64,000 nucleotides of DNA from an uncultured Lachnospiraceae bacterium. GTDB taxonomy: Bacteria > Bacillota > Clostridia > Lachnospirales > Lachnospiraceae. The notes beneath the pieces were generated by a model, which was not told the origin of the DNA, did no database searches, and worked only from the letters and a program-made list of their open reading frames with translations. Below, piece after piece: positions 1 to 64,000 of this stretch. Numbering within the stretch: the first letter of the stretch is position 1; each line of letters starts with the position of its first letter. Position numbers and translations under genes: made by a program. Location of the stretch: the NCBI GenBank assembly GCA_947630125.1, contig CANRGO010000001.1, forward strand, positions 26,246 to 90,245. The letters are read 5' to 3'.

Positions 1-2
1 CA

Positions 3-1265
3 GTTGGTGTATTGATGCTGATTGTTACGATTTTAATGATGATTGCCTTACCAAAATTTAAGAAAATGCAGAGTTTGATTGATCGCCTGAATTTAGTATC
101 CAGAGAGATATTAACAGGTATTTTCGTGGTACGTGCTTTTGGACGTGAAAAGCATGAAGAGAAACGCTTTGAAATAGCCAATAAAGATCTGATGGATACA
201 CAACTTTTTACCAATCGTGTTATGACCTTTATGATGCCCATTATGATGCTGATTATGAATGGTGTTACGGTTCTGATTATCTGGTTTGGAGCAAAAGGAA
301 TTGAACTTGGAAATCTTCAGGTTGGTGATATGATGGCATTTATTACCTATACCATGCAGATTGTTATGAGCTTCTTGATTTTAACCATGATTTCTATCTT
401 TTTACCAAGAGCAAGTGTGGCGGCTGGACGTATCAATGAAATTCTGGAAATGAAAGATAGCGTGTGTGATCCGATTCAGACAAAAGATCAGGAACTTAAG
501 AATGTACAGGGAGTAATTTCTTTTGAGAATGTAAGCTTTGCATATCCAAATGCAAAAGAAGATGCCCTTGTGAATTTAAACTTTACAGCAAATCCTGGAG
601 AAACCACCGCAATCATTGGAAGTACAGGTTCTGGTAAATCCACATTGATTCAGCTGATTCCAAGACTTTATGATGTTCGCCAAGGAAGAATTACCTTAGA
701 TGGTGTTGATATTCGTGATTTGAGTCAGAAAAAGTTACATGAAGTGATAGGCTTTGTTCCACAAAAAGGTGTTCTATTCTCAGGAACCATTGCTAGTAAT
801 ATAAAATTTGCAGGTGAAGAAATCGATGAACGTACCATGATGGAGGCAGCCAGAGTAGCGCAGGCAGAAACTTTTATACTAGAAAAAGAACAACAGTATG
901 AGAGTGAAATCTCACAAGGCGGAACCAATGTATCTGGAGGACAGAAGCAGCGTTTATCCATTGCAAGGGCAATCGCTAAGAATCCTCCAATTTACTTGTT
1001 TGATGATAGCTTTTCCGCCCTGGATTATAAAACCGATGTTACGTTACGACGGGCCTTAAAGGAAAAAACAGCCATGGCAACAGTTGTTATTGTGGCGCAG
1101 CGTATTAGTACAGTTCTTCATGCAGATAAAATTATTGTGCTGGAAGAAGGTAAAATTGTAGGTATGGGAAATCATGAAACCTTGTTACAGACATGTGAAC
1201 AATACATGGAAATCGCAAAGTCTCAGTTATCAGAAGCAGAATTGAAAGGAGGTCTTTCTTCATGA
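3..1265 (+). CDS. ABC transporter ATP-binding/permease protein (5' truncated by window edge), exporter half 1
   Basis: TM region followed by NBD with Walker A GSTGSGKST, signature VSGGQKQR, Walker B IYLFDDSFSALD; frame is open to the window start. Confidence 0.93.
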   Translation, partial: VGVLMLIVTILMMIALPKFKKMQSLIDRLNLVSREILTGIFVVRAFGREKHEEKRFEIANKDLMDTQLFTNRVMTFMMPIMMLIMNGVTVLIIWFGAKGIELGNLQVGDMMAFITYTMQIVMSFLILTMISIFLPRASVAAGRINEILEMKDSVCDPIQTKDQELKNVQGVISFENVSFAYPNAKEDALVNLNFTANPGETTAIIGSTGSGKSTLIQLIPRLYDVRQGRITLDGVDIRDLSQKKLHEVIGFVPQKGVLFSGTIASNIKFAGEEIDERTMMEAARVAQAETFILEKEQQYESEISQGGTNVSGGQKQRLSIARAIAKNPPIYLFDDSFSALDYKTDVTLRRALKEKTAMATVVIVAQRISTVLHADKIIVLEEGKIVGMGNHETLLQTCEQYMEIAKSQLSEAELKGGLSS

Positions 1266-3133
1266 GTGATGATAGAATAAAAACACCTCAGCGAAAAGGA
1301 CCAGGGTTTGGTCCCCGAGGCGGACATGGTATGATGCCAGGAGAAAAACCCAAGAACTTTAAGCAAACCATAGGAAAATTAATTAAATACATAGGTAATT
1401 ATAAAATCGGGATTCTGATTGTAATGATCTTTGCCGTTGGAAGTACTGCGTTTAGTATCGCAGGTCCTAAAATAATCAGTAAGGCTGTAACAGAAATTTT
1501 CAACGGTCTTATCAAACAAATACAGCAAACTGGTGGAATTGATTTTGAAAAAATTGGATTCATCTTATTAACAGCACTTTTATTATATGTTGCAAGTTCC
1601 TTGTTATCCTTTGTACAAGGTTGGATCATGACCAATATTTCACAGAAAATCTCTTTTCGAATGAGAAAAGAATTATCCGAAAAAATAAACCGCATGCCTA
1701 TGGAATATTTTGAAACCAAGCCAGTAGGTGAGGTCTTATCCAGAATCACCAATGATGTGGATACTTTAGGACAGGGAATGAACCAAAGTATAACCCAGCT
1801 GATTACCTCAACGGCTACGGTTATCGGAATTTTGATTATGATGTTGAGCATCAGTCCACTTATGACTCTGATTGCACTGGTTATTTTACCAGTCAGTGCA
1901 GTGCTTATTGGGGTGGTTATGAAAAAATCTCAAAAATATTTTAAAGAACAACAAAGTTCTCTTGGGAAAATCAATGGCCAGGTAGAAGAAGTGTATAGTG
2001 GTCACAACATCGTAAAGGTATTTAATAGGGAAGAAGAAGTAAAACGCGAATTTGATGAAACCAATCAGAGCTTGTATCAGTCTGCATGGAAGTCTCAGTT
2101 TTTATCTGGTATGATGATGCCAATTATGAATTTTGTAGGCAATCTTGGTTATGTGGCAGTGGCTGTCAGTGGTAGTATTCTGGCAGTAAATGGAACCATA
2201 CAAATTGGTGATATTCAGGCATTTATTCAGTACGTAAGAAACTTTACCCAGCCAATTACACAAGTGGCCCAGGTAAGCAACATGTTACAGTCTATGACGG
2301 CGGCAGCAGAGCGTGTGTTTGAATTTTTAGAGGAAAAAGAAGAAGTTCTGACAGAAAATATCGTAAAACTGGAAACAAATCAGGAAATGATGCGAAATAC
2401 AACTGTAACCTTTGAAAATGTACATTTTGGTTACAAAGAAGATCAGATTATCATCAATGATTTTAACTGTCAGGTAAAACCTGGACAGACCGTGGCTCTT
2501 GTTGGACCAACAGGAGCTGGGAAAACTACGATGGTGAAGCTTTTGATGAGATTTTACGATGTAAATAGCGGTTCTATTCAATTAAATGGTACCGATATAC
2601 GTAATCTGGATCGACAGGAACTGCGTAATTATTTTGGAATGGTTTTACAGGATACCTGGCTATTTAAAGGAAGCATTATGGATAATATTCGTTATGGCCG
2701 CTTGGATGCTAGTGATGAAGAAGTTATTCAGGCTGCAAAAGCAGCATATGCCCATCATTTTATTCAAACCTTACCAGATGGATATCAGATGGAACTAAAT
2801 GAAGAGGCAAGCAATGTTTCCGCAGGACAAAAACAATTATTGACCATAGCAAGAGCCATCCTTGCAGACAATCCAATTATGATTTTGGATGAAGCCACCA
2901 GCTCAGTGGATACCCGTACAGAAGTACGTATTCAGAAAGCCATGAATAACCTGATGAAGGGACGAACCAGCTTTGTAATTGCCCATCGTTTGTCAACCAT
3001 CAAAGATGCCGATATTATTCTGGTTATGAAAGATGGAGATATAGTAGAGCAGGGAAATCATGAAGATTTATTAAAACAAAATGGATTTTATGCTTCATTA
3101 TATAATTCACAGTTTGAAGAGATTTCAGCATAA
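1262..3133 (+). CDS. ABC transporter ATP-binding/permease protein, exporter half 2
   Basis: Overlaps previous ORF by 4 nt; Walker A GPTGAGKTT, signature NVSAGQKQ, Walker B IMILDEATSSVD. Confidence 0.95.
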   Translation: MSDDRIKTPQRKGPGFGPRGGHGMMPGEKPKNFKQTIGKLIKYIGNYKIGILIVMIFAVGSTAFSIAGPKIISKAVTEIFNGLIKQIQQTGGIDFEKIGFILLTALLLYVASSLLSFVQGWIMTNISQKISFRMRKELSEKINRMPMEYFETKPVGEVLSRITNDVDTLGQGMNQSITQLITSTATVIGILIMMLSISPLMTLIALVILPVSAVLIGVVMKKSQKYFKEQQSSLGKINGQVEEVYSGHNIVKVFNREEEVKREFDETNQSLYQSAWKSQFLSGMMMPIMNFVGNLGYVAVAVSGSILAVNGTIQIGDIQAFIQYVRNFTQPITQVAQVSNMLQSMTAAAERVFEFLEEKEEVLTENIVKLETNQEMMRNTTVTFENVHFGYKEDQIIINDFNCQVKPGQTVALVGPTGAGKTTMVKLLMRFYDVNSGSIQLNGTDIRNLDRQELRNYFGMVLQDTWLFKGSIMDNIRYGRLDASDEEVIQAAKAAYAHHFIQTLPDGYQMELNEEASNVSAGQKQLLTIARAILADNPIMILDEATSSVDTRTEVRIQKAMNNLMKGRTSFVIAHRLSTIKDADIILVMKDGDIVEQGNHEDLLKQNGFYASLYNSQFEEISA

Positions 3134-3249
3134 AGGAAAAAAGATAAGATAGAATCTTTCTTACATAGGAGATACCTTGGGAAAAGCATTGCAACCAAAG
3201 TATCTCCTGTGTTAAAATGCAAACATATTGAAAATTTGAGGTGACAAGG

Positions 3250-4542
3250 ATGGATATAAAAGAACAGGCACGCCAAATAAAAATTGATAGTTCCAGTATG
3301 GCTAATACATCTTTTTCTACAAGAAATCTTGCATTACAAAATATTGCACTGGCTCTTGAAGAACATAAGGATGCGATAATAAAAGCCAACTTAATGGATA
3401 TAGAGAATGCAAAAGAGAATCAGGTACCAGAACCTGTTTTAAAAAGATTGAAATTTGATGAAGGAAAACTTGCAGATGTGATTGCAGGAATAAAGGACTT
3501 GATTGGACTATCAGATCCCTTGTTCCAAAGACAGTTAGATCGAAGTCTGGATGAAGGTTTAAAGCTTTACAGAGAAACCTGTCCCATTGGAGTGATTGGT
3601 GTTATTTTTGAAGCAAGACCGGATGCATTGGTTCAAATATCGGCACTTTGTATCAAAAGTGGTAACTGCGCCATATTAAAAGGTGGAAGTGAAGCCTTAA
3701 GAAGTAATAAGGTTTTATTTGACATCATTTTTCAAGCGGCTGTAAGTTCTGGTTTGCCAGAGGGATGTTTACTTCAAATAGAAGCAAGAGAAGATATTCA
3801 CCAGCTTCTTTCCTGCTATGAATCCGTGGATTTACTGATTCCAAGAGGTTCCAATGAATTCGTTCAATATATAATGAATCATACCCGCATTCCAGTAATG
3901 GGGCATGCAGAGGGAATCTGTCATATTTATGTGGATGCTTCCTATGATTTGCAAAAAGCACTTCCTATTATTGTGGATGCAAAAACCCAGTATGTGGCTG
4001 CCTGCAATACCGTGGAAACCCTTTTAATCCATGAAAAAATAGCAGAAGACTTTCTTCCAAAATTAAAAGAGATTTTAAGTAAGCATCATGTTACAATCAA
4101 AGGCTCTAAGCGGGTACAAGAGATCATTGACTGTGAAATAGCCTCAGAAGAGGACTTTAAAACAGAATACTCAGATTATATTGTGACGGTGCATCTTGTA
4201 GATTCCCTGGAAGAAGCAATTTTACATATTAATCGTTATGGTTCACATCATACGGATTGTATTATTTCTGAAGACACAGAACATATGGAACAGTTTATGC
4301 AATATGTGGATTCTGCAGGAGTGTATAGTAATTGTTCTACACGTTTTGCAGATGGTTTTCGTTATGGTTTTGGAGCAGAAGTTGGAATCAGTACTGGAAA
4401 ATTACATGCCAGAGGTCCTGTTGGACTAGAAGGCCTTGTAACCTATAAGTATAAACTATTTGGTAATGGACATAAGGTAGATGATTATGCCACGGGAAAA
4501 AAACAATTTCATTTTGTTGATTATCAGATTGAAAAGGAATAG
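3250..4542 (+). CDS. proA: Glutamate-5-semialdehyde dehydrogenase (gamma-glutamyl phosphate reductase)
   Basis: ProA-type motifs (GVIGVIFEARPDALVQI, LKGGSEALRSN, RFADGFRYGFGAEVGIST); ATG at 3250 preferred to upstream start at 3241. Confidence 0.95.
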   Translation: MDIKEQARQIKIDSSSMANTSFSTRNLALQNIALALEEHKDAIIKANLMDIENAKENQVPEPVLKRLKFDEGKLADVIAGIKDLIGLSDPLFQRQLDRSLDEGLKLYRETCPIGVIGVIFEARPDALVQISALCIKSGNCAILKGGSEALRSNKVLFDIIFQAAVSSGLPEGCLLQIEAREDIHQLLSCYESVDLLIPRGSNEFVQYIMNHTRIPVMGHAEGICHIYVDASYDLQKALPIIVDAKTQYVAACNTVETLLIHEKIAEDFLPKLKEILSKHHVTIKGSKRVQEIIDCEIASEEDFKTEYSDYIVTVHLVDSLEEAILHINRYGSHHTDCIISEDTEHMEQFMQYVDSAGVYSNCSTRFADGFRYGFGAEVGISTGKLHARGPVGLEGLVTYKYKLFGNGHKVDDYATGKKQFHFVDYQIEKE

Positions 4543-4550
4543 ATGGTCCT

Positions 4551-6722
4551 ATGGAAGAACAGGAACTAATAGACTATGAATTTGGAACGGTACAAGAAGT
4601 AGAAAAAAGGGATTTTCTCAGAATGTGGATACAGATTCTGTATTTCCCTTTTCTTTTTGTGTATCTGGAATTGTTTTTTCATCTCTATATGAGACTGCAG
4701 GTGGACTACTTGCTCCTGATTCTTCCCTTTGGCGTCTCCGCTGGGTTACTGCTTTCTCCCTGTTTGTTATTATTACGTGGTAATTTACGAGCAGTCGTCC
4801 AGTTTGTTCTAACTTTTTTTCTTGCCTTTATCTATGTGGCTGAACTTCTTTGCAAGGCCATTTTACAGCAGTATTATCAGTTTTTTAGCGTGTTGTCTAC
4901 GGCAGCAGGTAATAAATTAAGTGATTACAAAGATGCAGTTTTCCAAGGAATCCTAGAAAACTATGTTGGAATCATTGGATTATTTCTGCCGGTTTTCTTA
5001 AGTATAGTTTTGATTCGCTGGTTGAAAAAAGAGAATGAGATGCATATTCTGTCAGCGATTTTAAGTATATTTTTTGGAATTATGATGCATATCGGTGTTC
5101 TGGTTCTGATGAATGGCAGCTGGCAGGGGGATTTTACGCCAGCGACTTTATATCGCATGGATACTAATGTGGATGATCAGGTAGAACAGTTAGGTATACT
5201 TACTATGCTGCGACTGGATGTAAAACACACCTTATTCGGTATTAACAAGGAACGAGATACAGATTTTGTTGAAATACCTTCTTATCAGCAACAGGGAAGT
5301 CTTGTGCTGCCAAAAGAAGAAACAAAAGAAGTGGAAGAAGAGGTAGTAGAAGAAACCGTGATAGAGGAAGTAGAAGTACTGGATACTTCTCCCAATCAAT
5401 TGGAAATTGACTTTGATGATCTGCTTGCAAAGGCAGAGAATGAAGATCAAAAGTGGCTGGCATCCTATTTCAAAAGTCAGACTGCCACGTTGAAAAATGA
5501 GTACACCGGAATGTTTGAAGGTTACAATCTGATTTTTATAACAGCAGAAGGCTTTTCCAAACATATCATTGATGAACAACGAACGCCAACCCTATATAAA
5601 ATGAGTACCCAAGGGTTTGTATTTCCTAATTTCTACACAGCCCTTCATTATACAAGTACTTCTGGAGGTGAATTTCAGAATCTGGTAGGTTTATACCCTA
5701 AAAATGGGAATCCAATCAGTTTGAAAGAGACAGGAGTTAGGCAAACGAGTCTTCCATTTACCCTGGCCCATCAGTTAAGTAAGCTTGGATATCGAACCAT
5801 TGGTTATCATAACAATGGAAATATGTATGGAAGAAACCTTTCCCACCCTAATCTGGGATATGAATGGATTCAAGGTGGAGAAGGCTTTGAAATGGAAAAG
5901 AACGCCTATGGAAATAATGTGTGGCCTCAATCCGACCTTTATATGATAGAACAAACCATACAGGATTACATTCAGGAAGAGCATTTTCATGCTTATTATT
6001 TGACGGTGAGTGGACACATGCCTTATAATTTTACCGGAGATAGTATGGCAGTAAAAAATCGAGATGCGGTGGCAGATGCTCCTTATTCCGATGAAACAAA
6101 AGCCTATCTGGCAGCAAATCTTGAGGTGGAAAAAGCCTTGACTTATTTGGTTGAGCAACTTACGGCAGCAGGGAAATTAGAGAATACCCTGATTGTTTTA
6201 AGTCCAGATCATATTCCTTATTTTGATGTGGATATTATCGAAGAGTTATCTGGAAAAGTGTATGGGGGAAGTGCCATTGAGAAGCTAAAAGAGTCCGATT
6301 TGGACTTTGATTTATATAAGAATTCCTTAATCATCTGGTCGGCCAGTATGGAGAAACCCATAGAAGTCGTAAAACCTTGTTCCCAGGTGGATATCCTGCC
6401 AACCTTAAGTAATCTGTTAGGACTTCCCTATGATTCTAGACTGCTTGCAGGAAGTGATATTTTATCTACAGCACCTGGACTGGTGGTATTCACTTCCAGT
6501 AGTTTTTTAACGGATATTGGAATTTACAATCGCTATAAAGAAAGCTTCACACTGAGGGATGGTGTGGTCATGTCGGAAGAAGAGATTTCAAATTATGTAA
6601 CCATTATTAAAAAAATTGTAAAAAATAAATTAGAAGCATCCGTGCTGATTCTGGAACAAGATTATTATGGAAAAATCATACCAGACAGTAAGGAAAATCA
6701 GGAGGAATTAACAAATGAGTAA
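4551..6722 (+). CDS. LtaS-like membrane sulfatase / phosphoglycerol transferase family
   Basis: N-terminal TM segments, Glu-rich linker, sulfatase-type domain ([47 protein letters not shown]). Confidence 0.88.
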
Positions 6723-7800
6723 AATTATTTTGACCGGAGACAGACCTACAGGAAAACTTCATGTTGGGCATTACGTAGGATCATTAAGAGGCCGTGTGGA
6801 ATTACAGAATTCCGGAAAATTTGACCATATTTATATTATGATAGCAGATGCTCAGGCTTTAACCGATAATGCCGATAACCCAGAAAAGGTACGCCAGAAT
6901 ATTATTGAAGTTGCCCTGGATTATTTATCTGTGGGATTGGATCCTTTAAAATCCTCCATGTTTATTCAATCTCAAATTTCAGAATTATGTGAGTTAGCAT
7001 TTTACTATATGAATCTGGTAACTGTATCAAGGTTACAGAGAAACCCTACAGTAAAAAGTGAAATTCAAATGAGAAATTTTGAAACAAGTATTCCAGTTGG
7101 ATTTTTTACCTATCCCATCAGCCAGGCAGCAGATATAACTGCCTTTAAAGCAACAACAGTGCCAGTTGGAGAAGATCAGGCACCTATGATTGAACAGACC
7201 AAAGAAATCGTTCGTAAATTCAATGGAACCTATGCAGAAGTATTGGTGGAACCAGAAATTTTACTGCCAGATAACAAAGCCTGTCTTCGTTTACCAGGAA
7301 CCGATGGAAAAGCAAAGATGAGCAAATCTTTGAATAACTGTATTTATCTGTCAGATTCAGAAGAAGATGTGAAAAAGAAGATTATGAGTATGTATACGGA
7401 TCCAAATCATCTTCGAGTGGAAGACCCAGGACAAGTTGAAGGCAATTCTGTCTTTATTTATCTGGATGCATTTAGCAAAACAGAGCATTTTGGAGCCTAC
7501 CTTCCTGATTATGCTTCTCTACAGGAATTAAAAGAACACTATATGCGTGGTGGACTTGGAGATGTAAAAGTGAAGAAATTCCTGAATGCCGTTTTACAGG
7601 AAGAACTTGCACCAATCAGAGAACGCAGAAAACATTTTGAAAAAGATATACCAGAAGTATATCAGATTCTGAAAAAAGGAACCGAAGAAGCAAGAGAGAA
7701 GGCAGCAGCCACACTTTCTGAAGTAAAGGAAGCTATGAAAATCAATTATTTTGAAGATCTTACGATGATTCAGGAACAGGCTAAGAGATATTCAGAGTAA
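6715..7800 (+). CDS. trpS: Tryptophan--tRNA ligase
   Basis: Class I aa[28 protein letters not shown]; overlaps upstream ORF by 8 nt. Confidence 0.95.
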
Positions 7801-7816
7801 CAGGAGGAAACAAACT

Positions 7817-8572
7817 ATGAAACTAATTTCCTGGAATGTGAATGGCATACGTGCCTGTGTAACCAAAGGATTTGAAGATTTTTTTAAAGAAGTGGATGCG
7901 GATATATTTTGCATTCAAGAAAGTAAACTTCAGGCAGGACAGATTGAATTGTCTTTTGAAGGTTATTCTCAATATTGGAATTATGCGGTGAAAAAAGGCT
8001 ACTCAGGAACCGCAGTTTTTACAAAACAAGAACCACTTAGCGTTACCTACGGAATGCAAATCGAGGAACATGATCAGGAAGGAAGGGTAATTACTTTAGA
8101 ATTTCCAACCTTTTATCTGGTTACGGTATACACACCCAACTCGAAAGACGGGTTGTTACGACTGGATTATCGCATGGTCTGGGAAGATGAGTTTGCCAAA
8201 TTCCTGAAAAAACTGGAAGAGTCAAAACCTGTGATTGTTTGCGGAGATTTGAATGTGGCTCATAAGGAAATTGATTTGAAAAATCCCAAGACGAATCGGA
8301 AGAACCCAGGCTTTACCGACGAGGAGAGAGCAAAATTTTCTACCTTGATGGAACTGGGGTTTGTGGATACGTTTCGATATTTTTATCCGGAGCTGGAAAA
8401 TGCTTATACCTGGTGGTCTTATCGTGCAAGAGCCAGAGAGAATAATACAGGCTGGAGAATTGACTACTTCTTAACCTCTCAGTCACTGGCGGATAAGTTA
8501 AGGGGAGCAAAAATTCATGCGGATATTTTGGGTTCAGATCATTGCCCTGTGGAGTTGGAAATAGAAATTTAA
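7817..8572 (+). CDS. exoA: Exodeoxyribonuclease III / AP endonuclease
   Basis: MKLISWNVNGIRA, CIQESKL, CGDLNVAHKEIDL, GWRIDYFLTS, SDHCPV motifs. Confidence 0.94.
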   Translation: MKLISWNVNGIRACVTKGFEDFFKEVDADIFCIQESKLQAGQIELSFEGYSQYWNYAVKKGYSGTAVFTKQEPLSVTYGMQIEEHDQEGRVITLEFPTFYLVTVYTPNSKDGLLRLDYRMVWEDEFAKFLKKLEESKPVIVCGDLNVAHKEIDLKNPKTNRKNPGFTDEERAKFSTLMELGFVDTFRYFYPELENAYTWWSYRARARENNTGWRIDYFLTSQSLADKLRGAKIHADILGSDHCPVELEIEI

Positions 8573-8586
8573 TAGTTAAGAATAGT

Positions 8587-8636
8587 AAACGGGTGTTTTT
8601 CTCCATGGTTAGGAAATGGATAAAAAACCCGTTTTT
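8587..8636 (+). terminator. Predicted intrinsic terminator after exoA
   Basis: AAACGGGT...ACCCGTTTTT with inner TCCAT/ATGGA pairing and T-rich 3' flank. Confidence 0.7.
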
Positions 8637-8857
8637 ATATTCAGCTTTGTTATGGTAGATAAAATGTATAAAAGTAAAAAACGGGGCAATTTTAAAAAGA
8701 ATTAATTTTATTGATCAATCAGATATGGTAAACTATCTGAATGTTCAGATGAGTTTCTTTTGAAGTTAAAGATGATTATAACTGTAAATTGCATGCCATA
8801 TAAAACACATAAGGCGCTTAATAATTTTATAATTATTTGAAAGGATTATATGCTAGG

Positions 8858-9649
8858 ATGAGACTGGATAAATATTTAGCCTTGGCTTCTGTTGGAACCA
8901 GAAAAGCGGTACGAGTTATGGTTCGGGAAGGCAAAGTGCAAGTTAACGGAGAACTTGTTTTGGAACCAGCCTCTGAGATTCATCCAGAGCAGGATCAGAT
9001 CGAGGTTCAAAATAGGGTCATAGGACAGACCCAGAAGATTTACTATATGTTTCATAAACCAGCAGGTTGTGTAACCGCCAGGTGGGATCATAAAGATAAG
9101 ACCGTGCTGGACTATTTTGATTCGGTGCAAACCGAAGGCCTGTTTCCTGTAGGAAGACTTGATAAAGATACCGAGGGCTTACTGCTTTTTACCAATGATG
9201 GAGAGTTCAATCATGAACTCATGAAACCAGAACATCACATAGAGAAAACCTATCTCTTTTGGGCTACAGGGGTTCTTGATGAATGTGCCAAGCGCTCCAT
9301 ACAAGAAGGACTTTTGTTAAAGGGTGAAGTTGAACGAACCAAAAAGGCAAAGCTTGAAATTGAAAAAACAGGCTTATTCCAGGAATATAAAGAGGAATTA
9401 TTATCCCTTTTATCGGATATACAATTTCAAAAAACGGAGAAATTACTACGAAGTAATCGACCGGTTCTAAAAGGGCAACTTACGATTACTGAAGGAAGAA
9501 AACACCAGGTGAAGCGAATGCTTCAAGCCTATGGTTGTCATGTGATTTATTTAAAACGAATCTCCATTGGCAGGCTAAAACTGGATGAGACCCTAAAAAA
9601 AGGTAGTTTTCGACCATTAAGCCAGGAAGAAATACAGAGTTTAAAATAA
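8858..9649 (+). CDS. rsuA: RsuA-type 16S rRNA pseudouridine synthase
   Basis: S4-like N-terminus MRLDKYLALASVGTRK, catalytic GRLDKDTEGLLLFTNDG, EGRKHQVKRML; ATG at 8858 preferred over ORF start 8837. Confidence 0.88.
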   Translation: MRLDKYLALASVGTRKAVRVMVREGKVQVNGELVLEPASEIHPEQDQIEVQNRVIGQTQKIYYMFHKPAGCVTARWDHKDKTVLDYFDSVQTEGLFPVGRLDKDTEGLLLFTNDGEFNHELMKPEHHIEKTYLFWATGVLDECAKRSIQEGLLLKGEVERTKKAKLEIEKTGLFQEYKEELLSLLSDIQFQKTEKLLRSNRPVLKGQLTITEGRKHQVKRMLQAYGCHVIYLKRISIGRLKLDETLKKGSFRPLSQEEIQSLK

Positions 9650-9666
9650 AGCGAAGAGGTTGAGAA

Positions 9667-11724
9667 ATGGATCAAGAAAAAGAATGGAATATGGAGCTGG
9701 AGCATTTTCATAGCTGTCGCTTATTTATAGAAAAAAATGTAAAAAAATATGAAATGCAAGCCTCTGATATTCAAAAAGAAACAGAAGAATTATACCGTGA
9801 GGTAAACAGTGGAAATACAGAATTATATAATCAGCTGATTGTAAGCAGTGGGTTGGCAGAACACACAAAACGGCAGTTGGCTAAAAATATTGCAGCCTTG
9901 AAACAACCCTATTTTGGAAGAATAGACTATCGGAATCTATCACAGGAAAAAAGGGAAAAGATTTACATTGGGAAAAATGGTGTCTTTAAAAACAAAACCG
10001 ATGTATTAATCGCAGACTGGCGTTCACCCATCGCCACTGTTTACTATGAAAATGAACTGGGAACTGGGTCTTATCAAATACCCAGTGGTCAGCAGATGGA
10101 GATTGACCTGAAGCTAAAGAGAACCTTTAGTGTTCAAAATGGAGAACTGCAGGGATATTACGATAGTGATGTTGCGGCTAATGATGAACTGCTGGTACAG
10201 TATTTGTCCAAAAATAAAGATGTGGTCTTAGGGGATATCATAGCCACCATTCAAAAAGAGCAAAATGCCATTATACGAGCAAATCCTTTTGGCAGTACCA
10301 TTGTTCAGGGAGTGGCTGGTAGTGGAAAAACCACCGTTGCCATGCATCGCATATCCTATATTTTATATAACTATGCAGAAAAATTTACCTCCAACGAATT
10401 CTGTATTATTGGAAGCAATGATGTGTTGATTCGCTACATTACAGGTGGTCTGGGAGAATTGGATGTTTATGATATGAAGCAGAAGCGTATGGATTCCTTT
10501 TTATGTCATTTGCTACATAAGGAATGGAAGAAGGAATATCAGGTAACAGGATTGAATTCCATGAGTCACTTGAAGTCCAAGATGGATTTTGTAAGAGCAC
10601 TGGAACACTTTTTGCAAAGAAAGAGAGAAAGCCTGATTCCAGAGAAATCCATTATCGATTCCAAATTAGGGGTGCTTCTTTCCAAAGCATCCATAACCCA
10701 GACTTTAAAAGAAAATCCTGAACTTTCCATGTATCGCCTTGGAAAACTAATGGATGAACGACTAAAAGCAAGAATTAAATTTTTAACCCATTATACAGAC
10801 AAAGATGAATATGTGAAAGCAATTCGTGAGAAAAATAAGCTGTTTCAAGCCTATTTTTCAAAAGATGTAAAGGGGCTGACATCCTTATCCGTGTATGTGG
10901 AATTTTTAATACAATATGCAAAAAAGAGACAACTGGATGAAAGTGCCTTTCTGGAAACGGTACTGGATCATAAATTTCACATCTATGATCTTGCTGCACT
11001 TACTCTGATACGAAAGAGAATCACAGAAAAAGAGGAAGACCAGGAGTTTGGTCAGATTTTTATCGATGAAGCCCAGGATTTTGGGGTGAGTATCTATTAT
11101 GCCATTCGAAAAGCATTACCCAAATGCTTTTTTACCATTATGGGAGATGTATCCCAGAATATATTCTATGATACAGGACTCAATGACTGGGAAGAGCTAA
11201 TGACGGAGGTATTTACAGGAAGCAGGGATCATTTTTTAACTCTATCAAAAAGTTATCGAAATACCATTGAAATTTCTGAGTTTGCAGGTTCCATACTAAA
11301 ACATGCGTCTATGGGTCGATACAAAATTGAGCCAGTGATTCGACATGGTTTAGAAGTTATGAAGTATGAAATGCAGGATCAAGAACAGAAAATCCAAAAG
11401 CTTTCCAGTCTGGTTGCTGAGATCCAAGATCGAAATTACGACAGTATCGCAATCATTTGTAAGGATGAAAACACATCAAGCAGAGTACAGGAAGAACTGG
11501 AGGTTCTGCCAGAGAAGCCAATGGTTATCAGCAATGGACTAAAAGAGGGCTTCTCCAAAGGGGTTATGGTCCTTCCAGTTCATATGACCAAAGGTTTGGA
11601 GTTTGACGCGGTAATCTTATTTGAGCCGGATATGAAAGAAGAAACTATGACTGCTGCGAAAGCAAAACTTTTATATGTAGCTGTTACAAGAGCCCTTCAT
11701 GAATTACATATTATCGAAGTTTAG
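9667..11724 (+). CDS. helD: HelD-like UvrD/Rep superfamily helicase
   Basis: Walker A GVAGSGKTTVAMHR, FIDEAQDFG, MTKGLEFDAVI, LLYVAVTRALHELHI; N-terminal coiled region typical of HelD. Confidence 0.82.
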   Translation: MDQEKEWNMELEHFHSCRLFIEKNVKKYEMQASDIQKETEELYREVNSGNTELYNQLIVSSGLAEHTKRQLAKNIAALKQPYFGRIDYRNLSQEKREKIYIGKNGVFKNKTDVLIADWRSPIATVYYENELGTGSYQIPSGQQMEIDLKLKRTFSVQNGELQGYYDSDVAANDELLVQYLSKNKDVVLGDIIATIQKEQNAIIRANPFGSTIVQGVAGSGKTTVAMHRISYILYNYAEKFTSNEFCIIGSNDVLIRYITGGLGELDVYDMKQKRMDSFLCHLLHKEWKKEYQVTGLNSMSHLKSKMDFVRALEHFLQRKRESLIPEKSIIDSKLGVLLSKASITQTLKENPELSMYRLGKLMDERLKARIKFLTHYTDKDEYVKAIREKNKLFQAYFSKDVKGLTSLSVYVEFLIQYAKKRQLDESAFLETVLDHKFHIYDLAALTLIRKRITEKEEDQEFGQIFIDEAQDFGVSIYYAIRKALPKCFFTIMGDVSQNIFYDTGLNDWEELMTEVFTGSRDHFLTLSKSYRNTIEISEFAGSILKHASMGRYKIEPVIRHGLEVMKYEMQDQEQKIQKLSSLVAEIQDRNYDSIAIICKDENTSSRVQEELEVLPEKPMVISNGLKEGFSKGVMVLPVHMTKGLEFDAVILFEPDMKEETMTAAKAKLLYVAVTRALHELHIIEV

Positions 11725-11755
11725 TTTTTTTTAAGAATTCTTCTCTTTGCTTTTA

Positions 11756-11784
11756 TTGACAGTAACGGACCAAAAAAATATAAT
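11756..11784 (+). promoter_or_regulatory. Perfect-consensus sigma-A promoter TTGACA-N17-TATAAT
   Basis: TTGACA 11756-11761, 17-nt spacer, TATAAT 11779-11784, upstream of the RND gene. Confidence 0.88.
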
Positions 11785-11795
11785 CAGAACGTACT

Positions 11796-11811
11796 GACCG
11801 ACTGGTCGGTC
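11796..11811. promoter_or_regulatory. TetR-type operator dyad GACCGAC-TG-GTCGGTC
   Basis: Perfect 7+2+7 inverted repeat just downstream of the consensus promoter; TetR-family gene in the same cluster. Confidence 0.82.
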
Positions 11812-11865
11812 GGAAAAAGTTTGCTTACGAAAAAAGAATCAAAACAATGAGGAGAAGAATACAAT

Positions 11866-14800
11866 ATGTCAAAGTTTAGTGTGAAAAAGCCATTTACCGT
11901 ATTGGTAGCCGTGATTTTAGTCTTAACACTGGGATTTATTTCGTTTACTAAGATGAAAACCGATTTACTACCAGATATGGAATTACCTTATGCAATTGTT
12001 ATGACAACTTATGTAGGGGCTAGCCCTGAGGAAGTGGAAGCAGTTGTAACAAAGCTGATAGAACAATCTTTGGCGACTATAAGCAATATTGATAACATCA
12101 GTAGTATGTCAAATGAAAATGTATCCATGGTCATTCTACAGTTTAATGATTCCGTAGATATGAGCGGAGTATCGGTTGATATCAGAGAAAACCTAAGCTT
12201 ATTAGAAGCAGATTTTACAGATGAGATGATTGGAACCCCAGTCATTATGAAATTAAATCCAAGTATGATGCCAGTTATGGTAGCAGCCATTGATGTGGAA
12301 GGCTATAGTAATGTGGAGATTTCCAAGTTTGCAAAAAATGAAATCTTGCAGCGTGTAGAGGCAGTTGAGGGTGTAGCAAGTGTTAGTACCCAGGGCTTAA
12401 TTGAAGAAGAAATCCAGGTTGTAATTCGTGAAGAATTGATTGAGGAAGTAAATCAGTCCATGAATGTAGCCATAGCAGCACAATTTGAGGATGGAATCAC
12501 CCAATTAGAGGATGGTATCAAAGACTTAAAGGATGCGGAATCTCAGCTGGAAGCAGCTTATGGAATGTATCCAGATCCATCTGTACTTACACAATTGGAA
12601 GAAGTTAAGGCACAACGCATTCAATTACAAAGCCAGTTAGAAGAAGTGAATCTTCAAAAAGAAGAAACCTTACAATCTTCGGATATATCAAATTATATTA
12701 ATCAGGAAATGATAACAGGAATCTTAAGTGCACAGAATTTTTCTATGCCAGCTGGTTATCTCACCGAGGATGATGTAACGTATTTAACAAGAGTGGGAGA
12801 TAAGGTACAAAACCTTGATGAAATAAAAGGCTTATTACTGTTTGACAGTGGTCTTGAAGAGGTTGGGAAAATTTATTTAGAAGATGTTGCGGATATATTT
12901 GTTAGTGACAATTCTTTGGATAGTTACGCAAAAGTAAACAATAACAATGCTGTTATTTTATCTATTCAAAAACAAACAGGATATGCAACCAGCGATGTAA
13001 GTAAGGATTTGCTTGCTTTATTCGATGAACTGGAACAGGAACATGAAAAACTTACCGTATCGGAATTAATGGATCAGGGTATGTATATTGACATTGTGGT
13101 GGATTCTGTTCTTAACAATCTTCTATATGGTGCTATTCTGGCTGTTATTATCTTGATCTTTTTCTTAAAGGATTTAAAACCTACGTTTATGATAGCACTC
13201 TCCATACCTATCAGTGTGGTATTTGCACTGACACTCATGTATTTTTCTGGCGTTTCCATGAACATTATTTCTCTTTCTGGATTAGCCGTCGGTGTTGGTA
13301 TGTTGGTGGATAACTCGGTTGTAGTAATCGAAAATATTTATCGACTTAGAAGCAAAGGTGTGAGTCGTATAAAAGCAGCTGTTACAGGCGCAACGCAGGT
13401 TGGTGGTGCGATTATAGCATCGACTCTAACAACTATTTGTGTATTTCTACCCATTGTATTCACAGAAGGAATCACAAAAACCTTATTTGTTGATATGGGA
13501 CTTACCATTGCCTATTCCCTGATTGCCAGTCTGATTGTGGCGTTAACTGTGATTCCAGCCATGGCAGCAGGCATGTTAAAAGAAATCAAAGAAAGAAAGC
13601 ATCCAATTATGGATCTGCTTATCCGTTTGTATGATAAAGTATTAAGATTTTGCCTACGTTTCAAAGTTCTGGTATTATTATTTTCTGTTATTTTATTAGC
13701 AGGTTCCATCTATCTTGCTTATCAAAATGGTTCAGCCTTTATGCCAGCCATGGACAGCACCCAGATAACCGTTGATATTGCAGTATTTCCAGAAACTTCA
13801 AAAGAAGAAGCCCAGGAAATTGGTGATGAAGCAGCAGAACGTATATTACAGGTAGAAGGAGTTCGGACGGTAGGGCTTATGCAAGGTGGCAATGTCATGT
13901 CATCCTTTATGGGAGGACAAGGCTCTGGACTCAATATGAGTGCCTATGTAATTTTAAGTGAAGATAAAGAACGCAGCAGTCAGGAAATTGCAGAGGAAAT
14001 CAATGAAATCTGTAGCGATTTAAATGCAACAATTCAGGCAAATGGTTCTACCATGGATATCTCAGCACTATATGGTTCTGGAATTACATTGGAAATCAAA
14101 GGAGACGACTTAGAAACTCTTCAAACAATTGCAACCGAGGTTGCGCTTTTGGTATCCGATGTAGAGGGAACAGTCAATGTTTCGGATGGCATGGAAGATG
14201 CAGATCCTGCGATAAAAATCACCGTAAACAAAGAAGCAGCCATGGAAAATAAGTTAACAGTCGCGCAAGTGTTTGCTGCTTTGGCAGAGGAACTATCCAC
14301 AGATCAGGAAGCAACAGCAATTACCTACGAAGATACCCAGGTTTCTATCTTTGTAGAAGATGAAACCATAGAGAAACTGGATTCTATTTCAGAATTGGAA
14401 CAGTTTGAATTTTCTGTGACAAATGAAGCGCAGGAAGAATCAACTGTAAAATTGAAAGAGATTGCAACCATAACACAAGTACAAGCAGCATCCAGCATCA
14501 ACCGTGATTCCCAGCAGCGCTATATGTCTGTGACGGCTGACATCGCAGAAGATGCTAACATAGGTATTGTATCAGGAGAAATTGAAACCTTATTAAAGGA
14601 TTATCAGTTGCCAAATGGTTATACCATCGTTTCCAGTGGAGAAGATGATGCCATTAATGAAGCAATGGTGGAAATGATAAAAATGTTATTGGTTGCAGTT
14701 TTATTTATCTATCTGATCATGGTTGCACAGTTCCAGTCCCTTCTTTCACCATTTATTGTAATGTTCACCATTCCACTTGCATTTACGGGAGGCTTTTTAG

Positions 14801-15207
14801 GACTGTTTATTACAGGATTTGAACTTAGCGTTATTGCCTTATTGGGCTTTGTTGTTCTAGCAGGAATTGGTGTTAATAATGGTATTGTTTTAGTGGATTA
14901 CATTAATCAGTTGAGAATTGAAGGAATGGATAAAAAGGATGCTTTATTGGAAGCAGGAAAAACAAGAATGCGACCAATATTTATGACAGCATTAACTACA
15001 GTACTTGGTCTTTCCACCATGGCAGTTGGTGTAGGTATGGGAGCAGATATGGTGCAGCCTATTGCAATCGTTGGTATTTTCGGTCTTCTTTATGGAACCT
15101 TAACCACCTTGTTTGTAATTCCTGTTTTGTATGATATTTTCCATAGAAAGCCTATGCGTGTAATTTCAGAAGAAGAACTTGCATTATACGAAGAACTGGA
15201 AGACTAG
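11866..15207 (+). CDS. RND-superfamily efflux transporter (HAE1/AcrB-like)
   Basis: VKKPFTVLVAVILVLTLGFISFTKMKTDLLPDMELP, GVGMLVDNSVVVIENI, duplicated 6-TM organisation, LAGIGVNNGIVLVDYINQLR. Confidence 0.93.
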   Translation: MSKFSVKKPFTVLVAVILVLTLGFISFTKMKTDLLPDMELPYAIVMTTYVGASPEEVEAVVTKLIEQSLATISNIDNISSMSNENVSMVILQFNDSVDMSGVSVDIRENLSLLEADFTDEMIGTPVIMKLNPSMMPVMVAAIDVEGYSNVEISKFAKNEILQRVEAVEGVASVSTQGLIEEEIQVVIREELIEEVNQSMNVAIAAQFEDGITQLEDGIKDLKDAESQLEAAYGMYPDPSVLTQLEEVKAQRIQLQSQLEEVNLQKEETLQSSDISNYINQEMITGILSAQNFSMPAGYLTEDDVTYLTRVGDKVQNLDEIKGLLLFDSGLEEVGKIYLEDVADIFVSDNSLDSYAKVNNNNAVILSIQKQTGYATSDVSKDLLALFDELEQEHEKLTVSELMDQGMYIDIVVDSVLNNLLYGAILAVIILIFFLKDLKPTFMIALSIPISVVFALTLMYFSGVSMNIISLSGLAVGVGMLVDNSVVVIENIYRLRSKGVSRIKAAVTGATQVGGAIIASTLTTICVFLPIVFTEGITKTLFVDMGLTIAYSLIASLIVALTVIPAMAAGMLKEIKERKHPIMDLLIRLYDKVLRFCLRFKVLVLLFSVILLAGSIYLAYQNGSAFMPAMDSTQITVDIAVFPETSKEEAQEIGDEAAERILQVEGVRTVGLMQGGNVMSSFMGGQGSGLNMSAYVILSEDKERSSQEIAEEINEICSDLNATIQANGSTMDISALYGSGITLEIKGDDLETLQTIATEVALLVSDVEGTVNVSDGMEDADPAIKITVNKEAAMENKLTVAQVFAALAEELSTDQEATAITYEDTQVSIFVEDETIEKLDSISELEQFEFSVTNEAQEESTVKLKEIATITQVQAASSINRDSQQRYMSVTADIAEDANIGIVSGEIETLLKDYQLPNGYTIVSSGEDDAINEAMVEMIKMLLVAVLFIYLIMVAQFQSLLSPFIVMFTIPLAFTGGFLGLFITGFELSVIALLGFVVLAGIGVNNGIVLVDYINQLRIEGMDKKDALLEAGKTRMRPIFMTALTTVLGLSTMAVGVGMGADMVQPIAIVGIFGLLYGTLTTLFVIPVLYDIFHRKPMRVISEEELALYEELED

Positions 15208-15225
15208 ACAGAAAAGAGGTACAAT

Positions 15226-15861
15226 TTGATAAAGTCATTGGGGTGTATGAAAAAAAACAATACAACGATTCCGATTCCGGAAAAGAAAGCGGCTGTATAT
15301 AAGGCGGTTGTGGAGTTATACAACGAAGGCAAAAACTTCTCGAATATGACTGTTTCTGAAATCGCATTAAGAGCCGGAATCGGAAAAGGAACAGTATATG
15401 AGTATTTTACAAAAAAGGAAGATCTGGTAAAAGACGCCTTAACCTATGAGTGTTTGGCGCAGGCAGAAGCATTTGCCAGTCACGTACTTGCAAATGCAAC
15501 CTTTGATGGAATTTGTTATGCCATGATGGATTGGCTAGAACTAAACCGAGAAAAAAATCTTTTGTTTCAAAAGATTATGCTGGCAAGGTATACGGAATCT
15601 ATTAATGAGGTAGCTTTAGAATTATTAGAACATCTGACACTGCATAGTAGCTTATCCACTGTAATTGAAACTTTATTTCAAAAAGGAATAGAAGAAGGCA
15701 TTATTCAAAAACCCAAACATGATTTTATGAAGAATAGTGCACTGATGATGTTTCTGCTTTTTCCACACTATTTAAATAATAGAAAGATCTATGAATCGCT
15801 TACCTTAGAGGAAGCAAAAACAGAAATTAGAAATATGTTCGTGAAAATGCTGAATCCATAA
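15226..15861 (+). CDS. TetR/AcrR family transcriptional regulator
   Basis: N-terminal HTH MTVSEIALRAGIGKGTVYEYFTKKEDLV; TTG start behind GAGG (ATG at 15247 is the alternative). Confidence 0.9.
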   Translation: MIKSLGCMKKNNTTIPIPEKKAAVYKAVVELYNEGKNFSNMTVSEIALRAGIGKGTVYEYFTKKEDLVKDALTYECLAQAEAFASHVLANATFDGICYAMMDWLELNREKNLLFQKIMLARYTESINEVALELLEHLTLHSSLSTVIETLFQKGIEEGIIQKPKHDFMKNSALMMFLLFPHYLNNRKIYESLTLEEAKTEIRNMFVKMLNP

Positions 15862-15956
15862 AAAAGTAATGAAAAATACTTTCAAATTTGCTATAATGTT
15901 CAAAGACTATAATCTTGCAATACAAAACGTATTGTTTTAGAAAGAGGATTTTGGAT

Positions 15957-17000
15957 ATGAAAGTAAATGGGAAAGTATTTTTTTTATTGCTGACATTTGC
16001 AGCAACTTTAACAGGTTGTGGCTTTATGGAAACGCAGACGAATATAGATCAGGGAATGAAGGCTGTCAATGAATTGCATTATGATACCGCATCCACGCAT
16101 TTTGAAACAGCCATTTTGGAAGAAGAAGATAAAGAGTTGAGTTTTCGAGGACTTGGACTTGCAAGCATGGGCAAAGCAGAATATGAAAAAGCTGCAGAAT
16201 ACTTTACGCTCAGTCTGCAGGAATCATCTTTTTTCCCTACAAATCTGGCTTATGATACCAATTATTATCTGGCAAGTGCCTATTTTAATCAAGAAGATTA
16301 TGAAAAAGCAGTGTCTACCTATGATGGAATTTTAGCACTTCGAAAGAAAGAGCCAAAAGCATATTTCCTTCGTGCTTATGCACTCCTTACGATGGGAAAT
16401 TACGAAAAAGCCATAGAAGATTTTAATCAGGCAGTGGCACTCAGTCCAAAAGATTATGAGATGCAGATTGATATTTTCTTGAAACTGAAAGAGGAAGGTT
16501 ACAAAGAAGAAGGCGTTAAATATTTAAGTGCTGCCATACATAATCAGGATAAGAGCATGACGAACTTTGATAAAGGAAGAATATGTTATTATCTAGAGGA
16601 TTACGAAAATGCCAGAACCTATCTAGAAGAAGCAAGAGATGAGGAAAATGCAGATACGATATTGATGCTTGGTCAGACCTATGAGGCACTGACAGACTTT
16701 AATTATGCAGCCAGTGTTTATAATTCTTATCTTTTATTACATCCAAGTGCAAAAGTTTATAATCAATTAGGTCTTTGTAAAATCCACTTAAATGATTATC
16801 AAGGCGCTTTGGAAGCTTTTCAGGAAGGAATCAAATTAAATGATAAGGATATGATGCAGGCTTTAAGTTATAATGAAATCGTAGCCTATGAATATCTGAC
16901 TGATTTTAAAAAGGCAGCATCTTTAATGGAAGCTTATATATCCATGTATCCACAAGATGAAAAAGCACTTCGCGAATATGAGTTTTTAAAAACTAGATAG
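15957..17000 (+). CDS. TPR-repeat lipoprotein
   Basis: Lipobox LTGC, multiple TPR-like repeats (YEKAIEDFNQAVALSPKDYE); ATG at 15957. Confidence 0.88.
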   Translation: MKVNGKVFFLLLTFAATLTGCGFMETQTNIDQGMKAVNELHYDTASTHFETAILEEEDKELSFRGLGLASMGKAEYEKAAEYFTLSLQESSFFPTNLAYDTNYYLASAYFNQEDYEKAVSTYDGILALRKKEPKAYFLRAYALLTMGNYEKAIEDFNQAVALSPKDYEMQIDIFLKLKEEGYKEEGVKYLSAAIHNQDKSMTNFDKGRICYYLEDYENARTYLEEARDEENADTILMLGQTYEALTDFNYAASVYNSYLLLHPSAKVYNQLGLCKIHLNDYQGALEAFQEGIKLNDKDMMQALSYNEIVAYEYLTDFKKAASLMEAYISMYPQDEKALREYEFLKTR

Positions 17001-17009
17001 AAAAGTCAC

Positions 17010-17063
17010 AAAACACTATATATTGTGGAGGTGGTATTTTTAATCCATTATATATAGTGTTTT
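17010..17063 (+). terminator. 14-bp inverted repeat with T-tract (terminator-like), overlapping predicted NrdR boxes
   Basis: AAAACACTATATAT (17010-17023) / ATATATAGTGTTTT (17050-17063), followed by TT. Confidence 0.5.
17013..17060. promoter_or_regulatory. Pair of predicted NrdR boxes upstream of nrdD
   Basis: ACACTATATATTGTGG (17013-17028) and CCATTATATATAGTGT (17045-17060), centres 32 bp apart, about 3 helical turns. Confidence 0.8.
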
Positions 17064-17066
17064 TTC

Positions 17067-17095
17067 TTGACCTTTTTTTGGTATAGGTGTAAAAT
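17067..17095 (+). promoter_or_regulatory. Predicted nrdD promoter TTGACC-N17-TAAAAT
   Basis: -35 at 17067-17072, -10 at 17090-17095. Confidence 0.6.
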
Positions 17096-17166
17096 AAATA
17101 TATTCACGCGGGGGTATTTTTTGTGAGAAAGATTCAAGAAAAGTAAGGAACAGAGGGGGTTTTACA

Positions 17167-19557
17167 ATGCTAAATGTAATCAAACGAAATGGGGAAAGTG
17201 CTGCATTTACCTTAACAAAAATCAGTGATGCCATTATGAAAGCTTTTAATGCCACAGATATATCATATAACAATGATATTATTGATTTGTTAGCGCTTCG
17301 GGTGACTGCTGAATTTCAAAGCAAAATCAAAGACAATGGAATTCATGTGGAAGATGTTCAGGACTGTGTGGAAAAAGTGTTGGAACAGGCTGGTTATGCA
17401 GAACCTGCGAAAGCCTTTATTTTATATCGTAAACAACGAGAAAAAATGAGAACCATGGAATCCACCATTTTAGATTACAAGGATGTTGTAAACAGTTATG
17501 TAAAAGTAGAAGACTGGCGTGTTAAAGAAAATTCTACGGTTACCTACTCTGTAGGAGGACTTATCTTAAGTAATTCAGGAGCAGTCACTGCCAATTACTG
17601 GTTATCTGAAATCTATGACCAGGAAATCGCCGATGCCCATAGAAACGCAGATATTCACATTCATGATTTATCCATGCTCACAGGATATTGTGCAGGATGG
17701 TCTCTCAAACAATTAATCAAAGAAGGACTTGGTGGTATCACTGGTAAAATCACCTCTGCTCCAGCCAAACACTTATCGGTTTTGTGTAACCAGATGGTTA
17801 ATTTTTTAGGAATTATGCAAAATGAATGGGCTGGTGCCCAGGCATTTTCTTCTTTTGATACTTACCTTGCGCCTTTTGTAAAAGTAGATAAACTTTCCTA
17901 TTCTGACGTAAAGAAAGCTATCGAAGCCTTTATTTATGGAGTGAATACACCGAGCCGCTGGGGAACCCAGGCACCTTTTTCAAACATTACGCTGGACTGG
18001 ACTGTTCCTTCTGACTTAGCAGAATTACCAGCTATTGTGGGCGGAAAAGAAATGGATTTTTGTTATAAAGATTGTAAAGCAGAGATGGATATGGTAAACA
18101 GAGCCTTTATTGAAACCATGATTGAAGGTGATTCTGAGGGACGTGGATTTCAGTATCCAATTCCAACCTATTCCATTACAAAAGATTTTGACTGGTCTGA
18201 CACAGAAAACAATCGCTTATTATTTGAAATGACAGCAAAATATGGAACACCATATTTTTCAAATTATATTAACTCTGACATGGAACCCTCTGATGTTCGA
18301 AGCATGTGCTGCAGACTAAGACTGGATTTAAGAGAGTTGCGTAAAAAAACAGGTGGATTTTTTGGTTCAGGAGAAAGCACAGGAAGTATTGGGGTGGTTA
18401 CCATTAACATGCCTCGTATCGCTTACTTATCAACCAACAAAGATGAATTTTACAAACGTTTAAATAAAATGATGGATATTTCTGCCCGTTCTTTAAGTAT
18501 TAAGAGAGAAGTGATATCAAAGTTGTTAGAAGAAGGCTTATATCCTTATACCAAACGGTATCTGGGAAGTTTTAGCAACCATTTCTCCACCATAGGTCTG
18601 ATTGGAATGAATGAGGTTGGTCTGAATGCAAACTGGCTACGTGCAGACATGACAGATCCAAAAACTCAGGAATTTACAAAAGAAGTTTTGAATCATATGA
18701 GAAATCGTCTGTCAGAGTATCAGGTTACCTTTAAAGATTTATTTAATCTGGAAGCAACCCCAGCAGAAAGCACCACCTATCGACTTGCAAAACACGATAA
18801 GAAAAAGTGGCCATCCATACGTACAGCAGGTAAACCGGGAGACACTCCATATTATACCAATTCTTCACATTTACCAGTAGAATTTACACCAGACATTTTT
18901 GATGCACTGGATATTCAGGATGAATTACAGACGCTGTATACATCTGGAACCGTATTCCATGCCTTTTTAGGAGAAAAATTGCCAGACTGGAAAGCAGCAG
19001 CAAGTTTGGTAAAAGCAATTTCTTCAAACTATAGATTACCTTACTATACGATGTCACCTACCTACTCTATTTGTAAGGAACATGGTTATCTGAAGGGAGA
19101 AGCTGCAACCTGTCCTCATTGCAATGAGCGAACAGAGGTCTATAGTAGAATTACAGGTTATTACAGACCGGTTCAAAACTGGAACGATGGTAAATTACAG
19201 GAATATGCAAACAGAATCACTTATGAAGTAGAAGAATCATCCATGAAAAGACCTCAAACTACCATGGTTCGCTTAACAGAGCACAATCATCAGATTGATG
19301 TAAGTATTGAAAGTCCTAAAGAAGTGAAATATTTATTTGTTACAAAAACCTGTCCCAATTGTAAATTAGCGAAAGATTATCTGAAAGGTGAAAAATATAT
19401 ATTGCTGGATGCAGAAGAAAATCAGGATTTGGCTATTCGCTATCAGATTATGCAGGCGCCAACCTTGGTTATCGTGAATGAAGATCATTTTGAGAAGTAT
19501 GCCAATGCTTCAAATATAAAGAAGTATGTTGACAGTACAATGCTTACAAATGTATAA
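17167..19557 (+). CDS. nrdD: Anaerobic (class III) ribonucleoside-triphosphate reductase with C-terminal redoxin-like domain
   Basis: ATP-cone N-terminus, CPHC zinc motif, glycyl-radical-like RITGYYRPVQNW, C-terminal VKYLFVTKTCPNCKLAKDYL. Confidence 0.95.
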   Translation: MLNVIKRNGESAAFTLTKISDAIMKAFNATDISYNNDIIDLLALRVTAEFQSKIKDNGIHVEDVQDCVEKVLEQAGYAEPAKAFILYRKQREKMRTMESTILDYKDVVNSYVKVEDWRVKENSTVTYSVGGLILSNSGAVTANYWLSEIYDQEIADAHRNADIHIHDLSMLTGYCAGWSLKQLIKEGLGGITGKITSAPAKHLSVLCNQMVNFLGIMQNEWAGAQAFSSFDTYLAPFVKVDKLSYSDVKKAIEAFIYGVNTPSRWGTQAPFSNITLDWTVPSDLAELPAIVGGKEMDFCYKDCKAEMDMVNRAFIETMIEGDSEGRGFQYPIPTYSITKDFDWSDTENNRLLFEMTAKYGTPYFSNYINSDMEPSDVRSMCCRLRLDLRELRKKTGGFFGSGESTGSIGVVTINMPRIAYLSTNKDEFYKRLNKMMDISARSLSIKREVISKLLEEGLYPYTKRYLGSFSNHFSTIGLIGMNEVGLNANWLRADMTDPKTQEFTKEVLNHMRNRLSEYQVTFKDLFNLEATPAESTTYRLAKHDKKKWPSIRTAGKPGDTPYYTNSSHLPVEFTPDIFDALDIQDELQTLYTSGTVFHAFLGEKLPDWKAAASLVKAISSNYRLPYYTMSPTYSICKEHGYLKGEAATCPHCNERTEVYSRITGYYRPVQNWNDGKLQEYANRITYEVEESSMKRPQTTMVRLTEHNHQIDVSIESPKEVKYLFVTKTCPNCKLAKDYLKGEKYILLDAEENQDLAIRYQIMQAPTLVIVNEDHFEKYANASNIKKYVDSTMLTNV

Positions 19558-19587
19558 TTTTTCTAGGATAAACAGGGAGGTAATTTT

Positions 19588-19989
19588 TTGAGAAATACGA
19601 TTGTGTATGTAAAGGGAATTATAAAAAAAGAAAACAAGTATCTTGTTTTGAAGAAGTGGATGGATGATCGAATTCCAGATCCTTTTGTATGGGAATTTAT
19701 TGATGGAGAAGTTAGCTTTGGAGAAGCACCAGATGATTGTGTTCTTCGTTTGATACGAGATCGCCTTGGAGTAGATGGGACGATTGAACGTGTTGTTTAT
19801 ACCTGGTCTATGATGTTAGGAGATACCCATGGGATTGGAATCGCTTATGTATGCAATACGGATAGCGATGAATCTCAGTTTGTTCTGACAGAAGAATATG
19901 GTGGATTTGATTGGATCGAAAGAGACCAGTTTGAATATTATATTGAGAATCGTTATGTATTAAAAGATTTGGAAGGCGTTGAACTATAG
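19588..19989 (+). CDS. Nudix-like protein with degenerate Nudix box
   Basis: GEVSFGEAPDDCVLRLIRDRLGV aligns to GX5EX7REUXEEXGU but lacks the REUXEE glutamates; TTG start behind GGAGG. Confidence 0.65.
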   Translation: MRNTIVYVKGIIKKENKYLVLKKWMDDRIPDPFVWEFIDGEVSFGEAPDDCVLRLIRDRLGVDGTIERVVYTWSMMLGDTHGIGIAYVCNTDSDESQFVLTEEYGGFDWIERDQFEYYIENRYVLKDLEGVEL

Positions 19990-20003
19990 GGCAACGCTTT
20001 TCC
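19975..20003 (+). terminator. Possible intrinsic terminator
   Basis: GCGTTG...CAACGC followed by TTTTCC, overlapping the stop codon of the Nudix-like ORF. Confidence 0.45.
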
Positions 20004-20043
20004 TATGGGCATCATAGAATAGATAAAGGGAAGGTAGTAGAAG

Positions 20044-20973
20044 ATGATTCAGAAACTGATTGCAAAAATTGAAACAAGAAATGCTCCGATTGTTGTAGGC
20101 TTAGATCCTATGATGGGATTTATTCCAGAACATATTAAAAGCCAAGCATTTGCAGAATTTGGAGAGACCTTAAAGGGAGCCGGGGAAGCAATCTGGCAAT
20201 ACAATAAAGGAATCATTGATGCAACTTATGATTTAATTCCAGCAGTTAAGCCTCAAATAGCCATGTATGAACAGTTTGGTATTGAAGGTCTGATTGCCTA
20301 TCAGAAGACTCTTGACTATGCCAGAGAAAAAGATTTGGTTATTATTGGAGATATTAAACGAGGGGATATCGGTTCCACTTCAGAAGCTTATGCAGTTGGA
20401 CATTTGGGAAAAGTTAAGGTAGGAAGTAATTCTTATTATGGATTTCAGGAAGATTTTTCTACCGTAAATCCATATCTGGGCTCAGATGGAATCAAACCTT
20501 TTCTTGATGTATGCAGAGAAGAGAAAAAGGGTATTTTTGTATTAGTAAAAACCTCTAATCCAAGCAGTGGGGAATTCCAGGATCAGTTGATTGGGAATCA
20601 GCCACTTTATGAAAAAGTTGGAGAAAAGGTTGCAGAATGGGGCGATACCTTAATGGGAGATTCTTATTCCTATGTTGGTGCAGTAGTTGGAGCGACTTAT
20701 CCAGAAATGGGAAAAACATTACGCAAAATCATGCCTAAAACTTACATACTGGTTCCGGGTTATGGCGCACAAGGTGGTAAAGGAGAGGATTTGGTACACT
20801 TCTTTAATGCAGATGGTCTTGGTGCGATTGTAAATTCTTCAAGGGGAATTATTGCAGCTTATCAAAGTGCTCAATATAAGGAACGTTTTACACCAGAAAA
20901 TTATGCCGATGCTTCCAGACAGGCTGTGCTTGATATGTTAGAAGATATTCAGGGAGCTTTAGCAAAAAAATAA
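20044..20973 (+). CDS. pyrF: Orotidine-5'-phosphate decarboxylase
   Basis: VVGLDPMM, IGDIKRGDIGSTSEAYA, LVPGYGAQGG; long (type 2) PyrF. Confidence 0.94.
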   Translation: MIQKLIAKIETRNAPIVVGLDPMMGFIPEHIKSQAFAEFGETLKGAGEAIWQYNKGIIDATYDLIPAVKPQIAMYEQFGIEGLIAYQKTLDYAREKDLVIIGDIKRGDIGSTSEAYAVGHLGKVKVGSNSYYGFQEDFSTVNPYLGSDGIKPFLDVCREEKKGIFVLVKTSNPSSGEFQDQLIGNQPLYEKVGEKVAEWGDTLMGDSYSYVGAVVGATYPEMGKTLRKIMPKTYILVPGYGAQGGKGEDLVHFFNADGLGAIVNSSRGIIAAYQSAQYKERFTPENYADASRQAVLDMLEDIQGALAKK

Positions 20974-21002
20974 AAATATATAAATAGGAGATCTTGCTTA
21001 AG

Positions 21003-21677
21003 ATGGAACAGTACAAACAAGAATTTATAGAATTTATGGTTCATTGCAACGTGTTGAAATTTGGAGACTTTGTCACGAAAAGTGGTAGAAAAACACCTTT
21101 TTTCATAAATACAGGCTTTTATAGAACCGGTGGACAACTGAAAAAACTTGGAGAGTATTATGCAAAAGCGATTCATGATAAATTTGGATTGGATTTTGAC
21201 GTTTTATTCGGACCTGCTTATAAGGGAATTCCTTTAACGGTAGCAACAACGATGGCTATCAGTGATTTGTATGGAATCGATATTCGCTATTGTTCTAATC
21301 GAAAAGAAGAAAAAGATCATGGAGACACGGGCATCTTGCTTGGAAGTCCAATACAGGAAGAAGATAGAATTATCTTTATCGAAGATGTTACCACATCTGG
21401 AAAATCCATTGATGAAACCATGCCAATCTTAAAATCTCAGGGAGCAAAACATATCATTGGTTTGGTAATTTCTGTGGATCGTATGGAAAGAGGCAAAACA
21501 AATGTTAGCGCATTAACAGAACTCAAAGAAAACTACGGTTTAACCACGACGGCGATTGTTACCATGGAAGAAGTTATTGAACATTTGTATCTAAGACCAA
21601 TTAATGGTAAAATACTCATCGACGAGAACATGAAACAGGCAATTGATGCTTATTATGAAGAATACGGTGTAAAATAA
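21003..21677 (+). CDS. pyrE: Orotate phosphoribosyltransferase
   Basis: PRPP motif RIIFIEDVTTSGKSIDE, FGPAYKGIPL; ATG at 21003 (TTG 20994 possible). Confidence 0.94.
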   Translation: MEQYKQEFIEFMVHCNVLKFGDFVTKSGRKTPFFINTGFYRTGGQLKKLGEYYAKAIHDKFGLDFDVLFGPAYKGIPLTVATTMAISDLYGIDIRYCSNRKEEKDHGDTGILLGSPIQEEDRIIFIEDVTTSGKSIDETMPILKSQGAKHIIGLVISVDRMERGKTNVSALTELKENYGLTTTAIVTMEEVIEHLYLRPINGKILIDENMKQAIDAYYEEYGVK

Positions 21678-21697
21678 CACAAAGTGAGGTATTTTCA

Positions 21698-21850
21698 ATG
21701 AATGAGAAAATCTACAAAGTTATGCAAGGTGCAGGTGCATGGAATATTGTACTTGGAATCTGTGCTATTACTCTTGGAATAGCAGGTGGAGTTTTACTGA
21801 TTATCAGTGGGGCAAAATTAAACGCCAGTAAATCAAAACTTTTATTTTAA
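21698..21850 (+). CDS. 50-aa small hydrophobic protein, below the ORF-track cutoff
   Basis: ATG after GTGAGG; MNEKIYKVMQGAGAWNIVLGICAITLGIAGGVLLIISGAKLNASKSKLLF*, one or two TM segments. Confidence 0.7.
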   Translation: MNEKIYKVMQGAGAWNIVLGICAITLGIAGGVLLIISGAKLNASKSKLLF

Positions 21851-21871
21851 TGAAGGTAGTCTGGAGGCTGT

Positions 21872-22195
21872 ATGAGCCGCAAACGTAATTACATTTTTAC
21901 TACGAAAAACCAATCAAAAAAGGCAATTATGGCAACCGCTTTGGGTTTGATATCCTTAGCGGCGGTTATATTGTCTATTTTTTTTACTTATCAACAGAGA
22001 GCTGAGGCACCAATCCAGTATGGAAGCAGCTTATTTCTTGCTACGATTTTTGCTATGACAGGCATTGTTCTGGCATTTCTCTCCATTCGGGAAAAGGAGA
22101 GCTATCGTTTTTTTCCTTACTTTGGACTAGTTTTAAATTGCCTGGTAGTTTTTATTAACAGCTTTATTTTATTTGCAGGAGCGTATGGATTATGA
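21872..22195 (+). CDS. Small membrane protein (DUF6142-like)
   Basis: Three hydrophobic segments; overlaps next start by 4 nt. Confidence 0.6.
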   Translation: MSRKRNYIFTTKNQSKKAIMATALGLISLAAVILSIFFTYQQRAEAPIQYGSSLFLATIFAMTGIVLAFLSIREKESYRFFPYFGLVLNCLVVFINSFILFAGAYGL

Positions 22196-24294
22196 AAATT
22201 GACATGAATCAAGAAGAAATAGAATTTATAAAAGAGCGTTTTTATCTATGCAAAGAACGAATTGAAGGTTTGGAGGGCAAGTGGGAACTTCCAGAACCAT
22301 ATTTAGAATATTTTTCTAGAACAGGTTTATATCTTAAGGAAATGATAGAACTGTTTTTGAATTTGGAACAGTTGGAAGAAAAAAAAGACTGGTTTCAAAA
22401 GAAATCCATAGAAACCTTACTAGCAGAAAATCATGTACTTTATCAGGATATTTTAGAAGAAAATTATAACAATAGTTTTACGAATCCCAAAAATGCTGTG
22501 GAAAAGTTTGGAGAAACCTATGGGAAGCTCTTTTCGTTTTTGTCCACAGAATTAAGAAGTTTAGTGGTGTTTGCCTATGAAAGTGACTGGTATTTATTTA
22601 CCATACGTCTAGAACTCTTTTTGGAAATTTATCATAGTTTTTTTGAAGCCTTTGAAGAAGAAAAAGCAGAACCAGATTTTGAAAATATTAGACAAATAAT
22701 CTATTGGTTCATCAGTGATTATAGTGAAATAGAAGTGGAAAATCGCATTTTAGAACAACTTGATCCTGCAGGAGATTTTACCTATGAGATTATCATGAAT
22801 CGAGATTTGCATGATCTTAGCTATCTTTTTGAATATGGAGAATATGTGACAGAGCAGGAACTAAAAATGGCGGAGCATATTAATCAGTTAGATGACAGTG
22901 TGATTGCAGCCATGGCAGACACCTATACAGAAGGATTTCGTATGGGTTTTGTAAATGGAAACAAGGATTTAAGCCGTAAAAAAGTAGTAAATATTCGATA
23001 CAGTCTGGGCTTTGAACGAGTTGTGAAAAAGGCAATTGAAAACTTTGAAAAGATGGGATTAAAACCCACTCTTTATCGTGCGGGATACTCTATTTTTAAT
23101 AAAACAGGGGTAAATAAAGTCGGATTTTTGGGTGCTAATCCGAACAAACAGTTTGACTACGATCATAAAGATGATAAAGCTCTGTATTTTGATAAATTAT
23201 ACATGAATCGTCGTTTGGAAATCTTAAAAACCACCTATGAAAAACATAAAGAACAGGCAGCTTTATTTGCAGGTCCTGCGGTGATTGAGATATTTGGAGA
23301 AGCACCTTTTGAACCTGCTCAGAATTCATATGCTTATACCTTATCGGATTTACAGCAAAAGTTATCCGTTGAATTTGCTATCAAAGCCGGAGACATTACC
23401 AATCAGTATATTAAGGGAGAAGAAAGAAGTTTTACCATCATTGCCTTTCCTACGCCTGCGATTGGGGATGACTTCAAAGAGATTTTTAATGAAGTGATTC
23501 GCATTAACACACTGGATGCCAAGTTGTATGGAGAGATTCAGAATACTATAATTGAAAGTTTGGATCAGGCAAGTTTTGTTGAAATAAAAGGAATGAATAA
23601 CAATCATACCTTGCTTACCGTAGCACTTCAACCACTTACAAATCCAGAAAAGGAAACCATATTTGAAAACTGTGTTGCGGATGTAAATATCCCGGTAGGA
23701 GAAGTGTTTACTTCACCAGTACTGAAAGGAACCAATGGAATTCTTCATGTATCCGAAGTGTTCTTAAATGAACTTCGCTATGAAAATTTGGAAATAACAT
23801 TTACCGATGGAATGATCACAGATTATCGCTGTACGAATTTTACAACCGAGACGGAAAACAAAAAATATATGAAGGAAAATATTTTATTTCATCATGAATC
23901 CTTACCACTTGGAGAATTTGCCATAGGCACCAATACCACAGCCTATGTGGTTACACAAAAATATAAAATGGCAGATAAAATGCCCATTTTGATTGCAGAA
24001 AAGATGGGACCTCACTTTGCCGTTGGGGATACCTGTTATTCTCACAGCGAAGATGTAAAAGTGTATAATCCCAATGGAAAAGAAATTATTGCTAGAGATA
24101 ATGAAGTGTCTCTTTTACGAAAAGAAGATAGTCAGAAAGCGTATTTTAACTGTCATACAGATATCACGATACCTTATGATGAGTTAGGTGAACTAACAGC
24201 AATTAAGAAAGATGGCAGCCGAATTCCAATTATTATAGAAGGAAGATTTGTTCTGCCTGGTTGCGAAGAGTTAAATAAGGCTTTTGTTAGATAA
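22192..24294 (+). CDS. M29-family-like aminopeptidase with long N-terminal extension
   Basis: C-terminal part has FVEIKGMNNNHTLLTVALQPL, ADVNIPVGEVFTSPVLKGTNGILH, typical of M29 thermophilic-type metallopeptidases. Confidence 0.78.
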   Translation: MKIDMNQEEIEFIKERFYLCKERIEGLEGKWELPEPYLEYFSRTGLYLKEMIELFLNLEQLEEKKDWFQKKSIETLLAENHVLYQDILEENYNNSFTNPKNAVEKFGETYGKLFSFLSTELRSLVVFAYESDWYLFTIRLELFLEIYHSFFEAFEEEKAEPDFENIRQIIYWFISDYSEIEVENRILEQLDPAGDFTYEIIMNRDLHDLSYLFEYGEYVTEQELKMAEHINQLDDSVIAAMADTYTEGFRMGFVNGNKDLSRKKVVNIRYSLGFERVVKKAIENFEKMGLKPTLYRAGYSIFNKTGVNKVGFLGANPNKQFDYDHKDDKALYFDKLYMNRRLEILKTTYEKHKEQAALFAGPAVIEIFGEAPFEPAQNSYAYTLSDLQQKLSVEFAIKAGDITNQYIKGEERSFTIIAFPTPAIGDDFKEIFNEVIRINTLDAKLYGEIQNTIIESLDQASFVEIKGMNNNHTLLTVALQPLTNPEKETIFENCVADVNIPVGEVFTSPVLKGTNGILHVSEVFLNELRYENLEITFTDGMITDYRCTNFTTETENKKYMKENILFHHESLPLGEFAIGTNTTAYVVTQKYKMADKMPILIAEKMGPHFAVGDTCYSHSEDVKVYNPNGKEIIARDNEVSLLRKEDSQKAYFNCHTDITIPYDELGELTAIKKDGSRIPIIIEGRFVLPGCEELNKAFVR

Positions 24295-24432
24295 AGTGCA
24301 TGATTTTGCTACAGATAGTCAGTGGAAATCGTAGGTATTAACAATTGACTTTCAAAACAGTTTTTTAGTAAACTGTTAGTAATATTCTGGCTAGCTGTCA
24401 GAGGAATTTTTTAGTAAGAGAGGAAAAGAAAA

Positions 24433-25458
24433 ATGGATTACAAAAATGCAGGCGTTGATATTGAAGCAGGGTACAAATCAGTAGAGTTAATGAAGGAACA
24501 CGTGAAAAAAACCATGAGACCTGAAGTTCTTGGTTCTTTGGGAGGTTTTTCAGGTGCGTTTTCCATGGAGAAGTTTAAAGATATGGAAAAACCAACCCTT
24601 GTTTCAGGTACTGACGGAGTTGGAACGAAACTGAAATTAGCATTTTTAATGGATAAACATGATACCATCGGTATTGACTGTGTTGCCATGTGTGTGAATG
24701 ATATCGCCTGTGCAGGTGGTGAACCATTATTTTTCTTAGATTATATTGCCTGTGGTAAAAATTTCCCTGAAAAGATTGCAACGATTGTAAAAGGTGTTGC
24801 AGAGGGTTGTATTCAATCAAGTGCTGCGCTAATTGGCGGAGAAACAGCAGAAATGCCAGGTTTTTATCCAGAAGATGAATATGACCTTGCTGGATTTGCA
24901 GTAGGTGTTGTAGATGAAAAAGATCTGATTAGCGGTGTAAATATCAAAGCGGGAGATACCCTGATAGCGATTGCATCTTCAGGAATTCATAGCAATGGAT
25001 TTTCCTTGGTTCGTAAAGTATTTCCGATGACAAAAGAAACCTTAGATACACATTATGAAGTTCTTGGAAGAACACTTGGAGAAGCTTTAATTGAACCCAC
25101 TAAGATTTATGTGAAAGCACTTCGCTCGGTTAAAGAAGCGAAGGTTGTTATCAAGGGCTGCAGTCATATCACTGGTGGTGGTTTTTATGAAAATATCCCA
25201 CGTATGTTACCTGAGGGTATTTGTGCAGTGGTGCATAAGGACAGCTATGAACTGCCTGCGATCTTTAAGCTTTTACAGGAAACAGGACAGATTCAGGATG
25301 AAATGATGTATAATACTTACAACATGGGAGTGGGTATGATACTTGCAGTTGATCCAGCGGATGTAGAGAAAACACTTGCTGTGATAAATGCAAGTGGAGA
25401 AAAGGCTTGGGTGATTGGAGAAACAATTTCAAATGATAAGGGAGTACAGATATGCTAA
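24433..25458 (+). CDS. purM: Phosphoribosylformylglycinamidine cyclo-ligase
   Basis: [49 protein letters not shown]. Confidence 0.96.
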
Positions 25459-26078
25459 GAATGGTTGTCTGTATTTCAGGTGGCGGAACTAATTTGGGAG
25501 CCATTATAAAGGCCTTGGAAGAACAACAGATTAAACAAACCAAGATCGTTGGGGTGTTTTCTAATAATCCAAACGCTTATGGATTACAAAGAGCAAAGGC
25601 TGCAGGACTAGACACCTGTTGCCTATCACCAAAAACATTTGAAACCAGAGAATTATTCAACCATGCCTTCTTAGAAGCTGTGGATAACTGGAAACCAGAT
25701 TTGATTGTTCTTGCAGGATTTCTTGTAAATATTCCAACGGAATTAATTGATAAATATCCAAATCGTATTATGAATATTCACCCATCCTTAATACCAGCTT
25801 TTTGTGGAGTTGGTTATTATGGACTTAAGGTTCATGAAGGAGTTCTAAGTCGAGGAGTTAAAGTGACTGGGGCAACGGTTCATTTTGTAGATGCAGGTTG
25901 TGACACTGGACCAATTATACTTCAAAAAGCAGTGGAAGTATTACCTTCCGATACACCAAAGAGTTTACAGCAAAGAGTTATGGAAGAAGCAGAATGGGTT
26001 ATTTTACCTCAGGCAATTGGCCTTTTTGCAGAAAACAAAATTCAAGTACTGGAGCACAAGGTAATTATAGAAGCATAA
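25452..26078 (+). CDS. purN: Phosphoribosylglycinamide formyltransferase
   Basis: [45 protein letters not shown]; overlaps purM. Confidence 0.95.
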
Positions 26079-26120
26079 AAGAAACTTCACATAAATGTTA
26101 AGAAAGGTATAATAATTAAT

Positions 26121-27392
26121 ATGAATGTTTTGATTGTAGGCGGAGGCGGAAGAGAACATGCCATAGCGGTAAGTATCTTAAAGAGCCCAAGAGTAAAAAA
26201 ATTATACTGTGTACCAGGAAATGCTGGAATAGCAAGCATTGCAACCTGTGAACCAATTTCTGTTATGGACTTTGATCATATCATTGCCTTTGCAAAAGAA
26301 AAGGCGATTGATTTTGCAATTGTTGGACCAGATGATCCACTGGTAGGTGGATTGGTAGATCGATTTGAAGAAGCTGGAATCAAAACATTTGGTCCTCGTA
26401 AAAATGCAGCACTTCTGGAAGGAAGTAAAGCCTTTTCAAAAGACCTAATGAAAAAATACCATATTCCGACTGCAGCATACGAAAATTTTGACTCTGCAAA
26501 AGATGCAATCAACTATCTGGAATCCTGTGATTTTCCAATTGTGTTAAAAGCAGATGGATTGGCGCTTGGAAAGGGTGTTTTAATTTGTGAAACAAAGGAA
26601 GATGCCGTTTTGGGTGTAAAATCCATTATGGAAAATAAAGATTTTGGTAACGCTGGCAATCGTATGGTTATAGAAGAATTTATGACAGGTCGTGAAGTAT
26701 CTGTTTTAGCCTTTGTGGATGGGCATACAATCAAAACGATGACCAGTGCACAAGATCATAAGAGAGCAGAGGATCATGACAAAGGTTTAAATACAGGAGG
26801 AATGGGAACTTTTTCACCCAGTCCGTTTTATACAGAGGAAGTAGATCAGTTCTGTAAAGAATTTGTTTATCAGAAAACAGTGGATGCACTGCTACAGGAA
26901 GGTCGTGAATTCAAAGGAATTATTTTCTTTGGACTTATGCTCACACCCAATGGACCCAGAGTATTAGAATACAATGCCAGATTTGGTGATCCTGAAACAC
27001 AGGTAGTTCTCCCCCGTATGAAAAATGATTTGTTAGAAGTGATGGAAGCTTGTATTGATGGAACCCTTGATCAGATAGAACTGGAATTTGAAGATAATGC
27101 TGCAGTTTGCGTAGTGCTTGCTTCCAAAGGATATCCACTTTCTTATGAAAAGGGAATTCCAATGTCAGGATTTGAAGCATTTGATGGAAAAGAGGAGTAC
27201 TATTGTTTCCATGCAGGAACAGCCTTAAAGGATGGACAGATTGTAACCAATGGAGGACGTGTTCTTGGAATCACAGGTGTTGGATCAAATCTGATTGAAG
27301 CAAGACAAAAAGCATATGAAGCTACAAATTGGATTAATTTTTCCAGTAAATATATGAGAACAGACATTGGAAAGGCGATTGATGAAGCTTAA
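26121..27392 (+). CDS. purD: Phosphoribosylamine--glycine ligase
   Basis: VLIVGGGGREHAI, KADGLALGKGV, EYNARFGDPETQ. Confidence 0.96.
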   Translation: MNVLIVGGGGREHAIAVSILKSPRVKKLYCVPGNAGIASIATCEPISVMDFDHIIAFAKEKAIDFAIVGPDDPLVGGLVDRFEEAGIKTFGPRKNAALLEGSKAFSKDLMKKYHIPTAAYENFDSAKDAINYLESCDFPIVLKADGLALGKGVLICETKEDAVLGVKSIMENKDFGNAGNRMVIEEFMTGREVSVLAFVDGHTIKTMTSAQDHKRAEDHDKGLNTGGMGTFSPSPFYTEEVDQFCKEFVYQKTVDALLQEGREFKGIIFFGLMLTPNGPRVLEYNARFGDPETQVVLPRMKNDLLEVMEACIDGTLDQIELEFEDNAAVCVVLASKGYPLSYEKGIPMSGFEAFDGKEEYYCFHAGTALKDGQIVTNGGRVLGITGVGSNLIEARQKAYEATNWINFSSKYMRTDIGKAIDEA

Positions 27393-27452
27393 AAACAGAT
27401 TGGGCACGTAGATGAAACAGCCCCGGTATTCAAAGGAAAGGAACGTGATTGC

Positions 27453-27902
27453 ATGGATCGTAACATATTAGATTTAGATTATTATCACAGACCAAAAGTT
27501 TGTAAGTTATGTGGAGGGGTTATGGTATTCAAAGGAGTAGGTGAATACCAATGTGAAGATTGTAAAGCTGCTGAATATGACGATTATGGAAAAGTAAGGC
27601 ATTTTATAGAAAATCATAGAGGAGCAACTGCGGCAGCAATTGAAGAGGCAACTGGAGTAAGTCAGAGGACGATAAGACAGATGCTTCGAGAATCAAGACT
27701 GGAAGTAACTGCTGATTCCAGAGCATTTTTGCATTGTGAAATCTGTAATGTCAGTATTCGCTATGGTCGATTCTGTAGTAAGTGTGAAACCAATTATCAT
27801 GCTGCTGTGGAATTACAACAAAGAAAAGAAAAGCAACTTCGTGGCTTTGGACAAGCGACTAAAGGTCAAGAAGGTTCAAAACGTTTTGATCGAAATAAAT
27901 AA
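27453..27902 (+). CDS. Zinc-ribbon/HTH protein resembling the flagellar-operon YvyF-type family
   Basis: CKLCGG...CEDC and CEIC...CSKC ribbons flanking an HTH (AAIEEATGVSQRTIRQML). Confidence 0.6.
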   Translation: MDRNILDLDYYHRPKVCKLCGGVMVFKGVGEYQCEDCKAAEYDDYGKVRHFIENHRGATAAAIEEATGVSQRTIRQMLRESRLEVTADSRAFLHCEICNVSIRYGRFCSKCETNYHAAVELQQRKEKQLRGFGQATKGQEGSKRFDRNK

Positions 27903-27937
27903 TTCTTAGACCGTAGTGGTCGGAAGGATGTAATGAT

Positions 27938-29314
27938 ATGAAAAAACAAACAAATCGACATGATAATATGGAAAAGAAATTACAAAATCTTAGTAAGAGA
28001 ATCAAAGGATTCCTTATAGGTAGTGTATGTGTTTTTTGTTTACTCATACCAATACAGTCATTAGCTGAAAGTGGCACGATTACATCGGAAAGTGTTAATA
28101 TCAGAGCAAATGCCAATACAGCCAGTACGGTAATTGGAAGCGCGTTAAAGGGTAATACCGTTGACATTATCGGGAAAGTAACTGCAGCCGATGGATTTGT
28201 GTGGTATCAGGTTTATGTAGATGCCACAACAAAAGGATTTATTCGTTCTGATATGGTAAGTACCACAGATACTATACCAAATATTACCATTACAACTGCT
28301 GAAACTACACAGATAGCAACCATTACTGGAAATGGGGTGTGGGTGAGAAGTGAACCTTCCACCAAAACAGGGACAACATTAGTTAGCTTGGAAAAGGGAA
28401 TGAATGTAAATCTGTTAAAGTCAGAAGGTGACTGGAGTCATGTTAATTTTGTAAAAGATGGTACTTTGGTGGAAGGCTATATTTGGGCAGATTATGTTTC
28501 GCTTGGAGATCTTGATCTCAGTGAACCAGAAATAGAGGAAGTGGTTACTCCGGAAGAACCGAACACTACGGACCCTTTGGAAGATGATTTAGAAACCACA
28601 GACCAAAATGCCTATGTTGAGCGTGGTGCTGTGGTCCAAAAAAATGGAGTCCGAGTACGAAGTGATGCATCAACAAGTGCATCCATGGTAGGAAGCGTAG
28701 ATCAAAACGATGCAGTAACCGTGATAGGTGAAAAGACAGATTCTACTGGAGCTTTGTGGTATAACATTCGATTTGTATTTCTTGAGGAAGAAACCATGGG
28801 TTATGTTCGCGGAGATTTTCTGGTTGTAGAAGAAGTAATCGTGGAAGAGCCTGTTGTGGAAGAACCTGTTGAGGAAGAGCCAGTTGTTGAAGAGCCAGTC
28901 GTAGAAGAAACAACAGACCCAGTTCTACAACCAGATGGTTCCCTGGTACTGAATGAACCAGAAGAGGAAAAAAGTAACAAAGCACTTATTTGGGTAATTC
29001 AGATTCTGATACTATTAGTAATTGCAGGTACTTTTGTTTATTTGAAATTAACAGATTATGTTGATCATAAAGCAGATAAAAAACCGCTTAGAAAAAAAGT
29101 CTATGAAAAGCCTAAGAAAAGTTTTGTGAAACAAGTTGCCGTAGAGGAAACGAAAATTCAGGAAAGCCAGAGGATGCAGGATAAAGTTCATACAGGACAA
29201 ATACCTGTGGTTGACCCCTATGAGCAAATGGAACAGAAAACAGTTAGCATCGCGGATATAGAGGAAGAAGACGATATGGAACTTCTCTTTTTAAATAGTG
29301 ATTCAATGGAATAA
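27938..29314 (+). CDS. Membrane-anchored protein with three bacterial SH3 domains
   Basis: Signal/TM N-terminus, three SH3b-like repeats (VNIRANANTAST, VWVRSEPSTKTG, VRVRSDASTSAS), VEEP-rich linker, TM near 28990-29050. Confidence 0.85.
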   Translation: MKKQTNRHDNMEKKLQNLSKRIKGFLIGSVCVFCLLIPIQSLAESGTITSESVNIRANANTASTVIGSALKGNTVDIIGKVTAADGFVWYQVYVDATTKGFIRSDMVSTTDTIPNITITTAETTQIATITGNGVWVRSEPSTKTGTTLVSLEKGMNVNLLKSEGDWSHVNFVKDGTLVEGYIWADYVSLGDLDLSEPEIEEVVTPEEPNTTDPLEDDLETTDQNAYVERGAVVQKNGVRVRSDASTSASMVGSVDQNDAVTVIGEKTDSTGALWYNIRFVFLEEETMGYVRGDFLVVEEVIVEEPVVEEPVEEEPVVEEPVVEETTDPVLQPDGSLVLNEPEEEKSNKALIWVIQILILLVIAGTFVYLKLTDYVDHKADKKPLRKKVYEKPKKSFVKQVAVEETKIQESQRMQDKVHTGQIPVVDPYEQMEQKTVSIADIEEEDDMELLFLNSDSME

Positions 29315-29328
29315 AAAAGGCAACTTGG

Positions 29329-29355
29329 AAAGCTCTATGAAAATAGGGCTTTTCT
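29329..29355 (+). terminator. Stem-loop, possible terminator
   Basis: AAAGCTCTAT-GAAA-ATAGGGCTTT, 10-bp stem with one G-U pair, then TTC. Confidence 0.5.
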
Positions 29356-29379
29356 GAAACTTAGAAAGGAATCTTAACA

Positions 29380-30402
29380 ATGAATATAAAGAACTATCAA
29401 ATGCCTGCGGAGTGGGAGATACATGAAAGAACAATCATGGAATGGCCAGTTAAGGATGCCTTAGTATTTCCAGAAAATTATCAGGAAGTAGCGAAAAGCT
29501 ATGCAGAAGTAGCAAATGCAATTGCGGAGTTTGAACCGGTAACACTTTTGGTTCATGAAGATACCTTTGAAGAAGCGAAACTCGTTTGCAATAAAAACGT
29601 GGAACTCTTGATTTTGCCACATAACGATGCCTGGTGCCGAGATAATGGACCAACCTTTGTTTGGAATAAAGAGAAAGAACTCGCTGGTATCGATTGGATG
29701 TTTAATGCCTGGGGAGAACGTTTCAAACCTTATGATTTAGATAATCAGGTAGCCGCTAAGATTCTGAATATTCTGAATGTTCCATGCGTATCTGCGGATT
29801 TTGTACTGGAAGGCGGCTCGATTCATGTGGACGGAGAAGGAACGCTTCTTACTACAAAGGAATGTTTATTGAACAACAATCGTAATCCATTGCTGTCTCT
29901 GACAGATATAGAAGCAAGACTCAAAAACTATCTTGGGATACAAACAGTAATTTGGTTAAATCGTGGATTGTTTGGTGATGAGACGGATGGTCATGTGGAT
30001 AATGTAGCATGTTTCGTAAAGCCGGGAGTGGTTTTAATTCAGGCGTGTCACGATACTCAAAATCCAAATTATGAGTATTCACATGAAAACTTAAATATAT
30101 TAAAAGAGGCTAAGGATGCGATGGGAAGAAGCCTTCAGATTGTAGAACTTCCTCAACCACCACGTAGATTTTATGAAGGTGTGGAATTAACTTTGAGTTA
30201 TATGAACTATTATTTGGTAAACGGCGGACTTATTTTACCGGTTTTTGGTGGAGATGCGGAAAGCTGTGATCAGGAAGTAATTCGTATTTTAAGCAAACTG
30301 TATCCAGAACGCCAAATAGTAACAGTAGATGGAATGGGACTTATTAAAGAAGGTGGAAATGTACACTGTATAACCCAGCAAATGCCAAAAGGAAATCATT
30401 AA
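29380..30402 (+). CDS. aguA: Agmatine deiminase
   Basis: MPAEWEIHERTIMEWP, WCRDNGPTFV, GGNVHCITQQ motifs. Confidence 0.94.
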   Translation: MNIKNYQMPAEWEIHERTIMEWPVKDALVFPENYQEVAKSYAEVANAIAEFEPVTLLVHEDTFEEAKLVCNKNVELLILPHNDAWCRDNGPTFVWNKEKELAGIDWMFNAWGERFKPYDLDNQVAAKILNILNVPCVSADFVLEGGSIHVDGEGTLLTTKECLLNNNRNPLLSLTDIEARLKNYLGIQTVIWLNRGLFGDETDGHVDNVACFVKPGVVLIQACHDTQNPNYEYSHENLNILKEAKDAMGRSLQIVELPQPPRRFYEGVELTLSYMNYYLVNGGLILPVFGGDAESCDQEVIRILSKLYPERQIVTVDGMGLIKEGGNVHCITQQMPKGNH

Positions 30403-30433
30403 AGTCAGGGGTTTGACCCAGATAAGGAGCAAC

Positions 30434-31312
30434 ATGAGATTAGTAAAAGTTGCAGCTACACAAATGAGCTGTTCAGATAATCAGGAACATAATATTCAAA
30501 AGGCAGAACTTTTTGTTAGAAAGGCAGCCAAAGAAGGAGCGCAGATTATTCTTTTACAGGAGTTATTTGAGAATCTGTATTTTTGCCAAAAAGAAATTGA
30601 AGAACAGTATGCACTTGCAAAGTCTTTAGAAGAGAATAAGGCAATTCTTCATTTTCAAAAAATCGCAAAGGAGTTACAGATCGTTCTTCCTATCAGTTTT
30701 TATGAAAGACAAAATAATGCCAGATATAATTCGATTGCTATCATTGATGGAGATGGTGAAATCTTAGGTGTGTATCGGAAAAGTCATATTCCGGATGGAC
30801 CAGGTTATGAAGAAAAATATTATTTCAACCCAGGTGACACGGGTTTTCGCGTATGGCAAACGATGTACGCAAAAATAGGAGTTGGTATATGCTGGGATCA
30901 ATGGTTTCCAGAAGCAGCAAGAGCCATGGCACTCATGGGTGCAGAATTATTGTTTTATCCAACAGCCATTGGTTCCGAACCGCATAATGCACAGATTGAT
31001 TCCAAGGATCATTGGCAGCGTTGTATGATTGGACATAGTGCCAGCAATGTGATGCCTGTAATTGCCAGCAACCGTGTGGGAGTAGAAGTAATCGAAGATT
31101 CCAGCATTTCCTTTTATGGTTCCTCTTTTATTACTGATGCTACGGGAGGAATTTTAAAGGAAGCAGATCGAACAGAAGAAACCACGTTGGTTTGCCAGTT
31201 TGATTTGGATGAAATAGAAGCATTAAGAACCTCTTGGGGAATATTCAGAGACCGCAGACCAGATTTATATAAGCCCTTATTAACATTTGATGGAGTGAAC
31301 CAAGTTCAATAA
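30434..31312 (+). CDS. aguB: N-carbamoylputrescine amidase
   Basis: Nitrilase-family LLQELFENLYFC, YRKSHIPDGPGYEEKYYFNPGDTGF, GICWDQWFPEAARAMAL; ATG 30434 after AAGGAG. Confidence 0.94.
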   Translation: MRLVKVAATQMSCSDNQEHNIQKAELFVRKAAKEGAQIILLQELFENLYFCQKEIEEQYALAKSLEENKAILHFQKIAKELQIVLPISFYERQNNARYNSIAIIDGDGEILGVYRKSHIPDGPGYEEKYYFNPGDTGFRVWQTMYAKIGVGICWDQWFPEAARAMALMGAELLFYPTAIGSEPHNAQIDSKDHWQRCMIGHSASNVMPVIASNRVGVEVIEDSSISFYGSSFITDATGGILKEADRTEETTLVCQFDLDEIEALRTSWGIFRDRRPDLYKPLLTFDGVNQVQ

Positions 31313-31335
31313 CAGGGAAAGGATTGGTGAAACAT

Positions 31336-32466
31336 ATGAATCAATCAGACTTAAGTAGGAACTATTATATGTTAGAAAAAGGACCCTTAAGTAGGCAAGG
31401 TTATGACTGGTGGTGGCATAATTTTACTGCTTATCATAAAGAAACAGGAAAAGCAAAAGCCTTCTTTATTGAATATTATGTGTGTAATCCTGCACTTGCA
31501 GAAAAAGCAGCAGTGCTTGGACAACTTGAAGAAAACAAGAAAAAAGCTAAGAAACCATCCTATGCCATGATAAAAGTCGGAACCTGGGGAGAAGAGCCAA
31601 GACAAATTCACAATTTTTATCCAATTGCAGATTTTAAGGCTACAAAAGCTCCACTTACAGTTCAAATTGGCCCATGCAGTCTTTCAGAGGAACATATGAA
31701 AGGATTTTGTAAGGTTTCAGAAAATGACAGCCTTCTTCATCCGGAATACATGTGTAATGGGGGTGAAATGAGTTGGGATTTGAAAATAAAAAAGAAAATT
31801 CCTTTTCATGTTGGTTATGGAGCATCTGAATTCTTTCGAAAATTGAATGCTTTTGAGATGTTTTGGCATGCAGAAGGAATCAAAACAGAATATGAAGGTG
31901 AACTAATCTATCAAGGACAGGTTTATCAGGTGATTCCTAAAAAGTCCTATGGCTATGCAGATAAAAACTGGGGAAAAGATTATACTTCACCCTGGCTTTG
32001 GATTAGCAGTTGTCATATGAGAAGTTTGTTTACTGGACGTGAACTTGAAAATTCAGCCATTGAATTTGGTGGAGGTAGACCTAAAGCATTTGGTTTTGAT
32101 TTGGGTAAAAAAATACTTGGATGTTTTAATTACGAAGGAACAGAGTATGAGTTTAATTTTTCCAGATTTTGGACCGGTGCCAAAGTGGAATTTAAATTTC
32201 ATGAAGGAAAAAAGGAAAACATCTGGAAAGTGAAAGCCAAAAACCATAAAGCATATCTGACCCTTACCTTACACTGTCCCAAAGAAGAGATGCTCTTAAT
32301 TCAATATGAAGCACCAAATGGTAAGAAACTTCATAATAAATTGTGGAATGGTGGAACCGGATATGGAGAACTAAAACTTTATCACACCTACAACAAAACA
32401 AAAACGTTAATCGATCATATAGCTTTTGAAAACACTGGCTGCGAGTACGGTGAATATGATAATTGA
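31336..32466 (+). CDS. Tocopherol-cyclase-like family protein
   Basis: GYDWWWHNFTAY, SYGYADKNWGKDYTSPWLWISS. Confidence 0.7.
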   Translation: MNQSDLSRNYYMLEKGPLSRQGYDWWWHNFTAYHKETGKAKAFFIEYYVCNPALAEKAAVLGQLEENKKKAKKPSYAMIKVGTWGEEPRQIHNFYPIADFKATKAPLTVQIGPCSLSEEHMKGFCKVSENDSLLHPEYMCNGGEMSWDLKIKKKIPFHVGYGASEFFRKLNAFEMFWHAEGIKTEYEGELIYQGQVYQVIPKKSYGYADKNWGKDYTSPWLWISSCHMRSLFTGRELENSAIEFGGGRPKAFGFDLGKKILGCFNYEGTEYEFNFSRFWTGAKVEFKFHEGKKENIWKVKAKNHKAYLTLTLHCPKEEMLLIQYEAPNGKKLHNKLWNGGTGYGELKLYHTYNKTKTLIDHIAFENTGCEYGEYDN

Positions 32467-32493
32467 TAAAAATTAAATTTGATATATAAATTT

Positions 32494-32595
32494 TAGCCTG
32501 TAATTATAATTCATAAAGAGACCGTTTGTCAGCCATTATTATGAGCGACAACTGAATGAAAATGTGTCTCTGTTGAATTTATAATTTACAGGCTA
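32494..32595. other. 102-bp structured intergenic element bounded by TAGCCTGTAA/TTACAGGCTA inverted repeats
   Basis: Nested pairings: outer arms with AT-rich extension, inner AGAGAC/GTCTCT and TTGTC/GACAA. Confidence 0.6.
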
Positions 32596-32644
32596 GACTT
32601 TTGTAGTATCCACCTAATTTTATAATTATTTCATAACTGTTTTA

Positions 32645-32686
32645 TTGACAGTGTCAAATAACTGTTATACCATTGTTATAACAGTT
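32645..32686 (+). promoter_or_regulatory. Promoter region with operator-like dyad upstream of GntR-clpC
   Basis: TTGACA (32645-32650) N17 TACCAT; perfect inverted repeat AACTGTTATA-N7-TATAACAGTT (32660-32686) over the -10. Confidence 0.7.
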
Positions 32687-32725
32687 TTGATGACTTATGA
32701 AAACCTATGAAAGGAGATCCTGTTT

Positions 32726-33097
32726 ATGTTTATTGAAATCAATTTTAACAGCGATGAGGCCATATATTTACAGCTTAGAAATCAAATCATACTTGGGATA
32801 GCTACATCCAGATTTCAAGAAGGAGATCCACTTCCATCGGTGAGGCAGTTAGCAGAAGCAATTGGAATTAACATGCATACTGTGAATAAAGCATATACGG
32901 TGCTAAAGCAGGAAGGGTTTGTAAAAGTAGACCGAAGACGAGGTGCTGTGATTGCAATTGATATGAATAAACTTCATGCCATTGGTGAATTGGAAGAAGA
33001 CCTGCGAGTGGTATTAGCAAAAGCAATTTGCAAGAATATATCCAAAGAAGATGTATATGAAATGATTGATATTATTTATGAGGACTACGGTTGCTAA
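32726..33097 (+). CDS. GntR-family (YtrA-like) transcriptional regulator
   Basis: AIYLQLRNQIILGIATSRFQEGDPLPSVRQLAEAIGINMHTVNKAYTVLKQEGFV. Confidence 0.92.
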   Translation: MFIEINFNSDEAIYLQLRNQIILGIATSRFQEGDPLPSVRQLAEAIGINMHTVNKAYTVLKQEGFVKVDRRRGAVIAIDMNKLHAIGELEEDLRVVLAKAICKNISKEDVYEMIDIIYEDYGC

Positions 33098-33131
33098 TCA
33101 GACTGTTAGATTAGAATATGGAGGATATAAT

Positions 33132-35576
33132 ATGCCACAATTTACAGATAAAGCAAAAGCTGCTCTACAACAGGCAGAGGCAGTTTCAAAAAAAGAAAAA
33201 CACCATTATATTGGTAGTGAACATTTACTTTTGGGTCTTTTAAAAGAAGGAACCGGAGTTGCAGCGGCCGTACTTTTAGCCAACGGAATTGAAGCGAAAC
33301 GACTTCAGCAAATGATTGACGAATTAATAGCACCTGACAATGTAGGTGTAGCGGTTCGTGAAAAAGATGGCTATTCTCCAAGGGCTTTGGCTATTTTGGA
33401 AGAAGCACATACACAGGCTAGAAAATTTGAATCAGAAACAACGGGTACGGAACATTTGCTGATTGCGATTCTTCGTGATACAGATAGTGTTGCGGTACGA
33501 CTTTTAAATACCTTAAATATTCAGGTACAGAAACTTTATGTTGAAGTTTTATTAGCGATGGGACAAGATCCTGCCTCCTTTAAAGAAGAATTAAGCAAAC
33601 AGTTGAAAAAGAAACCTGCGGGAACGCAGACCTTAGATCAGTTTAGTAGAGACTTAACGGACTATGCAAGAATCGGTAAACTTGATCCAGTGATTGGCAG
33701 AGAAAGTGAAATCCAAAGGGTTATTCAGATATTAAGCAGGAGAACAAAAAATAATCCTTGTCTGATAGGTGAACCTGGAGTTGGTAAAACAGCTATCGTG
33801 GAAGGATTGGCACTAAGAATTGTGAATAATTTGGTTCCTGATACAGTTAAAGGGAAACGAGTTGTTACACTAGATTTATCTGCCATGGTTGCGGGAAGTA
33901 AATATCGTGGAGAGTTCGAAGAACGTATTAAAAAGGTTTTGAAAGAGGTTATGGATGATGGCAATATCATTCTTTTTCTCGATGAAATTCATACCATAAT
34001 CGGAGCAGGTGGAGCAGAAGGAGCAATTGATGCATCCAATATTCTAAAACCTTCTCTGGCAAGGGGAGAAATTCAGTTGATTGGAGCAACGACCATCTCT
34101 GAGTACCGTAAACATATTGAAAAAGATGCTGCCTTAGAGAGAAGATTCCAGCCTTGTTTAGTGGAAGAGCCAACAGAAGAAGAAGCGATACGCATTCTGT
34201 CAGGAGTTAAATCAAAGTACGAAGATCATCATAAGGTTACTATAACAGATCAGGCCATTGAAACAGCAGTGAAATTATCCAGTCGTTATATTAATGATCG
34301 AAATCTTCCAGATAAGGCAATTGATTTAATCGATGAAGCAGCCAGTGCCTTAAAATTAAAGAAAATGGTCCGCCCTGCCAAATTAGAAGAAATGAAACAG
34401 GAAATCATTCAATTATCAGATGAAGTGGAACAGAGTTTACGAGCAAAAGACCTGGAAAATGCAAGGGACGCAAAAGTGAAACTAGAACTACTTCAGATAA
34501 AATATGAGAAAGCTGTTAACAAAGATGAAAAGAAACAAAGCGAAACAACGTATCTTGTGGATGAACAGGAAATAGCAGAAGTGGTTGCTACCTGGACAAA
34601 AATTCCGGTTAAAAAGCTGGCAGAAAAAGAAAGTGAAAAACTTTTAAAACTGGAAGCATTGCTACATCAGAGAGTAATTGGGCAGGAAGAAGCAGTAACT
34701 GCTGTTGCCAGAGCGATGAGACGAGGCAGAGTTGGCTTGCAGGATCCAAATCGTCCAATTGGTTCATTTTTATTTTTAGGACCAACTGGTGTTGGAAAAA
34801 CAGAGCTAAGTAAAGCACTTGCAGAGGCAATGTTTGGTTCTGAGAGTTCCCTGATTCGTGTCGATATGTCAGAGTATATGGAATCACATTCCGTATCCAA
34901 AATGATTGGATCCCCACCAGGGTATGTGGGCTTTGATGAAGGTGGACAATTAAGTGAGAAAATCAGAAAAAATCCTTACTCAGTGGTTCTTTTTGATGAA
35001 GTAGAAAAAGCACATCCAGATGTATTTAATATTTTGCTTCAGGTTTTGGATGATGGTCATATCACAGATTCAAAGGGTCGTAAGGTGAATTTCAAAAACA
35101 CCATCATTATTATGACATCCAATGCTGGTGCACAGAAAATTATAGAACCTAAAAACTTAGGATTCGCTTCAAACGTAACGCAAAAGCAGGAATACGAAGC
35201 GATGAAGTCAGGTGTTATGGAAGAAGTTAAGAGACTCTTTAAACCAGAGTTTATCAATCGTATTGATGAAATTATTGTGTTCCATCCATTGAACAAAGAA
35301 AATATGAAAGAAATCATTACCCTTTTATCAAAGAATTTAATCAAACGTGCTGAGAAGCAAATGAATATTTCTTTAAGCCTGTCACCAATGGTAAAAGATG
35401 AACTGGTAACAAAGTATGCAGATTTGAAAATGGGTGCAAGACCTTTGAAAAGAGCAATCCAAACTGTAATTGAAGATAAGTTGGCAGAAGAAATTCTATC
35501 CCAGCGAGTAAAAGCAGGAGATAAGGTTTTGGTTGGTATTAAGAATAAAGAAATTGTTTTTTCAACTAAAAAATGA
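33132..35576 (+). CDS. clpC: ATP-dependent Clp protease ATP-binding subunit ClpC
   Basis: Clp N domain, two AAA+ modules ([29 protein letters not shown]), UVR-like linker. Confidence 0.95.
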
Positions 35577-35661
35577 TATATTGAAAGTATTTAAAACAGA
35601 GATGCCACATTTTCTATAGGAGAAGATGAAAGGCAGGCAAATTCCCAGGAGGATATAAGAA

Positions 35662-36072
35662 ATGGCAGTTGTAGAACAGTTACTTTGTTCAGAAAATGAT
35701 GGAACAATTAGTTTTGGAAATCATGTGTTAGAAGAAAAAGCCAAGTTAGAAGACTTTAATCATGGTGGAGATATATATAAAGTAAAGACATTTAAAGCAA
35801 TGACTAAATTGGAAAAAAATGGAATGTTTTTATATGAATCAGTACCTGGAACCAGTGTGAATCATTTTCAGGAAACCGAAAAGGGACTTGAATTTTTTGT
35901 TCAGGGAGATGATGAAGCTCAGATTATTGTTGGTTTAGAGGATAATACAGAATATGAAGTTTTCATCAATGATGAAAGTGTAGGAATTATGAATACAGGT
36001 GTCAGTGGAAAATTAAATGTGAGTGTTGATTTTACAGATGTAAACCGTGTACATATTAAGATTGTGAAATAA
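35662..36072 (+). CDS. Conserved hypothetical protein between clpC and radA
   Basis: Good ORF with RBS (AGGAGG); 136 aa, no family confidently recognised. Confidence 0.65.
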   Translation: MAVVEQLLCSENDGTISFGNHVLEEKAKLEDFNHGGDIYKVKTFKAMTKLEKNGMFLYESVPGTSVNHFQETEKGLEFFVQGDDEAQIIVGLEDNTEYEVFINDESVGIMNTGVSGKLNVSVDFTDVNRVHIKIVK

Positions 36073-36131
36073 CATGTATGTTGAGACCGGGTGGTGGAAA
36101 ACTCCCCGGTCTATTTTTTAATGGGGGATTT

Positions 36132-37511
36132 ATGGCGAAAGCAAAAACAACAGTATTTTTCTGCCAGGAATGTGGTCATGAATCGGTTAAATGGCTGGGA
36201 CAGTGTCCTGGATGTAAGCAGTGGAATACCTTCGTAGAAGAACCAGTTGTCGGGGGTAAAGGAAATAGTGCACATAAAAAGCACACAACAGGAAGCGACC
36301 ATAATCCGGTTAGCCTTAAGGAAGTAATCATGAGTGACGATGAACGTTGCTCCACAAAAATGATTGAATTAGACCGAGTGCTAGGCGGAGGAATTGTACA
36401 TGGTTCACTGACTCTTGTAGGTGGGGATCCAGGAATCGGAAAGTCTACGCTGTTATTACAGATGTGCAGAAATATTGCAGACTCAGAAGAAAAAATTTTA
36501 TATATTTCAGGAGAAGAATCTTTAAAACAAATTAAAATTCGTGCAGAAAGAATAGGTAAATTCTCAGATTCTCTGTTACTGCTTTGTGAAACCGATCTTG
36601 CTGTAATAGAAGAGGTTATCAAAAAAATAAAACCTAAAGTGGTGATTATTGATTCGATACAAACCATGTTTTCAGAGGATGTTTCTTCTGCGCCAGGAAG
36701 CGTTTCCCAGGTTCGTGAATCCACGGGAATTTTACTTAAGATAGCAAAAGGAAGTGGAGTTTCTATTTTTATTGTGGGCCATGTTACAAAAGAAGGAACC
36801 GTTGCGGGACCTAGGGTTTTGGAACATATGGTTGATACGGTGTTGTATTTTGAAGGGGACAGACATGCTTCCTACCGTATTCTTCGGGCAGTGAAAAATC
36901 GCTTTGGTTCAACCAATGAGATTGGTGTCTTTGAAATGAGAAAAGAAGGACTGGTGGAAGTTTTAAATCCCTCAGAGTATATGTTAAGTGGAAAACCAGA
37001 TGGAGCCAGTGGTTCTGTTGTGGCCTGTTCTATGGAAGGCAGTCGCCCTATTTTACTGGAGATACAGGCATTGGTTAGTCGAACAAACTTTGGATTTCCA
37101 AAAAGACAGGCAACAGGTACGGACTTTAACCGAGTAAACCTGCTGATGGCTGTTTTGGAAAAAAGACTGCAACTTCAAATAGCAGATTGCGATGCCTATG
37201 TAAATATAGCAGGTGGACTTAAAGTGATGGAGCCAGCTTTAGATCTTGGTATCGTATTGGCACTTATTTCAAGCTTTAAAAACAAACCAATTTCAGATCA
37301 TGTTATGGCTTTTGGAGAGATTGGTCTAAGTGGAGAAGTACGAGCAGTCAGTCAGGTAGAACAGCGTGTGTTAGAAGCAAAAAAATTAGGATTTACAACC
37401 TGTATATTACCTCATGCATCGATGGAAAGCCTGAAAAAAATAAAAGAAATTGGAGATATTCAATTAATTGGACTTAAGAGTGTTCAAGATGCATTGAAAT
37501 TCTTATCATAA
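36132..37511 (+). CDS. radA: DNA repair protein RadA
   Basis: CQECGHESVKWLGQCPGCKQWNT, GGDPGIGKSTLLLQ, KNRFGSTNEIGVFEM. Confidence 0.96.
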   Translation: MAKAKTTVFFCQECGHESVKWLGQCPGCKQWNTFVEEPVVGGKGNSAHKKHTTGSDHNPVSLKEVIMSDDERCSTKMIELDRVLGGGIVHGSLTLVGGDPGIGKSTLLLQMCRNIADSEEKILYISGEESLKQIKIRAERIGKFSDSLLLLCETDLAVIEEVIKKIKPKVVIIDSIQTMFSEDVSSAPGSVSQVRESTGILLKIAKGSGVSIFIVGHVTKEGTVAGPRVLEHMVDTVLYFEGDRHASYRILRAVKNRFGSTNEIGVFEMRKEGLVEVLNPSEYMLSGKPDGASGSVVACSMEGSRPILLEIQALVSRTNFGFPKRQATGTDFNRVNLLMAVLEKRLQLQIADCDAYVNIAGGLKVMEPALDLGIVLALISSFKNKPISDHVMAFGEIGLSGEVRAVSQVEQRVLEAKKLGFTTCILPHASMESLKKIKEIGDIQLIGLKSVQDALKFLS

Positions 37512-37525
37512 GAGGAGGAACTATT

Positions 37526-38839
37526 TTGTTAAGTAAGATATTATTTTTGGTGGTCTTAATTGCTCTTAATGCGTATTTTGCAGCATCAGAAATTGCTTTG
37601 ATTTCATTAAATGACAAAAGGATTAAATTGTTAGCCGAGGAAGGGAATAAAAAAGCTAAATTACTTGAACAATTTCTTGGAGAACCCAGCCGATTTTTAG
37701 CAACCATTCAAATTGGAATAACTTTGGCTGGTTTTTTAGCCAGTGCGTTTGCAGCAGAATCCTTTGCAGATCCAATTGTAGAGAATCTTATTGAACTGGG
37801 ACTTACGATACCAGAAACAATTATTCGCTTAATTGTAGTCTTACTTATTACAATTATTCTTTCTTATTTTACACTGGTTCTGGGTGAACTTGTGCCCAAA
37901 CGTATTGCTATGAATAAGGCGGAAAAAATTTCATTTGCTGTAGTGCGCTCACTTATTATTTTGTCAAAAATAACCAGCCCTTTTGTGAAACTACTTACAA
38001 ATTCAACGGATTTTTTTGTAAGACTTTTTGGTGTGGATCCAAATTCCTCAGTTGATGAAGTGACAGAAGAAGAAATTCGTATGATGGTAGATGTGGGTGA
38101 AGAAAAAGGGGCTATTCATGAACATGAAAAAATCATGATCAATAATATCTTTGAGTTTAATAATAAAACTGCTGAAGAGATTATGACCCATCGAACAGAA
38201 ATGGTTGCTTTTCCTATTAATATGGAAATTGAGCAGGTTCTTTCACTTTTGAAAACAGAACAGTATTCCCGTATTCCTGTGTATGAGGAAAGTCTAGATA
38301 ATATCGTTGGAATTTTATATGTGAAAGATTTGCTTCAGTTAATCGGGATTTGTAATCTTTCGGAGTTTCAGTTGGAAAATTTTATCAAAAAACCTATATT
38401 CGTTCCTACCCATAAAAAAATAGATGAACTTTTTCTAAACTTGAAAACAGTAAAAAATCATATGGCTGTTGTAATAGATGAGTATGGTGGAACCGCTGGA
38501 ATCGTAACCATGGAAGACTTGGTAGAAGAAATTGTTGGTAATATTTCTGATGAATATGACGAGGAAGATGAAATTGAAATTAAAAAAATTGAAGAGGATG
38601 TATATGAAATCAATGCTTTGATTTCTCTGAATGATATGAAACAATTTTTTCATATGGACTTTCCCTCAACAGAGTATGAAACTCTCAATGGTTTTTTGAT
38701 TCATCTGTTTGGCTATATACCACCAAAAGACCAAATTAGTGAAATAAACTATGAAAATCTTTATTTTAAAACACTGGTAGTGACAGATAAAAAAATTGAT
38801 AAAGTACTTGTACAAGTACTGCATAATAAAGAAGAATAG
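37526..38839 (+). CDS. Hemolysin-family CNNM/CBS-domain membrane protein (CorC/TlyC-like)
   Basis: N-terminal TM domain, CBS pair (EIMTHRTEMVAFP, VIDEYGGTAGIVTMEDLVEEIVG), C-terminal transporter-associated domain; TTG start behind AGGAGG. Confidence 0.9.
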   Translation: MLSKILFLVVLIALNAYFAASEIALISLNDKRIKLLAEEGNKKAKLLEQFLGEPSRFLATIQIGITLAGFLASAFAAESFADPIVENLIELGLTIPETIIRLIVVLLITIILSYFTLVLGELVPKRIAMNKAEKISFAVVRSLIILSKITSPFVKLLTNSTDFFVRLFGVDPNSSVDEVTEEEIRMMVDVGEEKGAIHEHEKIMINNIFEFNNKTAEEIMTHRTEMVAFPINMEIEQVLSLLKTEQYSRIPVYEESLDNIVGILYVKDLLQLIGICNLSEFQLENFIKKPIFVPTHKKIDELFLNLKTVKNHMAVVIDEYGGTAGIVTMEDLVEEIVGNISDEYDEEDEIEIKKIEEDVYEINALISLNDMKQFFHMDFPSTEYETLNGFLIHLFGYIPPKDQISEINYENLYFKTLVVTDKKIDKVLVQVLHNKEE

Positions 38840-38988
38840 GGAAAAGAAGTTCGTGGATTATTCCATGAGCTTCTTTTGTTTGAATTGCGCTTTGTCAAAT
38901 ATTATGTTAAAATTAACTATATTTTACAGCAATTACGATTAAATTGTGTTGTATGTGTACAACTTTTGGCGAAATATGGAGGGGTTCC

Positions 38989-40761
38989 ATGGGAAAGAAA
39001 GAAAAAAAAGGAAATCATAAGACTGTTAATAAGGGTATAAAAGAAAAAAAATCACTTAGCATAGGTGGAAAACTAATCTTACTACTGATTCTTGCAATAG
39101 TGGCTTTGATTTCATTAAGTGTTTTATCGTATAATCAGGTTACAAAGTTACAGTCCTTACAGAACGAAAGTCATGATAGAGCTGTTGAGGCTGAGCGGGT
39201 TTTGAATGTAAAACATGGATTAAATGGCTTATATAGTATCGCCGCGGATGCAATTATCAATGGATATTCAGAGGATTTAAATGCGGAATATACAGCCATT
39301 AGGAAGCAGGTTTCTGCTGAACTTTTATTAGTAGGAGATTCTGTTGATTCATCAGAGGATGTTGGTCTGATTAGTAAAGCCTTAAGTCTTTCTAATTCGT
39401 TTACAAAGATTGTTACGGATGAACTATTTCCTGGTTTAAAATCAAAATCTTTATCAACAAGTGATGTCATAGCACTGGATGGAGAACTTGACCAATTAAA
39501 AGCAGATTATTTTATTGCGGTTGGAAAATTATCTGAGAATCTGGCAAAAGTAAATATGGAAGCAGATGCAGCCTATGAAGAGATAAGTACCCAAGGAGTC
39601 ATAAATGCAATTTTAATCACGGTGGTGGTGTCAATTATTCTAAGTTTGTTAATGCTTTACATAAGAGGAAGCATAACTAAACCATTGAAAAAAGTAACCC
39701 AAATGATTCATAAACAGGCAGAATTAGATTTTCGGGGAAGTAAGGATAAGAGTATTTTAAGATTAAAGAATAAGAATGATGAAATTGGAATGATGATAAA
39801 AGCACTTACAACTATGGAAGAAAATGTAAGAGACTTTGTTCAAAAGACCAATGAGGTAACCAGTCAGGTGGCGAACTCTTCAAAGGAATTATCAAAAGTT
39901 TCCAGCCAGACAGCCTCCACCTCAGAAGAAATATCAAAAACCATTGAGGCAATTGCAGATGGTGCAGGGGAACAGGCTAAGGATACAGAATTATCAGCCG
40001 GAAATGTTCAGGAACTAGGTAAATTATTAGATCAGGATGCTAGTTATCTCGAAGGACTGAATAAAGAAACCAATGAAATTGATCAAAAGAAAAATGATGG
40101 CTTTACCATATTAAAGGAGTTAAATTCTAAAACGGAGTTGAATAATCAGGCTGCTGAGAGAATTTATAATATTATCGTAGAAAATAATGAAAGTGCGGTG
40201 AAAATTGAAACTGCAAGTTCTATGATTCAAAATATTGCTTCACAGACTAATCTATTGGCACTTAATGCAGCAATAGAAGCTGCAAGAGCAGGAGAAGCAG
40301 GTAGAGGATTTTCGGTTGTTGCAGATGAAATTCGAAAACTGGCGGAACAGTCGGATAGTTTTACCAAAGAAATTATGAAGGTTATTGAAGAACTGAAGCA
40401 GAATTCGCAGACAGCAGTGGATCAGGTTGAAGAGGTGAGAGAAATCGTAAAATCTCAAGCTAAGAGTGTTCATCATACGGAGCAGAAGTTTGATCAGATT
40501 GCTCTTTCCATAGAGAAAATCAAACAGATGATTCTAAGTTTGAATCAGTCATCTAAGATTATGAATGAGAACAAGGCAACCATTGATGAATTAATGCAGA
40601 ATTTAGCGGCTATTGCCCAGGAAAATGCAGCAAGTACAGAAGAAGCATCAGCATCCATTCAGGAACAAGCCAATGCAATTAATGAAATTGCAAATGCCAG
40701 CAATCAAATGGAACAGATAGCAGAAGAACTTGCAGAAGTAATTCGCAAATTTACAGTATAA
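38989..40761 (+). CDS. Methyl-accepting chemotaxis protein
   Basis: Two TM segments, HAMP, signaling tip [41 protein letters not shown]. Confidence 0.94.
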
Positions 40762-40767
40762 AATAAG

Positions 40768-40830
40768 AAAAACCTGTCTTTTACTTTCCCTAGCAGTAAT
40801 ATTAGGGAAGCAAATATGACAGGTTTTTTT
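40768..40830. terminator. Bidirectional intrinsic terminator between convergent genes
   Basis: AAAAACCTGTC ... GACAGGTTTTTTT with inner TTCCCTA/TAGGGAA stem. Confidence 0.85.
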
Positions 40831-40833
40831 GTG

Positions 40834-43389
40834 CTAGATGGATAGTGAAGATATCCATTGATCCAGGTTTCCAGCTGGAATTGGCTTTGAGTAGAAGTAG
40901 CCTTGAATTTTATCACAGCCATTTTTCTTTAGGTATGCGACCTGATCAGCAGTTTCAACACCCTCTGCAACGATGGTAAGTTTCATTTTATGACCTAAGT
41001 CAATGATGGTATCAGCCAGATTGATTTCAGAATCTGGGTCCGTGATATCATCTATAAATAGCTTGTCTACTTTTAAGGTGGATATCGGTATATTTTTTAA
41101 ATAAGCAAGAGAGGAGTATCCAGTACCAAAATCATCCAAAGCAATGGTTACACCCAGAGCCTGTACAAGCCGTAGTTTTTCTGAGATTAATTCTACGGAC
41201 TCCATAATTACGGATTCTGTTATCTCAATTTCTAACAAATGAGGAGGAAAATCCAGTTCACTTAATACTTCATGAATCATGTTGACAAAATTTTCCTGGA
41301 ACAACTGAATGACAGAGATATTTACGGAAATTTTATACTGCTTTTGTAACCTGGTATTTAACTTTTTAATAAAATGACAGGAATTGCGGAGAGTCCATTC
41401 GCCAAGAGAAATAATAAAACCAGTTTCTTCTGCAATTGTTACAAATTTATAAGGCGAAAGGAAGCCAAGTTCCGGACTGTCCCAGCGAATAAGAGCTTCA
41501 AAACCATCAACTTCACCAGTTTGTGTTATGACCTGTGGCTGATAGTAAATCATAAACTCTCCATTGTTCAGTGCTTTTTGGAAATAACGTTCAATGTTTA
41601 TTCGCTCCAGAATATCATCTTTTATAGTTCCGTTAAAGAAGAGAAAACCATTTTTGCCACTTTTTTTAGCTTTATACATAGCCATATCGGCATTTCTAAG
41701 CAGGGTATCCACAGTTCTGCCATGTTCTGGAAACATACTGATTCCGATGCTTGCTGTTAAGGTTAGGCGATTTCCCTGAATTCGAAAAGGAGCAACAAAG
41801 AGTGAAAGTATATTTTTAGAAAATAACTCAGCCTCTTCTCTGGATTTAAGCTGATGCACAACAAATACAAATTCATCTCCACCTAAGCGGATTAACGTGT
41901 TATTCTGATCGCAAAGTTTTTGAAGCCGTAAGCTGATAACCTGTAGTAATTCATCACCTGTATTATGTCCCAGTGCATCGTTGATGTATTTGAAATTATC
42001 AAGATCAATAAAGTAGAATGCGCTTTCTTCTTTTTGCTGATTTAAATCTGATTGCACTTCCTCATATAAATATAAACGGTTAAAAAGACCGGTCAAACTA
42101 TCATGATGGGCTAATTTAAATAATTTCTGACTGTATTCTTCCAATTGCTGATGCGCTTCTGAAAGTTCTCCATACTGTCTTCGGATTTCATCTTCTGTGG
42201 CTGTTAATTCTTCATAGAGCTGAGACAGTTCTTCATTGTTCTCACCGAGTTTATTTTTTAATCGTCTGATTTTACCAATATAGAACAGTAAAATTAATGT
42301 AAATAGAAGTAATAAGAAGAAAACAAAAAGGACACTTAAAACAAGAGAGCGATAAGTCTTATAAAACGAAAACGGTTCGTTTATGAGCACAGAGTCTTCA
42401 GGAAGATCGTTTATGGTAAAACCATATTTTTCAAGAAGCATATAGTCGAAGGTGTATTGATTGGTTCCCTCTGTAATAATAGGAAGCGAAGATGCCTCTT
42501 GTCCCGAAAGAATTTCAAGTCCTAACATAGCCGCTTGTTTTCCCTGAAGGTAACCGATGGTTAGATAACCACCAAAAATTCCTTTGTTAATTCCAAAATC
42601 GTAGAGATGATAGAGGGGTACCTGTGACACAGCTCCCAGTTCTTCACAGAATTGTTCATGTTCAATATAGTGCCCATCTGCGTCAAAGGAATAGGTAGTG
42701 ATTAAAAAGGTTGCCTCCGGACCAGTACTTTTTACGGTGTCTATAATTTCCTCGGCTGTCATATTGTTCATGGAAATAATATTTAAATTAGGGGCTATCA
42801 CTTTTGCTGCATCGATACAAAGTTTGCCAGTGGAAAGACCACTTTCGCTATTGTCATAGATTAAATAGAGAGTTTTTAAGTCAGGATTTAACATAAGTGC
42901 AAGCTCAATTGTTTTCACAGGTTCAATGACTTCCATAACACCAGTATAGTTGTCAATGGAACTATCAATTTCCATAATGCCTTCTGAATTAATACCAGAA
43001 AAAACAATCGGAGCATCAGAAAGAAAGTCTTTTCTGTAAAGACTGGCGAATTGAAAGGTGATATCGTCTGTGGTAATGATAAGATCGATTTCCTGGTTTA
43101 CATATTTATATTGTAACTGCTGATACGCATGTTCTAAAGTGGTAGAATAAGGATATCGTTTCCAGTCCAGGTATTCGGTGGAAATCGTATAATTGTAACC
43201 ATCCTCCTGAAACGTATCAAGAATTGCCTGGGTTTGATCGTCGGTCCATGTAAATCCTGGCTGATAGGAATTTAATATAAGAATATGTTTGTTATCAAGG
43301 TATTGTGACGCTTCCGTAGGAACATAAGAAAGCATTACAAGAAAGAATAGAAGCATTAGAAACAAGGATACTTTTTGTTGTTTAATCAT
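40834..43389 (-). CDS. GGDEF/EAL protein with extracytoplasmic ABC-substrate-binding-like sensor
   Basis: Signal peptide, periplasmic-binding-like domain, TM, RLGGDEFVFV, FEALIRW, DDFGTGYSSLAYL. Confidence 0.93.
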   Translation of the reverse strand: MIKQQKVSLFLMLLFFLVMLSYVPTEASQYLDNKHILILNSYQPGFTWTDDQTQAILDTFQEDGYNYTISTEYLDWKRYPYSTTLEHAYQQLQYKYVNQEIDLIITTDDITFQFASLYRKDFLSDAPIVFSGINSEGIMEIDSSIDNYTGVMEVIEPVKTIELALMLNPDLKTLYLIYDNSESGLSTGKLCIDAAKVIAPNLNIISMNNMTAEEIIDTVKSTGPEATFLITTYSFDADGHYIEHEQFCEELGAVSQVPLYHLYDFGINKGIFGGYLTIGYLQGKQAAMLGLEILSGQEASSLPIITEGTNQYTFDYMLLEKYGFTINDLPEDSVLINEPFSFYKTYRSLVLSVLFVFFLLLLFTLILLFYIGKIRRLKNKLGENNEELSQLYEELTATEDEIRRQYGELSEAHQQLEEYSQKLFKLAHHDSLTGLFNRLYLYEEVQSDLNQQKEESAFYFIDLDNFKYINDALGHNTGDELLQVISLRLQKLCDQNNTLIRLGGDEFVFVVHQLKSREEAELFSKNILSLFVAPFRIQGNRLTLTASIGISMFPEHGRTVDTLLRNADMAMYKAKKSGKNGFLFFNGTIKDDILERINIERYFQKALNNGEFMIYYQPQVITQTGEVDGFEALIRWDSPELGFLSPYKFVTIAEETGFIISLGEWTLRNSCHFIKKLNTRLQKQYKISVNISVIQLFQENFVNMIHEVLSELDFPPHLLEIEITESVIMESVELISEKLRLVQALGVTIALDDFGTGYSSLAYLKNIPISTLKVDKLFIDDITDPDSEINLADTIIDLGHKMKLTIVAEGVETADQVAYLKKNGCDKIQGYFYSKPIPAGNLDQWISSLSI

Positions 43390-43562
43390 AGGTCCCTCAC
43401 TATTTTTCAGATTTTTATTCCCCTTACATGATTGTTAATAATTCCCTTTTTTCTATTTTAACTGATAACTTAGAAAAATAACAGAAATTTTTATAAGCAT
43501 TTTTTTTAAAGACGTTTTATGTTACTATATTGAAAACAGCAAAATATGGAAGGAAAATACAA

Positions 43563-44696
43563 ATGCGCTTTATACATCTGTCGGATTTACATATAGGAAA
43601 GAAAGTTAATGAGTTTTCTATGTTGGAGGACCAGCAATGGGTGTTGACCCATATTCTGGAAATTATAGATCAAAATAAAATTCAGGGAGTATTCATTGCA
43701 GGAGATTTATATGACAAAGCCGTTCCGCCTTCGGATGCGGTGGCTCTAATGGATCATTTTTTAACTAAATTGGTTGAACGCTCCCTCTATGTGTTTATCA
43801 TTGCGGGTAATCATGACTCACAGGAACGTATCAGTTTTGCATCCCAAGTTTTGAAGTCTTCCAAAGTCTTTATTGCAGGTAGTTATAAAGGAACAATAGA
43901 AAAAGTAAAGGTTGAAGATGAATATGGACCTCTTACAATCTCTATGTTACCATTCCTAAGACCCGTACAGATTCGAAAATACTTTCCGGAGTTAGAGATA
44001 GAAACTTATCAGGATGGTATGAAAGCAGTTATTGAACAGGATGAATTCGATTTGATACAGAGAAATATCTTGATGTTGCATCAATTTGTAACTGGAGCCC
44101 AGACCTGCGAATCAGAGGAATTATCGGTGGGTGGAATAGACCAAATCGATGGAAATCTTTTTGATGCTTATGATTATGTGGCACTGGGACATATTCATAA
44201 GCCTCAAAAGATCCTTCGTGAAACCATGCGTTATTGTGGAACGCCCTTAAAATACTCTTTTTCTGAAGCTTCTCATGAAAAAAGTCTGGTAATTGTTGAC
44301 ATTTTAGAAAAGACAAACGTAAAGGTTCAATTAATTCCACTGCAGTGTCTGAGGGATCTAAGAGAAATCAAGGGCACCTATATGGAATTAACGAACCGTT
44401 CTTATTATGAACATACGAATATTATGGACTATTTGCATATAACACTAACGGACGAAGAAGATATACTAGATGCTGTTTCCAGATTGCGGGGAATATATCC
44501 CAATATTATGAAGCTGGATTATGATAATCAAAGGACAAGAAGTGGACAAACCATGGAAGACCTTGCTGCAACGTTAGATAAAACACCCTTTGAATTGTTT
44601 AAAGAATTTTATGTAACACAAAATGGGCAGGAAATGAGTCCTGAACAGGAAGATATTATTTTACAGTTACTGGAGGAAGGAGACCGAATTAAGTGA
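43563..44696 (+). CDS. sbcD: Exonuclease SbcCD subunit D
   Basis: MRFIHLSDLHIGKK, AGDLYDKAVPP, IIAGNHDS, LGHIHKPQ. Confidence 0.95.
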   Translation: MRFIHLSDLHIGKKVNEFSMLEDQQWVLTHILEIIDQNKIQGVFIAGDLYDKAVPPSDAVALMDHFLTKLVERSLYVFIIAGNHDSQERISFASQVLKSSKVFIAGSYKGTIEKVKVEDEYGPLTISMLPFLRPVQIRKYFPELEIETYQDGMKAVIEQDEFDLIQRNILMLHQFVTGAQTCESEELSVGGIDQIDGNLFDAYDYVALGHIHKPQKILRETMRYCGTPLKYSFSEASHEKSLVIVDILEKTNVKVQLIPLQCLRDLREIKGTYMELTNRSYYEHTNIMDYLHITLTDEEDILDAVSRLRGIYPNIMKLDYDNQRTRSGQTMEDLAATLDKTPFELFKEFYVTQNGQEMSPEQEDIILQLLEEGDRIK

Positions 44697-47461
44697 AGCC
44701 ATTAAAATTAATGATATCAGCATTTGGTCCTTATGCAGAGCAGATAGAGATAGATTTCACACAATTGATGACAGAAGGTTTATTTTTAATTACTGGAGAT
44801 ACTGGTGCTGGAAAAACAAGTATTTTTGATGCGATCTGTTTTGCTTTGTATGGAGTTGCAAGTGGAGAAGTTCGAGACCCCTCAATGCTAAGAAGTAAAT
44901 ATGCAACAGGACAGAGGGGAACCTTTGTGGAACTTTATTTTCTGCATGGAGATAAAGAATATAAAATCAGGCGGAATCCTGCGTATGAGAGACCAAAGAC
45001 CAGAGGAGAGGGATTTACAACAGAACTAGGGGATGCTACTTTTTGGATAGGAGATAACATTATTAGTGGTTCTAAAAATGTAACCGATGCCGTAACGAAT
45101 CTTTTAGGGGTTGATTTTCAACAGTTTAAACAGATTGCACTCTTAGCACAAGGGGATTTTTTAAAACTTCTTTTGGCCGACACAGTAACCAGAAGTGCGA
45201 TATTTCAAAAGATATTTCATACAGATTTGTTTAATTACTTACAGGATAAATTAAAAGAAAAGGCAAAAAGTTTACAACTTCAATACGAAGAGCAGATTCG
45301 AAGCATCAGACAATCCATTGATTCTATTTATTGTGTGGAGGATCGTGTATATTTTCTTGCACTTAAAAAAATTAAAGACCAGGGTAATTTTTTCCAAATG
45401 CAGCAGGTTTTAGAATTTTTAAAGGAATTGATACAAGAAGATACCTTGTCCCAAAAAAAACAGGAAACGGAAGTAAATGATGAGAAGGGGCGTTTGAAAG
45501 TTCTTTATGAAAGAGCTACTTTAGCAAAACAGATTTCAATAGCAAGAGAAAAATTTTCAGAAGCCTCCATTGAGATAATGAAACAAAAAGAAGCACAAGA
45601 ATTGCTATCTGTTAGTTACCAAAAAGCCAAGTTGCAACAGGAAAACATTGAACAATTAATTAAAGAAATAGAAATACTGAAAAATCAGCTGAAACTTATG
45701 GAGGACTTAGAAGAACAGGTAGTTAAGCTAGAAAAATCAAAAAAACAGCAGGATGAATTATCAAGCAATCTTACAATAATGAGTGACAGTAAATCACAGA
45801 TTGAAGATCAAGTAGAAGAAACCAGAAAGAAACTTGACGCCTTGAAAGACGTGGATGAAGATATTGGTATTAAAAAATTACGACAATTAAATTTAACAAA
45901 TAAGAAGCAGCAGTATGTTAACCTGAAAAAGGAATTGGAAATTCTGGAAACAACACAACACCAGCTGGAGCAGGTTCAAAAAAAATATACAGATGCTTTG
46001 GAAATAAAAAACAAAACACAGGATGCCTATCAAGCCATGGAAAATGCTTTTTTAAGTGAACAGGCGGGTATCCTTGCAAAGCATTTGGAACAAAATCAAC
46101 CCTGTCCAGTATGTGGTTCTCTCAGTCATCCTCAAAAAGCAGTCTTATCCGACGGAGCGCCGAAGGAAGCAGAATTGGAAGAAATGAAGAAGGAACTGAA
46201 TCTTGTAATGGAAAACGCTGTGTCACTAAGCAGAAAAGCTGCAGAAGTTCAAGGAAATCAAAAACAAAAACTTGAAAAACTTCACGAATCAGCAGCTCTG
46301 TTTTTTGAGACTTACACCATGGAGAATCTTCCATCGCTTTTAGAGCAAGGGTTAAAGTCTGTTCAAGAAGAAGAAGCTTTTTTAGAAAAGGAATTAAAGG
46401 ATATTCTTGAAAAAAAAGTGATAAAAGGCAAACTGGAAAAGGAACTACCCTTATTACAACAAAAAGAGCAAGAAATCTCTATAAAAATACAAACATATCG
46501 AGAACAGTATTTGGAATCTAAGATGGAATATGAGCATCAGAAAAAGACGATGGAATCTCAAAAACAACATCTTGACTTTGCAGAAAAAGAGAGAACATTA
46601 GAAGCAATCAGAGAAAAAACTGCTTTAAAAATAAAGATTGAATTGGAGTTTGATAGGGCAAGAAAGGAATTAGATCAATGTGAAAGAAGTATTATTTCCT
46701 TAGAAACTCTCATAAAGGAATTGCAGAAGCAGATCTCGCTGGATGAGGGTTCTGATGTAGTAGAGTTAGGAAATAGCATTGATTTGTTAGAACAGAGAAT
46801 CAAGGACTTAAGCAAGAAAAAAGAAGTATCAGCAGGCTATTTGCGACAAAACACCTCCATTTATCAGGAATTAAAGGCAAAAGGAAATCAAATGGAGGAG
46901 ATGGAAATAAAATTAATGCAAATGAAAAATCTTTCGGAAACAGCAAATGGGAATCTGAATGGAAAAGAAAGAATCAAATTAGAAACCTATGTTCAAATGC
47001 TTTATTTTGAAAGAATTATTGCAAGAGCAAATAGCAGATTGATGAAAATGAGTGCCGGTCAGTATGAACTGATTCGGCAAAAGAGTTCAGAAAATAAGCA
47101 AAGTCAGACTGGTCTGGATTTATCTGTTATAGATCACTATAACGGAAGTGAGAGAAGTGTGAGAACACTGTCGGGAGGAGAATCCTTCCAGGCCGCACTT
47201 GCCTTGGCGCTTGGTATGAGTGATGAAATTCAATCTATGGCAGGGGGAATCAGGCTGGATGCCATGTTTGTTGATGAAGGATTTGGCTCACTTGATGAAG
47301 AAGCGTTGAGTCAGGCAATTAAAGTGTTAAATGGTTTGACGGAAGGCAATCGTATGGTTGGAATTATTTCTCATGTAACAGAACTAAAGATGAGAATTGA
47401 GAAACAAATACAGGTGAAAAAAGAAAAATCCGGGGGAAGTTTTGTTAAAATTGTTACCTAG
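44693..47461 (+). CDS. sbcC: Exonuclease SbcCD subunit C
   Basis: GDTGAGKTSIFDAICFALYG, CPVCGSLSHP zinc hook, LSGGESFQAALALALGMSD. Confidence 0.95.
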   Translation: MKPLKLMISAFGPYAEQIEIDFTQLMTEGLFLITGDTGAGKTSIFDAICFALYGVASGEVRDPSMLRSKYATGQRGTFVELYFLHGDKEYKIRRNPAYERPKTRGEGFTTELGDATFWIGDNIISGSKNVTDAVTNLLGVDFQQFKQIALLAQGDFLKLLLADTVTRSAIFQKIFHTDLFNYLQDKLKEKAKSLQLQYEEQIRSIRQSIDSIYCVEDRVYFLALKKIKDQGNFFQMQQVLEFLKELIQEDTLSQKKQETEVNDEKGRLKVLYERATLAKQISIAREKFSEASIEIMKQKEAQELLSVSYQKAKLQQENIEQLIKEIEILKNQLKLMEDLEEQVVKLEKSKKQQDELSSNLTIMSDSKSQIEDQVEETRKKLDALKDVDEDIGIKKLRQLNLTNKKQQYVNLKKELEILETTQHQLEQVQKKYTDALEIKNKTQDAYQAMENAFLSEQAGILAKHLEQNQPCPVCGSLSHPQKAVLSDGAPKEAELEEMKKELNLVMENAVSLSRKAAEVQGNQKQKLEKLHESAALFFETYTMENLPSLLEQGLKSVQEEEAFLEKELKDILEKKVIKGKLEKELPLLQQKEQEISIKIQTYREQYLESKMEYEHQKKTMESQKQHLDFAEKERTLEAIREKTALKIKIELEFDRARKELDQCERSIISLETLIKELQKQISLDEGSDVVELGNSIDLLEQRIKDLSKKKEVSAGYLRQNTSIYQELKAKGNQMEEMEIKLMQMKNLSETANGNLNGKERIKLETYVQMLYFERIIARANSRLMKMSAGQYELIRQKSSENKQSQTGLDLSVIDHYNGSERSVRTLSGGESFQAALALALGMSDEIQSMAGGIRLDAMFVDEGFGSLDEEALSQAIKVLNGLTEGNRMVGIISHVTELKMRIEKQIQVKKEKSGGSFVKIVT

Positions 47462-47467
47462 CCTAAA

Positions 47468-47884
47468 CTAGGTGCAAATTTCCCCGTTTTCTTTTCGGTT
47501 ACAACGCTCGTCAATTTGGTCACGGAATGTTTCTATATAAGAGGCACCAAACTGATGCATCAGCTCAAGAATTGGGATGATGCGACTTCCAACCTCTGTG
47601 ATTTCATATTCTACTTTGGGCGGTACGGTTGGATATACATGGCGGTAGATTAGATGATCTTCCTCAAGACTTCTTAACTGTTTTGTTAACATCTTTTGTG
47701 TAACGTCAGGCATTTTCTTTTGAATCTCATTAAATCTTAGAATTTTATTACTTAGGAACCACAAAATCATTATTTTGCGCTTGCCTGAAAGTAGTTTATA
47801 TGCCAAAACCATAGGACATATATCATCCTTCAGGCAAGTTTCTCTCATAAAGCAGTTCTCATGTTTTTTTTCATTTTTATTCAT
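47468..47884 (-). CDS. HxlR-family winged-helix regulator with Cys-rich N-terminus
   Basis: CPMVLAYKLLSGKRKIMILWFLSNKILRFNEIQKKMPDVTQKMLTKQLRSLEEDHLIYR; Cys in ENCFMRETCLKDDICP. Confidence 0.9.
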   Translation of the reverse strand: MNKNEKKHENCFMRETCLKDDICPMVLAYKLLSGKRKIMILWFLSNKILRFNEIQKKMPDVTQKMLTKQLRSLEEDHLIYRHVYPTVPPKVEYEITEVGSRIIPILELMHQFGASYIETFRDQIDERCNRKENGEICT

Positions 47885-47921
47885 AGAATGTCACCAATCC
47901 CTTTTCTGTTTCCGTTTAATG

Positions 47922-47957
47922 TAGTATAATAATTACATATTTAAATTCATTATACTA
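47922..47957. promoter_or_regulatory. Perfect dyad TAGTATAAT-N18-ATTATACTA in the hxlR/ndh2 intergenic region
   Basis: 9-bp arms at 47922-47930 and 47949-47957. Confidence 0.5.
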
Positions 47958-48064
47958 TAGTTTCTGTTACTTTTATCCAATTTTATGTTTTTTTTATATA
48001 TAATTTATAGATTTCCTATGGAGTTACTAGCCAAAGGTATCCTCAAGGAAACTATAGAACTTAA

Positions 48065-48103
48065 AAGTACCTACTTGTATAAATGCAGGATACTATATAA
48101 AAT
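48065..48103 (+). promoter_or_regulatory. Candidate promoter TTGTAT-N17-TAAAAT overlapped by dyad AAGTA-CC-TACTT
   Basis: Dyad 48065-48076; -35 48075-48080; -10 48098-48103. Confidence 0.4.
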
Positions 48104-48185
48104 TGGAAAATAGTATGTTTATGCTTAAAAGTATGCTCAAATTTGTTAAAAGTTTGACAAAAACAAACAACTAAGGAGAATGTTG

Positions 48186-50192
48186 ATGAAAAAAAGAGTT
48201 GTTATTGTTGGCGCAGGATATGCAGGTATCCTGACTGCAAAAAAATTAGCAAGAAAGTTTAAAAAAGTCAGTGATGTGGAGATTACAATTATCGATAAAA
48301 ATCCATTTCACACGATGTTAACCGAGCTTCATGAAGTGGCTGCAGGCCGTGTGGATGAAGACAGCATTAAAATTAGTTTGAAAAAAGTTTTTGCTGGAAG
48401 AAAAGTTGATGTAAAACTTGATAATATTACAAGTTTTGATTTTGAAAAAAAACAGGTTATCGGTGAAGAAAACACGTATGAATATGATTATTTGGTGTTA
48501 TCAGCTGGAAGTAAACCAACGTTTTATGGAGTAACCGGAGCAGAGGAAAATACCTTTAAATTATGGTCTTATGATGACGCAGTTTTATTAAAAGAACATA
48601 TTTTAAATATATTCCGCAAAGCTGGTAGAGAAAGAAACGAAGAACAAAGACGTAAAATGCTAACATTTTACGTGGTTGGAGCTGGCTTTACCGGTGTTGA
48701 AATGATCGGAGAACTTGCTGAGTATGTTCCTTTTCTTTGTGAACAGTATGGAGTTGAAAGAAATGAAGTTACACTGGTAAATATTGATGGTCTGAATAGA
48801 CCTATCCCAAATCTGCCAGAAAAATTATCAAATAAAGTAAGCAAACGTCTACATAAAATGGGAGTTGAACTTTGTCTGGAAGCACCCGTTGTTGAAGTTG
48901 GAGCTGATTTCATCACTTATAAAAAAGATGGAAAAGATGTAACGAAACCTGTATCTACTGTAATCTGGGGTGCTGGAATTCAGGCTTGTGACATTTCAGA
49001 AAGCGCAGCAGAATGCATGGAAAAACAACGTGGAAACAGAATCCAGGTAGATAAATTTTTAAGATCAACCACCAACGAAGATGTGTATGTAATTGGTGAT
49101 AACATGTATTTCGTTGCAGAAGGTGAACAGGCTCCAGTTCCACAGATGGTGGAAAACTGTGAACAAAGTTCTCATACAGCAGCACATAATATTGTTTCTC
49201 AGATAACAGGAAAAGGTAAAATGGAAGAATATAAACCAGCGTTCCACGGAGTAATGGTTTGCATCGGTGGAAGATATGGGGTTGCCCATGTTGGATTACC
49301 AGGACACTTCTTTAGTCTGCCATCCTTCCTTGCCATGTTTTCAAAGCATTTTATTAATATTATTTATTTTATACAGGTACTTGGTTGGAATAAGGTGTTT
49401 AACTATATTAAACATGAATTCTTTACCATTCGTAATTGCCGTAGTTTTGTAGGTGGACATTTCTCAAATCGTACCCCTAGCTTTTTATTGGTACCAATTC
49501 GTTTCTGGCTTGGAGCTGTCTGGCTATTTGAAGGTATTATGAAAATCGTAGAAGGTTGGTTTGAGGCACCTAAATTAACTGGATTTTTCGGTGGAGCAAG
49601 ATCATGGTATGACAGTATTTTAAATATTGGCAACACAACAGCTCAGGTTGCAACTGACGCAGTTAGTGCAGCGACCGGTGCAACTGACGCAGTTAGTGCA
49701 GCGACCGGTGCATCTGAAGCAGGAGCAGTGGTTGTTCCAACGGGAGAAGTACTTATTAACTTTGATATTCTTGGACTGATTAAAATCTTATTTGTAACTG
49801 GAAAAGATTTAGCGGAATCGAAAATTGGTGATTTTGCATTACTTTTAGATATACCAGTTATGAATTGGTTTGTTGACACAGTCATTCTTCCAAATGATGG
49901 AATGCAGTTATTTATGCAGATTTTCATTGTAGTAGCAGAAATTTTAATTGGACTTGCACTTATGGGTGGTTTATTTACTACACCAGCAGCAGCATTTTCA
50001 CTTGTTTTACAGTTTATGTTTATTTGTACAACCGGTCTGTATCTTGGAACCTTCTGGATGATATTTGCAGGTATTGCAGTATTAATCGGAGCAGGCAGAA
50101 CCTTGGGACTTGACTATTATGCAATGCCACAACTAAAGAAATTATGGAAGAAACTTCCAATCGTACGTAAATCATATTTATATCATGATTAA
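48186..50192 (+). CDS. ndh2: Type II NADH dehydrogenase-like flavoprotein with membrane (DoxX-like) C-terminus, EET-type Ndh2
   Basis: VVIVGAGYAGILTAKKLARKF, VVGAGFTGVEMIGELAE, YVIGDN; C-terminal TM segments from about 49490; ATG 48186 after AAGGAG. Confidence 0.85.
   Translation: MKKRVVIVGAGYAGILTAKKLARKFKKVSDVEITIIDKNPFHTMLTELHEVAAGRVDEDSIKISLKKVFAGRKVDVKLDNITSFDFEKKQVIGEENTYEYDYLVLSAGSKPTFYGVTGAEENTFKLWSYDDAVLLKEHILNIFRKAGRERNEEQRRKMLTFYVVGAGFTGVEMIGELAEYVPFLCEQYGVERNEVTLVNIDGLNRPIPNLPEKLSNKVSKRLHKMGVELCLEAPVVEVGADFITYKKDGKDVTKPVSTVIWGAGIQACDISESAAECMEKQRGNRIQVDKFLRSTTNEDVYVIGDNMYFVAEGEQAPVPQMVENCEQSSHTAAHNIVSQITGKGKMEEYKPAFHGVMVCIGGRYGVAHVGLPGHFFSLPSFLAMFSKHFINIIYFIQVLGWNKVFNYIKHEFFTIRNCRSFVGGHFSNRTPSFLLVPIRFWLGAVWLFEGIMKIVEGWFEAPKLTGFFGGARSWYDSILNIGNTTAQVATDAVSAATGATDAVSAATGASEAGAVVVPTGEVLINFDILGLIKILFVTGKDLAESKIGDFALLLDIPVMNWFVDTVILPNDGMQLFMQIFIVVAEILIGLALMGGLFTTPAAAFSLVLQFMFICTTGLYLGTFWMIFAGIAVLIGAGRTLGLDYYAMPQLKKLWKKLPIVRKSYLYHD
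49650..49709 (+). repeat. Two perfect tandem copies of a 30-bp unit inside ndh2
   Basis: GCAACTGACGCAGTTAGTGCAGCGACCGGT x2 encoding (ATDAVSAATG)2. Confidence 0.95.
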
Positions 50193-50215
50193 TAGAAAAG
50201 AAATTGGGTGAACCT

Positions 50216-51166
50216 ATGGAGATGTTTACATATGAGAAAGCGCTTGAGCAGGTGAAGCAGGAAATAAACCAAGCGCTTACCAGGTCTCCCCGTATGATTC
50301 GTGAGTATCTGACCCATTTGACTTTATCCCAGGGGAAAATGATACGTGCTGTTTCGGTTTTAACCGCTGCGCTTGATCAGGATGGTTACTGCAGTTATGA
50401 AGCAATTCGTGTTGCAGCAGCTATTGAAATTATTCATTTATCATCGCTTGTACATGATGATATTATTGATAACGCTGATTTACGCAGAGGACATGAAACA
50501 TTACAGAAAAAATATGGGAAGAGAACAGCCGTAATCTGCGGTGATTATCTCTTAAGCCTGGCCTTAAAAATGATTACAAACCTAGAACATAAAAATAAGT
50601 ATTTGGAAATACAAATACCAGATTATATTAGCAAATTATGTCTTGGGGAGTTAAATCAACACATTAATAATCATAACTTAGATTTATCTATGTTTGATTA
50701 TATTAAAATTATTGGTGGAAAAACTGCTGCACTTTTTGAAGCCTCTTTTTTTGCCGGAGCTGTAATTACTGGTGAATCTCAGAAGAATTGTAAAAAGTAT
50801 GCAAAAATCGGGTACTATATTGGAATGATTTTTCAATTAATGGATGACTGTATGGATTTTGAAACCACAGTAGAAACCATGAAAAAACCGGTGCAGTCGG
50901 ACTATGAACAGGGTGTTATCACCTTGCCTTTGATTTATACATTTTTTCAGAAACCAGAATTTGCAAGAAAAGCAAAAGTAGAAGGTATCAGTCGAAATGA
51001 AATCAATCAGGCTGTTGAAGATGCAAAAGGACTGGGGTATACCCGTTCCATTGTTACTCGCTATTATAAAAAAGCAGAAAAACTTATACAGTCACTTTCC
51101 CTGATAGCGGAGAAAGAGGACAAAATGTTAAGTATTTTAAACAAATCAGCACGAATGATTGCCTGA
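50216..51166 (+). CDS. dmkB: Polyprenyl diphosphate synthase (DmkB-like)
   Basis: LVHDDIIDNADLRRG first DD-rich motif, second motif QLMDDCMDFE. Confidence 0.85.
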   Translation: MEMFTYEKALEQVKQEINQALTRSPRMIREYLTHLTLSQGKMIRAVSVLTAALDQDGYCSYEAIRVAAAIEIIHLSSLVHDDIIDNADLRRGHETLQKKYGKRTAVICGDYLLSLALKMITNLEHKNKYLEIQIPDYISKLCLGELNQHINNHNLDLSMFDYIKIIGGKTAALFEASFFAGAVITGESQKNCKKYAKIGYYIGMIFQLMDDCMDFETTVETMKKPVQSDYEQGVITLPLIYTFFQKPEFARKAKVEGISRNEINQAVEDAKGLGYTRSIVTRYYKKAEKLIQSLSLIAEKEDKMLSILNKSARMIA

Positions 51167-51194
51167 CTTGATAAGAGAAAGGAATTAGAAGTTT

Positions 51195-52094
51195 ATGATA
51201 CAGAAATTTTTCCGCTATACAGAATTAAGAACAAAAATCACTAGTATTTTTACTTTTTTCATGTCACTTGCATTTTTGTTTTATCAAAAAGTGGAGATTG
51301 ACTGGTATAAAACAGGTATATTTTTTCTGGGAATGCTTGGTTTTGACTTAACAACAACAGCAATTAATAATTACATAGACTCGAAAGATAATGGACAGGC
51401 ATTGGAATTTAAAAGAAAGACCTCTTTGTTTATTATCTATGGGTTATTTGCATTTAGCACTGTGTTTGGCTTATACCTTGCATACATGACCGATTTAATC
51501 ATTCTTCTGGTAGGTGGAATTTGCTTTGTTTGTGGGATTTTTTATACCTATGGACCCTTGCCGATTTCAAGAATGCCGCTGGGAGAATTGGTTTCTGGTT
51601 TCTTTTATGGAATGCTAATTCCCTTTATTATTTTTTATATATCCTATCCAGAAGGAACTTTTCTGGAATATAGTTTGAGCCTGGAACAAGTATCCTTAAC
51701 ATTAAATGTAGTTCCCTTTCTGGTATTATTTTTATTATCACTGATTCCTTTTTCAGTAACAGCCAACATTATGCTGGCAAATAATATTTGTGATTTGGAA
51801 AAGGATATTCTGGTAAAGAGATATACATTACCATATTACATTGGAAAGGCTGCCTTGCCATTATTTGTGGGGCTGTATGGATTATCTTTTATATCATTGA
51901 TTCTGATGGTCGTATTTCAGATTCTTTCCCCTATATGTCTTGTGGCCTTACTTGTGGCAGTTCCAGTTTGGAAAAATATACAGCGTTTTCTTCAAAAACA
52001 GGAGAAAGCAACAACCTTTGATATTTCCATTAAGAATTTTATTTTCATAATGGGAGCAGTAACAGTAGTGATTTTTATATCAGCAATGATTTAA
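51195..52094 (+). CDS. dmkA: UbiA/MenA-family prenyltransferase (DmkA-like)
   Basis: AINNYIDSKDNG and NNICDLEKDILVKRYTLPYYIGK motifs; polytopic membrane protein. Confidence 0.8.
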   Translation: MIQKFFRYTELRTKITSIFTFFMSLAFLFYQKVEIDWYKTGIFFLGMLGFDLTTTAINNYIDSKDNGQALEFKRKTSLFIIYGLFAFSTVFGLYLAYMTDLIILLVGGICFVCGIFYTYGPLPISRMPLGELVSGFFYGMLIPFIIFYISYPEGTFLEYSLSLEQVSLTLNVVPFLVLFLLSLIPFSVTANIMLANNICDLEKDILVKRYTLPYYIGKAALPLFVGLYGLSFISLILMVVFQILSPICLVALLVAVPVWKNIQRFLQKQEKATTFDISIKNFIFIMGAVTVVIFISAMI

Positions 52095-52144
52095 AAATAA
52101 ATTTTATGATGGTGTCATTTAAATGGCAGAAAACGGAGGATAAA

Positions 52145-53146
52145 ATGAAAAAAATCGTATCGTTATTACTTGCTATAGTTCTTGTAGTAGGTACACTTAC
52201 CGCTTGTGGTAGTAAAAGCGAACCAGCAAAAACAGGTCTTGCTGTTGTAACATCCGTGGGGAAATCAGCAAGTGCTGGTGAAGAAGATGGATTAGCTCAG
52301 GCAGATTCTACTATTGTAGCTGTTTTAGTTGGAGCTGATGGAAAAATTCTTGCATGTGATATTGATGCAGCTCAGACAAAAGTGAACTTCTCAGCAGAAG
52401 GTAAACTTTTAACAGATGTGGCTTCAACATTTAAATCAAAACAGGAATTAAAAACTGAATATGGAATGAATGCAGCTTCTTCTATTGGTAAAGAATGGAA
52501 TGAGCAGGCAGATGCTTTTGCAGCATATGTAGTTGGAAAAACAATTGAAGAAGTTAAAAGCATCGCTGTAACTGAAGAAGGTGTTCCAACAGACGCTGAT
52601 CTTGCAGCAACTGTAACTTTAAAAGTTGGTGGTTTTATTGCAGCTGTTGAAAAAGCAGTAGCAAATGCTAAAGAAATCGGAGCAAACAGTGATGATGTTC
52701 TTGGTCTTGCTGTAAATACAGAAATCTCTAAATCAAAAGATGCAACTGCTGAAGAAGCAGGTCTTGCACAGATTTATTTAACTTACTCAGTTGTGACAAA
52801 AGATGGCAAAGGAAAAGTAACCAGCTGTTTACTCGATGCATCTCAGGCAAATGTAAACTTTGATGCAACTGGTGTTATTACAACAGATTTAGCTGTTGCA
52901 CTTGCTACAAAACAGGAACTTGGCGCTGATTATGGAATGAAAAAAGCGTCTGCAATTGGTAAAGAATGGAATGAACAGGCAGATGCATTTGCAGCATATG
53001 TTGTTGGTAAAACAGCAGATGAAGTAAGTGGTATTGCAGTAGATGGAGAAGGACTTGCAGCAGATGCAGACTTAATCAGTTCTGTAACTGTACATGTTGG
53101 TCCATTTATCCAGGTTGTTGGTAAAGCTCTTGCAAATGCAAAATAA
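52145..53146 (+). CDS. pplA: PplA-like two-repeat lipoprotein, candidate flavinylated EET carrier
   Basis: Lipobox LTACGS; two homologous ~150-aa repeats sharing IGKEWNEQADAFAAYVVGKT; context. Confidence 0.72.
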   Translation: MKKIVSLLLAIVLVVGTLTACGSKSEPAKTGLAVVTSVGKSASAGEEDGLAQADSTIVAVLVGADGKILACDIDAAQTKVNFSAEGKLLTDVASTFKSKQELKTEYGMNAASSIGKEWNEQADAFAAYVVGKTIEEVKSIAVTEEGVPTDADLAATVTLKVGGFIAAVEKAVANAKEIGANSDDVLGLAVNTEISKSKDATAEEAGLAQIYLTYSVVTKDGKGKVTSCLLDASQANVNFDATGVITTDLAVALATKQELGADYGMKKASAIGKEWNEQADAFAAYVVGKTADEVSGIAVDGEGLAADADLISSVTVHVGPFIQVVGKALANAK

Positions 53147-53151
53147 GAGTT

Positions 53152-53184
53152 GTTCTTGACGAATAATCACAAGAACTTTATAGT
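53152..53184 (+). promoter_or_regulatory. Promoter TTGACG-N17-TATAGT embedded in inverted repeat GTTCTTG/CAAGAAC
   Basis: -35 53156-53161, -10 53179-53184; arms 53152-53158 and 53170-53176. Confidence 0.6.
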
Positions 53185-53188
53185 ATGA

Positions 53189-53254
53189 TTAGTACCCAGA
53201 TTTTGGGGATGCATCTCTTATATCAGGATGCATCCCCATTATTATCGGTACTAA
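53189..53254 (+). other. Nested hairpin in apbE 5' leader
   Basis: Outer TTAGTACC/GGTACTAA (53189-53196/53247-53254), inner GGGGATGCATC/GATGCATCCCC (53205-53215/53227-53237). Confidence 0.7.
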
Positions 53255-53276
53255 AAATGAGTTGGAGAAAAAAACT

Positions 53277-54332
53277 GTGAAAAAAATACGAAACGTGATG
53301 CTGATAATGGGCATAATGATCGTTACACTGACAGCTTGCGGACAACCAAAGAAAGAGCGTTATGAAGCAAGTTTTTTAGAATTGTTTGATACGGTAACAA
53401 AAGTCGTAGCATACTCGGAAAGTAAGGAAGAATTTTCCAGTAAAATGGATTTGATATATGCTGAACTGGAAGTATATCACCAGTTGTATGATATTTACCA
53501 TGATTACGAAGGAATTTCTAATATCAAAACAATCAATGATCAGGCTGGAATTAGTCCGGTTAAAGTAGAACAGAAAATTATTGACTTATTATACTATGCA
53601 AAAGATATGTATGAATTAACCGATGGAGAACTTAATATTGCATTTGGAAGTGTTCTTCGCTTATGGCATGAGGAAAGAACTGCAGGAATTGATAATCCTG
53701 AAGATGCAAAACTTCCAGATCCTGAAACATTAAAAGAGAAAGCTCTGCATTGTGATATAAATCAAATGATTATTGATGAAGAAAATTCAACTGTTTATCT
53801 TTCTGACCCAGACATGCGCCTTGATGTAGGTGCCATTGCAAAGGGCTACGCAACAGAGATGATAAGCCGTTATATGATAGAAATTGGTTTGGAAAATAGC
53901 ATGATATCCGTAGGGGGAAATGTACGAACTATGGGAATGAAGGTGGATGATAGTATGACTCAGCAACCATGGAGTGTGGGCATCCAGAATCCCGATACCA
54001 GTAGTGAAAATCAAACCTTGTATATCTTGAATCTAAGTAACCAATCCTTGGTTACCAGTGGAGTTTATGAACGCTATTATACTGTAAATGGAAAGCAATA
54101 CCATCACATCATTGATAAAGATACGCTGATGCCAGCCAACTATTATGAATCCGTATCGATTATTTGTGAAAATTCAGGCTTGGCGGATGTTCTCTCGACT
54201 TCCATTTTTAATATGCCTTATGAGCAGGGAGCTGCCTTAATTGAACAATTGGAAGGAACTGAAGCCCTTTGGATTTTAAGCGATGGAACACAGAAGAAAA
54301 GTGATGGATTTGATGCTTTGATAAAACAATAG
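53277..54332 (+). CDS. apbE: ApbE-family FMN transferase lipoprotein (FmnB-like)
   Basis: Lipobox LTACGQ, LFDTVTKVVAY, DVGAIAKGYATEM, SVGGNVRTMG; GTG start after GGAG. Confidence 0.9.
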   Translation: MKKIRNVMLIMGIMIVTLTACGQPKKERYEASFLELFDTVTKVVAYSESKEEFSSKMDLIYAELEVYHQLYDIYHDYEGISNIKTINDQAGISPVKVEQKIIDLLYYAKDMYELTDGELNIAFGSVLRLWHEERTAGIDNPEDAKLPDPETLKEKALHCDINQMIIDEENSTVYLSDPDMRLDVGAIAKGYATEMISRYMIEIGLENSMISVGGNVRTMGMKVDDSMTQQPWSVGIQNPDTSSENQTLYILNLSNQSLVTSGVYERYYTVNGKQYHHIIDKDTLMPANYYESVSIICENSGLADVLSTSIFNMPYEQGAALIEQLEGTEALWILSDGTQKKSDGFDALIKQ

Positions 54333-54341
54333 GAGTATATT

Positions 54342-54707
54342 GTGAAAAAAAATGATATAACATTAATTGCTATCATTGTTGTGATAGTTATGATATTCTT
54401 TGTGTTTTACGCATTTCAAAAAGAAACAGGAAGTACCCTGGTGGTGACTGTAGACGGTGAATTCTATCAGGAATATTCTTTGCATGAAAATCAAACCATA
54501 ACCATAGAGGATGAAGATGGTCATAAAAATGTGTTTGAAATAAAAGATGGTGTTGCAACTATGATAGAGGCAAGTTGTCCAGATAAACTCTGTATTTCGC
54601 AGCGTCCGATTTCATTTAATCATGAAACCATCGTATGTTTGCCGAATAAGGTTGTTTTAACTGTTGAAAATGCAAAAACTAGTGAAGTTGATATGATTAG
54701 TCAATAG
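54342..54707 (+). CDS. eetA: NusG domain II-containing membrane-anchored protein (EetA-like)
   Basis: N-terminal TM; VTVDGEFYQEYSLHENQTI, EASCPDKLCISQRPISFNHETIVCLPNKVVLTV. Confidence 0.82.
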   Translation: MKKNDITLIAIIVVIVMIFFVFYAFQKETGSTLVVTVDGEFYQEYSLHENQTITIEDEDGHKNVFEIKDGVATMIEASCPDKLCISQRPISFNHETIVCLPNKVVLTVENAKTSEVDMISQ

Positions 54708-54719
54708 CGAGGAATCAAA

Positions 54720-55223
54720 ATGAAAACAAAACATGTGGCAACATTTGGTATGTTGATTGCTCTTGCCTTTATTTTAAGTTACATTGAAACCATGATACCT
54801 GTAATGATACCTGTCCCTGGTATTAAGTTAGGACTTGCGAATCTGGTGGTTTTGGTTGCGCTGTATAGTATGGGTTTTCGAGAAGCTTTTTTATTATCCA
54901 TGATTCGAATTGTGTTGGTTGGGTTTACCTTTGGAAGCCTTTCCACCATGTTATTTAGTTTTGCAGGCGGTATTTTAAGTTTGACTTTAATGGCAGTTTT
55001 TCAAAAAAGTAAACTGTTTTCTATGACAGGGATTAGTATATTAGGAGGCTTAGGACATAATATAGGTCAGATTTTAGTGGCAATGCTTGTTGTACAGAAT
55101 CTAAACCTGGTCTATTACTTACCAATTCTTATGATATCAGGTTTGATAACTGGTACTGTGGTAGGTCTGGTAGGAGCCTTGATTGTGAGAAGTCTACGTA
55201 AGTATCAACCTTTAAAAGAGTAA
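54720..55223 (+). CDS. eetB: Gx transporter-family membrane protein (EetB-like; 'heptaprenyl diphosphate synthase component I' type)
   Basis: ALAFILSYIETMIPVMIPVPGIKLGLANLVVLVALYSMG. Confidence 0.85.
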   Translation: MKTKHVATFGMLIALAFILSYIETMIPVMIPVPGIKLGLANLVVLVALYSMGFREAFLLSMIRIVLVGFTFGSLSTMLFSFAGGILSLTLMAVFQKSKLFSMTGISILGGLGHNIGQILVAMLVVQNLNLVYYLPILMISGLITGTVVGLVGALIVRSLRKYQPLKE

Positions 55224-55270
55224 AGTTGGCAGAGTTTTATAAAAAATTCTGCTTACTTTATTTTTTTTTC
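55222..55270 (+). terminator. Intrinsic terminator closing the EET cluster
   Basis: AAAGTtgGCAGA...TCTGCttACTTT followed by a long T-tract. Confidence 0.85.
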
Positions 55271-55359
55271 AGATTTTTTGGCCTATGAATTCATACGAGG
55301 TATGCTATACTTGTGCTAAATAGGAAAATTATGAGGAAATAGAAAGGAAGGGTTAAAAA

Positions 55360-58122
55360 ATGAATCAATTACAAGAATCTGCTTTCAAAGATTTACAGAT
55401 TGCTGGAAAAAGTTATTATTTTTTTGATATAGAGGAACTTGAAAAAATGGGGTATCAAATTCATAAATTACCCTACTCCATTCGAATTTTATTAGAATCC
55501 TTACTCAGGCAAATGGATGACTATACCATAAACATGGAACATGTGGAACGCCTTGCAGGTTGGAAAAGTGATAACAAAGAAGCAGTAGAAATACCTTTTA
55601 AACCCTCACGTGTTATTTTACAGGATTTTACAGGTGTTCCGGCAGTGGTAGATCTGGCTAGTATGCGAGCAGCAATTGCAACCTATCTAAAAGAGAAAAA
55701 TCAACTTGAAAAGCAAGATAAAGAAGCAATGAATGAAGAGATAGAAAGACTGGTTCAGTTAATCAATCCAGAAGTACAAGTGGATTTGGTTATTGATCAC
55801 TCCTTACAGGTAGATTTTTATGGAAATAAAGAAGCGCTGGATGACAATTCCAGATTAGAATTTGAACGCAATCAGGAACGTTATGAATTTTTAAACTGGG
55901 CACAAAAATCCTTTCAGAATTTTTCCGTAGTTCCGCCAGCGACTGGTATCGTTCATCAGGTTAATTTGGAGTATCTGGCAAAAGTCGTGATGCAGAAAGA
56001 AGTTGGAGATAAAACCATTTTATATCCAGATACATTGGTAGGAACTGACTCTCATACCACCATGATCAATGGACTTGGCGTCCTTGGCTGGGGTGTTGGT
56101 GGAATCGAAGCAGAGGCAGGTATGCTAGGACAGGCATCCTACTTACCTCTCCCAGAAGTAATCGGTGTGGAGTTAACTGGAAGCCTGCCACTGGGAGCAA
56201 CAGCAACTGACCTGGCATTGAAACTCACACAGATTCTTAGAAGCTATGGAGTGGTCGACAAATTTGTGGAATATTTTGGAGAAGGTGTAGCAAGACTTTC
56301 TCTTGCAGACCGGGCAACCATCGCAAATATGGCTCCTGAATATGGAGCGACCTGTGGCTATTTTCCTGTAGATGAAGAGACCGTACATTATTTAAAACTG
56401 ACAGGTCGAAGTGATGAACAGATACAATTGGTTGAAACTTATTTTCGTGCCAATCATTTATTCCAGGATTATCAGCAGTAACCAGAATATATAACCGTTA
56501 TACAGTTAGATTTATCCACTTTAAAACCATCCTTGTCAGGGCCAAAACGTCCTCAGGATCTGTTGCATTTAGAAGAAATGAAAGAGGCCTTTGATAAAGC
56601 AGTTGTTACAGAAATAGGGGTCAGCGGATATGGATGCGATAAGGCAGAACTTGAGAAGCAGGCCTTTGTACATACCAAACAGGGAAAAGAGTTTACTTTA
56701 AAAACGGGTTCTGTATTAATTGCAGCCATTACATCTTGTACGAATACCTCAAACCCCTCCGTAATGCTAGGAGCAGGGCTTCTTGCAAAAAAGGCAGTAG
56801 AAAAAGGTTTGAATGTTCCGGACTACGTAAAAACCTCACTTGCTCCAGGGTCAAAAGTTGTATCAGGATATCTTGAGGCTGCTGGTCTTCAATCCTATCT
56901 GGATCAGTTGGGATTTCAGGTAATCGGTTATGGCTGTGCAACCTGTATTGGAAACTCGGGACCTTTGATGGAAGAAATTGAGGAAGCAATTGTAAAAGAA
57001 GATTTATTATGTGCCTCAGTATTATCTGGAAATCGTAATTTTGAAGGAAGAATTCATCAGAAAATCAAGGCAAATTACCTGGCATCACCACCACTTGTGG
57101 TAGCATATGCTTTGGCTGGAACCGTAAGAATTGATTTGCAGACAGAACCGATTGGCTTTGATCAGGACCAGAATCCAGTTTATTTAAAAGATATCTGGCC
57201 AAGTGCAGACGAAATTACAGAAGCGGTGTCTTCTTTTGTGAAACCTGAATTATTCCAAAGTAAATATACAAACCTTTATCAAAGCAACGATAACTGGAAT
57301 GCGATCAAACAAGAGCAAAGCAGTTTGTATCAATTTAGCGATGACTCTACCTATATTAAAAATCCTCCTTATTTTGAAGGGTTTTCTTTAGAAACACGAA
57401 AGCTACAAACAATTACCAATATTAAGCCCTTGGCAATATTTGGAGATAGCATTACCACAGACCATATTTCACCAGCGGGTGGCTTTTCAGTAAAAACACC
57501 AGCAGGAGCCTATTTATTGAAACAAGGTGTTTTCAAAGAACAGTTTAATTCCTACGGTTCCAGAAGAGGAAATCATGAAATTATGATGCGTGGAACTTTT
57601 GCCAATGTGAGAATTCGCAATAAGATGGCAGATGGCATGGAAGGTGGATATACAAAATTGGTAGAAACGGAAGAACTTATGGATATCTATAGCGCCAGCA
57701 TGGAATATAAGAAGCAAAAACAAGCCCTTATGATTTTAGCTGGTAAAGATTATGGCATGGGTTCCTCCAGAGACTGGGCTGCAAAGGGACCGAATCTATT
57801 AGGAGTTCAGGTGGTTCTTGCAGAAAGTTATGAAAGAATTCATCGCTCCAATCTGGTGATGATGGGAATTCTCCCTTTACAATTTTTACCAGGAGATTCT
57901 GTAGAAAAGTTTCAATTAACAGGAGCAGAAGAATTCTCCGTTATAGTTCCTGCTGAGCAAAAACCTCAGATGAAGGTTCTTGTGGAAGCATCTGAACAAG
58001 GCTCTTTAAAGGCAAGTTTTTCAGCAATTCTTCGCTTTGATTCACAGATTGACTTTGATTTTTATAAACATGGTGGAATTTTACCTATGGTTTTAAGAGA
58101 AAAATTAACCGCTAACAAATAA
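55360..58122 (+). pseudogene. acnA: Aconitate hydratase interrupted by one in-frame TAA at 56479-56481 (nonsense, read-through candidate or sequencing error)
   Basis: ORFs 55360-56481 and 56533-58122 share one frame; [67 protein letters not shown] all intact. Confidence 0.85.
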
Positions 58123-58166
58123 AAGAAAAAAGATGGAGGAGGCTATCACAATAGCCTATAAAAAAG

Positions 58167-59537
58167 ATGGATATTGAAACACTTATGAGTAATCATCAGA
58201 CATTTTTTGAAAAAGGAAAGACAAAGGATTTTTCGTATCGAAAAGCAGCCCTTGATCGCCTAAAAACAACCATTAAAGCACATGAGAAGGACATCATGGA
58301 AGCTTTGCATTTAGACCTTGGAAAATCCAAAGAAGAGGCGTACTTAACAGAAATCGGAATGGCTTTAAGTGAGTTGGATCATATACGGAATGGATTTGAA
58401 CGTTGGGCGAAGCCTAAAAAAGTCAGAACAGAACTTTTTCAATTCCCTGCAAAAGGAATCCTGGTTCAGGAACCATTTGGAACAGTACTTGTTATGTCTC
58501 CATGGAATTATCCTTTTCTACTATGCATAGATCCGTTGATTGGTGCTATAGCAGCAGGTAATTGTGTGGTATTAAAACCATCCGCCTATTCACCAGAAAC
58601 ATCTCGTGTCATTGGAGAAATTGTAGCAGAAGCCTTCGACCCAAAACATGTAAGCTGCATCCAGGGGGGACGTAACGAAAATGCGCTTTTATTAGAGCAG
58701 AAATTCGACTATATCTTCTTTACTGGCGGTGGTGTGGTTGGACGTATGGTAATGGAAAAAGCCGCGGTGAATCTAACTCCGGTATCTTTAGAATTAGGTG
58801 GAAAAAGTCCTTGTATCATAGAAAAAACAGCGAACCTAAAAGTAGCAGCAAAAAGGTTGGTTTTCGGAAAATATTTAAATTGCGGACAAACCTGTATTGC
58901 TCCGGACTATGTGTTTGTGGATGAAACCATAAAAGAAGAATTTTTGCAGTATGTAATTCATGAGATTCAAAAAATGTATGGTAAGAATCCTTTGGAAAGT
59001 TTGAACTATGGAAAGATTATAAATAAAAAACATTTTGAACGTCTGCTTGGATTAATACCTGCTGACCGTGTACTTTATGGTGGTACAAGCAACGAAGCAA
59101 CCTTACAAATTGAACCTACGATTATCGATCAGGTGAAAAGTGAAGATGCCATTATGCAGGAGGAAATTTTTGGACCATTGATGCCAATTTTATCCTATAA
59201 GAGCCTGGATAAGGTGGAAGCTTTTATTAACAGCAGACCAAAGCCACTGGCATGTTACGTGTTTACGGAAGACAAAGAAATTCAGGAACATTTTATGAAA
59301 CAGGTATCCTTTGGTGGTGGCTGTATCAACGATACCATTATGCATGTAGCTTCGAAAAACATACCCTTTGGTGGAGTTGGAAATAGTGGAATGGGTTCCT
59401 ATCATGGAAAGAAAAGCTTTACCACCTTTAGTCATGAAAAAGGTATCTTGAAGAAAAGTACATTTTTTGATCCAGCATTACGTTATCGTCCATATAGCAA
59501 GCTAGATTTGAAGTTTGTAAAACTATTTTTAAAATAG
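58167..59537 (+). CDS. Aldehyde dehydrogenase (class 3-like, NAD(P)-dependent)
   Basis: SPWNYPFLLCIDPLIGAIAAGNCVVLKPS, LELGGKSPCII, NCGQTCIAPDYV. Confidence 0.93.
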   Translation: MDIETLMSNHQTFFEKGKTKDFSYRKAALDRLKTTIKAHEKDIMEALHLDLGKSKEEAYLTEIGMALSELDHIRNGFERWAKPKKVRTELFQFPAKGILVQEPFGTVLVMSPWNYPFLLCIDPLIGAIAAGNCVVLKPSAYSPETSRVIGEIVAEAFDPKHVSCIQGGRNENALLLEQKFDYIFFTGGGVVGRMVMEKAAVNLTPVSLELGGKSPCIIEKTANLKVAAKRLVFGKYLNCGQTCIAPDYVFVDETIKEEFLQYVIHEIQKMYGKNPLESLNYGKIINKKHFERLLGLIPADRVLYGGTSNEATLQIEPTIIDQVKSEDAIMQEEIFGPLMPILSYKSLDKVEAFINSRPKPLACYVFTEDKEIQEHFMKQVSFGGGCINDTIMHVASKNIPFGGVGNSGMGSYHGKKSFTTFSHEKGILKKSTFFDPALRYRPYSKLDLKFVKLFLK

Positions 59538-59549
59538 GAGGTGTTTCTT

Positions 59550-60470
59550 ATGAAAGCCATTATTGATGTTTCAAATTTTACAAAAAAATATGGAAATTTC
59601 ACTGCAGTTGATGATATCTCCTTTCAGGTTGAAGAAGGAAGTATTTTTGCTTTCTTAGGTCCCAATGGAGCAGGGAAAAGTACCACAATTAATACCTTAT
59701 GTACCATTTTTGAAAAGACAAGTGGAACTTTGGTGATAGATGATAAGGATGTTTCTAAGCAAAAGGCAGCTGTGCGTAAAGCCATAGGTGTAGTGTTTCA
59801 GGACTCCACCTTGGATGCTAAAATGACAATCGAAGAAAATCTGAAAATGCATTGTGTATTTTATCAGGTACCTGAGAAGGAAGTGGAGGAACGTATTCAC
59901 TTTGTATTAAATCTGGTTGATTTACTACCAGAACGTAAGAAAATGGTGGGAGCCTTATCCGGAGGAATGAAGCGTAGAGTAGAAATTGCAAGAGGGTTGA
60001 TTCATTATCCAAAGGTTTTGTTCTTAGATGAACCTACCACTGGATTAGATCCTCAGACTAGAGCACATATCTGGGAATATATCGTAAAACTCCAGAAGGA
60101 GAGAAGTATCACCATATTTTTAACCACTCACTATATGGAAGAAGCGGAAATATGTCAGAAGGTAGCCATTATTGATGGGGGAAAGATAGTAGCCCATGAT
60201 ACACCTTATGCCTTAAAGAAGCAATATACCAGAGATAAAGCATTTATAACTACTAAGGATATGGATGCTTTGGAAGTTGCACTTAAAGAGTATTCCATCG
60301 ATTATGAAAGAAAAACCACGTATTTTAAAGCAGACGCTCAAAATATGCCAGCCCTTTTACAGGTGATTGGAGAACAAAAGGATTTGATTACGGATTTGGA
60401 AATTAAGAAGGGGACTTTTAATGATGTGTTCCTTGAAATTACTGGACGTAAAATTCGAGAAGAAGCTTAA
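59550..60470 (+). CDS. ABC transporter ATP-binding protein (DrrA-like)
   Basis: GPNGAGKSTTINTL, LSGGMKRRVEIARGL, LFLDEPTTGLDPQTRAHIWEYI; ATG after AGGAGG. Confidence 0.93.
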   Translation: MKAIIDVSNFTKKYGNFTAVDDISFQVEEGSIFAFLGPNGAGKSTTINTLCTIFEKTSGTLVIDDKDVSKQKAAVRKAIGVVFQDSTLDAKMTIEENLKMHCVFYQVPEKEVEERIHFVLNLVDLLPERKKMVGALSGGMKRRVEIARGLIHYPKVLFLDEPTTGLDPQTRAHIWEYIVKLQKERSITIFLTTHYMEEAEICQKVAIIDGGKIVAHDTPYALKKQYTRDKAFITTKDMDALEVALKEYSIDYERKTTYFKADAQNMPALLQVIGEQKDLITDLEIKKGTFNDVFLEITGRKIREEA

Positions 60471-60500
60471 AAAGTTCAGCAATATGTGAGGAGGAGTTGT

Positions 60501-61337
60501 ATGAGTACTGTATTTGCATTATGGAAAAGAGGCTTAAAAGCCTTTGTAAGAAATCGGGTTAGTTTGGTCTTCTCACTTATTTTCCCATTTTTCTTTGTCT
60601 ATGTATTTGGCGCAATTTTTAAAAATGAATTTATTGATAATCCGGTAGCTTATATGCTTTCGGGTGTTATTATCACTACAGTATTTGAAAGTTCCCTGAA
60701 CCTTGCATCCTCCACGGTGGATGATATGGTAAGTGGATTTATGAAGGAAGTTCTGGTTTCTCCAGTTCATCGAATTCATGTGGCTATGGGACAGATTCTA
60801 TCTGCTTCAACAGTTTCTACTTTGCAAGGTGTATTGATTGTGATTCTAGGCCTTTTTATCGGCATTGAATTTACTTCCATATTAACACCCATCTTTGTAT
60901 TACTTGCCATGATTTGTGTTGGAATCGTATTTTCAGGAGTGGGTCTGTATCTTGCAACCGTGGTTCGTAATGGACAGACATTTCAAATCGTGAAAACAGC
61001 CATTGCTATGCCTCTGACTTTTATTTCAGGAGCATACATTCCCTTATCACTATTACCAAATACTCTGAAAATCATTGCCTACATCAACCCTATGACTTAT
61101 GCGACAGCGTTCTTTCGTATGATTGTATTGGAAAAAACAGGGCTTTCAGCAGAACAATTGGTAAATGAAGGTTTGGCAATTGAAATTAATGGTTTTATTA
61201 TTACCCCATTCTTTTCTGTTATGATAATCCTTGGAATCGGTTTGATTTTTTTAACCCTTGCCACCAGATCTTTTGTGAAAACTGATTTTTCCAGATTAAA
61301 TCGCAGTAAAAATGATGCCAATGAACTTTGGAGTTAA
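60501..61337 (+). CDS. ABC-2 type transporter permease (DrrB-like)
   Basis: Six-TM permease, PLTFISGAYIPLSLLPNTLKIIAYINPMTYATAFFR. Confidence 0.9.
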   Translation: MSTVFALWKRGLKAFVRNRVSLVFSLIFPFFFVYVFGAIFKNEFIDNPVAYMLSGVIITTVFESSLNLASSTVDDMVSGFMKEVLVSPVHRIHVAMGQILSASTVSTLQGVLIVILGLFIGIEFTSILTPIFVLLAMICVGIVFSGVGLYLATVVRNGQTFQIVKTAIAMPLTFISGAYIPLSLLPNTLKIIAYINPMTYATAFFRMIVLEKTGLSAEQLVNEGLAIEINGFIITPFFSVMIILGIGLIFLTLATRSFVKTDFSRLNRSKNDANELWS

Positions 61338-61369
61338 GATTTCCCCTTTGACAAGATTTCCCCTTTGAC
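61336..61369 (+). repeat. 17-bp tandem duplication AAGATTTCCCCTTTGAC x2
   Basis: Two perfect adjacent copies, 61336-61352 and 61353-61369. Confidence 0.95.
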
Positions 61370-61398
61370 TTGATATAAAAGTGAAGAAGTAGTACAAT
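61370..61398 (+). promoter_or_regulatory. Predicted promoter TTGATA-N17-TACAAT
   Basis: -35 61370-61375 directly adjoining the tandem repeat; -10 61393-61398. Confidence 0.6.
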
Positions 61399-61443
61399 TA
61401 AAAAAGGTATTTGATATCAATAAAAATAGGGCGGTTTATAAAT

Positions 61444-62505
61444 ATGGGGAAATTTATGAGCAGACAACATAGAACAAACAAGAGTGCCAGACTTAATACG
61501 ATGAAGCTAGGCACTCCTTTCTTTCTGTGCATCTTTCTTATGGGCTGTGTTTCTGATGCGCCTGTGGAAGTGAAAGAGAATGTTTCTATCGAGTTTGCAG
61601 GTCTTGATCGGTTATTGGAAGAGGAAGAACTTGTAGCAGAGGAACTTGCAGCAGAAGAATTAGAAATAGAAGAGGTTGAAGAAAGGCAGGAGACTGCTTT
61701 GGTGTTGGTACAAGTGCCTTCGATCCAACAGGATTCTTCAAAAGAAGATTTAGGGTCTTTATTTTATTTGGGTAAGGAATATCAAATTATTCAAGTAGAT
61801 GGTGGAGACACCAAAGGTGAACGGGAGGCATTGGCAGCAGTAGATATCGGGTATGGCGACCGAATTTATTGGGGTTTAACCAATGAATATGGTCAATTGG
61901 TGTATGTGCTTGCAGAGCAAATCATTCCACAAGATGAAGAGAGCGAAACTGTAAATGCCAATGGCCGATATTATGATGAAGAAGCTTTTGTTCCGGGTAC
62001 TGAAACAAAGCAATTTGATCAGGGTCATGTGATTGCTGATTCTTTGGGTGGTGTTGCAAATGCCTATAACATTACGCCACAGGATAGTGTGCTAAATCGT
62101 TCAGGTGATCAGGCCTATATGGAAAAATCAATCAATTACGGTGGAGGCTGTACTAATTTTGTTGCTGTTATTACCTATCCAGATACCAAAACTCAAATTC
62201 CAAGCAGATATCAAATTACGTATATCTTAAATGGAAGTGAAATCAAAGAAGATTTTCCAAATGAAACACCGGAAGTAGCTGTGCAGGAAGTGGTCAAATC
62301 CGAGGATGGAAAAGAGGAACTTGCAGTAGCAGAGGTTGCACCTGTTGATGTTGCAACACAAATAGCAGCAATTGATACCAATGGAAATGGTCAGGTAACC
62401 ATTGCAGAAGCCAGAGCAGCTGGTTTTCAAATGCCAATTTATTCCAATCACTGGCTCTATCCATATATGCATGATGGAGATGGAGATGGAAAAGTTGGAG
62501 AATAG
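61444..62505 (+). CDS. DNA/RNA non-specific endonuclease lipoprotein with C-terminal EF-hand/Excalibur-like Ca-binding segment
   Basis: Lipobox-like LMGC; FDQGHVIADSLGG and AYNITPQDSVLNRSGDQAYMEKSI nuclease motifs; DTNGNGQVTIAEA and DGDGDGKVGE. Confidence 0.8.
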   Translation: MGKFMSRQHRTNKSARLNTMKLGTPFFLCIFLMGCVSDAPVEVKENVSIEFAGLDRLLEEEELVAEELAAEELEIEEVEERQETALVLVQVPSIQQDSSKEDLGSLFYLGKEYQIIQVDGGDTKGEREALAAVDIGYGDRIYWGLTNEYGQLVYVLAEQIIPQDEESETVNANGRYYDEEAFVPGTETKQFDQGHVIADSLGGVANAYNITPQDSVLNRSGDQAYMEKSINYGGGCTNFVAVITYPDTKTQIPSRYQITYILNGSEIKEDFPNETPEVAVQEVVKSEDGKEELAVAEVAPVDVATQIAAIDTNGNGQVTIAEARAAGFQMPIYSNHWLYPYMHDGDGDGKVGE

Positions 62506-62514
62506 GAGTTGTGG

Positions 62515-63390
62515 ATGAAACAAGGAGATACCATTGCCTTAGTCTGTTGTTCCAATGGACAGCGAAGGGGTTATGAAAATAGAATACAGGACCTGATAAA
62601 ACAGTTTGAGGACATGGGCTTATCTGTTTTAAGCAGCCTCTATCTTTATGAGGATCAAAGAGAGCTAACTGGGAATGGTGAAAAACGTGGAAAAGAGCTT
62701 ATGGATTTTTACGCAAATCCTAAGATAACTGATATTTTTGATGTTTCAGGTGGAGACCTTGCAAATGAACTATTACCCTATTTAGACTATGACCTAATTC
62801 AACAGGCCCCTATTATTTTTTGGGGCTATAGTGATTTAACAACACTTATCAATGCAATTTATAAGCGAACAGGAAAGCCATCAGTTTTGTATCAAGTAAG
62901 GAATCTCCTCTATCATCAACAGGTAGAACAAACTGCAGACTTTATGGAGTATATGATGTTATTAGAAAAGAAGCCAAACCTTATCAAGCAATCTGGCTTA
63001 TTTTCTATACAAACTATATTTTTACAAGGAAAGAGCATGAAGGGTATTGTGCTGGGAGGGAATATTCGCTGCCTCTTAAAACTGGCTGGAACTCCCTATA
63101 TGCCAGAATTTCAAAATGCTATTCTTTTACTGGAATCCTATTCTGGAAATGTTCCCCAGTTAATCACCTATTTTGCACAGCTAAAGCAGATGGGTGTGTT
63201 TAATGATATTTCAGGAATCATACTTGGAACCTTTACAGAACTTATGCAGGAAGAATCTTATGAATTAATCTATGAAGTATTAAAAACGTTTATTCCAGAG
63301 AATCTTCCAGTGGCGTATACACCAAACATCGGACACGGTACCGATGCAAAAGCTATATGGATAGGTGCAGACATGACGCTGATAGGATAG
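62515..63390 (+). CDS. S66-family (LD-carboxypeptidase/MccF-like) peptidase
   Basis: KQGDTIALVCCSNG, DIFDVSGGDLANELLPYLDYDLI, IFWGYSDLTTLINAIY. Confidence 0.82.
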   Translation: MKQGDTIALVCCSNGQRRGYENRIQDLIKQFEDMGLSVLSSLYLYEDQRELTGNGEKRGKELMDFYANPKITDIFDVSGGDLANELLPYLDYDLIQQAPIIFWGYSDLTTLINAIYKRTGKPSVLYQVRNLLYHQQVEQTADFMEYMMLLEKKPNLIKQSGLFSIQTIFLQGKSMKGIVLGGNIRCLLKLAGTPYMPEFQNAILLLESYSGNVPQLITYFAQLKQMGVFNDISGIILGTFTELMQEESYELIYEVLKTFIPENLPVAYTPNIGHGTDAKAIWIGADMTLIG

Positions 63391-63398
63391 GAGTTTTC

Positions 63399-63767
63399 AT
63401 GAAAAAATACTTTAAAGTATTTCGTATTCTGGTATTTGTCTTTATAATTAGCATCTTTGTGATATTTTTGTTACCACTCATAAAACAAGAAGAGAACACA
63501 GGAAAAATACTTGTGGGAATTGTAAAACTTGTTTTAGGAGAGGATGAGTTCAGTGTATATGATCGAAAAGGTTCCTTGGAATTTTATATATCAAAAAATG
63601 AGGAAGAAAGTTTTGAATACTTGAATAATCTGATGGAGAAAAAAGGATACGTGTATACAGAACAAATGGGATCTGGCTATATTTTTGCCCATGATTCTGA
63701 AGATGAAAGTGTTGTGGTTAGCAGAAGACAATTTAGTCGTTTTTTTGTACTTTGGATGGTTCCTTAG
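63399..63767 (+). CDS. Small single-TM membrane protein
   Basis: ATG after AGGAG, N-terminal hydrophobic segment VFRILVFVFIISIFVIFLLPL. Confidence 0.6.
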   Translation: MKKYFKVFRILVFVFIISIFVIFLLPLIKQEENTGKILVGIVKLVLGEDEFSVYDRKGSLEFYISKNEEESFEYLNNLMEKKGYVYTEQMGSGYIFAHDSEDESVVVSRRQFSRFFVLWMVP

Positions 63768-63814
63768 AACTAAGAAAGAGATGAAAAAAACTCTTAGAAA
63801 ATCAATTTAAAGAC

Positions 63815-63844
63815 TAGACAATTCAAAAGGTCTTATGTTATAAT
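63815..63844 (+). promoter_or_regulatory. Predicted tRNA promoter TAGACA-N18-TATAAT
   Basis: -35 63815-63820, -10 63839-63844. Confidence 0.55.
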
Positions 63845-63907
63845 TCAATTCGGCGGTAAAAACCAGCCATGGATTTATAATTTTAAATTTATTAGAATCC
63901 AAACCCT

Positions 63908-63978
63908 AGGGAAATAGTACAGCGGTAGTGCGGCGGTCTCCAAAACCGTTAACGGGGGTTCGATCCCCTCTTTCCCTG
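63908..63978 (+). tRNA. tRNA-Trp (anticodon CCA)
   Basis: Acceptor AGGGAAA/TTTCCCT, anticodon stem-loop CGGT-CTCCAAA-ACCG, T arm GGGGGTTCGATCCCC; 3' CCA not encoded. Confidence 0.93.
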
Positions 63979-64000
63979 CTATATAGTAATTGTGAGAAAA

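Follow-up and report, generated by a model that had tools for sequence, protein, structure and literature searches.

Flavin-based extracellular electron transfer (EET, FLEET) has been described in Listeria and Lactiplantibacillus. The Listeria pathway comprises eight proteins, one of which is FmnA (PMC8906456), and the Listeria work consulted gives PplA and FrdA as flavinylated. In Listeria EetB is the S component of an ECF-type FAD exporter and deletion of eetA leaves no EET phenotype, so neither protein should be assumed to be an electron conduit (PMC9973259). The flavin (riboflavin)-dependent iron reduction of L. plantarum requires Ndh2 and EetA/B but not PplA, DmkA or DmkB, and its route is unknown (PMC9888254). 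The electron step from Ndh2 or quinol to outside flavins in Gram-positive bacteria remains unsettled; a flavinylated Ndh2 loop, as predicted below, would be a simple candidate for it. An operational criterion for FLEET loci is the presence of an NADH dehydrogenase with a transmembrane part within an apbE gene cluster (PMC8238504).

Gene content and synteny of the EET locus

The window (the whole stretch of DNA analysed, 64,000 nucleotides) originates from an uncultured Lachnospiraceae bacterium with a 2.64-Mb, 170-contig assembly that is 84.7% complete. Eight ORFs at 47468-55223 (Table 1) coincide with those of an earlier sequence-only reading, which had proposed an apparently complete EET cluster of seven consecutive plus-strand genes with a divergent HxlR-family regulator upstream. 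All seven family assignments were verified using Pfam and NCBIfam, or profile comparison in the case of the lipoprotein, and the regulator was likewise recognized by Pfam. Neither Ndh2 (Pyr_redox_2, NDH-2 fold) nor the lipoprotein (aligned by hhalign to FMN_bind-type PplA) turned out to belong to an unrelated family. The claim of completeness has to be narrowed: the seven families are present, but no gene for FmnA (ECF-T) was found in 47468-55223; four CbiQ/ECF-T genes are located elsewhere in the genome.

The block shares Ndh2 with a membrane C-terminus, DmkA, DmkB, PplA, FmnB/ApbE, EetA and EetB with the Listeria/Lactiplantibacillus FLEET systems, and differs from them in lacking FmnA, in carrying the HxlR regulator and in the divergent motif of its PplA-like protein, DLxSSVT instead of DxxSG[AV][ST]. 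The operational criterion is met, as judged by Pfam and fold rather than by KEGG number. The locus also encodes the other components by which FLEET is recognized: an extracytosolic ApbE/FmnB (lipobox LTAC), DmkA and DmkB (by family; the GerC3_HepT match of the DmkB-like protein is below the equivalog cut-off and the NCBIfam match of the DmkA-like protein is below its cut-off), EetA, EetB, and a PplA-type lipoprotein with a lipobox and two FMN_bind-related repeats (by profile). The ApbE/FmnB protein matches FMN transferases in the PDB (4xdt, E 1.8e-43; 7esa, E 2.5e-36) and is the only ApbE found in the source genome, the sole Pfam FMN_bind protein of which sits in an rnf-like locus. ApbE is encoded somewhere in all 16 genomes checked.

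Table 1. Features of the EET locus and its intergenic region (positions in the window).
Feature	Position	Strand	Basis
hxlR, HxlR-family regulator, divergent from ndh2	47468-47884	-	Pfam HxlR 4.9e-29
Candidate HxlR operator, GGTATCC..AGGA then AGTACCTxCTTG	48036-48078	+	by-eye recurrence, no statistics
ndh2, type II NADH dehydrogenase with membrane domain	48180-50192	+	Pfam Pyr_redox_2 1.9e-36
30-nt tandem repeat, 2.5 copies, 95% matches, in TM1-TM2 loop	49649-49722	+	Tandem Repeats Finder
Predicted flavinylation motif 1, DAVSAAT, residues 493-499, acceptor Thr499	49656-49676	+	motif conserved in homologue loops
Predicted flavinylation motif 2, DAVSAAT, residues 503-509, acceptor Thr509	49686-49706	+	motif conserved in homologue loops
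Polyprenyl diphosphate synthase, DmkB-like	50204-51166	+	Pfam polyprenyl_synt 2.7e-57; GerC3_HepT 2.1e-60
UbiA/MenA-like prenyltransferase, DmkA-like	51195-52094	+	Pfam UbiA 6e-17; NCBIfam DHNA polyprenyltransferase 9e-69
PplA-like lipoprotein, two FMN_bind-related domains	ORF 52106-53146, likely start 52145	+	start judged from sequence
PplA-like domain 1 motif, DLAATVT, candidate acceptor Thr	52598-52618	+	aligned with DAISGVT
PplA-like domain 2 motif, DLISSVT, candidate acceptor Thr	53069-53089	+	aligned with DAISGVS
apbE, ApbE/FmnB FAD:protein FMN transferase	53262-54332	+	Pfam ApbE 1e-68
EetA-like NusG domain II protein	54342-54707	+	Pfam NusG_II (PF07009) 1.5e-32
EetB-like protein	54720-55223	+	Hpre_diP_synt_I (PF07456) 7.2e-43; weak ECF S-component match, ECF_trnsprt 9e-5
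Terminator-like hairpin with T run	55228-55253	+	consensus scan

Synteny comparison, a check proposed for the sequence-only reading, revealed that the same gene set recurs in dozens of Clostridia, far beyond chance. Among 62 homologous ndh2 loci with enough downstream sequence, genes near ndh2 encode DmkB in 60, ApbE and PplA in 56 each, DmkA in 48, EetB in 41 and EetA in 37. EetA and EetB are both absent near ndh2 in 18 of the 62, which fits their not being an obligatory electron path. Because the families hold and the synteny recurs in dozens of Clostridia, the assignment of the block as a genuine FLEET-type gene set stands at the level of sequence; gene content and synteny are observed directly, while EET activity itself is inferred.

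No menB gene scored above the NCBIfam cut-off in 18 EET genomes, the source genome included, and no MqnC was found in the source genome, suggesting external DHNA as a possible source of the quinone head group, despite the cluster's own DmkA/DmkB. In L. plantarum this head group is acquired from outside (PMC9888254).

The PplA-like lipoprotein has no Pfam hit. Its profile, comprising 53 homologues, aligned over the whole length with EET-locus lipoproteins carrying DAISGV[ST] (hhalign 99.4%, E 5e-22), one of which was scanned and matched Pfam FMN_bind at 1.1e-6. PDB entry 2kzx, an uncharacterised protein containing DAISGATIKV, was matched in profile hmmsearch by the PplA-like type at E 8e-4 and by FMN_bind-type PplA homologues at 3.6e-56. 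A Foldseek search of the PDB with the AF2 model (pLDDT 93.9) returned nothing significant. In both domains the acceptor column is T/S and the first motif column is D/E in 53/53 homologues. By these profile comparisons the assignment as a PplA-like lipoprotein with a divergent motif holds, its flavinylation being unproven.

Motifs in the TM1-TM2 loop of Ndh2

The sequence-only reading had identified correctly the family and the membrane C-terminus of Ndh2 but overlooked a flavinylation-type motif in one of its loops. Residues 1-400 form the NDH-2 domain (Foldseek to 5kmq, E 2e-40, TMt 0.96). The C-terminal membrane domain (about 434-670) comprises four helices (434-457, 573-596, 600-617, and 626-637) in the AF2 model, the mean pLDDT of which is 86.9, with low confidence in segment 486-518. 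Pfam DoxD/DoxX exceeded the cut-off in the C-terminal domains of three homologues (DoxD, PF04173, 4e-9 in one homologue; DoxX 1e-7), while the domain of the source protein gave only sub-threshold similarity; it is considered a putative distant relative of DoxD/DoxX. Full-length Foldseek yielded, among the matches listed, only NDH-2/flavoprotein-domain matches and is uninformative on the C-terminal fold. The four-helix domain is the part of Ndh2 that may be related to DoxD and DoxX, the thiosulfate:quinone oxidoreductase subunits; unlike these, it is fused to NDH-2, bears a long motif-carrying loop and has no thiosulfate context.

The content of K+R per 100 aa is 18.7 before TM1, 4.2 in the TM1-TM2 loop and 19.9 at the C-terminus. 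Since positive charge flanks the loop and is scarce within it, the loop is predicted to be extracytosolic, an orientation that is inferred.

A 30-nt tandem repeat in this loop encodes TDAVSAATGA twice. Both DAVSAAT copies fall in the low-confidence segment 486-518, and the model defines no FMN site. The strict pattern D-x-x-[ST]-G-A-[ST] is not met, DAVSAAT having Ala in place of Gly. ApbE needs only the seven-residue motif, and replacement of Gly by Ala kept about 50% flavinylation in one tested protein (PMC12052999).

Ndh2 homologues were pooled from three homology searches, with longer flanking sequence added. In 96 proteins less than 90% identical, the motif D..[ST][GAS]A[ST] was found 131 times within 9,759 loop residues, spread over 75 of the proteins, and not once in the 55,092 residues of the same proteins outside the loop. 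Shuffled loops contained on average 0.98 matches, with a maximum of 5 in 1000 shuffles, and the reversed motif gave 2 matches, excluding chance low complexity as the source of the loop motif. The density was 13.4 matches per 1000 aa in the loops vs 0.035 in other ORFs of at least 200 aa from the same loci, with Ndh2 and PplA left out. Canonical DxxSGA[ST]/DxxTGA[ST] was present in 16/96 proteins, compared with 0.28 in shuffles, and such forms (DGTSGAT, DATTGAS) occur also in short loops that are not Ala-rich and share little else. Across loops of differing length and sequence, the Asp and the acceptor Thr/Ser are retained. The membership test, namely that the loop motif be conserved in a predicted extracytosolic region and commoner than chance, is met.

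Among 148 distinct Ndh2 sequences, the strict D..[ST][GAS]A[ST]-type motif is present in 98 (1 to 7 copies) and a relaxed form in 22, while 24 have no more than [STA]G[AS][ST] and 4 lack even this; the relaxed classes were defined post hoc and without shuffle control. The 24 core-only sequences fall mostly in a single clade whose short loop reads like KLVSGSS or KLVAGAS; by inference, this clade is probably the Bacilli/Listeria type. The loop of the source Ndh2 is long and carries two full D-x-x-S-x-A-T motifs, while Bacilli-type loops are short and carry only [SA]G[AS][ST]. In the Bacilli-type proteins of loci L161-L178 this tetrapeptide is fixed in the short outer loop without Asp at -6, and could, in Ndh2 of the Listeria/Lactobacillus type, act as a flavinylation site of diverged sequence.

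In the mid-point-rooted Ndh2 tree, proteins with the strict motif lie on either side of the root. The two motif-less proteins of loci L010 and L011 are nested within the tree and are, from their position, interpreted as nested losses. Directly downstream of one of these two motif-less ndh2 genes, that of L011/L144, lies a gene for a lipoprotein that has multiple FMN_bind domains (PF04205, 1.8e-65) and three copies of DxVSGAT; its position in L144 is 6057-7430.

Adjacent motif copies in one protein are identical over 21 nt in 1/72 pairs, and codon differences at the D, A and T positions are synonymous in 93 cases vs 7 that are not, an excess partly conditioned by the motif definition, which restricts those positions. 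The loops of L121, L096, L103, L110 and L078 harbor 7, 4, 4, 3 and 4 copies, respectively, in several of them at a 14-residue spacing, with diverged synonymous codons.

ApbE is encoded within 10 kb in 79/100 Ndh2 loci. This adjacency discriminates little as a control, being seen for 54/65 motif-positive and 25/35 motif-free proteins; most of the latter carry a relaxed or core motif.

That the motif is present, conserved and restricted to one loop was observed directly, and as a conserved sequence feature the predicted multi-flavinylated NDH-2 loop is strongly supported, its chemistry being inferred. The kind of gene cluster is already known; what is apparently undescribed, in the papers searched, is the conserved flavinylation motif in Ndh2. 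Reviews and surveys of ApbE substrates do not mention covalent flavin on Ndh2 (PMC8238504, PMC11334425, PMC12052999, PMC10339131), and full-text literature searches found no flavinylation motif in it, although an earlier mention elsewhere, e.g., in supplements, is not excluded.

Other flavinylated proteins resemble Ndh2 only in part. The fold of NqrB, the membrane subunit of Na+-NQR, is unrelated to that of Ndh2. Both are polytopic membrane proteins with ApbE-attached FMN on threonine, known for NqrB (PMC12052999) and predicted for Ndh2, but NqrB has one site within an ion-pumping complex and Ndh2 has 1-7 predicted tandem sites. SaFMN3 and CbFMN4 (PMC10339131) share with Ndh2 the occurrence of several ApbE motifs per protein; flavinylated Flavodoxin_4/FMN_red proteins (PMC11334425) resemble it as flavoproteins that gained a motif through an inserted segment or an unstructured added one. 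These last two groups are extracytosolic soluble proteins or folded FMN_bind domains, in contrast to the bare motifs in the loop of a membrane dehydrogenase.

Proposed electron transfer through Ndh2

We consider it probable that the EET-type Ndh2 is itself a substrate of ApbE and relays electrons from quinol via tethered FMNs to PplA or free flavin. NADH would reduce the FAD of the cytosolic NDH-2 domain, from which electrons would pass to (demethyl)menaquinone made with DmkA/DmkB. The quinol would then reduce FMNs covalently bound to Thr499 and Thr509 in the flexible outer loop beside the four-helix DoxD/DoxX-like domain, and these could in turn reduce the FMNs of the PplA-like lipoprotein or free flavins, or pass electrons straight to acceptors. 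FAD for ApbE would be supplied on the outside by EetB acting with ECF subunits. Both the flavinylation and the order of these steps are inferred. Weighing against this reading are the Ala in place of Gly in the source copies, the low confidence of the loop model, the weak discrimination by ApbE adjacency, the lack of any biochemical report of flavinylated Ndh2 in the papers searched, and the missing menB and MqnC, which make the origin of the quinone uncertain. A flavinylated loop offers a possible explanation of electron exit from the membrane and, by our own inference, would explain the PplA-independent iron reduction of L. plantarum. NDH-2 would then join the known ApbE substrates, as a membrane dehydrogenase whose cofactor-attachment sites are arrayed in tandem repeats. 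Only tentatively, and at rather less than even chances, can Ndh2 be seen as a one-polypeptide conduit from NADH to the outside, in which FAD on the cytosolic side, four helices that interact with quinone and 1-7 FMNs tethered outside are combined, a feature ancestral to the whole family in Clostridia and Bacilli; if true, this would account for Ndh2-dependent, PplA-independent EET.

The loop could also be flavinylated without being an obligatory EET relay, its FMNs serving for flavin docking or storage or for an enzyme other than PplA. Such a role would be compatible with the loop motif, the nearby ApbE and the 6/62 loci with no PplA in range, but we regard it as somewhat unlikely given that PplA and ApbE are each found near ndh2 in 56/62 loci and that the Ndh2-dependent iron reduction of L. 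plantarum proceeds without PplA, favoring output from Ndh2 itself (PMC9888254).

The assumption of an ordinary FLEET locus, where Ndh2 reduces only quinone, no carrier other than PplA is flavinylated and the loop is a cofactor-free Ala/Ser/Thr-rich spacer, agrees with the published Listeria model (PMC8906456, PMC9888254). The low complexity and low model confidence of the loop are consistent with a spacer, as is a recent tandem duplication giving rise to the DAVSAAT copies of the source protein. It is nevertheless unlikely: composition-matched shuffles give about 1 match vs 131, the reversed motif gives 2, loops without an excess of Ala also carry the canonical motif, no match lies elsewhere in the same proteins, and the acceptor Thr/Ser and Asp are retained in loops variable in length and sequence.

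Detoxification under NADH/quinone stress, controlled by a redox-sensing HxlR, instead of extracellular respiration is very unlikely. The divergent regulator, with its conserved trio of N-terminal Cys and its weak RrpA/RrpB similarity, would suit it, as would the failure to find a DHNA synthesis gene, which implies external quinone. But detoxification offers no evident role for ApbE, for the S component of the flavin exporter or for the PplA-like lipoprotein, and in Listeria and Lactiplantibacillus a set of this composition underlies EET (PMC9973259, PMC9888254).

Regulatory elements and flanking sequence

The HxlR protein contains three N-terminal cysteines, C11, C17, and C23, and its similarity to the redox regulators RrpA/RrpB is sub-threshold; divergent HxlR genes with the same Cys pattern are present in about ten other loci. 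Elements similar by eye to the candidate operator listed in Table 1 occur in the intergenic regions of loci L034, L037, L039, L042, L043, L044, and L056. A perfect inverted repeat, TAGTATAAT/ATTATACTA, is located at 47922-47957, on the hxlR side of the hxlR-ndh2 intergenic region (47885-48179). Like the intergenic elements, it represents a candidate HxlR operator.

At the other end of the block a "strong" terminator had been proposed; the hairpin and the T run are present, but the adjective is generous for a G+C-poor stem with G-C in 3/11 pairs. Further downstream, an aconitase gene (55360-58122) is split by one in-frame stop at 56479-56481, for which a nonsense mutation, a sequencing error and recoding are all possible. 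Its second half continues in the same frame, and both halves match Pfam Aconitase.
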